Below are positions 1 through 64,000 of a stretch of 64,000 bases of DNA, piece after piece. Both the position numbers and the translations under genes were made by a program. The notes under the pieces are model-generated. The model made no database searches. It saw only the letters and a list, made by a program, of their open reading frames with translations, and was not told the origin of the DNA. The stretch is from Planctomycetia bacterium (GTDB lineage: Bacteria > Planctomycetota > Planctomycetia > Pirellulales > Thermoguttaceae): NCBI GenBank assembly GCA_030527185.1, contig JAUNBF010000009.1, positions 1 to 64,000 of the forward strand, read 5' to 3'. Positions within the stretch are counted from its first letter, which is position 1; the number at the start of each line of letters is the position of its first letter.

Positions 1-44
1 ACCGCAGCAAAGAATTCCGTACCAACAATCGGCAAAATTTCCAA

Positions 45-78
45 AAAGAGAGAATCTCGAGGAAGAAATTCTCTCTTT
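45..78. terminator. Hairpin terminator, possibly bidirectional
   Basis: An 11-bp perfect inverted repeat (45-55 with 68-78) has A-rich and T-rich outer ends, as expected of an intrinsic terminator. It probably closes a gene lying to the left of the window. The rest of 1-440 holds no convincing gene; some stretches look like decayed or structured sequence, but no family was recognised. Confidence 0.6.
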
Positions 79-440
79 CCCGGAAAAAAACGGTCTGCCT
101 TTCTTTGCAAATCGGGCATTTGACCCCGACGGGACTACTGTAAGTACGTGGGTTGCCGTCTGTGGAAAAGTGTGTACGTTAATCGCATAGGTGTAATCGT
201 CTCCCTCCTCCATGTTGAACAAGGATGGGGGATGTCTTTTGAAAAAACGACGAAGAATCAACATGAATTTTTTCTGAAGATATCTATTGCTCCGTTAAAC
301 TTGTAAATATCATGAGTCATACACGTCTCTCTCATGAAAATACGGCATAAATACCCATAATCATCAATGGAACAAAGTTCTAGTCCCCGCTTCGATTCCG
401 TCCCTCTTTTTCAGGCAAAATCTTCTCCTTTTCCGTACCC

Positions 441-469
441 TTGACGTTTATTTTTTATTCAGGTACAAT
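441..469 (+). promoter_or_regulatory. Housekeeping promoter of the gdpD-ROK-uup operon
   Basis: TTGACG at 441-446, a 17-bp spacer, and TACAAT at 464-469. The predicted transcript starts near 476 and reaches an AAGGAGAA ribosome binding site before the ATG at 517. Confidence 0.75.
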
Positions 470-516
470 AGGGAATGGTATTGTCAGAAAGATGGAATCC
501 ATAAGGAGAATTTCCC

Positions 517-1314
517 ATGAGAAGATTGGGGTGGTTGAGTTGTCTGGTCATGACGTTGGTAGGAGTGAATTTGCTGGCGGTGGAAGTGCCGCGAAATGTG
601 GCTCACCGGGGATTTTCGGCAGTGTTTCCTGAAAACACGCTTTCCGCCGTTCGGGGGGCGATTGAGGCAAAGGCAAATGGCTGCGAGATGGATGTTTATC
701 GCTCGAAAGATGGCGTCGTTTTCCTGAATCACGACGGGAATTTGAAACGGTATTGCGGCGTGGATCGAAAAGTGACGGAGTTGACGTGGGAGGAATTGCG
801 GAAATACGAGGTGGGTTCTTTCAAAAATGCCCGTTTTGCCGGAGAAAAAATGCCGTCGCTGGAAGAGGCACTGCTCGTTTTGAAGGAATCGGATTGCACG
901 CCAGTCATTGAAATCAAGCAGGAAGGGCTGGAAGAGGATATTCTGGCACTTTTGAAGAAGCATGAGATGGTCGATCGCAGCGTCATTATCGCGTTTTCGC
1001 AAAAAGTCTGCCGTCGGATGCGGGAACTGGATGCCAACATATTCATTGCCTGGCTCTGCTCTCAGGGAAAAGAGGAGTCGGAAGACGCGTACATTAAACG
1101 AATTGAAAAAACACTGAAAGAATGCGGTCTGACGGCAGTCGATTTGCATTATAACGGCGTGACGCCCAAATTGGTGGAAACGCTTAAAAAACAAGGAATG
1201 ACGATCATGTGCTGGACGATCAACGATCCGACCACCATGGAAAAAGTCTGGAAAACGGGCGTTGACAGTATCACGACCGACTTTCCCGATCGGCTGAACG
1301 AAGTGTTGAAGTGA
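517..1314 (+). CDS. Exported glycerophosphodiester phosphodiesterase
   Basis: 265 residues. The enzyme family hydrolyses glycerophosphodiesters to glycerol 3-phosphate and an alcohol. An N-terminal signal peptide (about residues 1-22) indicates export. The family signature is intact: H30-R31-G32, PENT at 38-41, E57 and D59 as metal ligands, and H72-D73. The length is that of a single-domain GDPD. The start is set by AAGGAGAA a few bases upstream and by a strong promoter at 441-469. It is first in a tight operon with a ROK kinase (16-bp gap) and an ABC-F ATPase. Function is secure at family level; the substrate is not known. Confidence 0.9.
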   Translation: MRRLGWLSCLVMTLVGVNLLAVEVPRNVAHRGFSAVFPENTLSAVRGAIEAKANGCEMDVYRSKDGVVFLNHDGNLKRYCGVDRKVTELTWEELRKYEVGSFKNARFAGEKMPSLEEALLVLKESDCTPVIEIKQEGLEEDILALLKKHEMVDRSVIIAFSQKVCRRMRELDANIFIAWLCSQGKEESEDAYIKRIEKTLKECGLTAVDLHYNGVTPKLVETLKKQGMTIMCWTINDPTTMEKVWKTGVDSITTDFPDRLNEVLK

Positions 1315-1330
1315 GAACGGAAGGCGTTTC

Positions 1331-2278
1331 ATGGCACGGAACATTTTAGCGATTGACATCGGCGGCTCCAAGATTCTGGCAGGTTGGATGCAGATTTTCA
1401 CCACCCCGGAAGGTTGGCGGGATTATCAGATTCTTCAGACAGTTCAGGAGTCACTTGCGGGGAATCTTTCCGAAAGGGTGATTCTGGAAACCATCGACCG
1501 GATGGTGGAAAGGCTCTTTCCCGAAAATGCGTTTGCGGAAGTGGAGGCATTGGGTGTGACGATTCCTGGCCTGGCGGACGAGGAAGTCTGGATTTACGCC
1601 CCGTTTTCCGGGATCGAGAATTTTCCGATTGTCCGGGAATTGCGGTGTCGGTATGGGAAACCGGTGCGAATTGCGAACGATGTCAATGCGTGTGCGTTGG
1701 CAGAACGGCAGTTTGGCAAATGTCGCGATGCGCGGGATTACGTCTGGATGACGATCAGCAACGGAATCGGCGGCGGAATCGTTCTCAACGGGAAAATCTA
1801 TCCCGGAGCCTTGGGTTTTTCGGGGGAATTCGGCCACATGACAGTCGTCGAGGATGGTCAGCTTTGCGGCTGCGGCAAACGGGGCTGTCTGGAAGCGGAG
1901 TGTGCCGGGCCGGGGTTGGCGAGATTTTACGCAACGCTTGAGGGAACTTCGGAACCGATTTCGGCAGCGGAAATAGCACGCCGGGCGGAAGCGGGGGAGG
2001 CCAGCGCGGTGCAGGCATTTGTCCGGGAAGGGAAATTGTTGGGATTGGCGCTGGCGAACATTGCGAACATTCTGAACCCGGAGAAAATCCTTCTGGGAGG
2101 TGGCGTGACGCGAGCCTGGAAATGGTTTTCCCCGACAATGCAGGCGGAATTTGAGAAAAACCTTTTCCGACGGGCGAATTCTGGCCTGAAAATCGAGCAG
2201 ACCGGATTGGGTTACGAAGCGGCCTTGATCGGTGCGGCAGCCTTGACGGAGAAAGAGGAAAACGAAACGAGATGTTGA
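1331..2278 (+). CDS. ROK-family sugar kinase (glucokinase-like)
   Basis: 315 residues. ROK kinases phosphorylate hexoses such as glucose or N-acetylmannosamine in the cytoplasm. Visible features are the N-terminal ATPase motif (DIGGSKI, residues 7-13), the GIGGG loop, the sugar-binding GEFGH motif near residue 172, the zinc-type CxCGxxGCxE motif just after it, and a C-terminal GGGV phosphate-binding stretch. No DNA-binding domain is present, so it is a kinase rather than a NagC-type repressor. It lies 16 bp after the phosphodiesterase gene, and its last 7 bases overlap the start of the next gene, which implies translational coupling. The sugar specificity cannot be read from sequence; given the local nag genes, an amino sugar is possible. 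Confidence 0.88.
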   Translation: MARNILAIDIGGSKILAGWMQIFTTPEGWRDYQILQTVQESLAGNLSERVILETIDRMVERLFPENAFAEVEALGVTIPGLADEEVWIYAPFSGIENFPIVRELRCRYGKPVRIANDVNACALAERQFGKCRDARDYVWMTISNGIGGGIVLNGKIYPGALGFSGEFGHMTVVEDGQLCGCGKRGCLEAECAGPGLARFYATLEGTSEPISAAEIARRAEAGEASAVQAFVREGKLLGLALANIANILNPEKILLGGGVTRAWKWFSPTMQAEFEKNLFRRANSGLKIEQTGLGYEAALIGAAALTEKEENETRC

Positions 2279-4182
2279 TAACGCTTCAGGATGTGACGTA
2301 CGCACTGGGATACCCACCTCTTTTGGATCACATTCAAAAAACGATTGAGGAGGGGGAGAAGATTGCGTTGGTGGGACGCAATGGTGCCGGGAAAACGACG
2401 TTGTTGCGGATTCTCCAGGGGGAATTGCCTCCTGATTCGGGCGAAGTGATTCGGCAACAGGGACTTCAGACGGCCCTTTTAACGCAGAGCGTTCCGAACG
2501 ATTTGCGGGGGAGCGTCTGGGACGTGATTGCCGGAGGACTGCAAAAGGATGGGGCACTTTTGTCGCGTTTTCATGAGGTTTCGCATGGTCTGGCGGCGGC
2601 TTATGAAGAGGGGTGGATGGAAAAAGCGGCGTCGCTGGAAAAGGAATTGGATCGTTTGCAGCGCGAGATGGATTTGGCTGGTTCCTGGGAGTCGCAGCGC
2701 AAGGTGGAGCAGATTCTGACGCAGATTCGTCTCGACGGCAACCTGGAAACGAGCCAACTTTCGGCAGGCAAGAAGCGGCGGGTGCTTTTTGCGCGGGCAA
2801 TGGTGGCGGAGCCGGACATTCTGTTTCTGGACGAGCCGACGAACCACCTTGATTTGGAGAGCGTTCTCTGGCTGGAAGATTTTCTGAAACGTTACGAGAA
2901 AACGGTCTTTTTCGTGACGCACGATCGGATGTTTCTGCGGAATATCGCGACGTCGATATGGGAACTCGACCGGGGACACCTGCACCGTTACGACGGTTCC
3001 TATGAGTCGTATCTGGAACGTCGCGAACAGCGGCTTCACGCGGAAGAAAAGGAGTTGGAACAGTTTCAGAAAAAGCTGGCGCAGGAGGAGGTCTGGATTC
3101 GGACGGGGATCATGGCACGTCGCACCCGAAATGAAGGACGAGTGCGGGCTTTGAAAGCGATGCGTCAGGACGCGGCACTACTTCGGAAAGACCCAGGAAC
3201 GGCCAAACTGGAGATTCACGAAGGGATAACGTCCGGGCGGTTGGTGGCGGATGTGAAAAAGGTCACGTTTCGGTACGCCCCGGAAACGGAGCCGATTCTG
3301 GCCGATTTTTCCGTAAAAATCATGCGCGGCGAGCGGATTGGCATTTTAGGCCCAAACGGCATTGGCAAAACGACGCTTTTGAAAGTGCTGTTGGGAGAAT
3401 TGCCGCCAACATCGGGAGAAGTCCGCCTGGGAACGCAGTTGCAAGTCGCTTATTTTGACCAGCTCCAGGAAACGTTGGACGAAGAAAAGTCGGTAATCGA
3501 CAATGTGACAGATGGCTCCACCCAAGTGACCATCAATGGTCGGAAACAGCATATTTTAGGCTACTTGCGTGATTTCCTCTTTTCCGAGGAGCGAGCCAAA
3601 ATGCCGGTAAAATTTTTGTCGGGGGGAGAGAAAAACCGGATTCTGTTGGCAAAACTTTTCACGAAACCGTCGAATGTTCTGGTGATGGACGAGCCGACGA
3701 ACGATTTGGACATGGAGACGCTCGATTTGCTGGAAGAGAAGCTCAGCACCTACCCAGGAACGCTCCTGCTGGTGAGCCACGACCGGGAATTTATCAACAA
3801 CATCGTCACCTCCACGCTGGTATTGGAGGGAAAGGGTATCGTTCACGAGTACGTCGGCGGTTATGACGACTGGATTTTCCAGAAAAGTCAACAGGCAGAG
3901 CCGGAAAAAAAGGTGGAAAAAGCGAAAAAGTCGCCTCCGAAAGAAAAAGAACCGACCGTGCGGCGTCTGAATTATACCGAGAAAAAGGAACTCGAAGCGC
4001 TGCCGGAAAAGATTGAGGAAAGGGAACGAAAACTGGCGGAAATCCATACGCGGATGTCCGAACCGGCATTTTATCAGCAGAGTTACGAGGAGGTCCACCA
4101 GATCAGCCATCAGGCAGAGCTTCTCCAGCAGGAATTGGAGAAACTCTACGCACGATGGGAGTATCTGGATGGAACGGGTTAA
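2272..4182 (+). CDS. uup: ABC-F ATPase, Uup type
   Basis: 636 residues. It has two ATP-binding cassettes in one chain and no membrane domain, as in ABC-F proteins that act on ribosomes. Cassette 1 has Walker A GRNGAGKTT at 35-43, a signature LSAGKKRR and Walker B DEPTNHLD. Cassette 2 has GPNGIGKTT, LSGGEKNR and DEPTNDLD. The linker is charged and helical. The C-terminal part (about 560-636) is the coiled-coil tail with the LNYTEKKELEALP stretch typical of Uup, which is linked to ribosome and DNA-junction functions. The start overlaps the ROK gene by 7 bases. Confidence 0.9.
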   Translation: MLITLQDVTYALGYPPLLDHIQKTIEEGEKIALVGRNGAGKTTLLRILQGELPPDSGEVIRQQGLQTALLTQSVPNDLRGSVWDVIAGGLQKDGALLSRFHEVSHGLAAAYEEGWMEKAASLEKELDRLQREMDLAGSWESQRKVEQILTQIRLDGNLETSQLSAGKKRRVLFARAMVAEPDILFLDEPTNHLDLESVLWLEDFLKRYEKTVFFVTHDRMFLRNIATSIWELDRGHLHRYDGSYESYLERREQRLHAEEKELEQFQKKLAQEEVWIRTGIMARRTRNEGRVRALKAMRQDAALLRKDPGTAKLEIHEGITSGRLVADVKKVTFRYAPETEPILADFSVKIMRGERIGILGPNGIGKTTLLKVLLGELPPTSGEVRLGTQLQVAYFDQLQETLDEEKSVIDNVTDGSTQVTINGRKQHILGYLRDFLFSEERAKMPVKFLSGGEKNRILLAKLFTKPSNVLVMDEPTNDLDMETLDLLEEKLSTYPGTLLLVSHDREFINNIVTSTLVLEGKGIVHEYVGGYDDWIFQKSQQAEPEKKVEKAKKSPPKEKEPTVRRLNYTEKKELEALPEKIEERERKLAEIHTRMSEPAFYQQSYEEVHQISHQAELLQQELEKLYARWEYLDGTG

Positions 4183-4297
4183 AAAGTCTCTCTAAAACTG
4201 GATAGCAACGTTCTCATTAGAAATGTCGTTCTTTCCCGCCAGGAGGCCGCGCAAAAATTCAGGGAAACCACGATGTTTCCTGGAGAGTGGGGTACAC

Positions 4298-4325
4298 TTG
4301 CAATTCTGGGGAAAGAGAGTAAAAT
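4298..4325 (+). promoter_or_regulatory. Probable promoter of the lactonase gene
   Basis: TTGCAA at 4298-4303, a 16-bp spacer and TAAAAT at 4320-4325, about 100 bp ahead of the lactonase start. The 243-bp gap between genes (4183-4425) shows nothing else. Confidence 0.5.
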
Positions 4326-4425
4326 AAAGGTATTGTGGTTTTGGAGTGGGAATTTGAGGAGAATCCAGAAAACGTGAGGGAATTCCGTATAGCTGGATGG
4401 AATAGAATAGTAAGAAGGAGTTTTT

Positions 4426-5622
4426 ATGCGACATGTCATCCTGCCGATGATGGGAATTTTTCTGTCCTGTGTGTTGGCTCATGCCGGGGAGGAGAAAATG
4501 CAGACGTTTTATGTGGGAACGATGAACGCCCCGACCGGAAATCCCGAAATCGCTCCCAGTGAGGGGATTTATCGAGTCGAACTGAACCGCCAGACGGGAG
4601 AATTGCAATTCCGCGGACTTGCCGGAAAAGCCAAAGGCCCTGGCTTCATCGTCAAACATCCCACGCTTGGGGTTTACTATACCGTCAGTGGAAATGAGGA
4701 CGGAACCTCGAAAGAAGGGCTGGTCATCGCGTGGAAAAAAGAGTCCGATGGCTCCCTTTCGCGTATCAACACGATGAATTCCGGCGGGCTGGGGGCGTGT
4801 CACCTGGCGGTCTCTCCGTGCGGGAAATTTCTCGGCGTGGCAAATTACTCCAGTGGTCAGTTGACGATGTTTTCGCTCGCTGCGGACGGAAGTCTCGAAA
4901 AACTCACCGAAACGTTCACATTTGAAGGGCATGGTCCTAACGCCGCACGGCAGGAAAAGCCGCACGCACACTATTTCCACACCGACAACGCCGGGAAATT
5001 TGCCATCTGCTGCGACCTGGGCACCGACCGGATTCACCTGTTCCAGTACGATTCCGAAAAGAATCAGTGGATCGTCCATCCGAATCAGCCTTTCGCCACC
5101 GTTGCCAGTGGTGCGGGTCCACGTCATGCCATTTTCGCTCCTGGCGGGGAGTATCTCTACGTGCTGAACGAGCTTTCCTGCACGCTCGAAGCGTTTCTCT
5201 ACTCCCCCGAAAAAGGAACGTTGACCAGCGTCCAGACTTCCCCCACCCTCCCCGTCGGTTTTCAGGGAATCAACAAGGCGGCTGCCATCGACATCCACCC
5301 GTCCGGGAAATTCCTTTACGTCTCGAACCGTGGAGCCAACCTCATCACCGTTTTTGCCGTCGATCCCACGCCGATTCGTGGCGACAAGCATGCGTCCGGC
5401 ATCGTTCTGGAGCCGATTCAATACGTTCCTTCCGGTGGCGACGCACCTCGATTCATCGGACTCGATCCCACTGGCGAATTCCTCTTTTCCTGCAACAAAA
5501 AAACGCATAACATCGTATTATATCGCGTGAATCAGGAAACCGGAAAACTGACCGAAACTGGTCAAAACGTGATTCTTCCCTGGCCGGTTGGAATGGCACC
5601 GGGCGATTTAATTGATAATTAA
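4426..5622 (+). CDS. Exported lactonase, seven-bladed beta-propeller (6-phosphogluconolactonase-like)
   Basis: 398 residues. It resembles the YbhE/Pgl propeller lactonases, which open sugar lactones. A signal peptide (residues 1-20, ending at HAG) suggests export, so the natural substrate may not be cytoplasmic 6-phosphogluconolactone. Repeating blades of the type ACHLAVSPCGKFLGVANY are visible, as is the conserved region with R and HAH around residues 175-190. The start is fixed by AAGGAG seven bases upstream of ATG 4426. The C-terminus DLIDN-stop is read from a TTGATAATT motif that recurs next to stop codons elsewhere in the window. A structured repeat follows directly. Confidence 0.85.
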   Translation: MRHVILPMMGIFLSCVLAHAGEEKMQTFYVGTMNAPTGNPEIAPSEGIYRVELNRQTGELQFRGLAGKAKGPGFIVKHPTLGVYYTVSGNEDGTSKEGLVIAWKKESDGSLSRINTMNSGGLGACHLAVSPCGKFLGVANYSSGQLTMFSLAADGSLEKLTETFTFEGHGPNAARQEKPHAHYFHTDNAGKFAICCDLGTDRIHLFQYDSEKNQWIVHPNQPFATVASGAGPRHAIFAPGGEYLYVLNELSCTLEAFLYSPEKGTLTSVQTSPTLPVGFQGINKAAAIDIHPSGKFLYVSNRGANLITVFAVDPTPIRGDKHASGIVLEPIQYVPSGGDAPRFIGLDPTGEFLFSCNKKTHNIVLYRVNQETGKLTETGQNVILPWPVGMAPGDLIDN

Positions 5623-5646
5623 AACACGGCGCAGCCGTCACAAATA

Positions 5647-5776
5647 AAGCCGCGCAGCGGCGATCGAAAAGTCTTTGGAAGGAGAGGTCTGGAGAGGATA
5701 ACTCTTTCTATAGAAAGGTTTCCTCTCCACGGCGGTTCCGTCTTAACGGGAAAGCCACTCTCGGCTTTAGCCGTGA
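5647..5776 (+). repeat. 130-bp structured intergenic repeat, copy 1
   Basis: It matches the reverse complement of 21619-21748 at roughly 85-90% by eye, over the same 130-bp length. It holds a GCA-loop hairpin near its start (GCCGC/GCGGC), a long hairpin around the palindrome CTTTCTATAGAAAG closed by GGAGAGGA/TCCTCTCC, and a small CGGC/GCCG hairpin at its end. In copy 2 two of these stems change on both sides and stay paired. Both copies lie straight after the stop codon of a gene on the same strand. The remainder of 5777-5994 has one short hairpin (AACCTATTAGGTT) and no recognised gene. Confidence 0.8.
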
Positions 5777-5994
5777 GTCGCGATGCGCCTGGGCGAAAGG
5801 CTTTTTCAAAGAGCGTTTTCGTTTTCTAACCTATTAGGTTGGAAGTGTTCCCTCCTTTCCCTTGAAAGAATACGCTCGAAGGATGGGAGTGCCGCCAGGC
5901 AGTGGAAAACGGGTTGCTAGTATTGTTTATTTTCGTATCGGGGCAAGTGTCCCCATGGGAAGCCGCGTGTTGCGGCATTTTTCAGGAGAAAAGT

Positions 5995-7254
5995 ATGTTG
6001 AAAAAAATCGTTCCTGCCGTATTGCTGATGTTGGCAATGGTATGTACCCTTTCGCTTCACGCGGAGGAGGGATTTGTCTCTCTCTTCAACGGAGAGAATC
6101 TGGAAGGTTGGAAAGTCCGTGGCGGAAGTGCGACGTACAAAGTGGAAGACGGCTGTATCATTGGGACGTGCGTTCCCGACACACCGCACAACACATTCCT
6201 TTGCACGGAAAAGTCCTACGGCAATTTCATCTTGAAGCTGGAATTCAAAATGCTGGTCAGTGGCAATTCCGGCATCCAGATTCGCAGCCAATCCCGTCCG
6301 TTGGGAGAGGATCGCGAAGGGGTTTACGGCTATCAGTGCGAAATTGCCGAATACAATGCTCTGGGGCAGATTTACGATGAAGGCCGACGCGGATTCAAAC
6401 ATGGCAAAGTCTTCCTCGACTCGACGAGTGAGGAAATCCGCAACAAAGCGTTTGCCACGTACAAAAAAGGGGAGTGGAATTCGATGGAAATCCAGTGCGT
6501 CGGCCCGTCGATTCGCACGTGGGTCAATGGCGTTCCGGTGGCGAACATTCTCGATCCGGTCGATCTCTACGGTTTCATCGGATTGCAGGTTCATGCCGGC
6601 AAACAGGGAACGATTGCGTGGCGAAATATCCGTATCAAGGATTTGGGCGTCTCGCAGTGGAAGTCGTTTTTCGTGAAGGATGGCGATACCTGGAAGCTGG
6701 CCGACGCACGTTTTGTGTTGCCGGATGAATGGTCGTTTGACCAGGACGGTGTCCTCACCGGGCTGCACAAAAAAGAGGAAAAACGGGATGGACTGGTCGT
6801 CTCGGACAAAAATTACACCGACTTTGCCGCACGCGTCACGTACCAGATTTTCGGCGGGAACAGTGCGTTGTACTTCCGCGCGGAAGAAGTCAATACGCCG
6901 TGGCTGCTGAAAGGTTTCCAGAACGAGATTGCCGGCAACAACGTCGATTCCGCACTCTGGCACACGGCTGGCGACAAAACGCCCGGACGCGGCTGGGTGA
7001 CGAAAAATGAAGAGTTGGTTGGCAAAGTCCGCAACAAGGAAGGCTGGAACACCACTTGCACCATTGCGGTGGGCGATCGGATTGTCCAGTTCCTCAACAA
7101 CTTTGAAACCGCCGACATCATCGACCCGCTTTGCGAAAAGAGCGGCAAATTCGGGCTGCAACTGCATGGCAGTGCGGATGTTCGGATGTTGTTCAAGGAT
7201 TTTGAGTACCTGGAGATTACCCCGGAAATGCGAGCGTTGATTGAGCGTCCGTAA
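5995..7254 (+). CDS. Exported protein with two DUF1080 (3-keto-disaccharide hydrolase) domains
   Basis: 419 residues from ATG 5995, which has AGGAG upstream and begins a signal peptide ending at SLHA-EE. Two tandem copies of the DUF1080 concanavalin-like fold are visible. The first (about 22-215) begins FVSLFNGENLEGWKV and contains the GNSGIQIRS strand. The second (about 220-415) has GGNSALYFRA and ends in a matching FGLQLHGSADVRMLFKD strand. Family members act on 3-keto-glycosides or bind glycans. It is very common in Planctomycetota and is usually exported. An in-frame start 93 bp upstream would add a non-conserved stretch and was rejected. Confidence 0.85.
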   Translation: MLKKIVPAVLLMLAMVCTLSLHAEEGFVSLFNGENLEGWKVRGGSATYKVEDGCIIGTCVPDTPHNTFLCTEKSYGNFILKLEFKMLVSGNSGIQIRSQSRPLGEDREGVYGYQCEIAEYNALGQIYDEGRRGFKHGKVFLDSTSEEIRNKAFATYKKGEWNSMEIQCVGPSIRTWVNGVPVANILDPVDLYGFIGLQVHAGKQGTIAWRNIRIKDLGVSQWKSFFVKDGDTWKLADARFVLPDEWSFDQDGVLTGLHKKEEKRDGLVVSDKNYTDFAARVTYQIFGGNSALYFRAEEVNTPWLLKGFQNEIAGNNVDSALWHTAGDKTPGRGWVTKNEELVGKVRNKEGWNTTCTIAVGDRIVQFLNNFETADIIDPLCEKSGKFGLQLHGSADVRMLFKDFEYLEITPEMRALIERP

Positions 7255-7295
7255 AATTGGCAACAAAATAAAGTCACGTAAGTGGCTGTCGGCTT

Positions 7296-7338
7296 GCCGC
7301 AAATGGCGTTACGCTGCTTGCGGCTGCTTCGTTTTTTT
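7296..7338 (+). terminator. Terminator after the DUF1080 gene
   Basis: A 7-bp GC-rich stem (GCCGCAA at 7296-7302 with TTGCGGC at 7318-7324) is followed by a T run. The T-rich tract continues to the tilS start codon. Confidence 0.55.
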
Positions 7339-7352
7339 CTTTTTCTTTTTTT

Positions 7353-8399
7353 ATGTTACTCCTGGAACAACAATTTTCCCGCCAACATCCCGAACGATGG
7401 TTCGATTTCACCCTTCTGCTGGCTGTTTCCGGTGGAGCGGACAGTGTCGCCATGTTGCGGCTTTTTCACCATTGGTATCGGAAAATTACTCCCCAAACAC
7501 GGTTGATTATCGCTCATGCCAACCATGGCTTGCGGGGTGAGGAATCGGACGCGGATGAACAGTTCGTCCGAAATCTGGGGGCGTCGTTGGGATTGCCGGT
7601 AGTGTGCGAGCGACTTGACTTGGCCTCTTTTTCAGGTGGTTTGGAAGAAACTGCGCGGAAAGCGAGATATGCGTTTCTGGAAAAGACGGCGTTGCGGGTC
7701 GGGGCACGGTATATCGTGACCGCTCATACGCAAAATGACCAGGTGGAGACGATTTTGCACCGTATTCTGCGTGGGACGGGGTTGGAAGGTCTGGCCGGAA
7801 TGGCACCGCGGCGAGTTTTGCCGTCGGGACTGATTTTGCTCCGTCCACTGCTCTCTACCCGGCGGGAAGCGATTCTGGACTATCTTCAGGAGTTGCAACA
7901 GCCCTATCGCACCGACATTTCCAATTTCAGCAACGATTTTACCCGAAACCGAATCCGCCAGGAATTGCTCCCTCTGTTGCAGACCTCGTTCAATCCGCAA
8001 ATTGAGGACGCACTGTTGCGGCTGCGATCAATTGCCAGCGAAACGCACGTTTGGGTGGACGCGGAAATGGCAACTTGGGAAGAACGGCTGAGTTGGGAAA
8101 ATCGAGCGGATGGTTCTCTCCGAATCACGTTGAAACGAAAGGATTTGGAGAAAATTCCCCCCTTTCTCCAGAAAGAGTTTTTCCGTCGGATTTGGAGCCG
8201 TGGCGGTTTTTCGCAGCAAAAAATGGGAAAGCGGGAATGGGATATTCTGGCTGAAATGCTCCGACAGGAATCCCCTCCGCGACTCTTTCCCGGCAACATT
8301 TCCGTGGAGTCGGGCAAAACATTCCTTCACATCCATGTTCCGAGGGAATCTTCTTCCAGTCATTCGGATGAGAACGTTTGGGGAAGGGGAATTTTTTAG
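7353..8399 (+). CDS. tilS: tRNA(Ile)-lysidine synthetase TilS
   Basis: 348 residues. TilS modifies cytidine 34 of the AUA-reading tRNA(Ile) with lysine, using ATP. The PP-loop motif SGGADS is at residues 26-31. The N-terminal domain continues with the family's HGLRGEESDADE and TAHTQNDQVET stretches (ANHGLRG near residue 56). The C-terminal substrate-binding part is short, so the protein is at the small end of the family. The start has no clear Shine-Dalgarno site, because it sits in a T-rich stretch right after a terminator-like hairpin. Initiation could therefore be leaderless or weak. Essential in most bacteria. Confidence 0.9.
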   Translation: MLLLEQQFSRQHPERWFDFTLLLAVSGGADSVAMLRLFHHWYRKITPQTRLIIAHANHGLRGEESDADEQFVRNLGASLGLPVVCERLDLASFSGGLEETARKARYAFLEKTALRVGARYIVTAHTQNDQVETILHRILRGTGLEGLAGMAPRRVLPSGLILLRPLLSTRREAILDYLQELQQPYRTDISNFSNDFTRNRIRQELLPLLQTSFNPQIEDALLRLRSIASETHVWVDAEMATWEERLSWENRADGSLRITLKRKDLEKIPPFLQKEFFRRIWSRGGFSQQKMGKREWDILAEMLRQESPPRLFPGNISVESGKTFLHIHVPRESSSSHSDENVWGRGIF

Positions 8400-8534
8400 G
8401 AATGAGGGGCTTTCTTTTTGTTTTTGGACAAGGGGTGTAGATTCTCCTGGCAAATTGCATTCTTTAGGATAGAGCGACGAAGCTCCGACGTTTTCGAGTG
8501 AATGCCATTCCTAACCCACAGAAGGAGAACGAAC

Positions 8535-9533
8535 ATGAACATTCTTTTGCAAAAAACTCTCATTGCGGTATGCGTGGCCGCGACCGTCAGTACAGCATGG
8601 ACAGCTTTCGGGGCACCCAGACCCAATCGAGAAGCCAAACAATTCAAGTACAGCACCACCATTGAGAAGGAGCGGCCGGAGCTGAATGAGGAGACCAAAC
8701 GATTGATTTCCGCCTATCGCCGCAATCCCAGCAAGGAAAACCTGGCCGCGTTGAGAAAACAGGTGGAAATCAACTACGACAAAGTGATCGCTCGTAAAAA
8801 GGCGAAATTGGAGGAGTTGAAGCGAACGGCTCGACATCCGTCCAAGGTTCAGGAAATGCAGGAAATTGTGGATGAGGTGGTTCAGAGCAGAGAGAGCCGA
8901 ATCGAGCAAAGTATGCGACGTTTCACCGATCCGCGTCTCAAACCTGGTTCCCGTGACGCGAAAAGTGACTATTTGCCAGTGATTGGAGCCGCTCAAAATG
9001 TGTCGATCGCGTACACGCCAGTTACCAACGAGGATTATGCCCAATTCCTCAAGGCAACGAAACGAAAGCCGCCGAAGGATTGGGTGCGTGGGGTCATGCC
9101 AGCGGACAGGGCACAACACCCCGTGGTGAATGTTTCCCATGCAGACGCGGTCGCGTATTGCCAATGGCTCACAAGTCGGGATGGTCAGGCCATTTACCGC
9201 CTGCCGACGGAAGAGGAATGGGAATATGCCGCTGGACACATGCCGAAAGACGCGGATTTTAATTGCGGCGAGAACAATGACACAACACCGGTCGATGCCT
9301 ACGAAAAAACGCGGTCGGCCTGCGGCGCCATCGACATGTGGGGCAATTGCTGGGAATGGACGTCCACCAAAATCACTTCCTCCAACACAAAACGCGGCAA
9401 ACCGGTCATGGCAGTAAAAGGTGGTTCCTGGTCTTCGTCTCGGATGGACTGCCGTACCGAACGAAAAGATGAGGGGAGAGAGGCCGCCAAGGGGTTCGGA
9501 GATGTCAGTTTCCGAGTCATTCGTGAAGATTGA
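8535..9533 (+). CDS. Exported SUMF1/formylglycine-enzyme-fold protein
   Basis: 332 residues from ATG 8535, preceded by GAAGGAGAA and opening a signal peptide ending at AFG-AP. Residues about 30-150 are a charged helical, coiled-coil-like region. The rest is the FGE-sulfatase fold: YTPVTNEDYAQFL, HPVVNVSHADAVAYCQWL, RLPTEEEWEYAA, MWGNCWEWT and GGSWSSSRMDC. The oxidative centre of true FGE needs two cysteines in the GGS region; only the last one is visible, so formylglycine-generating activity is doubtful. A 14-bp perfect terminator follows. Confidence 0.8.
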   Translation: MNILLQKTLIAVCVAATVSTAWTAFGAPRPNREAKQFKYSTTIEKERPELNEETKRLISAYRRNPSKENLAALRKQVEINYDKVIARKKAKLEELKRTARHPSKVQEMQEIVDEVVQSRESRIEQSMRRFTDPRLKPGSRDAKSDYLPVIGAAQNVSIAYTPVTNEDYAQFLKATKRKPPKDWVRGVMPADRAQHPVVNVSHADAVAYCQWLTSRDGQAIYRLPTEEEWEYAAGHMPKDADFNCGENNDTTPVDAYEKTRSACGAIDMWGNCWEWTSTKITSSNTKRGKPVMAVKGGSWSSSRMDCRTERKDEGREAAKGFGDVSFRVIRED

Positions 9534-9568
9534 AAGAGAACACGGCCTGAACCAATAGGCGATTGCTT

Positions 9569-9608
9569 GTGAAAGGACTCCCGGATAAAATTTGGGGAGT
9601 CCTTTCAC
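9569..9608 (+). terminator. Strong terminator after the SUMF1-fold gene
   Basis: A 14-bp perfect stem (9569-9582 with 9595-9608) whose arms read GTGAAAGGACTCCC and its complement, with a 12-base loop. Confidence 0.8.
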
Positions 9609-9609
9609 T

Positions 9610-9638
9610 TGAATTTGATGACAAAACGTGTTAGAATA
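9610..9638 (+). promoter_or_regulatory. Promoter of the metallo-beta-lactamase-fold gene
   Basis: TTGAAT at 9610-9615, a 17-bp spacer and TAGAAT at 9633-9638. The position implies a transcript start near 9645, which rules out the upstream in-frame ATG at 9643 and supports the start at 9685. Confidence 0.65.
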
Positions 9639-9684
9639 AGGCATGAAGCGTTTTTTCGCAGAAAATGAAGGAAAGGAGAAGTTT

Positions 9685-10452
9685 ATGTTTCGATTCTTGT
9701 TTGCCATTCAGATGTTTGCCATCCTGATATTTTCCGGCAGGTCCGTAAGTGCGGAGGTGCGAATTTTTGAAGATACGGAGTGCAAAATTTATGCCATTGA
9801 GGATGCGCCGACACGTCCGAAAGCCACGCTTTTTTCCAGCGTCGATCCGCACGAGCGTTTCGTTCCATCCGCCAGGGATTATGCCGGCTCGGTGAATGTG
9901 TTTATCGTGGAGTTCAAGGCCAATGGCAGACGTGTTATGATCGATACCGGATTTGGCGCACCACAAGGTAAGCTGATGAACGAGTTGAGAAAAGCAAAGA
10001 TTGCTCCAAAAAGTATCTCCGATATTCTCCTCACGCACATTCACCCCGATCACGTCGGTGGCCTGCCGGGATTCCCGAACGCCAGGGTTCATATCGCGAA
10101 AACGGAATATGAAATGTGGAAAAGCGACCCTTCCCGGGAAAATCTTGCCAAATACCTGCCGGAAGAGGAGGACCTGATTCTGTTCGAGTACGCCACGGAG
10201 GTGATTCCCGGCATTCAGGCGATCAAATGTGCCGGACACACGCCGGGACATACGGTTTTCCGAATGAAGAATCGTTATTTTGTCGGCGATATTCTTCACG
10301 CTCTCGATCTGCAAATCGAACACCCGTCCTTCTGTGCCCGTTACGACATGAATCCCCGACAAGCGGCTGCCAGTCGAAAATTTGCGATAGAAAACTTCCA
10401 CGGCGAATGGTTCGGTGCCCATATTCCATTTCCTGGAAGATACTGTCCCTGA
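9685..10452 (+). CDS. Exported metallo-beta-lactamase-fold hydrolase
   Basis: 255 residues from ATG 9685, with AAGGAGAA just upstream and a signal peptide ending at SVSA-EV. The zinc-binding motif HxHxDH is complete (H118, H120, D122, H123, in THIHPDHVGG). Later metal ligands are plausible at CAGHTPGH and GDILH. The fold covers lactonases, glyoxalases and many unknown hydrolases; the substrate cannot be inferred. It stands alone between a strong terminator and an insertion sequence. Confidence 0.85.
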   Translation: MFRFLFAIQMFAILIFSGRSVSAEVRIFEDTECKIYAIEDAPTRPKATLFSSVDPHERFVPSARDYAGSVNVFIVEFKANGRRVMIDTGFGAPQGKLMNELRKAKIAPKSISDILLTHIHPDHVGGLPGFPNARVHIAKTEYEMWKSDPSRENLAKYLPEEEDLILFEYATEVIPGIQAIKCAGHTPGHTVFRMKNRYFVGDILHALDLQIEHPSFCARYDMNPRQAAASRKFAIENFHGEWFGAHIPFPGRYCP

Positions 10453-10568
10453 CAAAATCGGCACTTACGCCACCCCCGTCGCGCAAACTGCCCAATCCCA
10501 GGAACGGACGGGGTGAAAATTCATCCCGAATGGTTGAAATGCCACCGAGAACACGTAGGTTGTGTTTA

Positions 10569-11400
10569 GGACTTATCCGAAAACAATTAAGCATTCTCCC
10601 AAATTTTGCCGATAATAAGGAATATAGGAGGAATATCGAATGGTACGCACACATCCATGGGAAATATCGGACGCATTTTGGGCGGAGGTGGAGCCGTTGA
10701 TTCCGACGAAGGAGGAATGTCGGGACAAAAACGGCGAGTACAAACGCAAGTCGGGCGGGGGTCGGAAGCGGAAGGAGGATGACAGAAGTTGTTTTGCTGC
10801 AATGGTTTACGTCTTGCGGACGGGAACTATTGGGAACGCTTTGCCACGCGAAAAGTTTGGCGGACTGGGGTCGTCGGCACTGCATTATCGGTTCCAACTC
10901 TGGGAACGCGGCGGGCTTTTCGAGCGAATTTGGGAGGCTGGGTTGAACAAATTTGACGAATTGGAGGGTATCGACTGGGAGTGGCAGTCGGCGGACGGCT
11001 GTCCCATTAAAGCCCCCCTCACGACGGAATCTGCCGGAGCCAATTCGACGGATCGGGGGAAAAATGGGGTCGAAAACCAACGTCTTCGTGGAGGGTCACG
11101 GTGTCCCGCTCTCCATCGTCGTTTGCGGGGCGAATCGGCATGATTCGGTCATGCTGGAATCCTTCTCGCGGAACGTTTCGTGTCCCCGGACGAAGCTGCC
11201 GCGCTTTCCCTAAACCTTTGTCTGGAAGTAGGTTACGTCGGTCGCCAAGCTGTCGTCGAAGCGTCTCACTCCTGACGCAAACCCTTCCGCAAACTCTCCC
11301 CCCCGCTACGAAAAAACCGACAAATCCTACGACGCTCTCCTACATCTCACCGCTGGGATGATAGCGTTGAATAAAGCTGCTGCTATTTACGGATAAATCC
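10569..11400 (+). mobile_element. IS5-family insertion sequence, decayed
   Basis: An 832-bp element bounded by near-perfect inverted repeats (10569-10583 and 11386-11400; 13 of 15 positions match, core TTATCCG). It is flanked by the trinucleotide TTA on both sides (10566-10568 and 11401-11403), consistent with the 3-bp TNA target duplication known for some IS5 groups. The transposase inside is broken. The 116 bp between the preceding gene and the left end contain nothing recognised. Confidence 0.8.
10640..11396 (+). pseudogene. IS5-family transposase, frameshifted
   Basis: The opening reading frame has a good AGGAGG site and the IS5-type N-terminus WEISDAFWAEVEPLIP. The frame is lost near 11055, in a run of G and A, where homology passes into the +1 frame (SKTNVFVEGHGVPLSIVV, CGANRHDSVML). 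Further in-frame stops near 11214 and 11268 and missing sequence precede the family's C-terminus (FRKLSPRYEKTDKSYDAL). The first break could be mistaken for programmed frameshifting, but the later stops make it a pseudogene. Confidence 0.8.
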
Positions 11401-11404
11401 TTAT

Positions 11405-12667
11405 TCATTTTTGTTTCTTTAACAAATCGCCAGATTCCTGCACATAGTCACGTTGGAAGAAAAAGAGCCGTCCCAGAAGGATGATTCCCCCTCCCGCCAA
11501 CGCGACCCAGGAAAGGGAGGCCATGGCGGTCACAAAATTGGTCTGCTGTTTCAACATGGCAAGCAGGAGCGGGCCAAACGCACTGACAATCATCGCCACG
11601 GAAAGCATCAGACCACTGGCGGAAGCTCGGATTTGGGGCGGGATGAAGTCGAACAAGGCGGCAAAAAGATTCGAGTCGTAAATCCCCCGCATCCAGCCGA
11701 ATAAGGCCATCCCCGCAATGCAGCCACCCAGGCTCGGTGCGGTCGCCAGGAGATAAACGCACGGAGCGCAGAGCAACAGACTGACCCCCTCCAACTCCAT
11801 CCGAATCGCCTGTCGCCGGCCAGCCCACCGATCGGAGAGCCAACCCCCCAGCAAAACGCCGAACACGGCCGCCACCAGGTGCGAAAACGTGGCGTGAAAA
11901 CCGGCATGAATGGGGTTTAGCCCAAACTCATCCTGCAAGAATGTTGGCATCCAGGTGTAAAACGCCAGTCCCACAAAATTGAATGCCGCAAAGCCCAGCC
12001 AAAGAGCCAGGATGGACGGACGGGTGAAAATCTCCCGCAGCGTGTAGAAAATGCCGGGAGAGGCCTCTTTTTCCGCAACCATTCCCCCTTCTTCCTCCCG
12101 GTCTTTCCAGTCGTTCCGCAACCGCCAGGCCATCCAAAGTGCCAGACCAATCCCGATCGTTCCGAAGACACCAAACGCGACACGCCAGCCAAAATGAACC
12201 GCCAACCAACCGGACAGGACGCTGCTGATAATCATCCCGACGTAGAGCGACGACTGGTGAATCCCCATGGCCGTGGCACGTGTACGTGTGTGGTACTGGC
12301 TGATCAGGGCATTGGCTGCCGGATAATAAAACGCCTCGCCACCCCCCGTCGCCAGCGAACGGAAGAGAATCAGCCCAACCAATCCCGTCGTCCACCCGGT
12401 CAAAACCGTTGCCACCGACCAGAAGAGGATACTTCCCACGACGATACTTTTCCGACGAATCCGGTCTCCCAGAAATCCCGCCAGAGGAACGAGAATCCCA
12501 TACGTCAGCATGAATGCCGTCACCACCCAGCCCGACTGAATATCGCTCAACCCCAAATCCCCCTGAATATTCTTGAGCAGAACGTTATAAATCTGCCGGT
12601 CGGCCTGATTCAGGAAATAGGCAAACCACAAAAAAATCAACAATTCCCAGCGATAAAATGGTTTCAT
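11405..12667 (-). CDS. MFS transporter, sugar acid/sugar phosphate permease type
   Basis: 420 residues from the ATG at 12667, which opens MKPFYRWELLIF; a longer frame exists but adds a non-membrane stretch. Twelve hydrophobic segments are apparent. The loop motif GDRIRRKS after segment 2 and the second-half match LSDRWAGRRQ are typical of the major facilitator superfamily. The sequence (FLNQADRQIYNV) resembles anion/hexuronate symporters. It shares a 41-bp upstream element with the glycan-degradation cluster that starts at 23721, suggesting that it imports a product of that cluster. It ends immediately beside the insertion sequence. Confidence 0.85.
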   Translation of the reverse strand: MKPFYRWELLIFLWFAYFLNQADRQIYNVLLKNIQGDLGLSDIQSGWVVTAFMLTYGILVPLAGFLGDRIRRKSIVVGSILFWSVATVLTGWTTGLVGLILFRSLATGGGEAFYYPAANALISQYHTRTRATAMGIHQSSLYVGMIISSVLSGWLAVHFGWRVAFGVFGTIGIGLALWMAWRLRNDWKDREEEGGMVAEKEASPGIFYTLREIFTRPSILALWLGFAAFNFVGLAFYTWMPTFLQDEFGLNPIHAGFHATFSHLVAAVFGVLLGGWLSDRWAGRRQAIRMELEGVSLLLCAPCVYLLATAPSLGGCIAGMALFGWMRGIYDSNLFAALFDFIPPQIRASASGLMLSVAMIVSAFGPLLLAMLKQQTNFVTAMASLSWVALAGGGIILLGRLFFFQRDYVQESGDLLKKQK

Positions 12668-12745
12668 CTCTTCTTTCCCCGTGGACAGGAAGGTTGGACA
12701 GGTTCCCGACGTCTCTTTTATCGTACCCTCTCCCCGCTTTCCCGG

Positions 12746-12786
12746 CAAGATGTAAAAAATGAAAGAAGGGGTATAAAATTGTCAAT
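12746..12786 (-). promoter_or_regulatory. Shared upstream element (promoter/operator), copy A
   Basis: 33 of 41 positions are identical to 23799-23839, with a block of five consecutive differences in the middle. On the minus strand it begins with TTGACA (12785-12780), has ATTTTATACC in the spacer, a weak TCATTT -10 at the 17-bp position, and CAAGAT (plus-strand reading) at the other end. It lies about 80-120 bp ahead of the MFS start. Confidence 0.6.
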
Positions 12787-12804
12787 ATTTTCGTTTTTTT
12801 CTCC

Positions 12805-13710
12805 TTATTCCGAAAAAACCGTTCCGTCGTTGCACGCTGCCAGGCACTTGAAAACGCCCAATTCCATCGAATTTCCCAAAAACGAAACGCTCCCATCCCC
12901 ACGAGCAAAATTCACCCCTCCCGGATGTTCGCTCTGAAATGGAAGATAGCCGAAAAGAACGCCGTTTCGCCGTTCCACCACGATATTGAACCGATACTGA
13001 TCGACCACCTTGAAAGAATAGTAGTGCCGATCGGCAGGCGAATTGGAGCCATAAACCCAGTGCCGAAGATTCCCCATCGGCCAGGCATAGCTCCCCGACC
13101 TGTCCGCCTGAATCCACTCTCCGATCAGAAGCGTCTGGCTCAATCCATCGCTCACATCCGCCGAACAAACCGATTTTGCCCACTGGAAAAGACCGTTTTG
13201 GGGAATATCGCCCACGCCGGACTTTTCCACCGCAATCCCCTCGAAAGTCGCTCCTCCCACCCCCTGATAATGCGTCCGAAAGCCGTATTCATGCCCACGA
13301 CTGGCCGTGTACAATTTCGGCTGCGAGCAAGACGGACACTGGTACATCGGCATGGGAAGGGTCAGCAAGTCACTCAACGGATTCAATAAATACGAAGCTC
13401 TTTTCGTAAAATCGATCTGATCGTAAACCGCCTGCTGTTCGATATGGGGAAGGATCGTTGCCATCCAACCAAAATTGTCCGCCCCGACAATGTTGACAAA
13501 ATTTTGATCATTCACCCCCATCGGAAACCGATCTTCATGAAGCGTCATGTAGTTATGACAGCCCAGCGCATTTTGACGCAAGTGGTTCTGGCACTGCATG
13601 TTCCGTGCCGCCTCCCGTGCCTGCTGGACGGCGGGAAGGAGTAGCCCGACGAGCATTCCGATAATCGCAATGACGACCAGAAGCTCCACCAACGTAAACG
13701 CTTTTTTCAT
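12805..13710 (-). CDS. Pseudopilin-like DUF1559 protein
   Basis: 301 residues. The N-terminus is a class III signal: a short leader, then FTLVELLVVIAIIGMLVG, which a prepilin peptidase would cut and methylate before the Phe. The rest is the DUF1559 domain found in large paralogous families in Planctomycetota, ending in a conserved HPGGVNFARGDGSV stretch. Such proteins are thought to form surface or secretion-linked pseudopilins. Its ATG overlaps the TGA of the upstream PEP-CTERM gene (ATGA), and its ribosome binding site lies inside that gene's last codons, so the two are translationally coupled. Confidence 0.9.
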   Translation of the reverse strand: MKKAFTLVELLVVIAIIGMLVGLLLPAVQQAREAARNMQCQNHLRQNALGCHNYMTLHEDRFPMGVNDQNFVNIVGADNFGWMATILPHIEQQAVYDQIDFTKRASYLLNPLSDLLTLPMPMYQCPSCSQPKLYTASRGHEYGFRTHYQGVGGATFEGIAVEKSGVGDIPQNGLFQWAKSVCSADVSDGLSQTLLIGEWIQADRSGSYAWPMGNLRHWVYGSNSPADRHYYSFKVVDQYRFNIVVERRNGVLFGYLPFQSEHPGGVNFARGDGSVSFLGNSMELGVFKCLAACNDGTVFSE

Positions 13711-15328
13711 GGCTCCCTCCTTTTCTTAAAGAATCTTCCCCACGCCAGAAATCCCAGAATCCCTCCGGCCAACAGCCACATCGAAGCTGGTTCGGGAACG
13801 GCCTGCCAACCGATTCCCGTGACTTGAAAATTCGCGCCATAAAACTGGTTGAAGTCGGAAAAATCCCAGGCCAGCCAGGAACCTGAATTCAGCCCGGTCA
13901 GAAGAATCCCACCATTTTCCGTCAGACTTGCCCCGACATCGTAATACGTCCGCAGACTCTCATCCGCATCGTTCATCCACAGAATCAAGTCGTCCAGCCC
14001 CACATCGGAAGAAGTATTTTCGCTGAAATAAAACGCGATCGCCCAATTCTCCTCCGACGGCACGTCCAACAATTCCACAAATCCTTTCGCCGAAGGGGTT
14101 TGCGACAAATCGAGAAAAGCCTTTCCGACGAATGCCAATTCCCCTTTTTTCTGATTGGAATCCAGCGTCGCCACATATTCTTTCGTTCCGTTCCCGCTGA
14201 GTGTCCAGAGACTGGAGTCGAGAATGCTGCCGTTATCCGCAACATTTCGTACCACAGTGCCCGATTTCAAAAGAACATGCTGTGAATTTTCCAGAATCGT
14301 TACGCCGGACGCAATTCCCAAGTCGATATTTTGCCGCCACGCAATATCTCCTTGGGCTGTAATCGTAGAAATTCCACCGTCGGCAAACATAAAATGGGTC
14401 GTGGTTGTAGAACCGGCCTGGATAGCGATATAATTACCTGCCTGAGCTGAAAGATCGGTTCCGAGAAACGTGATTTCGTTCGTGCCCGTCCCCGAATTCC
14501 AGTTTCCCGTCGTTTTCAGGCTCCCTCCAGTAATGACCAACTGCGATGTTCGGCCAGTCCTTGCCATGTAAAAATCCCCCCCGACGTTCACGTTCCCCCC
14601 CGACATCAGGAATGTGGCCGAATCGGGCGTTCCTGTTTGAGTACTGTCGTCGGTGCCTGCCAGAGAAAAGGTTTTCGTCTGGATCGTTCCGCCCGAAAGT
14701 ACCAAAGTTCCGTTGGCTCGCTCGGTACTGTTTCCTTTGGCTACGATCAGATGGTTGCTCTGAACTTCTCCCCCCGTCATCTCCATTCTGCCAACATCGG
14801 CTTGCGAAATATTGAGAAAATCGCTCGCTTTTAAGAGTCCGCCTTCCACCAGAACTTTCCCACGGGAGCCAAGCCCACTGGTGATGCCAATCTGGTTGAA
14901 TGTCACGGTTCCGTTTTTCAGATGAAAAAGATTGTTGGAGGATTCGTTACGTCCGACAACCAACTTTCCCGTCGATTCGACCGTCCCGCCATCGACCAGG
15001 AACGTGCTGGGATTCGCTCCATTCGCAAGTCCAACATACCAATAACCCGACCCGGCCATTTTTCCACCCAAAACCGATACCAGACCGTTGGCAGTCAAGT
15101 CTGTCGCGACGCTCACTTCCCCAGAAGAAATGGTGTACGTATCTGAAGAGCGTACCGTGTTACTTCCCACATCCGGCACGGCACTTCCGTTGATGTACCA
15201 GTGAGCAGAATCCCACGCATTCTTCGATCCATCCCAGACAAATTCGCTCCCGCAAGAATCTTCTAAACTACCCCCCCCCCGCAAATTAACACTCCTAGAA
15301 ACACCTTCAACCACAGTTTCGTTTTCAT
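13707..15328 (-). CDS. Exported repeat protein with PEP-CTERM signal; frame interrupted by a G10 run
   Basis: About 540 residues if read through the homopolymer. ATG 15328 begins an export signal (MKTKLWLKVFLGVLICG) that runs into ten consecutive G on the coding strand (15271-15280). As written this frame stops at once; 11 or 8 G would join it to the long frame continuing SLEDSCGSEFVWDG. The body consists of beta-helix, autotransporter-like repeats (GGTVESTGKLVVGR type), and it ends with VPEPASMWLLAGGILGFL plus a basic tail, an exosortase (PEP-CTERM) signal. A clear promoter lies upstream. Either a phase-variable gene in the off state or a homopolymer sequencing error. Confidence 0.8.
15271..15280. 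repeat. Homopolymer C10 (G10 on the coding strand)
   Basis: It falls at codons 17-20 of the gene starting at 15328. The 13 bases after the run on the plus strand (GCAAATTAACACT) are identical to those after the C11 run at 25295-25305. Confidence 0.9.
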
Positions 15329-15392
15329 TGTTTCACCCTTTCTTTTTGAAGAATTTTCCAACCGACGTTTCCAAATTTCATCAGGCTCTTTC

Positions 15393-15421
15393 AGTATATC
15401 CTGCCGCACACCTCATGTCAA
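15393..15421 (-). promoter_or_regulatory. Promoter of the PEP-CTERM/pseudopilin pair
   Basis: On the minus strand TTGACA (15421-15416), a 17-bp spacer and TATACT (15398-15393), preceded by an AT-rich stretch like an UP element. The leader to ATG 15328 is about 60 nt. Confidence 0.8.
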
Positions 15422-15526
15422 GCAAAAAATACTATAATTTTTGATAAATTTTTTATACAAAATGTAAGGCCTCCACCCTCCCCTCCCACCCAACATATCA
15501 ATGTTTTAGTTACCAATCACCCATTA

Positions 15527-17836
15527 TCAATTAAAAAACCTGGCATTTTCCGCCATTTTTAACATCGTTTGACGATAATTTTCCGGGGTACGTTCCAGTT
15601 GAGGTCGCATTTCTGGAAGCGGTGTCTGCATCATTTGGTTGTAAAACGCCGTTTGTTTCTGGAAAAAGTCGCCCGGACGGGTAAATTTTTCCGACTTTTC
15701 GCCCGTTGCGTAATCTTTCACACATCGCGCAATCTCTTGAATAACAGGGAGATACCATCGATCCGCCACTTCGTATTGATGGGAGCGACAGTAACCACAC
15801 GACGCGTTGTCGAGAAGCACTTGCCCAAAATTAGGATTCCGAATCGGCTCGATGGCGTGGCAGCGTTCCCACGTCTCGTAGAGCGAATAGTCCTCGTGCA
15901 GTGCCAGAATATCCCGCATTCCTTCCGCCAGCGCAACCAGCGTATCTGCTTTTTTCGCCACCGTTGCCGCGTCGCATTTCCCGGCCTGGTAATCGTGAGC
16001 CGACAGAATGGTTGCAATGCGAGCATACGTCAACAATCGGTCGGCGGTCGTTCTTGCCAGGTCAATCGTATCCCGCCGCAGGAATGGATCGTTCCAGTCA
16101 ATTTCGGCCAAACGTCGAAAAATCGCTTCGGCATTTGCCAGTCGCGGGCCTTGCAAGTTAGCCTGCGTCTTCCAGATATTCGCGTTCGACCAGTCGGCAC
16201 GGGAACGTAGCAACTGCGAACCGTAATTATCGCCCCAGTGCAACAGTTGCGAAAGAGGAATCACGTCCTGCCAGATTGCTTTCATCTTTTCCGCCTGATG
16301 GCCATAACGCTGTCGGCAGAAATCGTCCAGCAACTCCTCCACCGATTTTTTCCCGGCTTGCCAGGCATTTTCGGTAAAATAGTGGAGCAGGAAAATGTCG
16401 GTATGCGAACTTTCCGGCCAGAAAATGTATCCCTGGCAATACGGGTCGTTGAGAATCGCCTTCTGACGCTCTTCCAGAAGAGGATAATTGGCTCGGATGT
16501 CGAGAGCATTTTCGTAGGCAAGGAAGATTCCAAACGTGTAGGGAAATTTCCCCACAACGCCCCAGTTGGTAAAGTTGTTTTCTCCCATAGCGTCTGCTTC
16601 ATAGTCCCAAACGATTGTTTTATAAGGACTTAACTGGGTAACGAACTCCTGTACTTCTTCCGGTTTCCAGCCCCAATAAAAATCCCACCCTGCCAGCAGA
16701 AGCGGAGCGTTGGGATAATGCTTCCGCAAATTCTGAATCAGCCGTCGGTAAGCGTAGAGTTTCAGACGGAGGTTGTCCTCACGGTCTTTGTAACAGTGCC
16801 GTTCCGCAACGCCAATCGTATGAAAAAGCTCTGGTTTTCCATAATGTTCGATATGCGTTTGCGTCAATTTCCAGTAATTCTCCAGATTTTTATCCAGACG
16901 GATGTCCCACACCAAATCGGTCGGATGGCCGTAAGCGCCACCTTCCTGTGGCAGAAATTCCGGCTTCACCGTGTCCAGAAAAGCCTGCGGCGTGCGGGAA
17001 TACCAGTGGCTCATCGTCCCGAAATCTTCCGGGTGCATCAAATCCCGCTCAAAAGCGTAGTCCAAAAGCGCTTTCCGCAGCTTCCCGCGGTACTCCAACG
17101 ACCAGAACAACGAACGGTTGTCGTAACCACTCATCGCTTCGGGAATCGGCTTGGCGGGATCGGGGTACGGCACAATTTCCGGGAAGGCTTTCTGAAAAAC
17201 GTCGTCCATCCCGATTCGTAACATGAACAAATTCAACCGTTTTTTGAGAATCCAGTCGATTTCCTTCTCCCAATCTTCCAGTCCCCAGTGTTCTGCCTGA
17301 AACCGCGTCAGTCCCCGGTGGGCAAAGTAGCGCAGGCCGCGATAGGTAAACTGCGGCGACTCGTGCGCGTCCCACCCTTCCAGCGAAATCGTCTCTTTTC
17401 GGGGAACCACCTCACCATCCCAGAACCAGTGACATCCCTGGCGTTCCAGAAAATCGTAGACCGCGTACAACGTCGAACGGCCACGTCCCCCGGCCAGAAT
17501 CAGATGATTCCGATCACCATCCTTCACCGAGAGAATCCGGTAGTCGTCGGACGCTATTTTCAAGGGAAAATCGGCAATCACTTTCCGCTCCACCAATTCC
17601 CGCACCAATGGTTGCACCGCGTCGGAGCCGAGAATCACGTATTCCTCCTCCGCGTTACTTTCCGCCACCATCGGCAGGCGTTTTCCGGTCATTTGTTCGT
17701 AATACTTCTGAAATTCCTTTCCAGCAATCTCGTACGCCGGTTCCGCGTTAGGTGGGAGCAAAATTTTCAACTCCCCACCCCACACAACCATCCCAACAAA
17801 AATGCCGAACAACATCATACCAAGCCTAAAAAACAT
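15527..17836 (-). CDS. Exported GH67N/GH89-like glycoside hydrolase (possible alpha-N-acetylglucosaminidase)
   Basis: 769 residues from ATG 17836, with an AGAGGGAGAGGAAG site upstream and a signal peptide ending at VWG-GE. Residues about 20-150 look like the alpha-glucuronidase N-terminal domain (GAGKEFQKYYEQMTG-like, GRGRSTLYAVYDFLERQG). The middle barrel has WEKEIDWILKKRLNLFML, similar to the NAGLU (GH89) start of the barrel, followed by WDYEADAM and YIFWPESSHTD. The C-terminal third is helical. It may release terminal alpha-linked sugars from host glycans. It is last in the minus-strand cluster, 46 bp after the oxidoreductase gene. The family call is by motif resemblance only. Confidence 0.65.
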   Translation of the reverse strand: MFFRLGMMLFGIFVGMVVWGGELKILLPPNAEPAYEIAGKEFQKYYEQMTGKRLPMVAESNAEEEYVILGSDAVQPLVRELVERKVIADFPLKIASDDYRILSVKDGDRNHLILAGGRGRSTLYAVYDFLERQGCHWFWDGEVVPRKETISLEGWDAHESPQFTYRGLRYFAHRGLTRFQAEHWGLEDWEKEIDWILKKRLNLFMLRIGMDDVFQKAFPEIVPYPDPAKPIPEAMSGYDNRSLFWSLEYRGKLRKALLDYAFERDLMHPEDFGTMSHWYSRTPQAFLDTVKPEFLPQEGGAYGHPTDLVWDIRLDKNLENYWKLTQTHIEHYGKPELFHTIGVAERHCYKDREDNLRLKLYAYRRLIQNLRKHYPNAPLLLAGWDFYWGWKPEEVQEFVTQLSPYKTIVWDYEADAMGENNFTNWGVVGKFPYTFGIFLAYENALDIRANYPLLEERQKAILNDPYCQGYIFWPESSHTDIFLLHYFTENAWQAGKKSVEELLDDFCRQRYGHQAEKMKAIWQDVIPLSQLLHWGDNYGSQLLRSRADWSNANIWKTQANLQGPRLANAEAIFRRLAEIDWNDPFLRRDTIDLARTTADRLLTYARIATILSAHDYQAGKCDAATVAKKADTLVALAEGMRDILALHEDYSLYETWERCHAIEPIRNPNFGQVLLDNASCGYCRSHQYEVADRWYLPVIQEIARCVKDYATGEKSEKFTRPGDFFQKQTAFYNQMMQTPLPEMRPQLERTPENYRQTMLKMAENARFFN

Positions 17837-17882
17837 CTTCCTCTCCCTCTGATAAAACAATGACATCTTAGTTAATGATTAA

Positions 17883-18962
17883 TCATTTTAAAAAAATGGT
17901 TTGTCCGCGTTGGACGCTTTCGTAGCAGGCGTTCATGGCTTCGATGGTGGCGCGATGCCAGCGAAGGTTGATTTGCGGCTCTTTTCCCTGGCGAATGCAG
18001 GTTACGAACTCGTCGACCAGGCCAATCCACTCGTCGAAATAGGTGTAGCGGACGGTGTAGCGGTCTTTTGGGGCACCGTTGTGGTACACATTCGGACCGA
18101 AACAGTCGGCCATGAGAACGCCCTTTTCACCGTGCAGTGTCATGTTGACCTCCATCCGTTTGGGAAAAACTTCCCACCCCGGCCCAGGCACCGTCAGCCG
18201 CTCTTCCAGCCGCGACCAGGAGGGGTCGAGCAGGAACGACGTGCCGTCCGTCATTTTGCCGTTGACCAGCAGAACGTCCTCCACCTCCAGATCGGTACGG
18301 ATGTTCGGAGCGACTTGGGCAAAAACGTGCTCGAACCGACTTCCTGTCAACCACCGAATCATGTCGAAAATGTGGGGATGGTCGCACAACGCACCACCAC
18401 GAAAACGATGGTCGCCGGGACACAGCGGAACACGTTTGCCGTAACTCTCTTCAGGAACCCCCTGCCACGGAAATGCCCAGACGGGAGAGAGCGTGATATT
18501 CGTGGCCTGGAACGCGAAAATTTTGCCGATAGCTCCTTCGCTAACCAACTTTTTGATCCGGTAGATCACGGGATTGTAGTGCATTTCCAGCTCGATCTGA
18601 AACACAATTCCCGACCGCTCCACCAGTTCGATCATCCGATCGTATTCCGCCATGTCGAACGTCGGAATCTTCATCGAAAGGACGTGGATCCCCCGCTCGG
18701 CACACATTTCCAACTGTTCCAGATGGCGATTGTTGGCCGACGCCAGCACCATGGCTTCGATATCGGGGTGCTTTTCCAGCATTTCTTCCGCACTCGCGTA
18801 ACAGGGAATGCCGGAAACGCTCCGTGCGAAAATATCCCGCACCGTTTCGTTTTCCGCACACGCCGCCACCCACTCCAACTGCGGATTTTCCCGAAGCGTC
18901 TGGTAATATTTCCGCGTATGCCCATGCGTCAGCGACATCATGGCTATTTTCACCGGTTTCAT
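17883..18962 (-). CDS. Gfo/Idh/MocA-family NAD(P)-dependent oxidoreductase
   Basis: 359 residues from ATG 18962, with GGGAGGTG upstream; the longer frame adds unrelated residues. The N-terminal Rossmann half begins VKIAMMSLTHGHTRKYYQ and keeps the acidic nucleotide-binding pattern. The C-terminal beta-sheet half includes RGGALCDHPHIFDMIRWLTG, equivalent to the family's conserved D-x-x-x-H/D active-site helix. Family members oxidise or epimerise sugars and inositols. Its start overlaps the stop of the upstream gene by 4 bases, indicating tight coupling with the 237-residue partner. Confidence 0.85.
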   Translation of the reverse strand: MKPVKIAMMSLTHGHTRKYYQTLRENPQLEWVAACAENETVRDIFARSVSGIPCYASAEEMLEKHPDIEAMVLASANNRHLEQLEMCAERGIHVLSMKIPTFDMAEYDRMIELVERSGIVFQIELEMHYNPVIYRIKKLVSEGAIGKIFAFQATNITLSPVWAFPWQGVPEESYGKRVPLCPGDHRFRGGALCDHPHIFDMIRWLTGSRFEHVFAQVAPNIRTDLEVEDVLLVNGKMTDGTSFLLDPSWSRLEERLTVPGPGWEVFPKRMEVNMTLHGEKGVLMADCFGPNVYHNGAPKDRYTVRYTYFDEWIGLVDEFVTCIRQGKEPQINLRWHRATIEAMNACYESVQRGQTIFLK

Positions 18963-19672
18963 GTTGCACCTCCCATCGTTCGATACTGTTTCTCGCTCGC
19001 CGATGTCAACGCCAAATCGACCCATGCGTGGAGTTGTTCCTGCTGCCGCTGCCACGTTTCCCGAAGTGATGGGTTTTGCGCCAGTTCCCAGGCAGAGCGA
19101 ACCCACGCGATTTCGTTCTCCTCCAGGCCGAACAACTCCGCGTCGGTATCCGTGAAATGCTGCGTCGTTTCGGAAGTGTACACGTAAACCGACTCCTGTG
19201 GAATCTGCGTATCGACCACGCGGTCACTGGCCACACCGCGACGGCCAACCCATTCGTGGCGATCCAGAAATGGCCGGGAAGCCCCTTTTTTCAGTGTTGT
19301 TCCCGCCTCGATTGAGCAGACCACGCCGTTCGTCCACCGAACCAGCACGTTAGCAAAACTTTCGCCACTCTCCAATTCTGTTATAGCCGCGTAGAGACCT
19401 TCCAAATCGGTTCCCAACATCCACCGTCCCAAATCGAGTTCCCGAAACAGGACTTCCCGCAACGTTTTGTAGCCTTTCTGAACGTTACACGAAAAACGTC
19501 CCAAAACGACCTCTTCCACCGTTTTTTCCTGAATCAGGTTCCGCAATTCGACGAACCGTCGCTCCATCCGCCACGGAAAGAGTGGAAGCGGCTCGTTTTC
19601 CCACGTTTCTGGAATCGAAACGGCATACTTTTCTCCCAGTTTTTGCAGGGAGTTCCATAATTTTGGCTTCAT
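18959..19672 (-). CDS. Unknown protein, resembles a stand-alone Gfo/Idh/MocA C-terminal domain
   Basis: 237 residues from ATG 19672 (AAGGAT upstream). There is no Rossmann glycine motif. After about 80 helical residues, the segment FRELDLGRWMLGTDLEGLYAAI and the following strands (FANVLVRWTNGVVCSIEAG, HEWVGRRGVASDRVVDTQ) have the order and spacing of the second, substrate-binding half of Gfo/Idh/MocA enzymes. No signal peptide. It is coupled by a 4-base overlap to the full-length oxidoreductase, so it may be its partner subunit or a chaperone-like paralogue. This is inference from pattern; no family was recognised with confidence. Confidence 0.6.
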   Translation of the reverse strand: MKPKLWNSLQKLGEKYAVSIPETWENEPLPLFPWRMERRFVELRNLIQEKTVEEVVLGRFSCNVQKGYKTLREVLFRELDLGRWMLGTDLEGLYAAITELESGESFANVLVRWTNGVVCSIEAGTTLKKGASRPFLDRHEWVGRRGVASDRVVDTQIPQESVYVYTSETTQHFTDTDAELFGLEENEIAWVRSAWELAQNPSLRETWQRQQEQLHAWVDLALTSASEKQYRTMGGAT

Positions 19673-19689
19673 TTTATATCCTTTTCTGT

Positions 19690-20442
19690 TTATAATGACT
19701 TCACACGGGAGGAATATTTCTCCACATACCGAGCATTCCACGCATCTCCTCCCGGAGCATTCGCACTGCGCCACACGGGGGGTTCCAGACCACGTTCGAC
19801 ACACTGCCGAACCGCTTCAATTTCCAGCCGATGGGCGATGTAAAAATCGACCAGATTGGAATTGGGCGCAATCGGCGTCTCCAGCCCCGGAATCGTCACG
19901 GCACAATCCCCCACCGGGTTGTAATCGTCGATACAGATGTCGGCCAAATCGAAAAGATTCAGCCCGCTGGGATGCCGGATAAAGTGGTCGGACGGCATTT
20001 CCCGCTGCCAGTACGACGAGCTGACCGCCACGATTTTCACCCCTTGCTCTTTCGCTTCAAGAGCCGCGTCGATCGTCGCCGCGTTGATTCCGATGTTGTG
20101 GAAAATAATCAACAGATCGTCCTTCTGAAGCCGATAATACCGCACGATGTGTTTTCCGTAGTTCACGCACCGTTCCAGTTCCAGATACTTCAGAGCCTGG
20201 TTGAAAACGCTCAAACCGGTCTCCATGATCGGGTTGATGTTGGCCAGACCACCTGCCCGGAAGAACATTTCCCCCATGACGAGCGTTGTGTGCCCGCCTC
20301 CGCCATAGACGTGGATGAGCTTGTCCGCCGCAATCGCGTCCGCCATCCAACTCGCCGCTTTTTCGATGTTTTCCTGTTGTTCTTCCTCAATCCGCCGGAA
20401 CACCGCCAGCGTCTTTTCGAGATAACCAAAATCGTTTGCCAT
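19690..20442 (-). CDS. SIS-domain protein (sugar isomerase domain)
   Basis: 250 residues. SIS domains bind phosphosugars and occur in isomerases and regulators. Visible features are VYGGGGHTTLVMGEMFFRAGG (phosphosugar loop, around residue 45), the LLIIFHNIGINAATIDAALEAKEQG helix region, and VKIVAVSSS. The layout matches the UPF0309/YckF-like sugar isomerase group. The start has a GGAGCGAAAAA site. It sits between a TIM-barrel gene and the oxidoreductase pair; the product is cytoplasmic, so it would act on imported, phosphorylated sugar. Confidence 0.8.
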   Translation of the reverse strand: MANDFGYLEKTLAVFRRIEEEQQENIEKAASWMADAIAADKLIHVYGGGGHTTLVMGEMFFRAGGLANINPIMETGLSVFNQALKYLELERCVNYGKHIVRYYRLQKDDLLIIFHNIGINAATIDAALEAKEQGVKIVAVSSSYWQREMPSDHFIRHPSGLNLFDLADICIDDYNPVGDCAVTIPGLETPIAPNSNLVDFYIAHRLEIEAVRQCVERGLEPPVWRSANAPGGDAWNARYVEKYSSRVKSL

Positions 20443-20499
20443 TTTTTCGCTCCTTCATTGAAAATAATCTTGTAGCCAGGTGTTGCGCCGCTATTATTT

Positions 20500-21537
20500 T
20501 TATTTTTTCCGTTCCAGAACCTCACCATACGCCCGCCCCAGCATATCCCAAACCTCCAGCGCCCGGGGAGCTGCCAGAACAGTTCCGTAACCTCCCCGAT
20601 ACGTCCACGCAAAGAGACTTTCCACCCCCATTTCCGCGTACATCTTCGCCACATCCACAATCTGGTGCAAATCTTCCGGCTCCTGATAATAACCCATCAT
20701 CCACCGTTGATTTCCTTTGCCAAATCGTGCTGCCGCGTCCACCGTCCGTTGGGTAATCGAGCGGAAAAAGCTCTGCGGAAGGGTGTACGAAAGAATCGTG
20801 GAGGAAAATACGTCGCACGTCGGATTGGATGCCACTCTGTCCCAATTGTCGTAGCCACGATTTTCCGTGACGTAGTATGTGTTGAGCGTCGCGTGGACGC
20901 ACCAGATAATCTTGCTGTTCGGGCGGATCGCCTTGATTTTTCGGCCTGCGGTTTCCAGAATTTCGATGGCACGGTCATGGCGGAAACGTTTCCCATCCAT
21001 CGTCAATTGCCGCGGCATTTCGTAGCCATATTCCTGCCGGAATTTTTCCTGACAGACCGCGCAACGACAACTCCAATCATCTCCCGCCCCGCCTGTAATC
21101 GACGCGTACGACTTGGGAAGGGCATAGTGCGGCTCGTCCCAGAAAAAACCATCCGCGTCCACATACGTCGCCAGCTTTTCGCAGATGTCCCAGAAATAAC
21201 GCTGGAACGCATACGTGTTGAAGCAGGCTGCGGGAAGCGGTTCGTCGGTAAATGCCGAGACTTGACGGTTCCCCGGATGGTTCGTCAAAAAAAGGCTCGT
21301 CGGCTCGCCGCCAAACCATTTGCCAATTCCCCAGGTATCCAGATAGACCTTCATCCCCATCTCTTTTGCCAGCGCTGCCACGCGGACGATGTTGGGAAAC
21401 CAGAAGTCGATGTCGAATTCCGACAGTGCCAGAACCACCGCGTTGCAATGATGGTCCAGCATCTCCTGAAAATCCGCCCGCGCATGTTCCCCATAACTCA
21501 AGCCGTAATAACTGACACCCGTTTCGGTGATGGCCAT
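20500..21537 (-). CDS. Putative TIM-barrel glycoside hydrolase-like protein
   Basis: 345 residues, no signal peptide. The barrel is suggested by successive strands NAVVLALSEFDIDFW, MKVYLDTWGIG, DGFFWDEPHY and SKIIWCVHATLN, with an acidic pair (DEP near residue 142) where retaining glycosidases keep a catalytic acid. A CRCAVCQ stretch near residue 160 could bind a metal. No CAZy family could be assigned. The start is supported by AAAGGAGAATC. Because it lacks export signals while the flanking glycosidases have them, it probably acts on imported oligosaccharides. Confidence 0.6.
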   Translation of the reverse strand: MAITETGVSYYGLSYGEHARADFQEMLDHHCNAVVLALSEFDIDFWFPNIVRVAALAKEMGMKVYLDTWGIGKWFGGEPTSLFLTNHPGNRQVSAFTDEPLPAACFNTYAFQRYFWDICEKLATYVDADGFFWDEPHYALPKSYASITGGAGDDWSCRCAVCQEKFRQEYGYEMPRQLTMDGKRFRHDRAIEILETAGRKIKAIRPNSKIIWCVHATLNTYYVTENRGYDNWDRVASNPTCDVFSSTILSYTLPQSFFRSITQRTVDAAARFGKGNQRWMMGYYQEPEDLHQIVDVAKMYAEMGVESLFAWTYRGGYGTVLAAPRALEVWDMLGRAYGEVLERKK

Positions 21538-21618
21538 TTTGATTCTCCTTTTTACTGCTTCTATGAAAATGATTTTACGATAATTACACCTCTTTCAGGG
21601 AAACTGCCGCCATTCCAA

Positions 21619-21748
21619 TCACGGCAAAAGCCGAGAGTGGTTTTCCCGTAAAGACTTCAACCGCCGTGGGGAGGAAACCTTTCTATAGAAAGAGTTCTCC
21701 TCCCCAGACCCCTCTTTCCAAAGATTTTTGGTCGTCGCTGCGCGACTT
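21619..21748 (-). repeat. 130-bp structured intergenic repeat, copy 2
   Basis: Reverse complement of the element at 5647-5776. It lies directly after the stop of the GH84-like gene. Its stems read GTCGC/GCGAC and GGGGAGGA/TCCTCCCC, where copy 1 has GCCGC/GCGGC and GGAGAGGA/TCCTCTCC. Together with its flanks it fills the 219-bp gap between genes. Confidence 0.8.
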
Positions 21749-21756
21749 TTTATAAT

Positions 21757-23721
21757 TCATTTCTTTTCTGCCGCTCGCAGCAAATCGGCACAAGTTTGCC
21801 CTTTTGCCAGCCGCTTTCGCCAGGTGTCCAAAACCGGCTCAATATCTTTCAACTCCGCCAACTCTGCCGAAAGGCGTTCCAGCATGGGAGGAATTTTCAC
21901 GCAAACCTCTGCCAGAAAACGATTGGCCGCCGCATCCCCTTCCCGGTCGCGGATTTCCAGTGCCTTGGCCTCAAAGCGGGCAAAGTCGTAATCGGGATAT
22001 TCCAACGTCGCCATTTTTCGCGCAAAACGAAGATTGGCCAACATCGGTTCGAGATAAAAATCCCGCAAACGCGCTTCGTCCAGAGCCGTTTCCGCAAACG
22101 CTGTTTTCTCCAGTTCGGCAGCCAGCGCGTCCAGTTCCTCCAACAACGCCAACACTCGCGGCCGGTTCGCCACCTCCTTCAAACGAACCAGCGAATTGTC
22201 CGGCGTGCGAAAACTCCAAAGTTTCGGCAAAACGTAGAACGTTTTCAGCGTCGCGTATTTTTCGTCAAACTCCCGAATTACAGGGACTTGCGACGGACCC
22301 CAGACGTAATCGTAAATCGCGTCGCGGAGGTCTTCCCATTCGCATTGTTCAGGATTCCACGCCCACTGGCCGAACATTCCCAGGGCATACTCCGCCGGCC
22401 AGCCGCCGCACAATGCCCACAGGAGGACGTGCGACGTGTTTTCCCCGGCATCGCGGATTTTCTCGAACGTCGGAGCACCCCAACCCGGCGTGATGGGGAG
22501 GAGATTCATGTAGCTGGGGCGGTTGTTCTTTCGCTGCGACGTGAGAATGGCGGAGGAGTGGATAAATCCCGCTTTCGGATCAACACCGGGAACTTCGCAG
22601 TAATTGTACCACCAGCCCGGTTTTTGTGTCAGACCCATTTTTTCCGTCAACTCCCTGTCCTCACGACGCGGCACCCGTGTGAAAAACCAGATCCCATCGC
22701 GGAACGTCTCGATTTTTGCCAAATCCCAATTGAGCGGCTTGTCGATGTTCTGGTATTCCGCCGGAGGTGGCGTAAAAGCCATTCGATGTCCCGTCATGCC
22801 CATTTTTCGCAGGTATTCCGCGACCGTCTGCGCCAGTTTCACCGGATTCGACCCACCCCCCGTATCGTCCATCGAAATCCAGACGCCATCGCAGCCCAAC
22901 CGAATCAGTTCGTCGTACGTTTTCAGGAGCTTGTCATACTCATTCTCCGAAATGTTGCACGAAACCGTGCCGTAAACGAACATCCCCCGACGGTGGTACT
23001 CGGCCAGGAGCTTCTTCGCAAGTACCTCGTCAATCGGCTTCCCCGGAGGACAGCCCATCGACGATTTTCTCGCGTCCATCGTCAGCGTCGCGGGTTGGGC
23101 GGGATTGTCTCGAAAGTCGCTGAAATTGATTCGCCCGAAAATGTACGCGTCCAACTGCCCCGGCAAAAGCTGTTGTTGCATGACCGAGTGTGGCCGTCCC
23201 CGCCAGGGAATCGTGGGATAATCCTGAATCCGAACGTTCGGCAAAACGATTTTTCCCTCCTCGTTCTTTTCCAGTAAATCAAACAACACATCGCTGCCGT
23301 AAATCGTGCCGCTGGAATCGTGCCCGCTAACGACCGCCCACAATTTTTCCGCTTCCGTCACGAAATCGAGGGAAAAACCGTTGAATTTTTCGGGAGCCGC
23401 CACCGACACGCCACGCTGAATCCCCGTTCCCAAAAACCAGACCATCGTTGCCGCTTCAGGAACCACCTCCCCGACCGCCACCGTTTTCTTAAACCGATTC
23501 GACACCAGTTTTTGCAAACGTTCTGCCGCGTAACGTTCCTGGGGTGTTGCCTCGGAAGGGAGCAGAATAAACGTCTTTTCCAAATCCACGTCCCAGACAC
23601 GCTCCAAATCCGTCCAGACTTTCGGCACAGGAAAAACAGGCGCTTTCTCCTCCGCACCCATCACCACCATACCCATCCATCCCAAAATCAAACCTAGCCA
23701 TGAAAATCTTTTTGCTCTCAT
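21757..23721 (-). CDS. Exported GH84-like beta-N-acetylglucosaminidase
   Basis: 654 residues from ATG 23721, chosen because it opens a signal peptide (ending at VMG-AEE); an in-frame GTG or ATG upstream adds a non-signal stretch. An N-terminal alpha/beta domain (about 25-165) of the type preceding GH20/GH84 barrels has APQERYAAERLQKL-like and SGTIYGSDVLFDLLE stretches. The catalytic barrel begins near IPWRGRPHSVM and contains WISMDDTGGG, matching the adjacent Asp pair of GH84 enzymes that cleave O- or terminal GlcNAc. The C-terminus is helical and charged. It is the first gene of the minus-strand cluster, divergent from a XylR-type regulator. Confidence 0.75.
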   Translation of the reverse strand: MRAKRFSWLGLILGWMGMVVMGAEEKAPVFPVPKVWTDLERVWDVDLEKTFILLPSEATPQERYAAERLQKLVSNRFKKTVAVGEVVPEAATMVWFLGTGIQRGVSVAAPEKFNGFSLDFVTEAEKLWAVVSGHDSSGTIYGSDVLFDLLEKNEEGKIVLPNVRIQDYPTIPWRGRPHSVMQQQLLPGQLDAYIFGRINFSDFRDNPAQPATLTMDARKSSMGCPPGKPIDEVLAKKLLAEYHRRGMFVYGTVSCNISENEYDKLLKTYDELIRLGCDGVWISMDDTGGGSNPVKLAQTVAEYLRKMGMTGHRMAFTPPPAEYQNIDKPLNWDLAKIETFRDGIWFFTRVPRREDRELTEKMGLTQKPGWWYNYCEVPGVDPKAGFIHSSAILTSQRKNNRPSYMNLLPITPGWGAPTFEKIRDAGENTSHVLLWALCGGWPAEYALGMFGQWAWNPEQCEWEDLRDAIYDYVWGPSQVPVIREFDEKYATLKTFYVLPKLWSFRTPDNSLVRLKEVANRPRVLALLEELDALAAELEKTAFAETALDEARLRDFYLEPMLANLRFARKMATLEYPDYDFARFEAKALEIRDREGDAAANRFLAEVCVKIPPMLERLSAELAELKDIEPVLDTWRKRLAKGQTCADLLRAAEKK

Positions 23722-23798
23722 ATCTTTTACCCACTCTTTCACTAACCACACTCTCACTAACCACCAACCACTAATCTACCGTTCTTCCCCGCTATCTT

Positions 23799-23839
23799 CA
23801 AGATACAAAATATGAAACGCTCGGTATAAAATTGTCAAT
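23799..23839 (-). promoter_or_regulatory. Shared upstream element (promoter/operator), copy B
   Basis: Partner of 12746-12786 (33 of 41 identical). On the minus strand TTGACA is at 23838-23833 and TCATAT at the 17-bp position (23815-23810), about 90 bp ahead of the GH84-like start. It lies between the cluster and the divergent regulator gene. Confidence 0.6.
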
Positions 23840-23875
23840 TTCCTTTCCACCGCATGGGAAAAATTTCTCCCGACC

Positions 23876-23904
23876 TTGTTTTTCCCAGGGGCACGTGCTA
23901 TACT
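23876..23904 (+). promoter_or_regulatory. Promoter of the XylR-type regulator
   Basis: TTGTTT at 23876-23881, a 17-bp spacer and TATACT at 23899-23904. It lies inside an in-frame upstream extension of the regulator and so supports the start at 23953. Confidence 0.55.
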
Positions 23905-23952
23905 CCATTACATACAGGTTCCCCCAAAAATAAAAAAACTCCCACAAACCTC

Positions 23953-25131
23953 ATGAAGCCGGTAATTCCCCACATCACCGTCCTTTTGGAGACTTCCCGA
24001 CAGGCCTCTCGCCGACGTTTTCGCGGAATTTTGCGGTACGTCCGTCTCCACCAGCCCTGGTGCCTGAATTTTGTGGTCGGGGGCGTTCAGGAGTTGGCAT
24101 TGCCCGATTCTCAGGAGGTGTGCGACGGAATCATCACCACCACGCTGAATCTGGAGATGGTACGGCAACTTCTTACGCAGAAATGTCCGATTGTCCTGCT
24201 CGACCCGGAGAAGGGGCTGCGGGAATATCCGATCCTCCGGCAATTTTCTCACGTTTCGCTCGATAACGCGGCGGTGGGCAGGATGGGAGCGGAATATTTC
24301 CTGCAAAATAACTACCAGCATTTTGCCTTTGTGGAGCCTGCCGAGTCGTGGAACTGGGCGGTACAGCGAAAGAAAGCGTTTGTCGAAACACTACGGAAAG
24401 AGGGAGCCACCTGCCACATTTACGCATCTTCCCCGCAACGAAATACGTCGCCGGAAAAGGAGCGGACGTTTCTGGGAAACTGGCTGCAAACCCTCCCCAC
24501 ACCCTTGGCGGTGCTGGGAGCCAGCGATATTGAGGGTCGTCAGGTGATCGACGCCTGCCTTGCCTTGGGGAAAGCGGTTCCGTACGAAGTGGCGGTTTTG
24601 GGGGTGGGAGACGACGATTTCATCTGCGAATCGTGCTTCCCCTCCCTCTCCAGCATTGCGGTGGAATGGCAGGAAGCGGGTTATCTGGCCGCCTCGTTTC
24701 TTCATGCTCACATGACACGGCCGCACCAGAAAAAACAGTCCGCCACATACGCTCCCACACAAATCATCCACCGCATTTCCACCGAAAAAGCACTCGTGAC
24801 CGACCAGTTAATCATCCCGATTCTCGAACGAATTCGTCTGGCCAATGGAATGAATCTCCGCGTCAACGAGTTGGCACGCGAATTCCACGTCTCCCGACAG
24901 TGGCTCGACAAGCGTTTCAAACAACTTCTCGGCCACACCGTTTACGACGAAGTGCAAAAACGCCGTCTGGAAAAAATTCGGACGCTCATTGCCGAAACGC
25001 ACCTCTCCTTCAACCAAATCGCCACCCTTTGCGGCTTTGAGAATGGAAATTACCTGCGAAACCTCTTCAAAAAAGCGTTCGGCATGACAATGACGGAATA
25101 TCGCGAAAAATCCCGTTCCAAAATTCTTTGA
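23953..25131 (+). CDS. XylR-type transcriptional regulator (LacI-like sensor, AraC DNA-binding domain)
   Basis: 392 residues. The N-terminal part (about 1-275) has the periplasmic-binding-protein fold used by XylR, opening PHITVLLETSRQASRRRFRG and including GASDIEGRQVIDACLALG and EVAVLGVGDDD. The C-terminal 100 residues are two AraC helix-turn-helix units (LRVNELAREFHVSRQWLDKR and LSFNQIATLCGFENGNY). Such proteins usually activate sugar-use genes on binding a sugar. It is divergent from the glycan cluster and is the obvious candidate to control it. No strong Shine-Dalgarno precedes the start. Confidence 0.85.
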   Translation: MKPVIPHITVLLETSRQASRRRFRGILRYVRLHQPWCLNFVVGGVQELALPDSQEVCDGIITTTLNLEMVRQLLTQKCPIVLLDPEKGLREYPILRQFSHVSLDNAAVGRMGAEYFLQNNYQHFAFVEPAESWNWAVQRKKAFVETLRKEGATCHIYASSPQRNTSPEKERTFLGNWLQTLPTPLAVLGASDIEGRQVIDACLALGKAVPYEVAVLGVGDDDFICESCFPSLSSIAVEWQEAGYLAASFLHAHMTRPHQKKQSATYAPTQIIHRISTEKALVTDQLIIPILERIRLANGMNLRVNELAREFHVSRQWLDKRFKQLLGHTVYDEVQKRRLEKIRTLIAETHLSFNQIATLCGFENGNYLRNLFKKAFGMTMTEYREKSRSKIL

Positions 25132-25162
25132 CTTGCGCATTTCTTCCCAAAAAACACGCTTC

Positions 25163-25199
25163 ATGTCTCATTATGGCAATATTTTGGCGAAAAAAGGCA
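25163..25199 (+). repeat. 37-bp promoter-proximal repeat, copy 1
   Basis: 36 of 37 positions are identical to 29545-29581. It ends right before the -35 box (TTGACA, 25201) of a LamG/pseudopilin gene. The core TTTTGGCGAAAAAAGGCA is A-rich. Confidence 0.85.
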
Positions 25200-25200
25200 G

Positions 25201-25229
25201 TTGACACCATTATTCACGGAGAGTAAACT
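25201..25229 (+). promoter_or_regulatory. Promoter of the first LamG/pseudopilin gene
   Basis: TTGACA at 25201-25206, a 17-bp spacer and TAAACT at 25224-25229. The leader to ATG 25274 is about 40 nt. Confidence 0.7.
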
Positions 25230-25273
25230 ATAAGGAGTGGATAATATTTCATTTCAAAAAGTGGAGAAACATC

Positions 25274-28200
25274 ATGGGAAAATCGTCTATTCTGCCCCCC
25301 CCCCCGCAAATTAACACTTGGGGTGTTTTTTTGCTCCATTTTGGGCCTGGGAATTGGAATCTCTCCGGTTTGGGGAGAAAAAGTCGCCACCTGGTCGCTG
25401 GACGGGAATGTTGCTCTTTCCCGTGGCTCTGGGAGTTGGGGAACCTGGAGTGACGGAGAAACCTTCGGAACGACCGGCGGGGCAACTTTTGTTGCCGATG
25501 CCGTTTTGGGAACGGAGGTTCTGCAGATAACTTCCGGCGGGGTGAAATTGGGGACGATGCCCGCGCTGGTCTCTTCCGGGGAAAACGCCTCGCATTTCAG
25601 CGTTTCGTTTTGGGTTTCCAATAGCTACACCGGGGAAAGAAGTCCGGTTATCTGGGGAAATCGTTATGGTGCGGAAAATAATTTTCTCAAGTTGACACCT
25701 TCCGCCGTCAGTTACTACACCTCGTCCGCGAACGACAATTTCAGCTATCCTGCCGCACTGCCGCAAAATCAATGGTCATTTTACACGTTCGTCAAAGAGG
25801 ATGGGAAAATGACCGTTTATCTCAATGGTCGGGAATATGCCACACAAACGATTCAGAACGTTTCTGAGTTACCCGCTCTACCAGTTTATTTGGGTGGAGA
25901 CCCCGGTTCTACCAACGAACAATGGCAGGGGAAACTCAGCCAGGTCACGATTGACAACACCGCATTTTCCCCGGTCGAAGTTCGCCAGCAAATGCAATCT
26001 GCACAGCGAACCATCCTGCTGAATCAGCCCAATACCACCTTTTCCATCGTGGACGATTTTTCCTCGGCACCTTCCGACAATCAATGGAAATCGAAGACGT
26101 TTTCCAACTCGTCGTTCCAAGATGCCGGGGACAACTCGATTTCCATCTCCACCACTTCCGGCCAACTCCAGATTTCCGGCACACCTTCGCAACAACATTG
26201 GTATGGAGCTGGATTGGAGTCGGTATCTTCCTACGACGCTTCCGAAAGTGAAATCATCCTCACCATCGACCGCGTTTCGCTGGAAGGTTCCCAGGCACGC
26301 TCGACATTTTCGCTCTTGAGTACCACCAGCAACGAGTTTGTCCGCATGTCGCAAAATACCTACCATACGTTGGAAAACAACTCCGAATATGGCCTGTGGG
26401 AAATCAATTTTCAATCGGGCAAAGAAACTTACAATTCCGCTTCCAATCATGGCCTTTACAACACAAATCCGCTCTACGCAAGCGATTACGGCTTTCATCA
26501 GATGACGTTCAAGCATGACGGAACGCACGTCTGGACGTATGTGGACGGATTCCTGCAAAGTGTGGTGGAAGTCGGCTTCACGGAATTTCAACTGATGGTT
26601 TCTGCCCAGGCACGTTCCGCAAACACTTCTGTCAACGCGATTTACGACAATCTGACACTCTCCCGACGCAACGATGCTCTGAAAATTTCCCAACCGACGG
26701 AGACCTTTTCCGCCGATTTTGACCGGAGCCGATGGACCGCTCATCGTGGTTCGTTCGACAGCCCCACATTGACTTACACCGATTCTCCCAATGGCTACGT
26801 TTCCCGAATGAGAGACCTTTCCATCCTCCAGATTACCGATGGCGAAGTCGCCTTCAACGAGACGTTTTCACTGGGAAATTTGGAGGTTTTGGCCGTCACA
26901 CGCGATAGTATGGCGATAAGCCAGGGGAGTACCGTGGGGCTTGGTTCCAACTTTGCCACTTCCACGACGCGTGGAGGCCAAAGCGGTCTGAAACTCTTCT
27001 CCAGTGAGGATACTTATCTGGCTGTGGTGCAAAACTCGATTACGGGGGGATGGTTTTTGGAGTGGGATGGGCTGGAACTGTCGCGAAATGGCATTTCCGC
27101 TCTGCAAGGTTCGGAAGGGTTGGGGAGTACCGACATGCTGACGCACCAATTGGTGCTGGAACTTCTTGGCTGGGAAGGAGAAGTGGCTACCCTGCAACTC
27201 TCCATTGACCAGAACATCTCCGAAACGTTCACGATTTCTCAATGGACGCAGGAAATTTCCGCCATGCTCGTTTCTCTCGGTACTCAGTCCGGCTTCGATG
27301 ATTTTTACCTCCAAACCGCGTCACCTCCTGAAGTGCCGGAACCGGGAAGCGTGGTTTTGCTGTTGCTGGGAGCGGCTTTCCTTTTCCTGTGGAGGTATCC
27401 AGCTTCCTCTCCGGGAAAAACCCTCCGAAAAGGGTTTACGCTGGTGGAACTTCTGGTCGTCATTGCAATTATCGGAATGCTGGTCGGACTTCTGCTCCCT
27501 GCCGTGCAACAGGCTCGGGAAGCGGCTCGTCGAATGCAGTGTAGCAACCACGTCCGGCAAATTCTTCTGGCCGCCCATCAGTATGCCGCGCAAAATCGGG
27601 AGTATTTTCCCTACGCCACCGGGACGAAAAATTTTGGTTCCCATCTGGATGGTTCGGGAGACTACGGTTTTTTCACCATCATCCTTCCGTACATGGAGCA
27701 GCAGGCACTGTACGACCTGATCGACTGGAATGTTCATTGCGACTCGACCGATACGCAGACGCGAACGGTGCGTAATACCGTCATTTCTACGTATGTTTGT
27801 CCTTCTTTGGGAGAAACGCCGCTCAACACCATTCCCCAATATGCCGGGGCGTTGGTCTCCTATGCGGGAATCCACGGCGTGATTCGCAGCGCGACCGACA
27901 TTGCCCAACGTGCGGACTGGGAGCCGGAGTATTCTCCCACTCCCGCATCGCAAATTTTGACACGGCAAGTGGGAAATCTGGCACTCAACGGCATGATGCT
28001 CTGGGGGGAGAGAGTCCACGGTGGAACCATCCGCGACGGGTTGAGCAACACTTTTTATTTGGGAGATTTTACCGGACACCTGATTGAAAAAAACTACCCC
28101 TACGGCATGCGTCCCTGGATCATGGGAGCCAACTACAATTCCAACGGCGGGATTTACGCTTCCAAAGGGGTTCGCGGAAAAATCAACGATACCGATTCGT

Positions 28201-28370
28201 CGCTGATTTACAACAACTGCCCGCTCTCCAGTTTCCATCCCGGCGGGATTCATCTGGGGCGTGCCGACGGAAGTGTGGCCTTTGTCTCCGACGGTCTCGA
28301 CGAACGGATTTACAAGGCTCTCTGCACGCGAAATGGACAGGAAATCATCCCTGTTCAGGACGGTCTTTGA
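25274..28370 (+). CDS. Exported LamG protein with PEP-CTERM signal fused to a DUF1559 pseudopilin; frame interrupted by a C11 run
   Basis: About 1030 residues if read through. ATG 25274 has GGAGA upstream; seven codons later comes C11 (25295-25305). As written the frame ends soon after; 10 or 13 C would join it to a perfect signal peptide (RKLTLGVFFCSILGLGIG, then SPVWG-EK). The next roughly 190 residues are a LamG/concanavalin domain, followed by two further beta-sandwich regions. Then comes VPEPGSVVLLLLGAAFLFLW, a PEP-CTERM signal, a short basic loop, and a prepilin leader with FTLVELLVVIAIIG and a full DUF1559 domain. The long frame is also open from GTG 25323. Regulated by the shared 37-bp element; paralogue of the gene at 29665. 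Confidence 0.8.
25295..25305. repeat. Homopolymer C11
   Basis: It falls at codons 8-11 of the gene starting at 25274. It is followed by the same 13 bases as the C10 run at 15271-15280. Confidence 0.9.
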
Positions 28371-28371
28371 A

Positions 28372-29553
28372 TCACCCATCCTGAAGGCGGTACTGGCGGG
28401 GCGTTTTTCCATGAGATTCGCGGAAGGCGCGGATAAAATGTTCCACCAGAGGATACCCTACCTGGCTGCCGACATTTTCTATCGAAAGATTCGTCTCCCG
28501 CAGAAGAAGCCGCGCACGTTCCATCCGAACGCGGATGATTTCCTCCTCCGGCGAACGACGAAGATATTCCTGAAACCACCGCAGAAGCGTCCGACGGGAG
28601 ACGCAGAGGTGGTCCGCGACTTCCTGCACAGAAATGCGTTGTGTGGCATTTTCCCGAATGAACCGCAGCGCCAGCGTAAAATCGGGATGATCCACCGCAA
28701 TGGCATCGGTGGACTGGCGCGTCACAACACCCACTGGCGGAATCCAGATGGGGAGTTGGGGAAGTGGATTTCCCCGCATTTTCTCATCGAGCAGTTGGGC
28801 GGCCTGGTATCCCGTCTGGACTCCGTGAGGGTCGATACTGGAAAGTGTCGGGGAGGTCGATTCACACAAAATCGTATTGTCCCCCACCCCCAACACCGCC
28901 ACCTCATCCGGGACGGCAATTCCCTCCATCTGGCAGAGATTCAGCAGAAAAATCGCGTTCACGTCACGCGGACAAAAAATGCCTGCCGGTTTGGGAAGTC
29001 CGTGTAGCCAGTCGATGATTTTTCTCTCCTGATTCGGGCGAAAATTCGGGGCATGAACCGACTCCGCCTGCCGTAGCGAAAAAGGGGAAATGTGCGCGTC
29101 GTAACCCCATTCCCGCACCGTCCGGACATATTCTCGGCGAAAACCTCGCGACCACCACGTCTGTCCGAAGCTGAACCAGGCGTAGTGCTGAAAACCCCGT
29201 TCCTGAAAATGTTCCGCCGCCAGCCGCCCCATCTGACGCTCGTCGCTGAGGACTTCCGAAGGGCATTCCCCATGCTCTCCCAGCAACTCCACCATGGGAA
29301 TCTGGAACTGGCTCAACTGTTCGGAAACTTCCGATTTGGCACTGCGGATAATCATCCCCTCCCCCTGCCAGGAACGAATCCAGGACGGGACTTTTTTAAT
29401 CGGCCCCTGATCGACCAGAAACAACACCCAATTCCCCTGTTCTTTGGCGTAACGGGAGATTCCCCGCACGATTTCCAGCGAATAGGAGAACGTCGTCTCC
29501 ATCAAAATCAGAATCCGTTTTCGATTCTGGGAGGACTTTCCAAGATGTCTCAT
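28372..29553 (-). CDS. XylR-type transcriptional regulator
   Basis: 393 residues. It has the same architecture as its neighbour at 23953: a LacI-like sensor (ILILMETTFSYSLEIVRGIS, AGIFCPRDVNAIFLLNLC, EVAVLGVGDNTILCE) and a C-terminal pair of AraC helix-turn-helix units (ISVQEVADHLCVSRRTLLRW, LSIENVGSQVGYP). The ATG lies inside the 37-bp repeat shared with the LamG promoter at 25163, and no Shine-Dalgarno is visible, so initiation may be leaderless or the true start may differ. It is divergent from the LamG gene at 29665, and its 3' end abuts the LamG gene to its left. Confidence 0.85.
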   Translation of the reverse strand: MRHLGKSSQNRKRILILMETTFSYSLEIVRGISRYAKEQGNWVLFLVDQGPIKKVPSWIRSWQGEGMIIRSAKSEVSEQLSQFQIPMVELLGEHGECPSEVLSDERQMGRLAAEHFQERGFQHYAWFSFGQTWWSRGFRREYVRTVREWGYDAHISPFSLRQAESVHAPNFRPNQERKIIDWLHGLPKPAGIFCPRDVNAIFLLNLCQMEGIAVPDEVAVLGVGDNTILCESTSPTLSSIDPHGVQTGYQAAQLLDEKMRGNPLPQLPIWIPPVGVVTRQSTDAIAVDHPDFTLALRFIRENATQRISVQEVADHLCVSRRTLLRWFQEYLRRSPEEEIIRVRMERARLLLRETNLSIENVGSQVGYPLVEHFIRAFRESHGKTPRQYRLQDG

Positions 29554-29581
29554 TATGGCAACATTTTGGCGAAAAAAGGCA
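29545..29581 (+). repeat. 37-bp promoter-proximal repeat, copy 2
   Basis: One mismatch to 25163-25199. It overlaps the first codons of the minus-strand regulator and ends just before the -35 box of the plus-strand LamG gene, so it could serve both. Confidence 0.85.
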
Positions 29582-29582
29582 A

Positions 29583-29611
29583 TTGATTTCCGTGTATATC
29601 TGTATTATAAT
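29583..29611 (+). promoter_or_regulatory. Promoter of the second LamG gene
   Basis: TTGATT at 29583-29588, a 17-bp spacer and a consensus TATAAT at 29606-29611. Confidence 0.75.
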
Positions 29612-29664
29612 GAAAGCTCCCTTGAAAAGAAAGGGGTAGGTGCTGTCAAATGGAGAACTCGATC

Positions 29665-32382
29665 ATGAAGAAGAATGTTTTTTGGCTTTGGGGATACCTT
29701 TGGTTGGGTATTTTCTGGGGAAATTCCCATCTTCAGGCAGAAATTGTAGGACAATGGACGCTGGCGGGAAATGCCCAAATTTCTCAACCAACAGACACGG
29801 GAAACTGGAGCAATCTGACAAGTGGAACGGCATGGGGAACGAATCTTGCCTATGTGTCGGACGAGGTGTTGGGAACGAAAGTTTTGGAAATCGGAGGAAA
29901 TTCAGGTATTTTGGCAGGAAAAACGGCAGCCATCCAGGGAACCGGAACTTCCACCACCGCAGAAACCCATTTCTCCATCTCGTTTTGGGTCAACAGTTCT
30001 GCCAATGCGGCCAATGGAACGGTGATGGTGGGAAATCGGTATCTGGAAGATGGTTCCAACAATTTCATCAAATTAACCAATTCTCTGGCTGGTTATTATC
30101 GAGGTTCCACTTCCGAAACGCTCCGTTTTTCGGAAAATCTTCCGGCAGAAACGTGGCTTCACTACACTTTTGTCAAATCGGATGGAAACATGGCGGTTTA
30201 TGTCAACGGGAAACCGTATGCTGAGGGAAAGGTCTCGTTGAATCTCAGCGCCATGCCGTTTTGTTTCGGGGGAGATTCTGTTAACAACACCAATGAAGAC
30301 TGGCAGGGAAAACTCAGCAACGTCACCGTTTACAATACCGCCCTTTCCGCAGGGGAGGTTCGGCATTTGGCAAATCAGGCTCGGACGACGATTTTGACGA
30401 ATCAAGACGTACCGGGTTTTCGGGTTTGGGAAGATTTTTCGTCGCCGGAAATCGATTCCGCAAAATGGACGGTCAAGAATTTCGGAACGGGTTCCAGTAG
30501 TGCGGGTGGTCTGCCCAACACCAACGTTTCCAACATTGCCGCGTCGGTGCAGGATGGGGAATTGACGTTGAGCGGGAGCGTCACCGCCAATTACTGGCAG
30601 GGAAAGACGCTGGAATCGACGGAGGTTTTCGACGCTTCGCAACAGGAAATTACCGTGACGGTGGATCGGGTTTCCCTTTCAGCAACCGGGACGGCAGGGC
30701 GTTCGAGTCTGTGGTTTTACAACGCGGAAGGGGATGATGGGCATTTCGTGCAGTTGTCCCAGAACACATACCAAAATCAGAGTACCCGCTCGTGGGAGCT
30801 GAATTATTACACCGACACGGAAAATTATCAGGAAAATGTCGGTTGGCGAAGTGCGGCGGACGCGGACAAAACCGATTACGGCTACCACCAGATGACGATG
30901 AAGCACGACGGCGAGAAGGTCTGGACCTACATCGACGGCCAATTGCAAAATGTTGTGGAGGTCGATTTCCAAACGTTTCGACTCTTGCTGACGGGACAGG
31001 CACGTGCGGCAGGGGATACCGTGAACGCGGTTTTTGACAACGTTTCTATTGCCACTCGAACCTCCGCTTTGCCGATCGTTCAACCGACGGAAGATTTTTC
31101 GTCCGAGATTGCCATTGGCACCGATTGGATTCGCGCGAATCAGAATCCGGTCGGCGTACTCCAGAAAACGTACTACGTTGGCAGTGGTATCGACACACAG
31201 TCCAAAAATCTGGGGATTTTGCAATTGACCGACAACCATCTGCGTTACGCCACACCATTTTCGCTGAATCAGCTTATTTTGGCGGTCGATCGGGATTCGC
31301 TGGCAACTCTGGCGGAAACGCCGTTGACGGGTGCGGAAAGTGGTCTTCAATTGTGGTCGGATGAGGATACTTATCTGACCATTTTGCAAAATTCCAATAC
31401 GGGGAATTGGGCACTGGCGTGGAAAGGAATTTCGCTGGATTGGGAGGAGAACGGTTTCACCACTTCCGGCGAGGAAATTCTCGGGGCGACCGATTTCTTC
31501 ACGCACCAGATCGTTCTGGAAGCGTTGGGGCTGGAAGGGGAGACCGTTACCATGCAACTTTCCATCGACGGCATTTTTTCCAAAACGTTCGCCATCCAAA
31601 ATTGGACGGACGATATTTACGCGGTACTCTCTTCCGGCGGCTGGCACTGGGACTGGGTTGGTGATCCCGATCGGGGGTATGGTCCGTCGCAACCCGGCTC
31701 GTGGTGCTACCAGATTTTGCCGTTTCTGGAGCAGATGGCGTTGTACAACCTCGGTTCCGATGGTCTGCCGGACGATTGTTCTTCCAGTATCCAACTCGCA
31801 GGTGCCGCCACGTGCAATCAGACACCGCTGGGCGTTTTTTACTGTCCCTCCCGACGCGCGGTTCAGAATTATCCTTGCAGAAACAGCTTCATTCCCAGGA
31901 ATTGCCAGTCGCTCACCGAGTGTGCCAAAGCCGATTATGCCACGAATCATGGAGATCGAGCCGGGATTCTCTTTCGCCACAGTGCCATCATGTTGGGGGA
32001 GATTCGCGACGGCCTTTCCAACACGTATCTGTTGGGCGAAAAGGCGATGAATCCACAACACTACACCACGGGCGACTGCGGTGGCGACAACGAAACCCTT
32101 TACGGCGGGGCGGGGGCGGATGTTATGCGTTCGACCTATTCCGTCCCCAATCAGGAGGATAGCAGCACGGCCAACAACACCAACCGTTTTTTCCGTCCCA
32201 TGCGGGACAAAGAAGGTTTGGAAATGTCGCGGACGTTTGGAAGTTGCCACTCCGGTGCGTGGGGCATGGCTATGTGCGACGGTTCCGTTCACCGGGTTGC
32301 TTACGCGATAGATTCTGAAATACACCGAAATCTTGGGCATCGTAGGGATGGTCAAGTAGTTTCATTACCTCCGTTACGTTGA
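29665..32382 (+). CDS. Exported LamG protein joined to a DUF1559 C-terminal domain
   Basis: 905 residues from ATG 29665 (GGAGAA upstream), with a signal peptide ending at LQA-EI. It is a paralogue of the protein at 25274 over the LamG and following beta-sandwich regions (for example GKLSNVTVYNTALSAGEVR against GKLSQVTIDNTAFSPVEVR). The difference is at about residue 655: after NWTDDIYAVLSSGG the sequence passes directly into the middle of DUF1559 (WHWDWVGDPDRGYG). The PEP-CTERM signal and the whole prepilin leader are missing, yet the frame stays open. There is no homopolymer run at its start. With both sorting signals lost, the product is predicted to be secreted rather than anchored. Confidence 0.85.
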   Translation: MKKNVFWLWGYLWLGIFWGNSHLQAEIVGQWTLAGNAQISQPTDTGNWSNLTSGTAWGTNLAYVSDEVLGTKVLEIGGNSGILAGKTAAIQGTGTSTTAETHFSISFWVNSSANAANGTVMVGNRYLEDGSNNFIKLTNSLAGYYRGSTSETLRFSENLPAETWLHYTFVKSDGNMAVYVNGKPYAEGKVSLNLSAMPFCFGGDSVNNTNEDWQGKLSNVTVYNTALSAGEVRHLANQARTTILTNQDVPGFRVWEDFSSPEIDSAKWTVKNFGTGSSSAGGLPNTNVSNIAASVQDGELTLSGSVTANYWQGKTLESTEVFDASQQEITVTVDRVSLSATGTAGRSSLWFYNAEGDDGHFVQLSQNTYQNQSTRSWELNYYTDTENYQENVGWRSAADADKTDYGYHQMTMKHDGEKVWTYIDGQLQNVVEVDFQTFRLLLTGQARAAGDTVNAVFDNVSIATRTSALPIVQPTEDFSSEIAIGTDWIRANQNPVGVLQKTYYVGSGIDTQSKNLGILQLTDNHLRYATPFSLNQLILAVDRDSLATLAETPLTGAESGLQLWSDEDTYLTILQNSNTGNWALAWKGISLDWEENGFTTSGEEILGATDFFTHQIVLEALGLEGETVTMQLSIDGIFSKTFAIQNWTDDIYAVLSSGGWHWDWVGDPDRGYGPSQPGSWCYQILPFLEQMALYNLGSDGLPDDCSSSIQLAGAATCNQTPLGVFYCPSRRAVQNYPCRNSFIPRNCQSLTECAKADYATNHGDRAGILFRHSAIMLGEIRDGLSNTYLLGEKAMNPQHYTTGDCGGDNETLYGGAGADVMRSTYSVPNQEDSSTANNTNRFFRPMRDKEGLEMSRTFGSCHSGAWGMAMCDGSVHRVAYAIDSEIHRNLGHRRDGQVVSLPPLR

Positions 32383-32427
32383 AGCCACTGGAGACCGTTA
32401 TTCTGGTGAGTGAGTAAGAAAGAAAAA

Positions 32428-32448
32428 AGCCGCGCAACAAACGCGGCT
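32428..32448. terminator. Bidirectional terminator between the LamG and GDSL genes
   Basis: A 7-bp GC stem (AGCCGCG with CGCGGCT) flanked by A6 on the left and ATTTT on the right, between convergent genes. Confidence 0.75.
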
Positions 32449-32473
32449 ATTTTACAGGCGTTTTATTTTCGTT

Positions 32474-33826
32474 CTATTGCTCCAACTTCTGAACCATCTC
32501 TTCGCAACTTTCCGCCCAGATGGTGTAGCCCGCTTTCGTCAGGTGAACTTTGTCCGGCATGAGTTCCGGCACCATGTCGCCATTTTCCGCCAGGAGTTTG
32601 TCGTTGAAGGTGAAGTAGAAAACTTTTTCGCCATCGGAGAGTTTCTCCAGCCGTGCGTTGACCTCCGCAACCTTCTTTCGCAAGTCGCTTTGGGCATTGT
32701 CGCCACGGGGGAAAATACCGAGGAGGAGAATTTTCGTCTGTGGGAGTTTTTCCTGCAATTTCGCCACGATTGCCTTGTTTCCCTCCACGATTTCCTGGAC
32801 GCTGTTGGCTCCCATGTTGTTCGTGCCGATCATGACCATGGCGACTTTGGGCTGAATGTTATCCACTTCGCCATTCTCCAGACGCCAGAGTACATGCTGC
32901 GTCCGGTCGCCGCCGTAGCCGAGATTCAACGCTTTGCGGGGAGCGTAATATTTCGCAAAGATTTCCGCGCCGTTACTTTCCCAACCATGCGTGATACTGT
33001 CGCCCAGCAGGATCATTTGAGCTTCTCCCAGGGCAGCCTGTGCGGTCTTCTTTTCATGACGGTTTTTCCACCAGTTATCCCCCATTTTGCTGGCTGGGGT
33101 AGTTGTGTCGGCATACGCCAACTTCCAGACCCACGGTTCCACCGCCTTGGCCCAAATTTCGTAGCCGGCAGCGTTGGGGTGGAGCAAATCAGGCATGATT
33201 TCTTTCGGCAAAACGTCGCCATCCTTCAAGAATCCCGCGTTGATGTCGAGGAAAAAGACACGTTCATTGTCCGCCAGGGCAGGGAGTCCGGCGTTGATTT
33301 CGTTGACCTTCTGCCGCAGACCATCGTTTCCATCCGCACCGCGTGGAAAGACCGCCAAAAGCAACACTTTCGTTTTCGGGAGTTTTTCGCCCAGTTTGAC
33401 CAGAATCGCCCGGATTCCTTCCACCGTTTCGGCAGGGGTGGTGGAATTATGGCCGACGTTGTTCGTACCGATCATCAGCATGACCATTTTCGGCTGGATG
33501 TTGTCCACCTCGCCATTTTCCAGCCGCCACAGCACATGTTCCGTCCGGTCGGCACTGAAACCGAGGTTCAAAACCTTGCGATCGCCGTAGTATTTCTGGA
33601 AAACGTCTTTTCCCGCTCCTTCCCAGAAGTGCGTGATACTGTCTCCCAGAAAGACGATTTCCGCCTCCCCTTTTGCGGCCTGAGCCACTTTGTCCTGATG
33701 CCGTTTTTGCCACCAGTCATCCTTCTTTTCCGTCGGCGTTACGGCAATGTTCTGCCCCCACGCCAGCGTACTGCCCAACACTACCAGCAGAGCCAACGGC
33801 ATCCACCGAAAACTTCTCGTTTTCAT
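32474..33826 (-). CDS. Exported tandem GDSL/SGNH esterase (two catalytic domains)
   Basis: 450 residues from ATG 33826 (GAAGGAGAA upstream), with a signal peptide ending at AWG-QN. Two complete SGNH domains follow. Each has GDSITH (nucleophile Ser), a conserved Gly/Asn block with GTNN, and a terminal D-x-x-H pair (DLLHPNAAGY in the first, DKVHLTKAGY in the second). The domains share long identical stretches such as VLWRLENGEVDNIQPK, so the duplication is recent. The type resembles PAF-acetylhydrolase-like carbohydrate deacetylases. It lies 26 bp after an Nramp-like transporter gene in one operon. Confidence 0.88.
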   Translation of the reverse strand: MKTRSFRWMPLALLVVLGSTLAWGQNIAVTPTEKKDDWWQKRHQDKVAQAAKGEAEIVFLGDSITHFWEGAGKDVFQKYYGDRKVLNLGFSADRTEHVLWRLENGEVDNIQPKMVMLMIGTNNVGHNSTTPAETVEGIRAILVKLGEKLPKTKVLLLAVFPRGADGNDGLRQKVNEINAGLPALADNERVFFLDINAGFLKDGDVLPKEIMPDLLHPNAAGYEIWAKAVEPWVWKLAYADTTTPASKMGDNWWKNRHEKKTAQAALGEAQMILLGDSITHGWESNGAEIFAKYYAPRKALNLGYGGDRTQHVLWRLENGEVDNIQPKVAMVMIGTNNMGANSVQEIVEGNKAIVAKLQEKLPQTKILLLGIFPRGDNAQSDLRKKVAEVNARLEKLSDGEKVFYFTFNDKLLAENGDMVPELMPDKVHLTKAGYTIWAESCEEMVQKLEQ

Positions 33827-33852
33827 TCTTTTTCTCCTTCGTCCGCAAAATA

Positions 33853-35109
33853 TCAACTGAAAATCTGTTTCAAAGCCTGGATCCCCTGATACGAAATGAC
33901 CAGCGAAAAACAGAATGCCAGGAACAAGCCCAGATTCAAAACCACGCCAGCCCGATGTTCACCCATGAGCGTCCGACGATTGATCAGAACCATCATCAAC
34001 GCAATGACTAACGGAAGCACAAAAACCTGTGCCACCTGCGTCAAAATCTGCGCAAAAATCGGATTGGCTCCCAAAATCGGCACGGTTAGACCGATACAGC
34101 ACACAAACGCCGCCAGAATCCGAAAAGTCGGCGTCTGGACTTCCAATTCCCCGTCCCGATAGTCGCCAATCAACAGCGGTGCCACCATGACAATTGGGAA
34201 AATGGAGGACAAACCGGCACTAATCAGCCCGATGAGGAAAATCAGCACAGCACCGCTTCCCGCCAGTGGCCGCAGCGTTTCCACCATATCCATCACCTGT
34301 TCGATCGGTTTTCCACCATGATTGTAAATCGCCCCGGTCGCACAGCACATGATGGAACCGCTGACCAGGAACATCAAAAACGCGGAAAAACAGACGTCCC
34401 GCGTCTGGAGTTTCAAGTCCGTTTTCGTCCACCCTTTCCCTCGCAAAAGGAGCGGACGCACGACAAACGTCGGTGCTGCCAGCGTCGTTCCCACCAGAGA
34501 AGCGACTAACAGTTCCGCGCCTTGAATATTGCAGGGAAGCAGCCCTTTCATCACCTGAGAGAAATGCGGCGGAACCATAAAATTCGACACGATAAACGAA
34601 AGTCCCAGAAATGTCACCAGCAAAACGAGAATCTTTTCCAATCGCGAATAATTACCAAACCAGAGCAAAATATAAACGGCCAACATCACGCACGCCGCCG
34701 TTCCCAGGACAAAAACGTACCTGTCCACCGACTCCAAACCGGGAAAATACATCCGCAGCAGCTGGTAAATGGCCTCCGACGACAATCCCACCAGCCCCGA
34801 CAGACAGCACCACTGTCCCAGAACCACCATTCCCAAAACGAGCCATGCCACCGGTTTTCCGAAATGTTCCCGAAAAGCCTGAATGGTCGTTTTCCCTGTC
34901 ACCAGTGCGAAACGGCCGTAAGCCTCCATCAAAAATCCGCAAAACAGGCAACTCAACGCCACGACCCATAAATATCGCAGACCGTACGTGGAACCGGTCT
35001 GAATCATCGTCGTGACACTTCCCGTACCGATCGTATAACCCACGCAGAAAATCCCTGGCCCAAAAATCAAAAGGAGCCGTAATAAACGTTGTCCAAAACC
35101 TTCTTTCAT
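33853..35109 (-). CDS. Nramp-like metal/solute transporter
   Basis: 418 residues. The start was taken as ATG 35109, because GAGG sits five bases before it; GTG 35115 and ATG 35112 are alternatives. Eleven or so hydrophobic segments are visible. The N-terminal FGPGIFCVGYTIGTGSVTTM resembles the first transmembrane helix of Nramp proteins, where a DPGN metal-binding motif normally sits. That motif is not preserved here, so substrate selectivity may differ from Mn2+/Fe2+. The promoter at 35151-35179 drives it, with the GDSL gene downstream. Confidence 0.75.
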   Translation of the reverse strand: MKEGFGQRLLRLLLIFGPGIFCVGYTIGTGSVTTMIQTGSTYGLRYLWVVALSCLFCGFLMEAYGRFALVTGKTTIQAFREHFGKPVAWLVLGMVVLGQWCCLSGLVGLSSEAIYQLLRMYFPGLESVDRYVFVLGTAACVMLAVYILLWFGNYSRLEKILVLLVTFLGLSFIVSNFMVPPHFSQVMKGLLPCNIQGAELLVASLVGTTLAAPTFVVRPLLLRGKGWTKTDLKLQTRDVCFSAFLMFLVSGSIMCCATGAIYNHGGKPIEQVMDMVETLRPLAGSGAVLIFLIGLISAGLSSIFPIVMVAPLLIGDYRDGELEVQTPTFRILAAFVCCIGLTVPILGANPIFAQILTQVAQVFVLPLVIALMMVLINRRTLMGEHRAGVVLNLGLFLAFCFSLVISYQGIQALKQIFS

Positions 35110-35150
35110 CATCACCTCAAACGTTCTTCCTGAATTTTATCCAAAATTAC

Positions 35151-35179
35151 ATTGTAAAACCCCTCCCACATCCTGTCAA
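35151..35179 (-). promoter_or_regulatory. Promoter of the Nramp-like/GDSL operon
   Basis: On the minus strand TTGACA (35179-35174), a 17-bp spacer and TACAAT (35156-35151). Confidence 0.8.
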
Positions 35180-35313
35180 GCGGGCGGTGAGGATTCCTCT
35201 GAAAAAGGGAGATGACGCTTTAGGGAAGCTGGCTGATAAAATCCGCATAAAATACCATCAATTTTTAAAATTTTCTTCTTTTTTAACTCCAGGCTATTGA
35301 CAACAAATGTGGA

Positions 35314-35322
35314 GGGGGGGGG
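35314..35322. repeat. Homopolymer G9 in a gene-poor region
   Basis: It lies 11 bases after a TTGACA hexamer (35297-35302), in the stretch where a promoter spacer would be. No good -10 box follows and no reading frame uses it. The 1.2-kb region 35110-36333 otherwise holds only a truncated gene start and an IS remnant. Confidence 0.6.
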
Positions 35323-35477
35323 AATAGGCATTAACGCGATGTATGAACATACCCTTAATGAAAGTCTGTAAAATGAAAAAGCCTTTTTCTTGGGAAAATC
35401 GGACCGTTTCAAGGTAAGGTTTCCCCGAAAAAACGTACCGACATAAAAACACGCGGGAACAATGAAAGGATAACGCT

Positions 35478-35537
35478 ATGCCAAATAAAAGAATGAGAAT
35501 TGCCTGGGTTCTAGGCACTGTACTTCCAATATTTTGA
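35478..35537 (+). pseudogene. Start of an exported protein cut off by an IS remnant
   Basis: ATG 35478 has AAAGGA upstream and encodes a signal-peptide-like start (MPNKRMRIAWVLGTV) that stops after 19 codons. Sequence belonging to an IS5-family element begins near 35514, so the gene was probably interrupted there. Confidence 0.45.
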
Positions 35538-36158
35538 TGTTTTTTGACACCTTTAATGGAGGCAATTTTGATCCTGGCGAGGTAATGGAGGGACAATTTT
35601 TCGTAACGAGTGGCGATTCGTCGGAACTATTTGATTTTTAAGAAGATACGTTCGACAATGTTGCGTAGTTGGTAACGTTCATGATTAAAAGGAAGTTTGG
35701 CCTCCTTTTCGTTGCAACGTCTTGGTATTACAGGAGTTATGTTGTGTGAACGGATTTTTTGACGGATCGTTTCTAAGGAGCAACCTTTGTCACCGCAAAT
35801 TCGGCGTGGACGGCGTTGAAAATGCTTGAGATGACAGTTTCAAAATGTTGTGTTTCGTGTTCCTGACCAGCTGACAAAACGGCATTTATATAGTTGCCAT
35901 TCGCGTCGCGGACGAGGTGGATTTTGGTGCCGTAACCCCCTCCCGCGACCACCTTACGTAACGATTATAAACCGATTTCCACTTCCCGTACCGTTCCGGC
36001 AAGTCCCGTCACGGTGCCCCAGTTCCGACAATTCCTTCAATACCATTGACATAAGTCCTTAAATCTAGCCACCTTCTGCCACATCCACGATTATGTTCCG
36101 GCCAAAATGGCCTGCTTTTTTCCCATTGTTCATTCGTCAATCCGTGTCGTTCCATTTG
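35514..36158 (-). pseudogene. IS5-family transposase remnant
   Basis: On the minus strand an ATG at 36155 (AAGGAG upstream) starts an IS5/DUF4096-type N-terminus (MERHGLTNEQWEKSRPFWP). An in-frame TGA replaces the Trp of the APWRDLPERYG motif. After a gap and a frame change, homology resumes with GTKIHLVRDANGNYINAVLS. Then, after a TAG, come SLETIRQKIRSHNITPVIPR and IVERIFLKIK, with FRRIATRYEKLSLHYLA after a further stop. It is a different IS5 subgroup from the element at 10569. The left boundary is probably near 35514; no matching right end was found. Confidence 0.75.
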
Positions 36159-36220
36159 ATAACTCCTTCACCAAAGTTATCGGCAATTTCTTAAATTTAT
36201 TGAGTATACCTTGACGACGC

Positions 36221-36316
36221 AGAAGACGCGGATGAGATTTTACTTCCATCTCCATCTTCTGTGGAAACTCTTCTACGCTGCCAACGGTTCAACCGAAATG
36301 GCAAACAACTTCTAGA
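36221..36316 (+). repeat. Intergenic repeat, copy 1 (partner at 39772)
   Basis: About 70 bp (36221-36290) match 39772-39840 with roughly six differences and one indel, followed by a weaker match around GGCAAACAA. The two copies flank the haem-protein gene in direct orientation. Confidence 0.65.
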
Positions 36317-36333
36317 AGTGTACTCGGAGAATT

Positions 36334-39300
36334 TTACCGTTTTTTCAGCGTTTCCCATTCATCCACGGCATAAATCATCCGTTTGTCCTGAAAATACTGA
36401 TACTCCTGTTTTTCCGCGTCCGTCCAGGTATTGTTCTGCGTATAGGAGCCGCAAAAAGGGATCAGCAAATCGAGCCAACACGCCAACGTCCGTTTTTCCG
36501 CGTCGGAAACCCGCACGTCGTAGTGGGACGGTTCCAGATATGCCATGATTTTGCTCTTGCACGAACCGGTATGGTAGGGGGGGAGCATCACCGCACGACT
36601 TCGCGGTTTGAGCCACTGCATCCACGGATTGCCGTCAGGATTTCCCGACGTGGTAATTTCCACGTACGACCGCGTATAAGCCCGTTTCGGATCGACGTGG
36701 CCGGCACCGATGAGGCGAATGGTTTCCGGTCGGGCAACTTCCCCCGTCAGGCAAAGTTTCGTCTCCGACAACTTTTCTTCGCAATGGCACGAAACGCAAT
36801 GTTTATCGAAAATCGGCTGGATTTCCTGAACGTAGCTGAACCCCTCCACCGGCGCGTCCGCATCGAGCGAACGGGCAACATTGACACCGAGATAATTCTC
36901 CACGCGATCTTTCCACGACTCCTTTTGCAGACGTTCCACCAGAGGATGGAGTTTCCCGGTCACCTGCCGTGGAATCTGCGGCGGCTTGCGCATGGCCAGC
37001 GTCGGTTTTCGCTGCGACGGCGGAAGGGCATCGTTTTTGTTCTCGTGACATCCCAGACAGGCAAACTGTTCGCCATTCATCAGCGTTGCCCAACTTCGCA
37101 TACTCTGGATACAGTATCCGTTTTCGTCGAGAATCTGGAAATAGACAGGTGTGCGGGCAGGTACCTGAAAATAGCAACTTCCGTCTTCCTCGATATCGAC
37201 TTCGCCCAATACATGTTTGACGTCCCAACTTCCGCTGTTGAGCGAAATTGGTGTCTGGCAAAGGCCCGTTTCGCACTCTCCACCATTCTGGCCGTACCCC
37301 ATCCGAGCAACGCGGTATTCCAGTGCCACCACGCGGAGTTTCTTGGCCGTTCCGTGCGGGATACCTTCCAGACCGGGGCCGAAATAGACGTTTTGCAGGT
37401 AGAACGTTCCGAAATTATCCTCCATCACCAGATGATTTCCCCGATCCGGCGGAACACTCATCGGCATGACGGGGATGATTCGCCCGGTTCCTTGCCATTG
37501 GTCGAACGCGAGCAGTTCCCGCTTGCCGTCGGCGGTCATGAAATACGCCCCCATCGGCGGGTTCAGTTTCCCAAACGTCAGAAGCGTCCCTTCCGGCGAA
37601 AACGAGCAGAGATAGTTCTCCTCATCCAACGCAAACGGGTGGGCATATTGCGGTCCCACCTGGCCAAAAATGTCGACCATAAAATCGTTGAATCCCGACG
37701 GAATGACGTTCGGCTCCTCCATTCCCGGCGAACCGTCGAGTTTGGTATTGACCAGCGTAATCCCTTCCCCCGCCTGCGTGCCACGATTCCTGTCGAGGAG
37801 GCCGAGTTTGCCTTTGTAAATGGTGTGGTGCCCGGAGATGATCGCCAGGAGTTTGCTGGAGCCGGGAATCCGTTGTGTGTGGATGATCGAGGAGGGGAAC
37901 ATGCTGTTGTTGCCGTAATATTCCGTCTGAACCGTCCCGTCGGGATTCATCGAAATGAGCGGGTGCAGGTAAAGTGCCGTCCGATCGTTATATTCCCATC
38001 GCGTAAAAACGATTCGACCATCTTCCAACACCTGGGGATGGTGGGAGTGGAGTTGGTCGGCTGTCAGGCGTTCGATGTTGGAGCCATCCGCGTCGCAGAC
38101 GTAAATATCGCCACTGGCACGGTACCAGCAGTCGCTGATTCGGACGCTGCGGGTGGAGGTGAAGACGATTTTCCCATTCGGCAAAAAGACCGGCTCGCAA
38201 TCCGCCACGGGAAGGACTTTCCCCTCTTTTTTCAACGGGAACGTGATCTGCCGGACGTTTCGCGTCGCCATATCCATGGTGTAAAGGTAGTAGGAGTCGG
38301 TCTCGAAATTATCCCGCATGGAAAAAACGAGCGTTTTCGCATCGTACGAAAGCGTCGGGTAACAAATCACCCCCTGCGGCTTTTCGAGAAGGACTTCGTG
38401 CTGAAAACTCCCGTCCTCCCGCACCGTGAGAAGGCAAAGTTGCGATCCGGGCTGGTACGACATCGTAATATCCCGAATCTGCTCGTCGGGAATATCGTAT
38501 TTTCCAATCAGACCATTCGTGCTGCCGAAAATGTAGTGCTTGACGTAGATAAATTGGCGGGTTTTTGCCAAAATCGGCTGTAAACGGAATTCCCGTCGTT
38601 TTTCGCACGCCTCAAAGTAGAGTTTTTCCCAATCTTCCGCCTGTCCCGGCACCTTTTTTGCCAGAAGTTCTTTTCTCCGGTTTTCCAGAGACGTGACATC
38701 CGCCCCCTTTTCCCGCAGTTCTGCCAGAACCTTTTCCACCATCCGATTTTCATACTCCGCGTCGTTCGGCGACCGGAACCAACGGGAAATATCCAGCCCG
38801 CCATCCTGATACATCCAGTCGCGGCGCAAGCGGTATTGCGGAAATGCCAGTTCCGGCGGATTCTTGGGGAGGTAATCGTCGGGAAGGTTGTCAAAACAGG
38901 TGATTTCCGCAATCTGGATATTGAAGTTCTTCCCGTCGCCAAAAGTCGCCAGCCCCAGACGGCGGGACCATTCCAATTGCTGCCACTTCCAGTGATACTG
39001 CCAATTTTTCTGGAAAGAATCGTTCACCCGAACGCCGAGATAACGTGTTTCCACTTCCGGCTCCCAGAGAACAAATGCCGAATGAGAACACCCCATGCCG
39101 GGAATTTCGACCCGCTCTTTCAGCCAGCGTCGATTCTCCTTTCCCTGAAGGTCGTCGCACGCAAAAACGCTCACATTTTGCGGCATCGTCCACACCCAAT
39201 TGTTCCGGGCAACCATCCGAAGGCCGCGAACCTTCCGCGTTTCTCCCAAATCAAGCACGAACAGAGCCGTCACCGGTGCTTTCGCTTTCGGCGGGCAGAC

Positions 39301-39492
39301 GTTCTCATTCGTCCCGTCGCGACTATCGTCCAGAATGCAGGCATACGTTCCCAAATCCTGATCGATCATCTTTTCCACCGAAAATGTCGGCGAAAACGTC
39401 TCCGCTTCCGTCCAAACCTGAACCGGCCTCCATTCCCCCGCCGCCAGAGGAAGCGTGAGGAAGAGCATACTGAAAAAACTTGAAAAACGCAT
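36334..39492 (-). CDS. Exported multi-domain haem protein, hydrazine-synthase-alpha-like
   Basis: 1052 residues with a signal peptide ending at PLAAG. Residues about 20-210 look like a discoidin/F5-F8-type domain. A long beta-propeller follows (IRDITMSYQPGSQLCLL, DGSNIERLTADQLHSHHPQV, DGRIVFTRWEYNDRTALYLHP). The C-terminal third has two c-type haem motifs, CLGCHENK near residue 807 and CVSCHCEE near residue 890. This order matches the proteins annotated with the hydrazine synthase alpha middle domain that are widespread in Planctomycetota outside anammox bacteria. True hydrazine synthesis is not implied: no partner subunits are present. It may be a surface redox or sugar-oxidising protein. 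Confidence 0.75.
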   Translation of the reverse strand: MRFSSFFSMLFLTLPLAAGEWRPVQVWTEAETFSPTFSVEKMIDQDLGTYACILDDSRDGTNENVCPPKAKAPVTALFVLDLGETRKVRGLRMVARNNWVWTMPQNVSVFACDDLQGKENRRWLKERVEIPGMGCSHSAFVLWEPEVETRYLGVRVNDSFQKNWQYHWKWQQLEWSRRLGLATFGDGKNFNIQIAEITCFDNLPDDYLPKNPPELAFPQYRLRRDWMYQDGGLDISRWFRSPNDAEYENRMVEKVLAELREKGADVTSLENRRKELLAKKVPGQAEDWEKLYFEACEKRREFRLQPILAKTRQFIYVKHYIFGSTNGLIGKYDIPDEQIRDITMSYQPGSQLCLLTVREDGSFQHEVLLEKPQGVICYPTLSYDAKTLVFSMRDNFETDSYYLYTMDMATRNVRQITFPLKKEGKVLPVADCEPVFLPNGKIVFTSTRSVRISDCWYRASGDIYVCDADGSNIERLTADQLHSHHPQVLEDGRIVFTRWEYNDRTALYLHPLISMNPDGTVQTEYYGNNSMFPSSIIHTQRIPGSSKLLAIISGHHTIYKGKLGLLDRNRGTQAGEGITLVNTKLDGSPGMEEPNVIPSGFNDFMVDIFGQVGPQYAHPFALDEENYLCSFSPEGTLLTFGKLNPPMGAYFMTADGKRELLAFDQWQGTGRIIPVMPMSVPPDRGNHLVMEDNFGTFYLQNVYFGPGLEGIPHGTAKKLRVVALEYRVARMGYGQNGGECETGLCQTPISLNSGSWDVKHVLGEVDIEEDGSCYFQVPARTPVYFQILDENGYCIQSMRSWATLMNGEQFACLGCHENKNDALPPSQRKPTLAMRKPPQIPRQVTGKLHPLVERLQKESWKDRVENYLGVNVARSLDADAPVEGFSYVQEIQPIFDKHCVSCHCEEKLSETKLCLTGEVARPETIRLIGAGHVDPKRAYTRSYVEITTSGNPDGNPWMQWLKPRSRAVMLPPYHTGSCKSKIMAYLEPSHYDVRVSDAEKRTLACWLDLLIPFCGSYTQNNTWTDAEKQEYQYFQDKRMIYAVDEWETLKKR

Positions 39493-39554
39493 TGGATTTT
39501 CCTTTCTTTATTTTTATACCAGTGTCCCTTGAAATTTCCGGTTTTCCGCACGAA

Positions 39555-39735
39555 AGCCCCTTCCTTGGGGAGGGGTGGCAGCCGTTAGGCGGGAGGAAGA
39601 CACCGTTTTTCCTTGACGACGGGGTGGGACGGGAATGGGGCGTTCTATCGTAATTTGCCCAATAGAACGTCGTTCCGCCATTTCACCAACCCACCCCCCG
39701 CCCTATCGGGCGTACCCCTCCCAAAGGTAGGGGCT
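39555..39735. repeat. MITE-like palindromic element, 181 bp
   Basis: Terminal inverted repeats of 22 bp (39555-39576 and 39714-39735) differ at about two or three positions and have the core TTGGGGAGGGGT or its near match. Inside, CGTTCTAT and ATAGAACG form a central hairpin (about 39641-39669). There is no coding capacity. It sits in the 555-bp gap between the haem protein and the third XylR-type regulator. Confidence 0.65.
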
Positions 39736-39771
39736 TTTCTTTCGTTTTCCCGCACTTCTTTTTTTGTCCAC

Positions 39772-39890
39772 AGAGGACGCGGAGGAGATTTTCTTCCATC
39801 TCCATCTTCTGCGGAAACTTTTCTACGCTGCCAACGGTTCCAACGATGTTTTCCAAATGCCAAACATGGCAAACAAATTCTGGAAGGGTT
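39772..39890 (+). repeat. Intergenic repeat, copy 2 (partner at 36221)
   Basis: Direct copy of 36221-36290 at 39772-39840, starting AGAGGACGCGGAGGAGATT, with extended similarity to about 39888. Confidence 0.65.
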
Positions 39891-39945
39891 CTAGCTGCTA
39901 CAACAACGATTATACCACGGAAAAACGGGATTGCAACCAAAAAAT

Positions 39946-39986
39946 CTACCTTTTTGCGGCTTTCATCCTACCTTTTTGCGACTTTC
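39946..39986 (+). promoter_or_regulatory. Tandem operator half-sites upstream of the third XylR-type regulator
   Basis: Two 19-bp direct repeats (39946-39964 and 39968-39986) differ at one base and share CTACCTTTTTGCG. They start 22 bp apart, about two helical turns, as expected for an AraC-type dimer site. They lie just upstream of the -35 box. Confidence 0.75.
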
Positions 39987-40000
39987 TGACCGGAAAAAAC

Positions 40001-40029
40001 TTGACAAAGGGAAAGAGTGTCGATAAGAT
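40001..40029 (+). promoter_or_regulatory. Promoter of the third XylR-type regulator
   Basis: TTGACA at 40001-40006, a 17-bp spacer and TAAGAT at 40024-40029. AAGGAG precedes ATG 40048. Confidence 0.8.
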
Positions 40030-40047
40030 GACGAAAAAGGAGCGAAA

Positions 40048-41193
40048 ATGGAGATTCATCCACCTCGAAAAGTGGCTATTATTGTGGAAACGTTCAATCG
40101 TTTTGGTTCGGAAATTCTTTCGGCCATTGGAAAGTATGTTTACGAACATCCGCACTGGCAGACGACGCACCTGGATTTCGTGACGGAAACCTCCCCACCA
40201 CCTTGGCTGGCGAATTGGCGTGGGGACGGGATTATCCTTCGCGATAAATTGGGACTGGCGTATCCGCAGGCCGTGAAAACGGGTGCGAAAGTGGTCGATT
40301 TGAGTATTTACCGTTACCCCGGACGTCCGACGGTACACATGGACGAGTACCTGAATATCAAGCTCTGTATCGATTGTTTTCGAGAACGTTTTCTGGAACA
40401 TTTCGCGTATGTGGGGATTCAGAATCTCCAATTTTCGGACTGGCGGACGAATGTTTTTCAGAAAATGGTGGGAAACGCGGGGTATGTGTTCCAGATTCGC
40501 AGTGGTTTGCCGATGCCGAAGTTGCCCCGTAGCGAGACGACGCATTTGCAGAACTGGCTCCTGCAACTTCCCAAACCGATCGGCGTGATTGGATGTTACG
40601 ATCCGGTGGGGTTGAAGATTCTCGAAATTTGTGAGCGGGTGGGGATTAAGGTGCCGGAAGAGATGGCGGTGGTTGGCATTAACAACGACGAATCGTATTG
40701 TCGGCTGGCAAAACCGCCGTTGAGTAGTGTGACGCTGGATGGTTTTCGGATTGGTTACGCGGCGTGCGAGTTGCTGGAGTCGCTGATGAATGGCAGGCAA
40801 CCCCCGGAAAAGCCGTTGGAAGTCCCTCCGTTGGGGTTGGTGAACCGCCGTTCGACCGACGTTTTGGCACTGGAGGATCGGCAATTGATTCGGGCGATTC
40901 AGTTTTTGCGACAAAATGCCTGCCTGGGAATTGGGATAGACGACGTGGCAGCGTATGCGAGAATGCACCGTCGTGTTTTGGAACGGCGATTTCAAAAAGT
41001 GCTGAAACGGACGCCCCTGGAAGAATTGCACCGCGTTCGGCTCCAAACGGCGGGCGAGTTGCTGAAAACAACGCCGCTGACGGTGGAACAGATTGCCACC
41101 AAAATCGGTTTTCAGAGCGTCCCTTATTTTTACCGGGCTTTTCAAAAATTTTACGGCATGACACCACGGGCTTATCGGAAGGCGTTACCCTGA
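40048..41193 (+). CDS. XylR-type transcriptional regulator
   Basis: 381 residues, opening KVAIIVETFNRFGSEILSAI, with the sensor stretch EMAVVGINNDESYCRLA and a C-terminal AraC domain (IGIDDVAAYARMHRRVLERR, LTVEQIATKIGFQSVPYF). The start is fixed by AAGGAG and by a strong promoter. Twin 19-bp repeats upstream suggest autoregulation. It is divergent from the haem-protein gene, which it may control; the other possible targets are unknown. Confidence 0.87.
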   Translation: MEIHPPRKVAIIVETFNRFGSEILSAIGKYVYEHPHWQTTHLDFVTETSPPPWLANWRGDGIILRDKLGLAYPQAVKTGAKVVDLSIYRYPGRPTVHMDEYLNIKLCIDCFRERFLEHFAYVGIQNLQFSDWRTNVFQKMVGNAGYVFQIRSGLPMPKLPRSETTHLQNWLLQLPKPIGVIGCYDPVGLKILEICERVGIKVPEEMAVVGINNDESYCRLAKPPLSSVTLDGFRIGYAACELLESLMNGRQPPEKPLEVPPLGLVNRRSTDVLALEDRQLIRAIQFLRQNACLGIGIDDVAAYARMHRRVLERRFQKVLKRTPLEELHRVRLQTAGELLKTTPLTVEQIATKIGFQSVPYFYRAFQKFYGMTPRAYRKALP

Positions 41194-41208
41194 GGCCGAC
41201 GAATATCT

Positions 41209-41595
41209 TCAGGTTTTCTCCTCGGAGAGGTGCGTTTCCCAATATTGAGTATAAATTTGCAATTTGGCGAGGGAAATTTGCAGACGTCGGAAATGGTGCA
41301 GAAGCTCTTTTTTCTCCTCCTCCAATTTCCGGCGATGTTGTAAAAGGAGGTCGAGTTCCTTTTGCAGCAAGTCATTTTGCTCAGAGCATTTCGGGAGAGA
41401 AATTTCTTTCTGAAGAATCGTTTTTTCCAGTTCCGCGACTTGAAAACGATGCCTTTGGTAAAGAATCCGCAACTGTCGCAGCAAAGTCTCCTTCCGACGA
41501 ATCAACCGTTGGAACGAGACCGCTTTTCGATCGTGATGGGAAAGTCGCCGAGGACCTTGAAACCACGCTTCTTTCCAGAAAAACCAAGTGGACAT
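41209..41595 (-). CDS. Hypothetical coiled-coil protein
   Basis: 128 residues, very rich in Leu, Glu, Lys and Gln, with heptad-like spacing (LRQLRILYQRHRFQVAELEK, LLQKELDLLLQHRRKLEEE). No signal peptide and no known domain. It is convergent with the regulator gene, with a 15-bp gap. No clear ribosome binding site. It could resemble FliJ or other export-chaperone-like helices by composition, but no flagellar genes are nearby. It may also be spurious. Confidence 0.45.
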   Translation of the reverse strand: MSTWFFWKEAWFQGPRRLSHHDRKAVSFQRLIRRKETLLRQLRILYQRHRFQVAELEKTILQKEISLPKCSEQNDLLQKELDLLLQHRRKLEEEKKELLHHFRRLQISLAKLQIYTQYWETHLSEEKT

Positions 41596-41805
41596 GGGAT
41601 TTAATGATTAATGAGTGGAGGTGGGGGGACAGAAAGAATCTCTGTGGGAATTATAGAGAAATGGTCTATGTGGAAAAGTTTTCATGTATTGGGGGACGGT
41701 AGAAGGAAAAAGGGGAGGGATACGTGTTCTTTTCCTGATATTCCAGTCTTTCTAAAAAACCAAAATGTGGTATAATCCCTATAGAGATGATGGAGGAAGA
41801 GAACC

Positions 41806-42006
41806 ATGAAAAATTTCAAGCCGATCGAAATCATTCGCCAATTGAAGAGAGACGGGTGGTATCCTGCTGGTGGGACGGGGGGGGGGCATATCCACTTTTT
41901 ACACCCAACCAAAAAGGGAAAAGTAATCGTTCCCATATCGAAAAAAGAAATTTGCGGAAATCTCCTGAAAAGTATTGAAAAACAGGCTCAACTCACGTTT
42001 GAATAG
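41806..42006 (+). CDS. hicA: HicA toxin (mRNA interferase) with an internal G10 run
   Basis: 66 residues, with the HicA double-stranded-RNA-binding-like fold: GWYPAGGTGGGHIHFLHPTKKG, then VIVPISKKEI and LLKSIEKQAQL. The catalytic His follows the Gly run in GGGHIHF, where most family members read GSH. The Gly codons form ten consecutive G (41877-41886), so a one-base change would knock out the toxin. GGAGGAAGAG precedes the start, and a TATAAT lies at 41771-41776. hicB follows 12 bp downstream, the usual order. Confidence 0.88.
   Translation: MKNFKPIEIIRQLKRDGWYPAGGTGGGHIHFLHPTKKGKVIVPISKKEICGNLLKSIEKQAQLTFE
41877..41886. repeat. Homopolymer G10 inside hicA
   Basis: It encodes the last base of a Thr codon and three Gly codons directly before the catalytic His; the frame is intact as written. 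Confidence 0.85.
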
Positions 42007-42018
42007 AAAGGATTTGCC

Positions 42019-42528
42019 ATGTTACAGTTTACATTCCCAGCCGTTTTTGAGTTGGATTATGGTGAGGATGGAGATATTGGAGTGTGGTTTCCAGATTTGC
42101 CCGGTTGTATTACGGTGGGGGACAATTTCCGCCATGCCATTTCACAGGCAAAAGAGGTGATGGAGCTACATTTGAAAGGAATGGTGATCAATAAAGATCC
42201 GATTCCAACCCCGACCCCGGAGGCGGATATAGAATGCGGACAGACACAAAAGATTGTTGCCATTTCTGGGGAGGTGGACGAAAACGTGAAGAGGGAAAAA
42301 ACGCCGGAAGAGTTGGCGGCCATTCTTGCTACGTTGGAGGAAGAGGAGCAGAAACCATCATCTGCCGTTGTCACCATTCCCGACGGCCTGATGCGGCAAA
42401 TCCAGGCAAGTGGTCTTGATTTGCAGGGGTTTGTTCTGGGGGCTTTGGATTTTTGGTTCAACTGCCAGCCCAGACCCCATTCGGAGGTGGAGGTAAAAAA
42501 GTCTTCTTTGTGTGAAACCGTACAATGA
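42019..42528 (+). CDS. hicB: HicB antitoxin
   Basis: 169 residues. The N-terminal half is the HicB partial RNase-H fold (FPAVFELDYGEDGDIGVWFP, DLPGCITVGDNFRHAISQAK). A charged linker of about 50 residues follows. The C-terminal segment TIPDGLMRQIQASGLDLQGFV could be a ribbon-helix-helix-like DNA-binding part used to autoregulate the operon. AAAGGAT precedes the start. It is longer than most HicB proteins because of the linker and a tail after about residue 150. Confidence 0.85.
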   Translation: MLQFTFPAVFELDYGEDGDIGVWFPDLPGCITVGDNFRHAISQAKEVMELHLKGMVINKDPIPTPTPEADIECGQTQKIVAISGEVDENVKREKTPEELAAILATLEEEEQKPSSAVVTIPDGLMRQIQASGLDLQGFVLGALDFWFNCQPRPHSEVEVKKSSLCETVQ

Positions 42529-42545
42529 TGGAGAAAATTGAAAAT

Positions 42546-42582
42546 CCTTTCCTCCGTGGTGAAAGGCGACACGGAGGAAAGG
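42546..42582. terminator. Terminator between hicB and the sialate esterase gene
   Basis: A 13-bp perfect stem (42546-42558 with 42570-42582), flanked by A-rich sequence, between convergent genes. Confidence 0.75.
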
Positions 42583-42594
42583 AAATGGGGAAAA

Positions 42595-44028
42595 TCATTC
42601 TGTCGTGAAAGGTGTGGCGGGGAAACCTTCCGCGTTGTAGAGGTTGCAGCCGGCAGGATTTTGCTGCCAGGCATAACGGACGAATTTCGGTTCCGGCACC
42701 GCTTCACACGTCAGCTCAACGGTATCTTTCCCGACAATTTTGGCCGTGGCACGGAAATATTTCTTGTCCGCGCCCGCGATGGCAAAACCGTAGAGCGGAG
42801 CGTCCGAAAGGGAGAATTTCCGAGGTTCCTGTTTTCCGACGACCAGACCATTTCCCGCATGGTTAAATGTCACGATCGCTTTTGCCCCGTCGCATTTCAC
42901 ACTCTGGAAAAGAGGCGACGCAAATGGTACATCGAAACCGTAGTCGTTCGCCAGTGCCCATGCCGCCAGCCGCCGTCCGACGTCGTATTTATTGCGGGGG
43001 TGAATATCCTTCTCTTCGCCGATGTCAATCGTGACAGCCTGTCCCGTTTTGGCAACTTCCAGGCATTTCGTCTGCGCATCCCGCAGTGGTCCCCAACCAA
43101 GGCGTTCATTCGGGTTTTCGCTGGGAGCCGTGTAATTTGCCAACTGTACCCAATAGAACGGAATATCGCCCCAGATTTTTCGCCAGGAGGCAATCATCGC
43201 CTTTTGTTTTTCGTAGTAGGTCAGACTTTCGCCGCCATTGGAGCAGCCCTGATACCAGATCGCTCCGCGCACGGCATAATTCCGCCACGGAGCCAGTTTG
43301 GCATTGTACATTCCTCCCACGACCGTGTGTCCCTCTTTACGGGTACTCATCGACTTGGCAACTTCGTCGCGGGAAATTCCCTTTTCCTTCAGCATTTCCC
43401 AACAATCCTCCGGCATCCACGATTCGATTCGGGAACCGCCCCAGTTACAGTGAATCAGCCCGATGGGAACGTTCAGTTTTTCGTAGAGTGCCAGGGCAAA
43501 GTGGAAACCGACCGCCGTACACTGCTTCTGATTCCCATTTTCACACGCCACCCAGCCATTGCCGGTCAATTCTTCCTGAGGCGTTTCGTTGACGACGTAG
43601 CCATCCCGATTGAAACGGATGAAGCGATAATTGCCGTTGCACTCCTCTTCCGTTCCCGACTGCGAGCCAAGTCTCCATTCCATGTTCGACTGTCCGGAAC
43701 AAATCCAGACTTCGCCCACCACCACGTCGGAAAGGGTGAGCTTGTTTTTGCCCGTGACAACCAGATCGGAACCTTCGCTTTTGGCCGCCATGGGTTGTAA
43801 CGTGACGCACCATTTGCCATCTTCGCCGGCAGTCGTTTCCACCGTCTGGCCGTTAAACGCCACGGTCACTTTTTCACCTGAATCCGCCCAGCCCCAGACT
43901 TTCACCGGGACATCCCGCTGCAAAACAGCATAACTCGTCAACGTTTTCGGCAGACGAACATCGGCCACAACGACCGAAACCATGACCATCCAAATCCAAA
44001 GGAAGGCCAAACTCTTCATTCTTCGCAT
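42595..44028 (-). CDS. Exported sialate O-acetylesterase
   Basis: 477 residues. A signal peptide ends at VVVA-DV, and AGGAG precedes the start. The SGNH-type catalytic Ser is S114 in GQSNM, and a conserved AVGFHFALAL and NWGGSRIESWMP region follows. The family removes acetyl groups from sialic acids, or from other acetylated sugars in plant-polymer degraders. With the nag genes and a sialidase-like protein in the same window, a host-glycan role is reasonable; xylan deacetylation is the alternative. Confidence 0.87.
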   Translation of the reverse strand: MRRMKSLAFLWIWMVMVSVVVADVRLPKTLTSYAVLQRDVPVKVWGWADSGEKVTVAFNGQTVETTAGEDGKWCVTLQPMAAKSEGSDLVVTGKNKLTLSDVVVGEVWICSGQSNMEWRLGSQSGTEEECNGNYRFIRFNRDGYVVNETPQEELTGNGWVACENGNQKQCTAVGFHFALALYEKLNVPIGLIHCNWGGSRIESWMPEDCWEMLKEKGISRDEVAKSMSTRKEGHTVVGGMYNAKLAPWRNYAVRGAIWYQGCSNGGESLTYYEKQKAMIASWRKIWGDIPFYWVQLANYTAPSENPNERLGWGPLRDAQTKCLEVAKTGQAVTIDIGEEKDIHPRNKYDVGRRLAAWALANDYGFDVPFASPLFQSVKCDGAKAIVTFNHAGNGLVVGKQEPRKFSLSDAPLYGFAIAGADKKYFRATAKIVGKDTVELTCEAVPEPKFVRYAWQQNPAGCNLYNAEGFPATPFTTE

Positions 44029-44135
44029 TTTTTACTCCTGTAGTAATCAACCTTTCCAATTTTTCGCAGGAAATTTCGTTTTCTCCCAAATTCCCAGGAG
44101 AAAACTTTCCCCCACGTTGGTGATCTATTCTAAGG

Positions 44136-46136
44136 CTACCGAACGCTCCCATCCACATGAATCTGCCCTCGAAGCAGTGCCTGGGAACCTTTCGTGCTGC
44201 GGGAAACATAACCGGGAACGGGGACGACGTTCACATAATTCGTATTGGGCTTGTTGACTTCCCGAAAAGTATCTTCGATCGTCTTTTCAGGATTGTATTT
44301 CACCTGGTTCGGTCCCGTGGTGTGGGTGAAATTTCTCCAGATCGTTTCGCCATTTTCCACAAATTCCAGACTCTGCTCAAAAACCTTGAGTTTCATCGTT
44401 CCCAACGGCTTATCACGCGAACGGGAGAGCGGGGAACGGGGCGGTCTCGGTACGGGAATACCGTGGATGGTACGGGCACGGTCGTAGGAGATTTCCTCCT
44501 CTTTGCCAGTATCGACGTAGCGAAGAATCACCTCCACCGACGCGTCGTCAGCCACCTGAATCTTCCGCTCCGCAAGTCGATCGGTCAGGATTTTACGAGC
44601 TTCCTCCTCGTCGGCAAAGTCATTTGTCTCGATTGTCAGCTTGACAGAAACACCAGGATACACGGCAAATTGCTGTATCACATCGATTTTCTCCAGCGCT
44701 TCCGCCGCTTCGGGATGAGGCAGTTCCATACCAAGCACCACATCCACCCGATTTTCCCGGAAACCGGTTTGCACCGGCAACCAGACACGCCCCCGGAACC
44801 AGGCCAGCGGAGCGCGGGGATGGATTCCGTAATCGCACAACGGAACGCCACTTTCCAAATCATACAGTACGGAACCGATTAACAACGTTTTCTCGCCTGT
44901 CCAGAGGATTCTGCTATTGTTTTGCGTCGCAATGAGCGGAATGTCGTAAAGTGTGTTTCCATCGGTCAAATCGTAAACCCACAGTGCCGTCGGACCGAGC
45001 ACCGCCAGTTTTCCACCTGTGGGGTCGAATGCGCAACGGAAGATTTTCTCATCGGGAAGACGGAGCGTTCCGCAGAGTTTGCCATCCTGCGTATTGCGAA
45101 ATTCCAAGTGTTTTTGCGTGACGACCACCATCAGTTTCCGATCCGGGGAGAGCGTCACCTGTTTGCTCGAAACGTTCATGGACCAGATCGAACGGCAAGT
45201 CTCCAGATTCCAGAGTGTCGTGGTATTTCCAGAACCGGTCATTGCCTGATTCTCCGTGATGAACCACGCGGTATCGATATCCGCTCGAATAAACACCGGG
45301 TTGGAAACAGGTTCGCTGGGATAATAGGGACGAAATTGTGCCGCTATCACCAATCGATTTCCCTGGAATTCCAGTTTGGCAAGCGTAAATTTGTTGTAAA
45401 AAGGTCCCTTGTTGTCTTTAGGTGTTTCGCAGATACACAACAGAGCTTTCCCGTCCAGCGACATATCCGTTACAATTCCACGCATTGGCAACGGAATCAA
45501 CTCCGCGTCCCCTTTCGCCAGACTGCACTTTTCCACAAACCCCTTTTCTCCCTCAAAATGGCCGGTTCGGAACGCGAAAACCATGGTATTGCACGCAGGT
45601 TCCCCAAAAAACAGGGCTTCTTCCCCAAACATGTTGACTCTTGTGAACTGAGAATCGCTGCGAACCGGAATCGGATGAATCGCTTTGGTTATTTTTCGGA
45701 TAGGCACCACTTCCGGTTGAACCGACCAGTCAACACCATCCCCACCGACGATGATTTTTTTCTCCCGCCGCGTATTTCCATTGGGAACAACATCCGTATT
45801 GGGGACATTCGACGATTTTTTTACAGAACTTTTCCGAGAAGGCTTTTCAGGACGCTCCGAAACCTCCTCTTCTTCCTCCATTCCAACCAGGAACGGGTTT
45901 TCTTCCAAACTCTTCAAATACTCGCGATCTTCCTCGCTCAGTTTCTGGATAGGAATTGAGGTTCTCTTCCCATTTGCCAGACGAAGCCGTACTTTGGAAT
46001 CGTCCTGGGAGAGGAATTTCGCCTCTACCTGGAACTTTCCCGACTTGTCCGTCCACGTCCGCATTTCTTCCGCCCGCAGGCTCAAAACGCAGGTACACCC
46101 CAAAAATACCGCTACCCAAATCCACCGGTGTTTCAT
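44136..46136 (-). CDS. Exported SHD1-domain beta-propeller protein
   Basis: 666 residues from ATG 46136 (AAAGGAG upstream); a longer frame is not supported. The signal peptide ends at SLRA-EE. Residues about 24-80 are an SHD1 (Sla1 homology) domain: RTWTDKSGKFQVEAKFL, then KVRLRLANGKRTSIPIQKLS. A basic, Ser-rich linker leads to a WD40-like propeller (about 140-480: RVNMFGEEALFFGEP, LWNLETCRSIWSMNV, KLAVLGPTALWVYDL). The last 180 residues are of unknown type. SHD1 proteins are typical of Planctomycetota; the role is unknown, possibly ligand binding at the cell envelope. Confidence 0.75.
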   Translation of the reverse strand: MKHRWIWVAVFLGCTCVLSLRAEEMRTWTDKSGKFQVEAKFLSQDDSKVRLRLANGKRTSIPIQKLSEEDREYLKSLEENPFLVGMEEEEEVSERPEKPSRKSSVKKSSNVPNTDVVPNGNTRREKKIIVGGDGVDWSVQPEVVPIRKITKAIHPIPVRSDSQFTRVNMFGEEALFFGEPACNTMVFAFRTGHFEGEKGFVEKCSLAKGDAELIPLPMRGIVTDMSLDGKALLCICETPKDNKGPFYNKFTLAKLEFQGNRLVIAAQFRPYYPSEPVSNPVFIRADIDTAWFITENQAMTGSGNTTTLWNLETCRSIWSMNVSSKQVTLSPDRKLMVVVTQKHLEFRNTQDGKLCGTLRLPDEKIFRCAFDPTGGKLAVLGPTALWVYDLTDGNTLYDIPLIATQNNSRILWTGEKTLLIGSVLYDLESGVPLCDYGIHPRAPLAWFRGRVWLPVQTGFRENRVDVVLGMELPHPEAAEALEKIDVIQQFAVYPGVSVKLTIETNDFADEEEARKILTDRLAERKIQVADDASVEVILRYVDTGKEEEISYDRARTIHGIPVPRPPRSPLSRSRDKPLGTMKLKVFEQSLEFVENGETIWRNFTHTTGPNQVKYNPEKTIEDTFREVNKPNTNYVNVVPVPGYVSRSTKGSQALLRGQIHVDGSVR

Positions 46137-46203
46137 AGAAAACTCCTTTCCGACAGGCAACTGTAAAAAAATTCCCCCCATGGGAACCTCTGTGTCCGAT
46201 TTC

Positions 46204-46232
46204 ATTGTAACATGGGGAAATATGGCTGTCAA
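46204..46232 (-). promoter_or_regulatory. Promoter of the SHD1 gene
   Basis: On the minus strand TTGACA (46232-46227), a 17-bp spacer and TACAAT (46209-46204). Confidence 0.8.
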
Positions 46233-46404
46233 GCGCAGGGAAAGATGGATTCCTTCAGGGTTAAATTGATGGACAATTTTGCGGGGGTTGGCGATACACA
46301 AATTTCTGGAGAGATTCATGGGGAAAACAACTTCCAGAAACACTCCAGAACTCTGGGAAACTTAAAACGGTCTGAAAATCCATAATTATCAATTTAACAA
46401 GGCT

Positions 46405-47238
46405 CTAGAATCCTAGAACTTTCATCCAGGCGTAAACGCTGGGGAGCCAATTTCCCACATGGTCACCAGTTGGATTGGCACCGAAGCCATGGCCGACTTT
46501 GGCGTAAATGTGGATTTCGGCAGGAATATTCATCCGTCGCAATTGGTGGTAGACCGCCACGGAACCCATCGGGGAATAGGGGTCGTTGTCGCCATGAATC
46601 AAGCACATCGGTGGTGTTTTGGCGTCCCATGCAAAGTCTTTCACCATGGGACTGTTATTTCCCTTCTCCTTGTTGCCGCCATCTTTTCCGTCCTCCAGTA
46701 CGTACGCGGGATAAACAGGAATCGCGAAATTGACGTGACAGGGGACTTTATCGAGTTCTTCTTTCCCCTCGTAGGCAGGAGTTTGGCTGGTTGTGGCGGT
46801 CATCAGAGTGAGGTGACCACCAGCGGAAAATCCCATGATTCCGATTTTTTCCGGGTGGAATCCCCATTCTTTCGCGTGGGAACGGACGAACTTCACACAT
46901 CGCTGCGCATCCTGCCAGGCAGCCATGTGTTTGGGTAATCCTTCCCGACGGGGAACGCGGTATTTCAAAACGACGACGGTGATTCCCTTGCTGTTGAAAA
47001 ATTCGGCAATTTTCTTTCCTTCATGGTCGTATGCCAGACCCATGTAGGCTCCACCGGGACAGACAATCAAACAGGTGTCCGATTTTTTCTCGGCGGGTTG
47101 CCAGAGTTCCAAAGTGGGAGGAGTGGTTCCCTCTTTTTCACCAGGAGCCGCACCTTCCCAGAGGGTAAATGTTTCTGCTCCCAGTGTCAACGAGGACGAT
47201 AAAATCAGTAATAGACCTGCCAACATGCTTTTTTTCAT
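46405..47238 (-). CDS. Exported alpha/beta hydrolase, carbohydrate-esterase-like
   Basis: 277 residues with a signal peptide ending at TLG-AE. The alpha/beta hydrolase core shows the oxyanion region PGGAY (61-65), the nucleophile elbow GFSAG with S138, an acid in HGDNDPYSP near 217, and the catalytic His in KVGHGFG near 252. It resembles the BD-FAE/Axe-type esterases that remove acetyl or feruloyl groups from polysaccharides. It has its own promoter and is monocistronic. Confidence 0.85.
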   Translation of the reverse strand: MKKSMLAGLLLILSSSLTLGAETFTLWEGAAPGEKEGTTPPTLELWQPAEKKSDTCLIVCPGGAYMGLAYDHEGKKIAEFFNSKGITVVVLKYRVPRREGLPKHMAAWQDAQRCVKFVRSHAKEWGFHPEKIGIMGFSAGGHLTLMTATTSQTPAYEGKEELDKVPCHVNFAIPVYPAYVLEDGKDGGNKEKGNNSPMVKDFAWDAKTPPMCLIHGDNDPYSPMGSVAVYHQLRRMNIPAEIHIYAKVGHGFGANPTGDHVGNWLPSVYAWMKVLGF

Positions 47239-47281
47239 GACATCTCCTTTTGGGTGGTGATAAAAACATCAAGATATGGAT

Positions 47282-47310
47282 ATTTTACAAAGTCCCGAGA
47301 GGACTGTCAA
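47282..47310 (-). promoter_or_regulatory. Promoter of the alpha/beta hydrolase gene
   Basis: On the minus strand TTGACA (47310-47305), a 17-bp spacer and TAAAAT (47287-47282). A GTCC/GGAC stem lies in the spacer. Confidence 0.8.
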
Positions 47311-47389
47311 GAAGTGACCACTGGATATTTTTATCTTTTACCGAAATTTCCCGCAAAACGAAGGGATAAGAACATGGGAAAGGGAGGCG

Positions 47390-48154
47390 TCAGACTGCCA
47401 TGTCGCGTCCGCCGTCAACGGGCCAGACCATCGCGTTGAGAAACGCAGCTTCCGGGGAAGTGAGAAAAAAAGCAAGCTCAGCCATATCTTGCGGCGTTCC
47501 CCACCGTTTCATCAGCGAAGACCCCATGGCAATTTTTTGCCATTTTTCAGGAGCCTGCGCAGCCCAATCGGTCTGAATCCAGCCGGGAGCCAGAACGTGT
47601 ACACGACAATCGGGTGATACTTTTTGCGCCAGGCAACGAGCAAACGCCGTGATGGCTCCTTTCGCCAGAGCAAACAATTCGGCACTGTCTCCTGCCATGC
47701 CCCATTCTATAGCGTCCCAACCCAGAAAGAGAACCGTGCCGGGAGACGTTTCCCCGCCAGCATCCCCTCGACGTCGAGTCAATTCTCTGGCAATTCGCAC
47801 TCCGGCAGCCACATCCACTTTCCAGAGAGCCTCCAACTTTTCCTCAAACGTCCGCGCTTTCATCGTTCCGGTAAGAATATCCACACCAGCACACAAAATC
47901 AGGACGTCCCATCCTTCCGACTCCCAATTCCATGCCGCGTCGAGCCATTTTTCCTGCTCCCGGGGAAGAGAAAGGTCACAGGAATGAAGGTGAATCGCGT
48001 TTTGAGGATACTTTTCCCGTAGCGTCTCCAGGCGGGAGGTTCGTGTAAACGCGTGCAGGAAAAGGGAATCACCATTTTGAGCAAACTTTTCCGCCATTGC
48101 CAGCCCAATTCCCCCGGAAGCGCCGGTAATCAACACTTTTCGCGGCATTGGCAT
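47390..48154 (-). CDS. SDR-family protein with altered active site
   Basis: 254 residues. The Rossmann motif TGASGGIG (10-17) and the C-terminal PGWIQTDWA, WGTPQDMAELAFFLTS and VDGGRDM are those of classical short-chain dehydrogenases. The catalytic YxxxK reads FALAK, so the Tyr is replaced by Phe, and the Ser of the preceding strand (LFLGWDAIEW) is absent. NAG reads CAG. The cofactor site is therefore intact, but ordinary dehydrogenase chemistry is unlikely. It starts next to the stop of the lipoprotein gene, implying one transcript. Confidence 0.8.
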   Translation of the reverse strand: MPMPRKVLITGASGGIGLAMAEKFAQNGDSLFLHAFTRTSRLETLREKYPQNAIHLHSCDLSLPREQEKWLDAAWNWESEGWDVLILCAGVDILTGTMKARTFEEKLEALWKVDVAAGVRIARELTRRRGDAGGETSPGTVLFLGWDAIEWGMAGDSAELFALAKGAITAFARCLAQKVSPDCRVHVLAPGWIQTDWAAQAPEKWQKIAMGSSLMKRWGTPQDMAELAFFLTSPEAAFLNAMVWPVDGGRDMAV

Positions 48155-48859
48155 TTAATAACCGCCTTCCTGACAACGCATACACCCATCCCCCACCCAA
48201 ATACTGTCGGAAATGAGGATGGGTTCCCCGATATAATAACAACCGTCGGAACACGCTCCGGGAGACGAACGGACTCGAACTTTTCCACTATTTCCCACAA
48301 CAGGCCGCGCGGTGGTACAGTTATCGCAATGTTCCAGAGGACGATTGTACGTATCGTTCGTCGGCGGAGCTTTGGCATATGTGCGGGTGGAAGAACGAAC
48401 GTTGGAAGGCGGTGGCGTCGGGGCAGAGACTTTGGCATAGGGATGTTCTTGCATGGAACGAATGATGTTATTGGAAATGCCACGTTGCTGCAACGTCAAA
48501 ACCTCCTGCGGCGTCAACGGTCGATACGCACCATGAGTCCGAATGTGCGTTATCACATAGATTTCTTCCACACCAGCCTGATGCCATCCGATCAAATCGT
48601 CGACGGAAACCGGCCGTGCCACCACCGGACGTCCGGTACGACGTTCCATGGCTGCCCGATTCCGCGCGTCCGCCTTCACTTCCGAAGAAGCAAAAAGTGG
48701 CACCGTCGTAGCTGCCTGCGGTGGAGGGGTATTCATCCCTGGCGAAGGGGCACAGGTATTTGAGCCAACATACGCTCCTTCCGTCAGGGGATTCGACGCA
48801 CATCCCGCCACACTGAAGCCCAACAGAGCCATGCCAAATAAAAAATATTTTTTCATCAT
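48155..48859 (-). CDS. Hypothetical lipoprotein
   Basis: 234 residues. The N-terminus MMKKYFLFGMALLGFSVAGC has a lipobox (VAGC), so Cys20 should be lipid-modified and the protein anchored. The middle has a segment (VSVDDLIGWHQAGVEEIYVI, LTPQEVLTLQQRGISNNII) like the short helical-hairpin repeats seen in other planctomycete lipoproteins. The C-terminus is Cys-rich (CDNC, CSDGC, CMRC) and may form disulfides or bind metal. A promoter lies upstream. Function unknown. Confidence 0.75.
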   Translation of the reverse strand: MMKKYFLFGMALLGFSVAGCASNPLTEGAYVGSNTCAPSPGMNTPPPQAATTVPLFASSEVKADARNRAAMERRTGRPVVARPVSVDDLIGWHQAGVEEIYVITHIRTHGAYRPLTPQEVLTLQQRGISNNIIRSMQEHPYAKVSAPTPPPSNVRSSTRTYAKAPPTNDTYNRPLEHCDNCTTARPVVGNSGKVRVRSSPGACSDGCYYIGEPILISDSIWVGDGCMRCQEGGY

Positions 48860-48931
48860 CCCTGAAAATCCAAACCCTATGGATCTATTTCTATCTCATT
48901 CTTCTCGACGAAAAGAGTCCTCCACCACTCT

Positions 48932-48960
48932 CTTTTAGGAAATATTGAGGCTCTTGTCAA
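48932..48960 (-). promoter_or_regulatory. Promoter of the lipoprotein/SDR operon
   Basis: On the minus strand TTGACA (48960-48955), a 17-bp spacer and TAAAAG (48937-48932). The -35 box lies in a GCTCTTG/CAAGAGC hairpin that may also terminate the upstream symporter transcript. Confidence 0.6.
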
Positions 48961-49020
48961 GAGCAAAAAACGTTCCTCTTCGCCCCCCCTTTCCCACGGT
49001 GGTTTTCACAGGGGCTTTTT

Positions 49021-50544
49021 TCATCCGTTTGTTTCCTCGGCAGATACTGTTGCAGGCGGCAGATTGTTCACTTCCCGGAGCAGATTCTCCACTCTTGGAT
49101 GGGGGACTTGAGGAAAAAGCATGCCGACGACAATGTAAACGACCATACTGCTGACGGCGGGATAGAAAAGCGCGTTACTCAATCCAACGCCTTTCCCCAC
49201 GGTCATCCAGCAGTAACCTTCCATGCCTAAAAACACGCCCACGCCAATCACCGTAGAGAGAATCGCGGCCGTGGCCCCACATCGGCGGAAGCGGTAAAAC
49301 AGGCCGAAAATAAGGGGTACGGAAATAGGGGCAATCAGGCCGGAAAACCATTTGACGACGAGTTGGACGACGCCGTTGTCGCCACTGAAAATCGCAATCA
49401 CCATCATCCCGGCAGCCATGAAAAAAGAGACCGTTCGGACAAACCAGAGGGGGGTCTGGCCATTTTCGTCGATCAGTTTTTTATGGAACTGCGGGGCAAT
49501 ATCCCGTGCAATGACGCCGGAAATGGCATTGCAATCGGCAGCAATCGTCGAAATGCTGGCCGCAAACATGGAAGCCAGGACGACTCCCACCAGACCCGCG
49601 GGGAGGAACTGTTTTGCCATGAGTGTATAAATAATGTCCGGTTTTGCCATGTCGGGGTAAAACAACGGCGAAGCCCACATCGGCGCGAACAGAATCAGCG
49701 GCCAGATCAGGTAAAGCCAGCCCGAAAGCGCTGCCGTTTTTCGTGCCATTTCCGGGCTGGGCGCGGCCATGAATCGCAAGCCAGCTCCCCAATTTCCACC
49801 GTTGGCCGCAAAAAAGAGTGCCAACCAGAATCCGATCGCAAAAAACAGATCGCATTCCTCGCTGAAAAGGGTGAAATGGCTGACGGGAAGTTTGTCCCAC
49901 ATCGTGAAATAGTTGCACCCAAACTCACCTTTCAAGTGAGCCAAAACAAAGAAAAACATCAGCAAGCCACCCGCCAATTGGACGAGAAACTGAAACACAT
50001 CGTTGCGTGTACTGGCCATGAAACCGCCCAGAACGGTGTAAGCCAGACTCACTCCGCCTGTGATCAGAATCCCCTGATAGACCGGAACGCCCGCAAATCC
50101 GTACAAAATGACCGCCATTGCCAGCGTTTTTCCCGCCAAATCGAGCATCTTCAAAACCGTCCCCATCCACACAATCACCTGCTGCGTCGGAACATTGTAA
50201 CGAACCGCGAGATATTCTGTGGGAGACTGGACTTCCAGTTCCTTCCGCAGTTTGCTCCACTTGGGGGCAACCAGCCACGCTCCCAGCAAACAGGCAACGC
50301 CGAAACCCAATGCCCACCAAATGTAGATGGAAAATCCATCCCGGTAGCAGAACATGGTGTATGCCGTAAACACCACGGCACTGTAACCACCGACGTGGTG
50401 CGAAATACCACCAATCTGCCACGGAAGTTTTCCTCCACCGACGAGAAAATCCTTGCTCTGTTTAATGGAAAGAACGCTGTATAGACCGATAATAATCAAT
50501 ACGGCAAAAAACAGTCCCAACGAAATCCAATCCAACGTTTGCAT
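49021..50544 (-). CDS. Sodium:solute symporter (SSS family)
   Basis: 507 residues from ATG 50544, with GGAG six bases upstream; an upstream in-frame GTG is less likely. About 13 to 14 hydrophobic segments are present. The first half has VGGGKLPWQIGGISHHVGGY and SPTEYLAVRY, characteristic of SSS sugar and sialic-acid transporters. It lies downstream of nagB and nagA in one transcript, so the likely cargo is an amino sugar or sialic acid co-transported with Na+. Confidence 0.88.
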   Translation of the reverse strand: MQTLDWISLGLFFAVLIIIGLYSVLSIKQSKDFLVGGGKLPWQIGGISHHVGGYSAVVFTAYTMFCYRDGFSIYIWWALGFGVACLLGAWLVAPKWSKLRKELEVQSPTEYLAVRYNVPTQQVIVWMGTVLKMLDLAGKTLAMAVILYGFAGVPVYQGILITGGVSLAYTVLGGFMASTRNDVFQFLVQLAGGLLMFFFVLAHLKGEFGCNYFTMWDKLPVSHFTLFSEECDLFFAIGFWLALFFAANGGNWGAGLRFMAAPSPEMARKTAALSGWLYLIWPLILFAPMWASPLFYPDMAKPDIIYTLMAKQFLPAGLVGVVLASMFAASISTIAADCNAISGVIARDIAPQFHKKLIDENGQTPLWFVRTVSFFMAAGMMVIAIFSGDNGVVQLVVKWFSGLIAPISVPLIFGLFYRFRRCGATAAILSTVIGVGVFLGMEGYCWMTVGKGVGLSNALFYPAVSSMVVYIVVGMLFPQVPHPRVENLLREVNNLPPATVSAEETNG

Positions 50545-50568
50545 AAACACTCCGATGATAGTTAATGA

Positions 50569-51564
50569 TTAATGATATAATGATGAATGACTTGAGGGTG
50601 ACGATAATCCTAAAAATTGGAGTGGGTTGTGGGAAACCAGACGAAGGCATTCCTCCGGGGTTCCCAAGGGGATACGAATGGCATTTTCCAGACCGGCATT
50701 CAATCCGCAAGCGGCTCCGGCAAGCACGTTGGGGTGTCCCATAACATGGAGTTTGCCCTGCTCTGTCAACACGACTTCGCCACCGATATGCGTCTGGTAA
50801 GTGCCAGGCCGCAATCCGGCAAATTGCGTCGCGTCGCTGACCAGAATGGTTTTCTCCGGTTTGACCGCGTGAAAAACCTGAAGCATCTCTTTCGGAAGAT
50901 GGAATCCGTCGGCAATGATGGAAATCCAGAGTCGTGGCTCTGCCAAAATCGGCCAGATCGGATTGTGGTGCCGTGGGAGGAGTTGCGCACACGCGTTTCC
51001 CAAGTGCGTCGCCAAGTCGGCTCCCGATTCTGCCGCAGCCGCAATATCTTCCGCGGTTCCGTCGGTATGCCCCAACGCCGGATGAATCCCATTTTGGGCA
51101 ATCACGCGAATCGCCGTCTTTTTATCCACAGAATCCGCACACCCCCGGCAACAAAGTGTGATGATTTTAATCCGACCTCCCGAAGCGGGAATCCATTCGT
51201 CCAGTGCTTCACGAACGGTATCGGCAGACAATTCTTTCACAAATTCCAACGGATGGGCACCGCGATACCCATCGTTGGGCGAGATGAACGGTCCTTCCAG
51301 ATGGTAATAATCGGCCTTACACACTTCGGAAAGATTCTCCTCCAGAGTACGGATTCGATACGATTCCAGAAGTGCCAGCCGCCGGGTCATAAAATCCACA
51401 CGATTCGTAATAAGTGTTGGCAATGCCACCGCAACACCGTCCCGATACAGTGCTTTCATGGCATGAACATACGACTCAAACGACAACTCTTCGCTGTTGA
51501 AATCGACCCCCGCATACCCATTCACCTGCATATCAACCATACAGGGAGAAAACGATCTATTCAT
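50569..51564 (-). CDS. nagA: N-acetylglucosamine-6-phosphate deacetylase
   Basis: 331 residues from ATG 51564. It removes the acetyl group from GlcNAc-6-phosphate in the cytoplasm. The metal and substrate motifs match the E. coli type: VDMQVNGYAGVDFN at the start (Gln/Asn in place of HxH), HLEGPFIS with the catalytic Glu, GHTDGTAEDI, THLGNACAQL, and VSDATQFAG with the catalytic Asp. It is slightly short at the N-terminus relative to full-length NagA. The C-terminal residues SLYH-stop are read from an AT-rich repeat. It lies between nagB and the symporter. Confidence 0.9.
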   Translation of the reverse strand: MNRSFSPCMVDMQVNGYAGVDFNSEELSFESYVHAMKALYRDGVAVALPTLITNRVDFMTRRLALLESYRIRTLEENLSEVCKADYYHLEGPFISPNDGYRGAHPLEFVKELSADTVREALDEWIPASGGRIKIITLCCRGCADSVDKKTAIRVIAQNGIHPALGHTDGTAEDIAAAAESGADLATHLGNACAQLLPRHHNPIWPILAEPRLWISIIADGFHLPKEMLQVFHAVKPEKTILVSDATQFAGLRPGTYQTHIGGEVVLTEQGKLHVMGHPNVLAGAACGLNAGLENAIRIPLGTPEECLRLVSHNPLQFLGLSSPSSHSSLYH

Positions 51565-51603
51565 AGCCAACCTAACTATCAACTGTCAATTATCAATTAT
51601 CAA

Positions 51604-52377
51604 TTATCCATTATTTTTCATTCCGCTTGGGGAGTCGAGAAAGAGTTGGGCGTGTGGGTGGTGTCGGAGGATGCTGGCGGGGAGGGCTTCGGAAGTCGCT
51701 TCTTCGGAGAGGAGCCGCCGTACCGCGTCACGTTTGGTTCGAGCAGGAACGACACAAACCATGTGAGCCGCACTGGTTAAGGCCGGGATGGTGAGGGTGA
51801 GCGCATGGGTCGGAACCTCATCAAGTGAGGCGAAACAACCATCGTTGACCTGCTGCTGCCGACAGATGTCATCCAATTCCACGGGCTTGACCCAGACCGG
51901 GTCGTGAAAATCGGCCACGGGAGGGTCATTGAAGGCAATATGCCCGTTTTCGCCAATGCCCAGACAACAAATATCGATCGGAGCCTCCTGCAATAACGCG
52001 GCGTATCGGGCACACTCCGCTTCGGGATTTTCCGTCTGTCCTTGAAGATAATGAACGTTTTTGAACGGAAGTCGTCCCAAAAGACGTTCCTGCAAAAAAC
52101 GTCCGAATCCCTGCGGCGCTTCTGCCGAAAGGCCAAGGTACTCGTCCATGTGAAAGGCGGTCACACGCGACCAGTCGATGGATGGAGAGTGAAGCAGCCC
52201 CGCCAGCATTTCGTTCTGCGACGGAGCCGCGGCAAAAATCATCCGAATTTCCGGCTGCTTTTCCAGAAGCATCGTCATCAGCCCTTCGGTATAAGCTGCG
52301 GCGGAAAGCCCCATTTCTTCTCGAGTTGCGTACACCCGCCACGCCAGTTTCTCTTTGCGTCCTGAATTGGTAATCAT
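51604..52377 (-). CDS. nagB: Glucosamine-6-phosphate deaminase
   Basis: 257 residues from ATG 52377. It converts glucosamine-6-phosphate to fructose-6-phosphate and ammonia. Motifs FHMDEYLG (near 75-82), GIGENGHIAFNDP (near 143) and ALTLTIPALTSA are those of NagB. A longer frame exists upstream, but it crosses the promoter and is not conserved. It is first in the nagB-nagA-symporter operon, which gives a full route from imported GlcNAc-6-phosphate to glycolysis once a kinase acts (the ROK gene at 1331 is a candidate). An octamer repeat (AATTGATAATTGAT) follows the stop. Confidence 0.92.
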   Translation of the reverse strand: MITNSGRKEKLAWRVYATREEMGLSAAAYTEGLMTMLLEKQPEIRMIFAAAPSQNEMLAGLLHSPSIDWSRVTAFHMDEYLGLSAEAPQGFGRFLQERLLGRLPFKNVHYLQGQTENPEAECARYAALLQEAPIDICCLGIGENGHIAFNDPPVADFHDPVWVKPVELDDICRQQQVNDGCFASLDEVPTHALTLTIPALTSAAHMVCVVPARTKRDAVRRLLSEEATSEALPASILRHHPHAQLFLDSPSGMKNNG

Positions 52378-52467
52378 GTTTGGCCTTTGGTTTTGTGAAA
52401 TATGCCTGCCGCGTTTTTCATTTCCACGTGGTTCCTGAAAATTTTCAGGAAAAATTACTAAAAAATC

Positions 52468-52496
52468 ATTATAGGATAAATTTTTCCAAAATGCAA
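52468..52496 (-). promoter_or_regulatory. Promoter of the nagB-nagA-symporter operon
   Basis: On the minus strand TTGCAT (52496-52491), a 17-bp spacer and consensus TATAAT (52473-52468). It lies inside the apparent upstream extension of nagB. Confidence 0.8.
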
Positions 52497-52635
52497 CCAG
52501 TTTCCCTAAAAAGAATCTAAATTTTTTGAAAAATAACGATGTCCCTCCTCTCAAGAAAGAGTTTTTCTGATTGATACAATCGTTATTTCCTGCGTATGTC
52601 GCCCTTCTTGAAAAATTTTTAAAAGAGGTTAAATA

Positions 52636-52680
52636 ATGGCCGATACTATCATCAGCAAAGGATTTTGTAAAGATCATTGA
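52636..52680 (+). CDS. Possible 14-codon leader peptide
   Basis: ATG 52636 has GAGG at 52625-52628. It encodes MADTIISKGFCKDH and its TGA overlaps the next gene's ATG (TGATG at 52678-52682). The following gene lacks its own Shine-Dalgarno, so translation may be coupled. No attenuator-type hairpin was seen. Confidence 0.4.
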   Translation: MADTIISKGFCKDH

Positions 52681-54548
52681 TGATAAAACCCCTTAACGAG
52701 ATATTCTCGTTCATTTATAAGGAAACGAACGTGCCCTCACGAATTTCACTTCACGAATCAGGCGATTCCTCCTACCCATCCGTCGAAGCGGGTTTTTTGC
52801 AGGAACTTTTTTGTATCGGCAGCCTGCCGCCGATGTTGCGGCATTTTCAGAAAATGACGGGTTGGAATCTGACCTACCATCAGGTGGATTCTGCCCTTTC
52901 CCATGGATTTTCATCGGAAAATTTGACCGTTTCCATTGGCAACGTACCTCAAGAAGCGGAACTTCCCAGCCCTCTTCCGCCGTCGCTGGTTCGTGAGTTG
53001 GTGGAGGAGGAAGATTTATGGATTCCGATTGAAATAGAGGCTTGTCATGTTCCTGATCATGTTCTTTCCGAACGGCTCAAGGGGCGTAACGGAGCGTACA
53101 TGGTAGGTTTTCTCCACCTGGAAAAGGAGGCACCGAAAGAAAAACAGGAAAGGGAGGTGCTTTCTTTTGAGCAAGCACGTCGTTGGGCTGTGGCATTGGG
53201 AGATTTTCTTTCGGAAATGCAGACATTGCGAATGCAGGTTTGGGTCAACGAGTCGGAAAAAGCCAACTTTTCCAAACTCATGAATCGTCCGGTTTCGATT
53301 TCTCAGCCTGTTTTTGCCCCCTCGTTTCGACGGCTGTTGGAGTGCGTTCTAGACAATCTGGGGATGGACGCGGTGGGGATTTATCTTCTGGATACGGCAG
53401 GGACGGCCCTGAAACTGCGAGCCGGAGTGGGACTTCCTCTGGACCGGCTTTCCGTTCGCCCGCGAGTTTTGGAAGAGGCAATGCCGGATTTGATTTCGTT
53501 GCAAACGGGCGAAATCCGTGTCATCGATGAAAAAACACGTCAGGAAGGGCTGGTGCCCCCCGAAGATTTTCTCTCGGCCATTTGCCTTCCCCTGGTCACG
53601 AATCGGTCGCTGATGGGAACGGTCTGGTTTTTCTCGAATCACGATTCCGTAGTGGATGAATTTACGAGTCGGCTGGCGGAAATGGCGGCAGACCATATCT
53701 CAGGAGAATTGGAACGTGCCGCGTTTTTCAATCGTTACGCCAAGTCGCTGGAATATCGCCGGGAAGTGAAGCAGGCGGTGGAAATCCAAAAAAATCAACT
53801 TCCTCTGAAGGCCGCGTGGCTGGAAAAGATTGGACTTTTCGGCTGGGTTCGTCCGACGCGGTATGTGACTCGTGGTAACGCAACGCCCCAAGGCTTTTTT
53901 GACGAGGAAGTTTTAAGCGGAGATTTTTACGACTGGTTTTCCCTCCCCCATGGAAAATGGCTCATCGCGTTGGGAAATGTCGGTTGTCCCGGTCTGGCAG
54001 GTGCCATGATGACGGCGTCTGTCAAGTCCGCCCTGCGAAGTCATGCCTGTTATGAGCAGACCGCCTCCTCTCTGTTGCGGAAGGTTCATCAGACGCTCTG
54101 GCAGCAGTCCGCCGCGGAGGGAAAAATCTCTCTTTTTTGTGGATTGGTCGATGCGCAAAAAGAACGTCTGGCCGTTTCCTATGCCATGGCGGGAACCATT
54201 CGGGGAATCTCTTTGCAGGCAGATTCAACCACCCTTGTCCGAAAGGATACCACGGTGGAGTACACTCCATTTTTAGGCGGGTGTGCGGAATTTCACTGTT
54301 TTGAAGATATTCTCTACCTGGGCAAAGAAGAATCTCTGGTCTTGTACCACGATGGCTTTGTGGATGAGAAGGCAAGGAATGTCGATGCGCAACGGCTGGA
54401 CCGAGAACTTGCCCGCCGACTTGCCGACAAAAGAAGAGGCACGTCCCGGTTGTTGGGAAGCATCGTCAAAAATTACTTCACACGCGAGGTGGCTCCCCCC
54501 GACGGAGTAGGGCAGTCTGTTTTGGTACTCCGCAATTTTCCCGAATAA
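52680..54548 (+). CDS. SpoIIE-like PPM phosphatase with GAF-type sensor, divergent active site
   Basis: 622 residues. Residues about 1-200 are unrecognised. About 205-355 resemble a GAF domain (LECVLDNLGMDAVGIYLLD, SAICLPLVTNRSLMGTVWFF). The last 240 residues follow SpoIIE/PP2C phosphatases: LSGDFYDWF, LALGNVGCPGLAGAMM-like, YLGKEESLVLYHDGFVDEK. In the usual family the second metal motif is GDVxGHG; here Asp is Asn and HG is PG. The final DD-T motif reads PPDGVGQS. Activity may be lost or changed, giving a sensor or binding protein instead. It starts with a TGATG overlap to a short leader frame. Confidence 0.75.
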   Translation: MIKPLNEIFSFIYKETNVPSRISLHESGDSSYPSVEAGFLQELFCIGSLPPMLRHFQKMTGWNLTYHQVDSALSHGFSSENLTVSIGNVPQEAELPSPLPPSLVRELVEEEDLWIPIEIEACHVPDHVLSERLKGRNGAYMVGFLHLEKEAPKEKQEREVLSFEQARRWAVALGDFLSEMQTLRMQVWVNESEKANFSKLMNRPVSISQPVFAPSFRRLLECVLDNLGMDAVGIYLLDTAGTALKLRAGVGLPLDRLSVRPRVLEEAMPDLISLQTGEIRVIDEKTRQEGLVPPEDFLSAICLPLVTNRSLMGTVWFFSNHDSVVDEFTSRLAEMAADHISGELERAAFFNRYAKSLEYRREVKQAVEIQKNQLPLKAAWLEKIGLFGWVRPTRYVTRGNATPQGFFDEEVLSGDFYDWFSLPHGKWLIALGNVGCPGLAGAMMTASVKSALRSHACYEQTASSLLRKVHQTLWQQSAAEGKISLFCGLVDAQKERLAVSYAMAGTIRGISLQADSTTLVRKDTTVEYTPFLGGCAEFHCFEDILYLGKEESLVLYHDGFVDEKARNVDAQRLDRELARRLADKRRGTSRLLGSIVKNYFTREVAPPDGVGQSVLVLRNFPE

Positions 54549-54600
54549 GCCGTTCGGAAAAGGTATTGTTTTTCAGAATTTTTCCCTTTGAGAATTAGGA

Positions 54601-55566
54601 ATGAACCTCATGTTGTTGGAATCTCTCCTTTCCCTTTTGCGGGAATCCGCCACACTGACTCGACAAATTCAACACGATTTTATCACACCCACAACCTGGG
54701 AAAAAAAGGATAAATCGCCAGTGACCGTGGGAGATTTGGCGGTGCAGACACTCATGGCTGCCCGTTTGGAGCAACTTTGCCCGGAAATTCCTCTGGTGGC
54801 GGAGGAGTCGACCGAGGTGCTGGAATCGGACGAAGGGGAACGGTTTGGGGAGATTCTACGGCGCTATCTGGAACCTTTTTTGGGAAAATTTACGCGGGAA
54901 AATATGGTTCACTGGATTGCCCGTGGAAAAGAGGGGACGGGAACAAGCCGTTTCTGGACGCTCGACCCGATTGACGGAACGAAAGGTTTTCTGCGACGCG
55001 AACAGTATGCCACCGCACTCGCTCTGGTGGAGGAAAATCGGGTGACGATGGGATTTTTGGGACTGCCAAATTACACACAGGGAGAAAATCTGGTCCATGC
55101 GGTGCGTGGGAAGGGGACGTGGGCAAACGATTTGTGGAAACCGGGGGAGTGGAAAGCGTGCCACGTTTCCGAGCATCGAGATGTCCAGGAAGCGACCGTG
55201 CTGCGTTCCGTGGAATCGGGGCATACGAATTTGAGTCAGATGGATATTCTGGTGCGGAATTTAGGAGTCGTTCGTGAGCCGGTACGGATGGATTCGCAGG
55301 CAAAATACGCGGTTTTGGCATCCGGCAAAAGTGATTTTCTCTTTCGCCTGATTTCCGCCAAACAGCCGCATTACAAGGAAAAAATCTGGGATCAGGCCGC
55401 GGGTTCCATCATTCTGGAAGAGGCGGGGGGAAAAGTGACCGATTTGGACGGAAAAGACCTTGATTTTTCCCATGGAGAAACCCTGGAGGAAAATCGTGGC
55501 ATTTGTGCCAGTAATGGAATTTTGCACAACATTGCCCTCGACGCTATTATAGAAACAGGATGTTGA
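54601..55566 (+). CDS. 3'(2'),5'-bisphosphate nucleotidase (CysQ/HAL2 type)
   Basis: 321 residues. The inositol-phosphatase fold shows metal-binding VAEES (E near 63-66), the long insertion typical of the HAL2 group, WTLDPIDGTKGFLR near 119-132, and a C-terminal WDQAAGSIILEEAGG. The enzyme removes the 3'-phosphate from PAP, which arises from sulfation and coenzyme A chemistry. It follows the phosphatase gene by 52 bp and may be co-transcribed. Confidence 0.87.
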   Translation: MNLMLLESLLSLLRESATLTRQIQHDFITPTTWEKKDKSPVTVGDLAVQTLMAARLEQLCPEIPLVAEESTEVLESDEGERFGEILRRYLEPFLGKFTRENMVHWIARGKEGTGTSRFWTLDPIDGTKGFLRREQYATALALVEENRVTMGFLGLPNYTQGENLVHAVRGKGTWANDLWKPGEWKACHVSEHRDVQEATVLRSVESGHTNLSQMDILVRNLGVVREPVRMDSQAKYAVLASGKSDFLFRLISAKQPHYKEKIWDQAAGSIILEEAGGKVTDLDGKDLDFSHGETLEENRGICASNGILHNIALDAIIETGC

Positions 55567-55829
55567 AATTAGAGAGGTTAGAAAAATCTCCGATAAAAAA
55601 ATTTGATAAAAAATTTGGTAAAAATGATGTAAAAAGGGAACCTCCCCCATTGTCAGACGTTTCAAAGTGGTGTAACCTTTAGAAAGTTTTCCCTATTGAT
55701 GAATTTTATACGGAAAAGATTTTTCTTGGTTGTGGGTAGTCCTGTTATCAGATTGTCTGATGTCAGGTCAGATGGAAATGAAACACGAAACCGGTAGGAT
55801 GTTTCCCATAGAATAAGGATGCGAGATTG

Positions 55830-56144
55830 ATGATGACAAAAAAAGATATTGTGAGAATTGTTTCCGAAGAACTGGATTGTTCTCAAGTCCTGGTGAAAAA
55901 GATTGTTCAGCGATCTTTGGATGTGTTGATTGAAATGTTGGTATCCCAAGGACGTGTCGAATTGCGAAATTTCGGTGTTTTTGAGGTGAAACAACGAAAA
56001 TCGCGAATCGTTCGTAATCCTCGAACAGGGGAAACCATGAAAATGGAGGCTCATCGCGCGGTGAGGTTCAAAGCGGGAAAAAATATGCTGGAAAAAGTCA
56101 ATGCTCCCGTGCCGAAGAAAAGGAAGAAGCGAGAAAAGAATTGA
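55830..56144 (+). CDS. HU/IHF-family DNA-binding protein
   Basis: 104 residues; ATG 55830 or 55833, with AAGGAT upstream. The fold is complete: MTKKDIVRIVSEELDCSQV, VELRNFGVFEVKQRK and the DNA-intercalating arm IVRNPRTGETM. A Lys/Arg-rich tail (PKKRKKREKN) extends beyond the usual 90 residues. It is followed by a strong bidirectional terminator. The 263 bp upstream are AT-rich with an imperfect GATAAAAAATTTG tandem repeat and no gene. Confidence 0.92.
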   Translation: MMTKKDIVRIVSEELDCSQVLVKKIVQRSLDVLIEMLVSQGRVELRNFGVFEVKQRKSRIVRNPRTGETMKMEAHRAVRFKAGKNMLEKVNAPVPKKRKKREKN

Positions 56145-56240
56145 AAAAGTCGTTTTTCAGGAGTTTTTTATCGCCATTGCCTTTTGTTGGGGGAATTTTA
56201 TTATCAGTCTTCTTAACGGTCTACAGAAATATTTTTTATA

Positions 56241-56274
56241 AAAAATGGAAGTATGAAAAACCACTTCCATTTTT
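56241..56274. terminator. Bidirectional terminator between HU and sialidase-like genes
   Basis: A 12-bp stem (56241-56252 with 56263-56274) with A5 and T5 ends. Confidence 0.8.
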
Positions 56275-56369
56275 TATATTTTAAACTATAATTTTGGCAC
56301 TTTATCCCAAAATGACCACGACGCGGCGACAACGCAAAGTCTGTATCCCCACGCTTTTCTTAAGAAAAC

Positions 56370-57563
56370 TTACTTTTCTTCTCGAACAGGGACGGCAAAT
56401 GGCAGTGCGTCGTCTGCGCGAGTACGATGGCGGAAATGGGGAATTCGGTCCATCGTGATGTAATTGGAGTCGTGGAAATTCTTCCCGTACCAACCCAGGC
56501 GACAGACGAAAATCAGGTCTTCCCCTTCGATTCGCCAGTCGCAGTATTGGAATCCATTCTCATTTCCAAAATCCAACGGCATCTGGTAAATAATTGAACG
56601 GACTTCCCACGTCTCCAAATCGTCGGAGCAGACCAGAGCCAATGTGGAACGTACACCCCTTTGTTGCGGCAGGCGAAGGTTGGTCAAACTCCAGTATTTT
56701 CGACTGATTTCATCGTATCGAATGCAGAATTTGGAGGAGCCGCCGGGAAAATCGAGCAAGTCTTTGGCAGGATCGTAGGTGAGGACTTTACCGTCCGACG
56801 AAAGATGAAGCCGAGCAACGGTTTTGGCAGGGAGAGACTCCACACGCATAAAAACGTTCAGTTCTCCATTGGGTGCCTCCACCACATTTCCTTCCAACCA
56901 CCCTTTCCCACACGGATGGGGAACCCACTCGACGATATTGGAACGGGTCCAGTTTTTCGCGTCGAGAAGGTCGCTCTCCACGGGGGCGCTGATAATCTGC
57001 GTCTGAAACCACGGCCACGGCTGGTCGGGCGTTTTTTTCTCCGAAATGTCAATCTGCCACCAGACACGCCCTTTGGCGAACAAAACAGGAACGGGGTCGG
57101 CATAATAGGAGCGATCCGAAGCAATCAAGCCACTTTGAGCATCCGTCGGCGTACTCCACGTCCTCCCGCCATCGGTGGAACGTCGAATGGCAATACATTC
57201 GTTGGAAATTCCCGGAATGCCTGGTTTGCAAAATCCAATCGAGTAAAGCGTCTCGCCAATCCGAAAGAGTGAACCGGAATTCTGTCGGGGAAACTCACCG
57301 ATCGTCCGCCACGTTTTCCCCTGGTCTTTCGATTCGTAAATCGTCGTTCGTCGCCCTCCCGAATCTTTGCCGAACCAGTCGTGCGAAGCGACATACGTCC
57401 CGTCCGCCAGGATTTCCAACGACGGCGAACCAAGATACACCGTTTCCCAACGGTCGCTTTGCCCAATGACGATTCCTGGAGGCGGAGGCGTATTTTCTTT
57501 CTGCGGGGCGGCCCAGAGAGAAACACTCCCCAACACACAAAGTAGCCCAATCCATTTTTTCAT
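56370..57563 (-). CDS. Exported sialidase-like six-bladed propeller protein
   Basis: 397 residues from ATG 57563 (AAAGGAGAAA upstream), with a signal peptide ending at LWAA. Asp-box-like repeats are visible (SKDQGKTWRT, STDGGRTWST), as in sialidases and BNR proteins, plus Arg residues in suitable places (GGRRTTIYES). The nucleophilic Tyr/Glu pair could not be assigned with certainty. It may cleave terminal sialic acid or another acidic sugar. A TGGTATAAT extended -10 lies at 57617-57622 (minus strand). Confidence 0.7.
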   Translation of the reverse strand: MKKWIGLLCVLGSVSLWAAPQKENTPPPPGIVIGQSDRWETVYLGSPSLEILADGTYVASHDWFGKDSGGRRTTIYESKDQGKTWRTIGEFPRQNSGSLFRIGETLYSIGFCKPGIPGISNECIAIRRSTDGGRTWSTPTDAQSGLIASDRSYYADPVPVLFAKGRVWWQIDISEKKTPDQPWPWFQTQIISAPVESDLLDAKNWTRSNIVEWVPHPCGKGWLEGNVVEAPNGELNVFMRVESLPAKTVARLHLSSDGKVLTYDPAKDLLDFPGGSSKFCIRYDEISRKYWSLTNLRLPQQRGVRSTLALVCSDDLETWEVRSIIYQMPLDFGNENGFQYCDWRIEGEDLIFVCRLGWYGKNFHDSNYITMDRIPHFRHRTRADDALPFAVPVREEK

Positions 57564-57807
57564 TTCTTTCTCCTTTGGGTAAATCAAACCTCTCGTAAAA
57601 ATTGGATTCAGAAGAGATTATACCATGAGAAGAAATTTTCCGCTACTATTTTTCCGTCAATCGTTTTCAAGAATGCGACAGTGCGGCAAAAAATTCGTCA
57701 TGGATCGTCGAGCCACTTGCTGAGTTACACTCCTCAATACTCCTACGGCATACCGATTGTATCCATGGGAAATACGACGGAACTCGAACCATTCCCCATA
57801 GCACCTA

Positions 57808-58677
57808 TCAGCCAGCAAAAGTTTCCACGAGAATTCCAGTTCTTCGCTCAATTTTTTGGGCAAAATTCTCCAATACCTCTTTCGGAAGAGGGGTACAGAA
57901 AGAGCATGCGGGAGGGCGACAAATCGTGTGTAGTTGAATATGATCCAATTTCCCGCCCGATGCCAGAATTGTCTCAAGACGTCGGATATATATTTCCAGT
58001 TCCGCTTCTGGAAGGTTTTCACCCTTCAGAGCCATAAAAAGCGTTTGCAAAACGGTCCGATATTTTCGTGAAGAGTCCGTAATTCCTGCCAGAATCTCCT
58101 CGAAATCGACACTCGAACGATTTACGCGAGCATAATATTCCGCCGTTCCCGCATCAAGTTTTGCCCAGATGGCACCATTGTTGGCAGCCAGAATTTCCAG
58201 TGCCGCCTGAACTTCTGGTTTCCGCAATCGCGTTGCGTTGGTGATCAATACCAACTGCATCGCTTCCGCTGTCGGATATTTTTCGATGGCTTCCTGACGT
58301 ACTTTTGCCGCCAATTGAACCACCTTTTCGAGGGAAGGCGAAATTGTCGGTTCACCGTCGCCACTCAGAGCCAAATCATTCACTCGCCGCAGTGCTGTTG
58401 CCGTGGAATCGAAGGGCGGATGTTGAAAAATCGCTCCTGAAAGAGCTGCTTCCACACAATGTCGCAGTTCTTCTCCCATTTTTTCCAAATGGATGGGTAA
58501 TCCGGGCCGGAGTTCCTCTTTCCGCACCTGGCAATAACAACAGCGAAAATTGCATTCCCCTCCCGGCGTCAAATTCAGTCCAATCGATATTCCTCGTGAA
58601 CGACGGCTCAAAACAGGATAAACATACATGTTTTTCTGCCAGAATCGCGAATGTTGTGTGTAAAGCGAAGTGTTCAT
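57808..58677 (-). CDS. Radical SAM protein
   Basis: 289 residues. The iron-sulfur motif CNFRCCYC gives C42, C46 and C49 (CX3CX2C). The SAM-binding region has ALSGDGEPT, and LVLITNATRLRKP follows. A second CRPPACSFC motif near the C-terminus could hold another cluster or zinc. It resembles uncharacterised radical SAM proteins of the MoaA/SPASM-like group; the substrate is unknown and no partner peptide gene was seen beside it. The 244 bp to its right-hand neighbour's start (57564-57807) hold nothing recognised. Confidence 0.82.
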   Translation of the reverse strand: MNTSLYTQHSRFWQKNMYVYPVLSRRSRGISIGLNLTPGGECNFRCCYCQVRKEELRPGLPIHLEKMGEELRHCVEAALSGAIFQHPPFDSTATALRRVNDLALSGDGEPTISPSLEKVVQLAAKVRQEAIEKYPTAEAMQLVLITNATRLRKPEVQAALEILAANNGAIWAKLDAGTAEYYARVNRSSVDFEEILAGITDSSRKYRTVLQTLFMALKGENLPEAELEIYIRRLETILASGGKLDHIQLHTICRPPACSFCTPLPKEVLENFAQKIERRTGILVETFAG

Positions 58678-58761
58678 GTGCGTTCCATTAAAATTTGTAG
58701 CAAGCGACAGGAATAATCACGATACAACGTTTGAGCCGGTATTTGGGTATAAAACCGAATC

Positions 58762-60714
58762 TCAGTTCGTCGAATCCAGATAGGGGTCTTGTCCCATTTC
58801 CCGTTGAATCTTTTTTCGTTGTTTTTCAAAGTACATGAGAGCTTTACGTTGGCGGAAATGCTTTTTTTCGATTCGTCTTTGTGCTTTTTTGAAAAATTTT
58901 TCCAGATAGTCGAACCGTTTCAGCGAGTTTTCGCCTCTTTTTTTATACTTTTCTGCCGTTTTGGGACCGAAACCGGCGAGAATCAGTTCGTCGTCCAGAG
59001 AGAGATACTGGCGAACCGTCCCTGGATCACCCTGACGACCGCAGCGTCCAATCAACTGTCGGTCGATACGGGCGGATTCGTGCATTTCCGTGCAGATGAC
59101 GTGCAGCCCACCCAATTCCTCCACCCCTTTCCCCAGCCGAATGTCCGTTCCACGTCCTGCCATATTCGTCGAAACGGTGACACGTCCCATCTCCCCTGCT
59201 TTGGCAACGATTTCCGCTTCCTCCTCGACGTGATAGGCGTTGAGAATCTGGTATTCGATGTCCTTTTCATCCAGCATTCTGGCTAGAATCAACGATTTGT
59301 CAATCGACCGCGTGCCGATGAGAATGGGACGTCCTGTTGCGTGAAATTCCACGATTTCATCCACAATCGCACGGTATTTCGCGTCGGAATCACCGTAAAT
59401 GCGCGTCGGGAGGAGGATTCGCTGAGGTACTTTATTCGTCGGCACGGGAATGAAGTGGCACTGGTAGATTTTTTTCAATTCATTTTTACTGGCTGCGGCC
59501 GTACCCGTCATTCCGGCGATATTTTCGTAGCGGAGGAAAAAATCCTGAATCGTAATGCGGGCAGCCTGTCCTGTCGCGACCGTAACTTCCAGCCCCTCTT
59601 TGGCTTCCAGAGCTTGATGAATCCCGTCCCGCCATTTTCGTCCTTCGGAAAGTCGTCCGGTAAACTCATCGACAATCACGATTTCGTTATCCCGCACAAC
59701 GTATTGCCGGTCTTTCTGAAATTCTCGCTGGACTTTGATGGCTCTTTCCGTGAACGTGTACAAATCGAACATCCCGACACTATCCAACAGTGGCGGCTTT
59801 TCCAGATTGCGGACTTTCAAACGTCCTTTTCGCGTCAATTCCACCGTTTTTTTATCTTCGTCGAAATCGTAATCCTCGTCTTCGAGAAACAATTCCGCGT
59901 TCTGGGCACACCAGGTGTATGTAGCCACCTCAATTTTTTCCGCCTCTCCTGGAATGGCACTGATAATCAACGGCGTTCGAGCTTCATCGATCAGAATGCT
60001 GTCCGCCTCATCCACCAACGCAAAATAGGGGTCACGCTGCACCGGTTTATCGCCTGAGGCCTGCGTTTCTCCCAGCATGGCTCCGATCAAGTCGTTTTGT
60101 CCTTCACGGATTTTTCGCAGCAAAAGGCGGTCGCGCAGGAAGTCAAACCCGAATTCATTCGCGGTTCCGTAGGTAATATCGCAAGCATACGCATGGGCAC
60201 GTTCCTGGGGTTGTTGCTGGGACTGAATGATTCCCACCGACATTCCCACCGCGTTGTAAACCGGCTGCATCCACTGGGCATCCCGTTTGGCCAGGTAGTC
60301 GTTCACCGTCGCCAACTGCGCCCCCCGACCAGCCAGCGCGTAAAGAAACATCGGCGCGGTGGCGGTCAGCGTCTTTCCTTCCCCCGTCTGCATTTCCACA
60401 ATCGAACGGTTGAACATGGCAATCCCGCCGAGAAGCTGGACATCGTAGTGCCGCATGCCATTTTTCCGCCGAGCCGCCTCCCGAATCAGGGCGTAGGCCT
60501 CCGGGAGAATCCGTCCCAGAGGTTCGCCACTTCGGGCACGGTGTCGCAGAGAAAGTCCCTCTTTGCGGATTTGCGAGTCGGAAAGTTCCATCAGCCGAGG
60601 TTCATACGACGCAATACGTGGCAACAATTCCGTCCAACGAGCCAGTTTTCCAGGTGCCGTCAGACCGATTGTGCCACGTATTTTTCCGATGATTCCTGAA
60701 GGAACGCCGCGCAA
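58762..60714 (-). CDS. secA: Short SecA-type translocase ATPase
   Basis: 650 residues, starting at TTG 60714 with GAGG nearby. SecA motifs are present: Walker A MQTGEGKT (108-115), LVDEADSILIDEARTPLIIS, the preprotein cross-linking domain between them, TGTAAASKNELKKIY and TNMAGRGTDIRLG, ending with LIGRCGRQGDPG. The protein stops after the second nucleotide-binding fold and a short basic helix. The helical wing and C-terminal zinc/SecB linker of a standard 850-900-residue SecA are missing. It is thus probably an accessory, SecA2-like motor or a lineage-specific short form. It lies 18 bp after the cyclophilin gene. Confidence 0.85.
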   Translation of the reverse strand: MRGVPSGIIGKIRGTIGLTAPGKLARWTELLPRIASYEPRLMELSDSQIRKEGLSLRHRARSGEPLGRILPEAYALIREAARRKNGMRHYDVQLLGGIAMFNRSIVEMQTGEGKTLTATAPMFLYALAGRGAQLATVNDYLAKRDAQWMQPVYNAVGMSVGIIQSQQQPQERAHAYACDITYGTANEFGFDFLRDRLLLRKIREGQNDLIGAMLGETQASGDKPVQRDPYFALVDEADSILIDEARTPLIISAIPGEAEKIEVATYTWCAQNAELFLEDEDYDFDEDKKTVELTRKGRLKVRNLEKPPLLDSVGMFDLYTFTERAIKVQREFQKDRQYVVRDNEIVIVDEFTGRLSEGRKWRDGIHQALEAKEGLEVTVATGQAARITIQDFFLRYENIAGMTGTAAASKNELKKIYQCHFIPVPTNKVPQRILLPTRIYGDSDAKYRAIVDEIVEFHATGRPILIGTRSIDKSLILARMLDEKDIEYQILNAYHVEEEAEIVAKAGEMGRVTVSTNMAGRGTDIRLGKGVEELGGLHVICTEMHESARIDRQLIGRCGRQGDPGTVRQYLSLDDELILAGFGPKTAEKYKKRGENSLKRFDYLEKFFKKAQRRIEKKHFRQRKALMYFEKQRKKIQREMGQDPYLDSTN

Positions 60715-60732
60715 GAGAACCTCTTTTCAATC

Positions 60733-62022
60733 CTATTTCGCCAACGGGAGTGTCTGGGGTTCATACGGATGATTCCGTTTCCGAACGACCTGCGCTTTGA
60801 TGATTTTATCCGCTTCGTTCAGTCCGGTATCCGTTTCGTATTCCCCTTCGTGGACATTCATGCGTTCCAGTGCGGAAATCACCTCAATTCCACTGATTAC
60901 CCGTCCGAAAACGGTATATTTTCCGTCGAGATGCGGCGTGGGAACCAGGGTGATGAAAAACTGGGAACCGGCACTATTAGGCGCGGCGGAATGAGCCATA
61001 CTCAACGAACCACGAAAATGTTTCCGGGCGTCGGGACGTTTGAATTCATCCGGGATGGAATAACCGGGATTGCCAGCTCCATCGGGCGTCGGGCTGCCGG
61101 TCTGAGCCATGAAGCCGGAAATGACGGTATGGAAATCGTTGTTGTTGTAGAATCCCTTTTCCACCAGCGAAATAAAATTCGCCACCGTATTGGGTGCCTG
61201 ATCCTCAAACAATTCGACGAGTACATTCCCCTTCGAGGTCTGCAACAACACGCGGGGAAGCGTTTTTTCCTGAACTTCCTTTTGACGCAATGCCGATTCC
61301 GCTTTCCACGCTTCGGTATAATAGGGAATCGACTCCTGATAAGCCCCTCCCGATTGTGTCAGTTGATTGTTCCGCAGTGCCTCATTAAAACAGAGCCGTG
61401 CCACGTCGAATTTATTGACCATAAATGCCGCGATTCCCGCCATTTCATAAAGCATCGGTTCTTTTTCATGGATTTTCTTTCCCATCAGTTCGCGGGAAAG
61501 TCCGATTGCCACTTCATATTGGTCTTCATCCAACGCGGAAGCAAGCAGAAAAAGTGTGTAGGAAATCACTTCCGGGTTTTGCGGATTGGCCTGCCACGCC
61601 AGCTCGATCAAATCCTGTGTCTGGTGGTACAAATCGTGTACTTCTTTGGATAGCTTCCGAAGTCGCGGTGCCATCTCCTTTTGCTCTTTTTCGTCCGCGT
61701 CCACGATTTTTTCCGAAAGTTCGTCATGCTCGTCAATAATGGAATCGAGTTTGCGATAAGCTCGGACAAATTCCGCCAAGGCCTGCTGTGGTGAAAGTTG
61801 CGACTGGGTCTTCTTTCCAAAGGTCTGCGTCAGGTCTGGAACAGGGTCGCAGCAATCGTCTTCCGCTCCCGCAGCAATGGCACTTCTGCCGGAGGGAGCC
61901 GTTTTTCCCACACGTGCCGACTCCACGGAGGGTCGCGTTGTCTGTCCCCAAAGAATCATGCCTGAAAAGAACCACCCTGCCAACAACAGGAAACCTGCTT
62001 TTTTCCCAACATTCTGAATCAT
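60733..62022 (-). CDS. Exported cyclophilin-type peptidyl-prolyl isomerase with helical N-terminal domain
   Basis: 429 residues, signal peptide ending at LWG-QT. Residues about 75-250 are helical and TPR-like. The C-terminal 180 residues are a cyclophilin: VANFISLVEKGFYNNNDFH, GSQFFITLVPTPHLDGKYTV. The active-site FHRVI reads FHTVI, so the catalytic Arg is replaced by Thr, and the usual GG or GD after FMxQ is GS. Isomerase activity may be reduced, leaving a chaperone role for exported proteins, in keeping with the SecA gene next to it. Confidence 0.85.
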   Translation of the reverse strand: MIQNVGKKAGFLLLAGWFFSGMILWGQTTRPSVESARVGKTAPSGRSAIAAGAEDDCCDPVPDLTQTFGKKTQSQLSPQQALAEFVRAYRKLDSIIDEHDELSEKIVDADEKEQKEMAPRLRKLSKEVHDLYHQTQDLIELAWQANPQNPEVISYTLFLLASALDEDQYEVAIGLSRELMGKKIHEKEPMLYEMAGIAAFMVNKFDVARLCFNEALRNNQLTQSGGAYQESIPYYTEAWKAESALRQKEVQEKTLPRVLLQTSKGNVLVELFEDQAPNTVANFISLVEKGFYNNNDFHTVISGFMAQTGSPTPDGAGNPGYSIPDEFKRPDARKHFRGSLSMAHSAAPNSAGSQFFITLVPTPHLDGKYTVFGRVISGIEVISALERMNVHEGEYETDTGLNEADKIIKAQVVRKRNHPYEPQTLPLAK

Positions 62023-62063
62023 TCTCTACTGTCCTTTCCGTCTAAACAAAAATGTTTTCAAGC

Positions 62064-62092
62064 AGTTTACCATTTCTACCAAAGAATGGCAA
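62064..62092 (-). promoter_or_regulatory. Promoter of the cyclophilin-secA operon
   Basis: On the minus strand TTGCCA (62092-62087), a 17-bp spacer and TAAACT (62069-62064). Confidence 0.7.
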
Positions 62093-62144
62093 GGTCAGTT
62101 TCCCCGAAAATCCACAGAAATTTCGCAATTCCTCGAAAACCGAC

Positions 62145-62173
62145 TTGCGGGAGATACAAAAATCCAGTATACT
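62145..62173 (+). promoter_or_regulatory. Promoter of the rsmD-uppP operon
   Basis: TTGCGG at 62145-62150, a 17-bp spacer and TATACT at 62168-62173. Confidence 0.7.
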
Positions 62174-62232
62174 ATACTTTCATTTGTTAAACGTGGGACG
62201 CTTGTCTGAATCGTATTGGTGGGAGTGTGAAA

Positions 62233-62853
62233 ATGGTGGCAAAAAAATATCGAAAACCATCCGAAGAAGTCGATTCGGTGGGATTGCGAATCATCGGCGG
62301 AAAATTTCGCGGAAGAAAACTGGCTTACGCGGGCGATCGCCGAGTCCGTCCCATGAAAGACCGTGTTCGTGAGGCCACATTCAACCTGATTCATCGATAT
62401 GTGCCCGGCTCGTATGTTTTGGACCTGTTTGGCGGAACCGGGGCGCTCGGACTGGAAGCGATCAGCCGTGGAGCCATCGGTTGTACCTTCACGGAACAAC
62501 ATTTTCCCACCGCTCGTATTATCCAACAGAATATCACCACACTGGGGGTTGAAGCCCAGACACAATTGTGGGTGGGAGATGTTTTTCTAACCTATCAGAA
62601 AGAGCCGGATTTGCCTGTAGCGCATCCCTGGCTCGTATTTTGTTCGCCGCCGTACCGTTTTTTTAAGGAACGAACGGAGACACTGTGCCAACTCCTTGCC
62701 CGGTTGTATTTCCGCGCTCCGGCTGGAAGTGTGTTTGTCGCGGAGTCCGACACGACGTTTGACTGGCACGCGTTCGACGACCTCGGTCCGTGGGAAATAC
62801 GGACTTATCCACCCGCCGTTTTAGGCATTCACCGAAAGGAGGAAACGCCATGA
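62233..62853 (+). CDS. rsmD: 16S rRNA (guanine966-N2)-methyltransferase RsmD
   Basis: 206 residues from ATG 62233 (GGGAG seven bases upstream). RsmD methylates G966 of 16S rRNA in the assembling 30S subunit. Motifs are LRIIGGKFRGRKL, the RPMKDRVREATFN stretch, SAM-binding DLFGGTGALGLEA and the catalytic SPPY (usually DPPY). Its stop overlaps the start of uppP by 4 bases (ATGA). Confidence 0.92.
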   Translation: MVAKKYRKPSEEVDSVGLRIIGGKFRGRKLAYAGDRRVRPMKDRVREATFNLIHRYVPGSYVLDLFGGTGALGLEAISRGAIGCTFTEQHFPTARIIQQNITTLGVEAQTQLWVGDVFLTYQKEPDLPVAHPWLVFCSPPYRFFKERTETLCQLLARLYFRAPAGSVFVAESDTTFDWHAFDDLGPWEIRTYPPAVLGIHRKEETP

Positions 62854-63683
62854 CAGAAACGCTTCAGATTTTATTACTGGCCATTCTCCAGGGAATTACG
62901 GAATTTTTGCCGATCAGTTCCTCGGCACATCTCGTTTTTTTGCAGGAAATTCTGGAAAAGTGCGGATTGTCCACCATAGAGGAAACGTACACGTTGGGAA
63001 TTGCGCTCCATCTCGCTTCCCTGCTGGCCATTCTCTGCTACTACTGGCGACCATTGCTGCGGCTGGCGTTGGGACGGGATATTCCGTTGTTGAAGCTGAT
63101 TATCTGGGGTTCGTTGCCAGTTGCCATTGTGGGGTTTGGCGTCAAACTATTCCTGGACGATTTTTTTGAGGAAAAGATTTTTAACAACGTCCCTCTGGTC
63201 GCCTGCCTGCTCTGGGTCACGGCGGCAGTTCTCCTGGTGGGGCAGAAAATTTCCATGCAAAATCCTCACCATCGAAAAAATCGTCACTGGCGGAAAAACC
63301 TCAAAACGCTTTCCGCGCGACGGGCATTGGGAATTGGGCTGGCTCAGGCGGTCGCCATTTTGCCCGGCATTTCCCGAAGTGGTTCCACCATTACCGCCGG
63401 ATTGGCGTTTGGCTTGAAACGAAACGATGCCGCCACATTCTCTTTCCTCCTCGCCATTCCTGCCATTGGCGGAGCGGGACTGGTGGAAATCCTGAAAGTG
63501 GCGAAAGACGGCGTGGGGGAAATCTCCGTATTTCCTTTAATCTTGGGATTTATCGTCTGTTTCATCGTCAGCCTGCTGAGTCTCCACCTCTTGATTCGGC
63601 TCTTGCGAATGCGTCAGATTGGTATCTTTGCGTGGTACCTGATTCCGATGGGATTTTTCATGCTCCTACTGGGTTGTTGGTAA
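62850..63683 (+). CDS. uppP: Undecaprenyl-diphosphatase UppP (BacA)
   Basis: 277 residues from ATG 62850, preceded by a perfect AAAGGAGG; a longer frame inside rsmD was rejected. The integral membrane enzyme recycles the lipid carrier for cell-wall and surface polysaccharides. Motifs are LQGITEFLPISSSAHL near 12-27 and ILPGISRSGSTITAGLAFGL near 190. Several transmembrane helices follow. Translationally coupled to rsmD. Confidence 0.93.
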   Translation: MTETLQILLLAILQGITEFLPISSSAHLVFLQEILEKCGLSTIEETYTLGIALHLASLLAILCYYWRPLLRLALGRDIPLLKLIIWGSLPVAIVGFGVKLFLDDFFEEKIFNNVPLVACLLWVTAAVLLVGQKISMQNPHHRKNRHWRKNLKTLSARRALGIGLAQAVAILPGISRSGSTITAGLAFGLKRNDAATFSFLLAIPAIGGAGLVEILKVAKDGVGEISVFPLILGFIVCFIVSLLSLHLLIRLLRMRQIGIFAWYLIPMGFFMLLLGCW

Positions 63684-63748
63684 TGAATCATGACGTCATT
63701 CCCATTTTCCGTTTTTCAAAATCCGAAAACAATCCCAAAAATTTCTTG

Positions 63749-63780
63749 TTTGTCGCAAATTTATGGGGTATTTTGTCGCA
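63749..63780 (+). promoter_or_regulatory. Direct-repeat operator candidate upstream of the last gene
   Basis: TTTGTCGCA occurs at 63749-63757 and 63772-63780, 23 bp apart, shortly before the -35 box at 63799. The spacing resembles the twin sites at 39946-39986, whose core (TTTTTGCG) is similar. Confidence 0.5.
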
Positions 63781-63798
63781 TTATTGAGATGGAAAGGA

Positions 63799-63826
63799 TT
63801 GACTTTCAAAAATTTTAGGGTATAAT
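63799..63826 (+). promoter_or_regulatory. Promoter of the last gene
   Basis: TTGACT at 63799-63804, a 16-bp spacer and consensus TATAAT at 63821-63826. GAGGAGA precedes ATG 63890. Confidence 0.8.
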
Positions 63827-63889
63827 AAAAGTTCAGAGTTGGGATTGCGTTTTTCCAACGTAGAAGAAATTTTTTTGAGGAGAATGACA

Positions 63890-64000
63890 ATGAAAAAGGC
63901 TATTTGTTGTATTTTACCCCCCCCCCCGATTTTATCGTAAGAGGGGTTGGTCTTGTTGGAATTCTTTGGGGATTTTCTATTCCTCTGATTGCCGCGGAAG
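63890..64000 (+). CDS. Start of an exported protein with a C11 run (partial)
   Basis: ATG 63890 with GAGGAGA upstream. After nine codons (MKKAICCIL) comes C11 (63917-63927). As written the frame ends at TAA a few codons later. With 12 or 9 C it continues as a signal peptide: DFIVRGVGLVGILWGFSIP, then LIAA-E at the window edge. The layout (strong promoter, start, homopolymer, signal peptide core) is that of the genes at 15328 and 25274. The mature protein lies outside the window. Confidence 0.65.
63917..63927. repeat. Homopolymer C11
   Basis: It falls at codons 10-13 of the gene starting at 63890. Confidence 0.9.

Follow-up and report, generated by a model that had tools for sequence, protein, structure and literature searches.

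In the window, meaning the whole 64,000-nt stretch of Planctomycetia bacterium DNA analyzed here, the gene p2 joins a LamG module directly and in frame to the inner core of a DUF1559 protein, and carries neither the PEP-CTERM segment nor the prepilin helix that lie between these domains in the comparison gene p1. p2 is very probably a real gene, and is a variant assembled from known domains. What it chiefly offers is evidence that PEP-CTERM cargo belongs with DUF1559 prepilins. The features of p2 are:

29650 to 32382, + strand: p2, a gene that fuses LamG to DUF1559, with PEP-CTERM and prepilin helix missing (frame, Pfam/NCBIfam, BLASTP, hydropathy)
29665 to 29739, + strand: putative Sec signal peptide, MKKNVFWLWGYLWLGIFWGNSHLQA (by-eye reading of the sequence)
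29926 to 30360, + strand: Laminin_G_3 (PF13385), residues 93-237 (Pfam)
31633 to 31647, + strand: junction TCC GGC GGC TGG CAC, where LamG homology stops at G664 (31641) and the DUF1559 core starts (BLASTP, alignments, k-mers)
31642 to 32379, + strand: DUF1559 (PF07596) core of the canonical subfamily, with an H-X9-DG motif read by eye at its end (Pfam, tree, conserved columns)

The p2 frame is open throughout and encodes 910 amino acids, with ATG 29665 as the likely start, given the signal peptide. The latter is visible by eye, with LQA|E as a plausible cleavage site, and its hydrophobic core scored below 1.6 on a crude Kyte-Doolittle hydropathy scan. Laminin_G_3 was matched with 64.3 bits (Pfam cut-off 27.6) and SBP_bac_10/DUF1559 with 96.6 bits (cut-off 23.3), the latter over profile positions 49-268 only; positions 1-48, the prepilin helix, are missing. 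No PEP-CTERM match was found in p2 with either Pfam or NCBIfam profiles, neither PF07963 (N_methyl) nor TIGR02532 was matched, both being present in p1, and no 19-residue segment reached 1.6 when the whole protein was scanned (Kyte-Doolittle). The protein lacks the [GA]FTLVE cleavage/methylation motif with hydrophobic helix that defines a type IV prepilin, as well as the C-terminal PEP motif, hydrophobic helix and basic cluster of a PEP-CTERM protein. The H-X9-DG motif was read by eye (H867...D877-G878), and the TIGR04294 profile was unreported for p2 at E values up to 0.1.

For comparison, the following features of p1 and its surroundings are needed:

25323 to 28370, + strand: p1, LamG - PEP-CTERM - basic loop - prepilin helix - DUF1559 in one frame (frame, Pfam/NCBIfam)
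25295 to 25305, + strand: C11 tract, its flanks conserved, lying after ATG 25274 and before the part of p1 that is in frame; p2 has none (sequence)
25163 to 25204 and 29545 to 29586, + strand: 42-nt sequence upstream of p1 and p2, identical at 40 of 42 positions (sequence comparison)

All four of Laminin_G_3, PEP-CTERM, N_methyl and DUF1559 are present in p1 (Pfam), the PEP-CTERM match falling under the Pfam cut-off (19.1 versus 20.7 bits) and over that of NCBIfam (16.8 versus 16). Its hydrophobic segments lie at residues 671-689 (PEP-CTERM) and 707-725 (prepilin; Kyte-Doolittle). A previous reading of the window, made from the sequence only, had placed this gene at 25274; ATG 25274 is out of frame with the remainder because the tract is C11, and the in-frame start is GTG 25323. 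The 42-nt sequence ahead of both genes is a probable shared promoter/operator. The copy at 29545-29586 runs into the start codon of a XylR/AraC-type regulator gene in divergent orientation (28372-29553, - strand), and a similar regulator (23854-25131, + strand) precedes p1.

BLASTP of p2 against p1 returned a single alignment over p2 residues 19-664, with 41% identity (44% in other comparisons of the two), and beyond residue 664 the only similarity to p1 is a 25% match within the DUF1559 core. The join lies at 31641/31642 and reads LSSGG|WHWDWVGDPDRGYG. At this position, several LamG paralogues read LFSTGTxAYAGFDNF...VPEP and DUF1559 proteins read PSGGW. Since S662 and G664 are compatible with both parents (LamG 'LFSTG', DUF1559 'PSGGW'), the true breakpoint could be up to about 9 nt leftward. 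Microhomology at the join amounts to a few nucleotides at most, for which the parents would be needed as proof. What the sequence-only reading had described is borne out: p2 parallels p1 up to G664 and continues in frame as inner DUF1559 (BLASTP; Pfam from position 49), the PEP-CTERM signal, loop and prepilin helix are gone with the frame left open (Pfam, NCBIfam, hydropathy), and p2 is without the homopolymer.

That reading had further explained p2 as p1 with an in-frame deletion, which does not hold. In a FastTree of DUF1559 cores (170 rows), the p2 core falls in a large canonical clade, its nearest rows being 50-53% identical, and the p1 core is only 24% identical to it and far off in the tree, as are three of the other fused genes, L015, L018 and L109. 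Because the DUF1559 subfamily differs, p2 as p1 minus a segment was ruled out. At C75, a LamG paralogue terminates in PEP-CTERM, and a canonical DUF1559 prepilin gene (YPSGGWDDNWTGDPDCGFG) comes next in an overlapping frame; the LamG paralogues at C60 and, in the sister genome G001, at G001:C48 also carry PEP-CTERM, with canonical DUF1559 genes downstream. Such a pair, a LamG gene with another, canonical DUF1559 partner, is the likelier parent of p2; the alternative is recombination of two genes or with another DUF1559 copy. The LamG-paired DUF1559 genes are not the closest to the p2 core (C75 ranks about 50th, at 45% identity), and no parent copy was identified among the 170 tree rows (nearest about 50%).

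Among 148 DUF1559 matches in the window's genome (G000), only that of p2 starts mid-profile with neither a contig end nor an N-terminal piece beside it. Several candidates for a second such gene were rejected: the matches at C60:12 and C69:12 start mid-profile at contig starts, those at C90, C172, C25, C59 and C123 have an N-terminal DUF1559 piece next door, and that at C105 is a DUF1559-type segment without a prepilin motif. The sequence-only reading had proposed a search for the same junction in other genomes, and none turned up. No LamG module with the p2 join was found in 147 relatives or in 396 genomes of the order (overlapping sets), 17 of the 396 having a match to the LamG module at 1e-10, and the other long LamG modules examined (p1, C60, C75, G001:C88, G006:C2 and the partial G001:C48) all have PEP-CTERM. 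A scan of a wider contig collection with the p1/p2 LamG alignment gave 132 pattern matches, of which none was confirmed. Scanning that collection for p2-type cores yielded 78 loci with 81 core frames; a prepilin helix is present in 78 of the 81 (76 by regular expression, with GFTLVD and GFTLVN variants by eye), and the other three are cut by contig ends, such that none of the 78 assessable cores lacks the helix. The p2 join is so far unique.

The p2 core appears well preserved. Beyond the junction, 55 columns are conserved in 85% or more of 103 canonical cores; p2 keeps 53 of these, equal to the median of the rows, indicating that the core is undecayed. An AlphaFold model of the p2 core without helix alpha-1, for which 29 related cores were supplied, had an overall pLDDT of 66.6, with blocks reaching about 75-91 along much of the core and values under 50 in loops and likewise in the LamG tail ahead of it. 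A complete DUF1559 protein from the window was modeled as one long N-terminal helix (residues 3-53) followed by the core. A fold search of both models against the PDB gave no match at E values up to 0.001, and a sequence search against the PDB matched DUF1559 to pilins by the helix only, the remainder being without a solved structure. Loss of the whole of alpha-1 may weaken the p2 fold. p2 is known from one metagenome-type assembly, and no orthologue was found that would show selection on the fused state. It is conceivable, if unlikely, that p2 is a recent non-functional relic in which the sorting of both proteins was destroyed and the frame is open by chance and youth, a reading consistent with its occurrence in a single genome, the loss of alpha-1 and the absence of the C-tract element found at many PEP-CTERM gene starts. 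Against it stand 910 codons without a stop, the retained core columns, the preservation of frame through the join, and the upstream sequence common to p2 and p1.

The two gene families that meet in p2 are closely associated across the genome. The overlapping pair in the window serves as an example:

13707 to 15314, - strand: PEP-CTERM gene of the overlapping pair, with a C10 tract at 15271 (+ strand) (frame, sequence)
12805 to 13710, - strand: DUF1559 prepilin gene of the pair, joined by an ATGA overlap (frame, hydropathy, census)

By independent placement of profiles, 69 of 127 PEP-CTERM matches in G000 are followed by a same-strand DUF1559 match no more than 300 nt away, as compared to about 0.7 expected from random placement. 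The reverse order, with PEP-CTERM downstream of DUF1559, was seen 0 times, an unfair control as the PEP-CTERM motif lies at the far gene end, and opposite-strand pairs also numbered 0, a weak control. A regular-expression census covered the loci of the 148 DUF1559 matches with about five exceptions (C116 twice, C71:34497, C6:25448 and C69:12). It returned 132 prepilin motifs, 6 fused in frame to an upstream PEP-CTERM, 75 with a nearby PEP-CTERM gene and 51 with neither; a stricter rerun gave 5 fusions, the frameshifted L104 being dropped. In the 75 unfused pairs, the PEP-CTERM gene ends between -17 and +455 nt from the prepilin motif (within 150 nt in 63), and in 25 the nearest ATG overlaps or abuts the upstream stop, 16 of them by a 4-nt ATGA overlap. 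In all six fusions, the loop between the two helices is 10-21 residues long and includes 4-11 basic residues but no more than one acidic residue. The three arrangements that the sequence-only reading had made out, namely the overlapping pair (15314-12805), the fused p1 and the signal-less p2, do exist, and the first two recur genome-wide, with 25 overlapping or abutting starts and 6 fusions among the 132 motifs. Single matches were found in G000 for an exosortase (C110, 163 bits) and for a prepilin peptidase (C173, 36.7 bits). Pairing is present outside this genome but weaker: 12 of 32 motifs are paired in the sister species, with 0 fusions, and 2 of 32 in other genera. In the wider contig collection, whose 78 loci come largely from gut Thermoguttaceae and related MAGs, 26 loci hold 27 pairs.

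These arrangements can be set against known systems. The PEP-CTERM motif, helix and basic cluster of the PEP-CTERM/exosortase system are likewise found in p1, the overlapping pair and the C60 and C75 LamG paralogues, and an exosortase is encoded, while the signal is absent from p2. According to passages of Haft et al. 2006 (PMC1569441), PEP-CTERM genes mostly form single-gene operons and their motif almost invariably lies close to the C-terminus; in contrast to those passages, many PEP-CTERM genes here precede a DUF1559 gene, and the motif is internal in the six fusions. The p2 LamG module is common to p1, C60, C75 and three sister-species genes, as in LamG/ConA-like lectin-type surface proteins (PF13385), but the other modules continue into PEP-CTERM, whereas that of p2 continues into a DUF1559 core. 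DUF1559 proteins occur in dozens of copies per planctomycete genome, and we know of no role for them. While the C-terminal part of p2 keeps the canonical blocks of these planctomycete DUF1559/SBP_bac_10 prepilin-like proteins, it does not carry their N_methyl helix. Pilin and geopilin N-terminal helices in the PDB match complete DUF1559 proteins over the first 25-60 residues, the part that p2 is without. Among the open-access papers searched, none was found that mentions both DUF1559 and PEP-CTERM, or PEP-CTERM, prepilins and Planctomycetes together.

In an in-frame fusion such as p1, the PEP-CTERM helix and the prepilin helix would form a membrane hairpin around the short basic loop. As the loop is basic, the positive-inside rule would place it in the cytoplasm, with the cargo and the DUF1559 core both outside. 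The prepilin peptidase could cut the fused pre-protein on the loop side and the exosortase at the PEP side, yielding two products. The p2 gene may have arisen when a LamG cargo and a canonical DUF1559 partner were joined by an illegitimate deletion or a recombination that took out the hairpin only, and because both domains would already lie on the outer face, the join would keep the topology. Sec would then export a single soluble LamG-DUF1559 protein, which neither prepilin peptidase nor exosortase should recognize. The domain order, the loss, the open frame and the intact core of p2 are observed, as are the genome-wide pairing, the fusions and the occurrence of both enzyme families, while the export, topology, release and function of p2 are what we infer from this scheme. 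Overall, it is fairly probable that p2 is genuine and encodes a LamG-DUF1559 chimera that is exported and unanchored and has lost nothing but the hairpin, and the sequence-only prediction of an unanchored product agrees with the loss of both segments. By fusion logic, the cargo and the DUF1559 core would be working partners. The joining of the outer domains in p2 with loss of the hairpin, together with the fusions and the 4-nt overlaps, points toward PEP-CTERM cargo and DUF1559 prepilins being physical partners, which makes the roles of both families testable.

A working p2 fusion might instead stay bound to the cell, either because its N-terminal signal helix is left uncleaved or because it docks on other DUF1559 prepilins or on glycans. 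DUF1559 partners are numerous in this genome and LamG-type domains commonly bind glycans, but a second hydrophobic anchor is absent and LQA|E offers a plausible cleavage site, leaving this outcome rather improbable. Of 132 DUF1559 genes in G000, 128 have a 21-mer in common with another, mostly within the first 120 nt that encode the prepilin helix. Such near-identical DNA probably lends itself to recombination between modules and is likely to break contigs. That two loci were wrongly joined in this fragmented assembly of 174 contigs, with its 148 paralogous DUF1559 matches and with no independent copy of p2 in the wider contig collection, is very unlikely, since the repeat on which an assembler might go astray lies in the prepilin helix, and a wrong join there would have left in place the helix that p2 lacks, the join is in frame, and no k-mer of 18 nt or more over the junction recurs (16 nt being the longest tested size that did, in loci that take in the 148 matches with about five exceptions). 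A repeat-driven assembly collapse between paralogues, named by the sequence-only reading as what would overturn it, was rejected on this indirect test of k-mer recurrence.

The C11 tract of p1 belongs to a larger set. G000 contains 149 C/G runs of 9 or more; those in the window are only at 15271, 25295, 35314, 41877 and 63917, and none lies in p2, which is without the frame-switching simple repeat expected of a phase-variable gene. The tract census took in 99 of the 149 tracts, 79 of the 127 PEP-CTERM matches and 89 DUF1559 matches (including C172, outside the contigs listed). Among the matches listed, 49 of the 79 PEP-CTERM genes on contigs C1-C106 have a tract at the 5' end of the frame (read on the coding strand, 19 are C runs and 30 are G runs); a tract lies within 200 nt upstream of 15 of the 89 DUF1559 matches, and the two classes make up 64 of the 99 tracts. 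The tract sits within a conserved element of about 30 bp, roughly CTATTTTA-C10/11-NN-CTTTAACA, in both orientations and with runs of C9-13, the window's tracts at 15271, 25295 and 63917 among them. An upstream ATG is in the signal-peptide frame at L261, L277 and L281 and out of frame at p1, L254, L265 and L291, which looks like frame switching. The conserved flanks in both orientations suggest a further role at the DNA level, and the elements possibly serve genome-wide phase variation or recombination. A similar element is present in 2 of 46 sister-species loci, including that of the G001 LamG gene (L067), and in 0 of 62 loci from other genera. In part of a report on Akkermansia (PMC3048395), PEP-CTERM proteins and homopolymer tracts are both described, unlinked.

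A broader proposal is put forward tentatively, as a possibility that is doubtful at present: PEP-CTERM cargo and DUF1559 prepilin could be halves of one planctomycete surface module, made as an overlapping pair or as a hairpin pre-protein cut by both enzymes, switched by conserved C10-11 elements at the 5' ends and reshuffled via near-identical prepilin-helix DNA, with p2 as a fixed secreted version free of switch, repeat and sorting signals.

Other unusual frames were seen in the same genome. At L094:1428-5492 (C60), a 1355-aa frame runs from one PEP-CTERM protein, with its motif internal at residue 637, into a second one, a LamG PEP-CTERM protein joined at its signal peptide without an intervening stop. 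DUF1559 matches are split at L104 (C172; 1-58 + 51-267), L105 (C59; 1-96 + 96-267) and L107 (C25; 1-68 + 128-268), which suggests frameshifted or deleted copies. At L111 (C174:164879-166729), two adjoining divergent DUF1559 matches are found, each assigned a 694-aa open frame in the genome search, whereas reading of the locus gave two separate frames.

Follow-up and report, generated by a model that had tools for sequence, protein, structure and literature searches.

Homopolymer tracts in a fixed-spacing cassette at the starts of exported-protein genes point to probable large-scale phase variation in a Thermoguttaceae planctomycete

At the right edge of the window (the whole 64,000-nt stretch of DNA analyzed here), a strong promoter and an ATG lead through a short leader into 11 consecutive cytosines, after which the signal peptide core of an exported PEP-CTERM protein continues one base out of frame. 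The question raised by this locus is whether the missing base reflects the assembly, a recoding event, or a switch. The initial annotation had suggested a genome-wide set of contingency loci for exported proteins. The arrangement that it described is present at 63799 to 65151 and consists of the following features, in which the half-sites are the two conserved flanks of a sequence cassette around the tract:

63799 to 63826, plus strand: sigma-70-type promoter of the PEP-CTERM gene, TTGACT-N16-TATAAT
63877 to 63882, plus strand: Shine-Dalgarno sequence GAGGAG, 7 nt ahead of the ATG
63890 to 63916, plus strand: ATG and leader MKKAICCIL, including the left half-site TGTATTTTA (63908 to 63916)
63917 to 63927, plus strand: C11 tract, one base short of in frame; a length of C12 or C9 would bring the two frames together
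63928 to 63937, plus strand: right-hand half of the cassette, GATTTTATCG, which has degenerated (TTATCG in place of TTAACA) but keeps the canonical distance
63928 to 64000, continuing on the contig to 65151, plus strand: exported gene body (407 aa) with hydrophobic core VGLVGILWGFSIPLIAAE and a C-terminal PEP-CTERM motif

The C11 tract lies outside the promoter, 27 nt after the ATG, at codon 10. The frame of the ATG at 63890 ends with MKKAICCILPPPPILS and a stop codon at 63938 to 63940, and the exported frame from 63928 requires one extra C to be joined to this start. The gene order at the locus is the PEP-CTERM gene, a small lipoprotein-like gene, and a DUF1559 gene.

C/G runs of at least 9 in the window are C10 at 15271, C11 at 25295, G9 at 35314, G10 at 41877, and C11 at 63917, and the earlier count of two runs of 11 and two of 10 in 64 kb is correct. 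Three runs are close to the starts of exported genes, as had been claimed, at codon 17 (15271), codon 8 (25295), and codon 10 (63917). The cassettes at the former two are as follows:

15263 to 15328, minus strand: G-oriented cassette of a minus-strand gene with its ATG at 15328, TGTTAATTTGC-G10-TAGTTTAG; tract at 15271 to 15280, one base short
25274 to 25318, plus strand: C-oriented cassette, ATG GGAAAATCGT CTATTCTG-C11-GCAAATTAACA; tract at 25295 to 25305, one base too many

The three window proteins match PEP-CTERM, Laminin_G_3, and DUF1559 models. The body of the minus-strand gene extends to 13707 and is of the PEP-CTERM type, while the body after the 25295 tract (25308 to 28370) holds PEP-CTERM and DUF1559 in a single frame. 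Along that frame, a Laminin_G_3 domain and the PEP-CTERM motif come before a complete prepilin/DUF1559 domain; the two genes that usually form a PEP-CTERM/DUF1559 pair are fused here. The window also contains a HicA toxin gene (PF07927; 41806 to 42006), followed by a HicB-like gene, with an in-frame G10 at codons 24 to 27; cassette half-sites were looked for in this HicA gene, and none are present.

The draft genome (4.285 Mb in 174 contigs, 91% complete; the window is contig 12) contains 129 C/G runs of at least 10 and 91 of at least 11, compared with about 8 and about 2, respectively, expected from base composition (C = G = 0.257). These counts rule out a chance origin of the runs and bear out, across the genome, the excess above chance that had been noted in the window. 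Detailed analysis covered 125 sampled runs, with positions taken from searches and fetched stretches, and their lengths peak sharply at 11 (1 run of 9, 34 of 10, 66 of 11, 19 of 12, and 5 of 13). A gene start was called where a codon-usage score picked the downstream frame and an upstream ATG with a Shine-Dalgarno sequence lay within 70 nt. By this measure, 81 of the 125 runs sit 12 to 66 nt after a start, that is, at codons 5 to 23 (median, codon 12). The median ATG-to-run distance is 21 nt in the 34 C-oriented copies and 41 nt in the 47 G-oriented copies. Seventeen of the gene-start runs belong to DUF1559 prepilins and precede GFTLVELLVVIAIIGMLVG; near the tracts of the non-prepilin genes, a signal-peptide-like hydrophobic core was found in 58 of 64, compared with 0 of 63 interior control segments. 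This is the comparison that the initial annotation had proposed, namely, enrichment of runs near the starts of signal-peptide genes, and its genome-wide set of contingency loci is thereby supported; for switching itself, the evidence consists of interspecies differences.

Pfam searches of the genome (4.3 Mb) returned 104 PEP-CTERM frames and 148 DUF1559 matches. A run lies within 250 nt of the frame start in 57 of the 104 PEP-CTERM frames (about 1.6 expected) and 94 to 161 nt upstream of 22 of 131 DUF1559 domains, an enrichment in surface and exported functions of the kind that characterizes SSR contingency loci. For 64 of the 104 PEP-CTERM genes, the next gene downstream on the same strand is a DUF1559 gene, an adjacency that suggests a paired module.

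The runs are embedded in a conserved bipartite site of about 30 bp, C[CT]TAttttA-C(10-13)-nnA..TTAACA. On the C strand, unrelated genes have in common CTATTTTA before the run and GACTTTAACA, GCAAATTAACA, or AGCTTAACA after it, and C- and G-oriented coding copies yield one motif, so that the site is used in either orientation relative to the gene. An ungapped motif search with the run masked scored 1795, versus 1398 to 1495 with the flanks randomly re-paired. When the half-sites were scored separately, their start-to-start distance was 19 in 66 of 86 loci and within 1 bp of this value in 77 of 86; in 2000 flank re-pairings, no distance value was common to more than 35 loci. Left and right half-site offsets compensate for each other (Spearman coefficient, −0.78), as run length does for the flanks (−0.49), and therefore CCTATTTTA-C10-GCAAATTAACA and CCTAT-C11-TGCATAAATTAACA are equal in overall length despite the shifted run. 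Gene paralogy alone was rejected as the source of flank similarity, because the motif is common to both orientations across unrelated genes and because counts of one per sequence cluster also keep the frame bias described below. The half-sites were likewise rejected as an independent site without the tract: with a free spacer and 0 or 1 mismatch, the half-site pattern matched 12 tract copies and 2 sites without a tract, and with 2 mismatches the tract-less matches were no more numerous than in the control, i.e., not above chance. In the open-access literature, we found no published description of a fixed-spacing, orientation-independent cassette of this type.

An intergenic minority class has the form TTGACATGTC-G(10,11)-TANAAT upstream of start codons. 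The intergenic copies L041, L043, L050, L070, L081, and L121 read CTGGG..AAG.CTTGACATGTC-G(10,11)-TANAAT upstream of start codons and are probably phase-variable promoters in which the tract serves as the spacer and its length would determine the −35/−10 spacing. Homopolymer spacers in phase-variable promoters are a known class, and these minority copies resemble it. As a general function of the cassette, a promoter was rejected, since it fits the minority class only. Inside leaders, C-oriented copies would face away from the gene, and most copies, unlike homopolymer promoter spacers, are found in both orientations within the coding leader, with a separate promoter farther upstream.

The relatives found with the pattern appear to be Thermoguttaceae (Planctomycetota) MAGs from gut and rumen. 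The same cassette occurs in congeners G001, G004, G005, and G007, and tract numbers across the genus are 129, 48, 30, 25, 20, 8, 5, and 1. About 10 orthologue pairs, roughly 25% diverged, can be aligned across the tract; the site is kept in place, and the cassette is often better conserved than the surrounding sequence. Tract lengths differ between orthologues (e.g., 12/10, 12/11, and 11/10), and homologous copies include predicted ON and OFF states, a variation seen between species only. Leader swapping was rejected: the orthologue upstream regions are collinear, and the alignments run from the promoter into the gene body, which indicates that leaders are not exchanged. In the DUF1559 prepilin leaders of other Thermoguttaceae (e.g., MKNVKLGGGGKLRGFTLVELL), all 5 copies with G12 keep the frame, and 5 of 6 copies with G11 or G13 are out of frame. 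An order-wide scan with a strict pattern returned few copies outside the window genome; because this pattern demands TTTA beside the run and misses most variants, the scan tells little about distribution. Within the window genome, two adjacent paralogous membrane-protein genes (C51:6719-9810; L064 and L303) offer a further comparison. One, putatively glycosyltransferase-like in appearance, carries TTAATTTGC-G10-CAGTTTAGG, and its intact neighbor carries TTAATCTGC-GGAGGGGGGG-CAGTTTGGG, which is of equal length with the run broken by an A. In the paralogue with the interrupted run, the tract is naturally locked.

We consider it probable that these loci make up a large system of translational phase variation based on the conserved cassette. 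The elements of this account that can be read directly from the genomes are the cassette, its spacing, its use in both orientations, its association with PEP-CTERM and DUF1559, its conservation between species, and the occurrence of in-frame and out-of-frame lengths in relatives. The cleaved leaders of the exported proteins would carry the runs as mononucleotide tracts. Slipped-strand mispairing during replication would change a tract by one base, and that change would join or separate the start codon and the gene body, switching expression ON or OFF. The mature protein should stay unchanged when ON, because the tract is within the signal peptide or prepilin leader, and with the promoter separate from the tract, it is translation of the whole protein that would be switched. 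Selection would hold the half-site distance constant while the run shifts within the cassette. The retention of this distance despite differing flank lengths points to a DNA-level reader of the half-sites; hypothetically, this would be a DNA-binding factor or some other constraint acting on the DNA. More speculatively, and in our estimate rather unlikely, a dedicated factor that recognizes the half-sites on either strand at fixed spacing may control tract length or mutability. If so, this would be programmed genome-wide hypermutation with a default of “one base short” for about 130 surface genes and not passive slippage at tracts independent of one another.

The weakest part of the phase-variation account is the frame bias. 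The 81 gene-start tracts include 56 that are one base short, 15 with one base too many, and 10 in frame, whereas free random switching would place one third in each class; both the excess of short copies and the scarcity of in-frame copies in the window genome count against phase variation. With one tract per sequence cluster, the respective counts are 45, 13, and 10 (P = 3e-8). The frame follows the half-site distance, with frame 1 in 5 of 5 loci at distance 18 and one base short in 45 of 50 at distance 19. A few of these frame calls may be wrong, as the G10-carrying membrane-protein gene in C51 is in frame at the tract and has its frameshift farther on, against the initial frame call. We favor reading the bias as a resting state in which the genes are off by default and which the length constraint maintains. 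The dependence of frame on cassette length and the depletion of in-frame copies are also what undercalling would produce if the tracts and cassette are real and PCR stutter or consensus calling lost one base from genes that are in frame behind a fixed-length coding cassette. Such an artifact is improbable, given that 4 of 6 G10 to G12 tracts located within genes in this assembly keep the frame, versus 10 of 81 at starts (Fisher P = 0.006, small numbers), that the one-short bias does not increase with tract length, and that in-frame G12 occurs in other short-read MAGs. Programmed recoding, in which −1 ribosomal frameshifting or transcriptional slippage on a constant one-short design gives constant low expression, would explain why 56 of 81 loci have one frame offset regardless of tract length. 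We find it less probable still, as the offset is not conserved between species: congeners have mixed frames, orthologues differ in tract length, and G12 copies in other Thermoguttaceae keep the frame.

Two further explanations start from the cassette itself. Because the cassette is short, conserved, and present on either strand across many loci, it could be a site-specific recombination or mobile-element site with the homopolymer as its core, serving an invertible leader or promoter or leader exchange. Single copies within 3 kb at most loci, collinearity of orthologues upstream and downstream across the tract, half-sites that are not mutual inverted repeats, and tract-less half-site pairs no more frequent than chance together make this very improbable. 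The C- and G-oriented copies are reverse complements with both half-sites included, as illustrated by CTATTTTA-C11-GACTTTAACA at C58:7194 (G-type) and C93:493 (C-type), and C-type leaders could therefore pair with G-type leaders over about 29 nt in mRNA-mRNA regulation, with the fixed spacing preserving the pairing. However, the intergenic promoter-like copies, located upstream of the start codon, share the left half and nearly the same arrangement, and we give this idea the lowest probability of all, close to negligible.

Phase variation in other bacteria provides the closest parallels. In the Campylobacter and Neisseria phasomes, G/C tracts of about 9 to 12 lie in the 5′ coding regions of surface genes, and Campylobacter strains have 5 to 81 phase-variable genes each, with tracts peaking at 9 to 10 (PMC6321876, PMC5084427). 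The planctomycete tracts are similar in that many copies are out of frame and tract lengths vary between homologues. They differ in numbering about 130 in one genome, in being tied to PEP-CTERM and DUF1559 leaders, and in having a conserved fixed-spacing cassette in both orientations, which we did not find in these two papers. In Chlamydia, of the same superphylum, pmpG genes form an expanded exported family with phase-variable poly-G/poly-C tracts, and some have poly-G near the start (PMC6740158). Unlike the genes studied here, the Pmp genes encode other protein families with autotransporter domains and have several tracts far downstream; no common flanking site at the pmpG tracts is reported in that study (PMC6740158), and the three window proteins did not match Pmp or autotransporter models. 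Invertons of gut bacteria also switch surface genes reversibly, and one inverton group is linked to PEP-CTERM proteins (PMC11892184). In contrast, most planctomycete loci have a single cassette with no invertible segment or flanking pair of inverted repeats, and the orthologues are collinear. Judged on sequence features, the planctomycete tracts qualify as SSR phase variation, with 81 slippable runs of 10 to 13 at which a one-base change would break or restore the gene.

Contingency loci are treated as independent, passively slipping tracts. That some 130 tracts share a site with fixed spacing, used in either orientation, means that selection also acts on cis sequence outside the tract. It implies that the DNA itself is constrained in a way for which other homopolymer contingency loci have no described counterpart, and the question of whether phase variation is under trans control thus becomes testable. 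The system would be one of the largest sets of phase-variable genes in a single genome, here in uncultured planctomycetes, and would tie homopolymer switching to exosortase (PEP-CTERM) surface proteins, a connection for which we found no earlier report in the open-access literature. The cassette pattern also has three matches on viral contigs. The related pattern TTTA-C10+-TTAACA matches many Bacteroidales genomes and a few others (L221 to L277, including Tannerella, Prevotella, Porphyromonas, and Oscillospiraceae), often about 150 nt or less upstream of secreted-protein genes and with a repeated TTAACATTT; these matches are possibly a separate class of tract-in-promoter switches.
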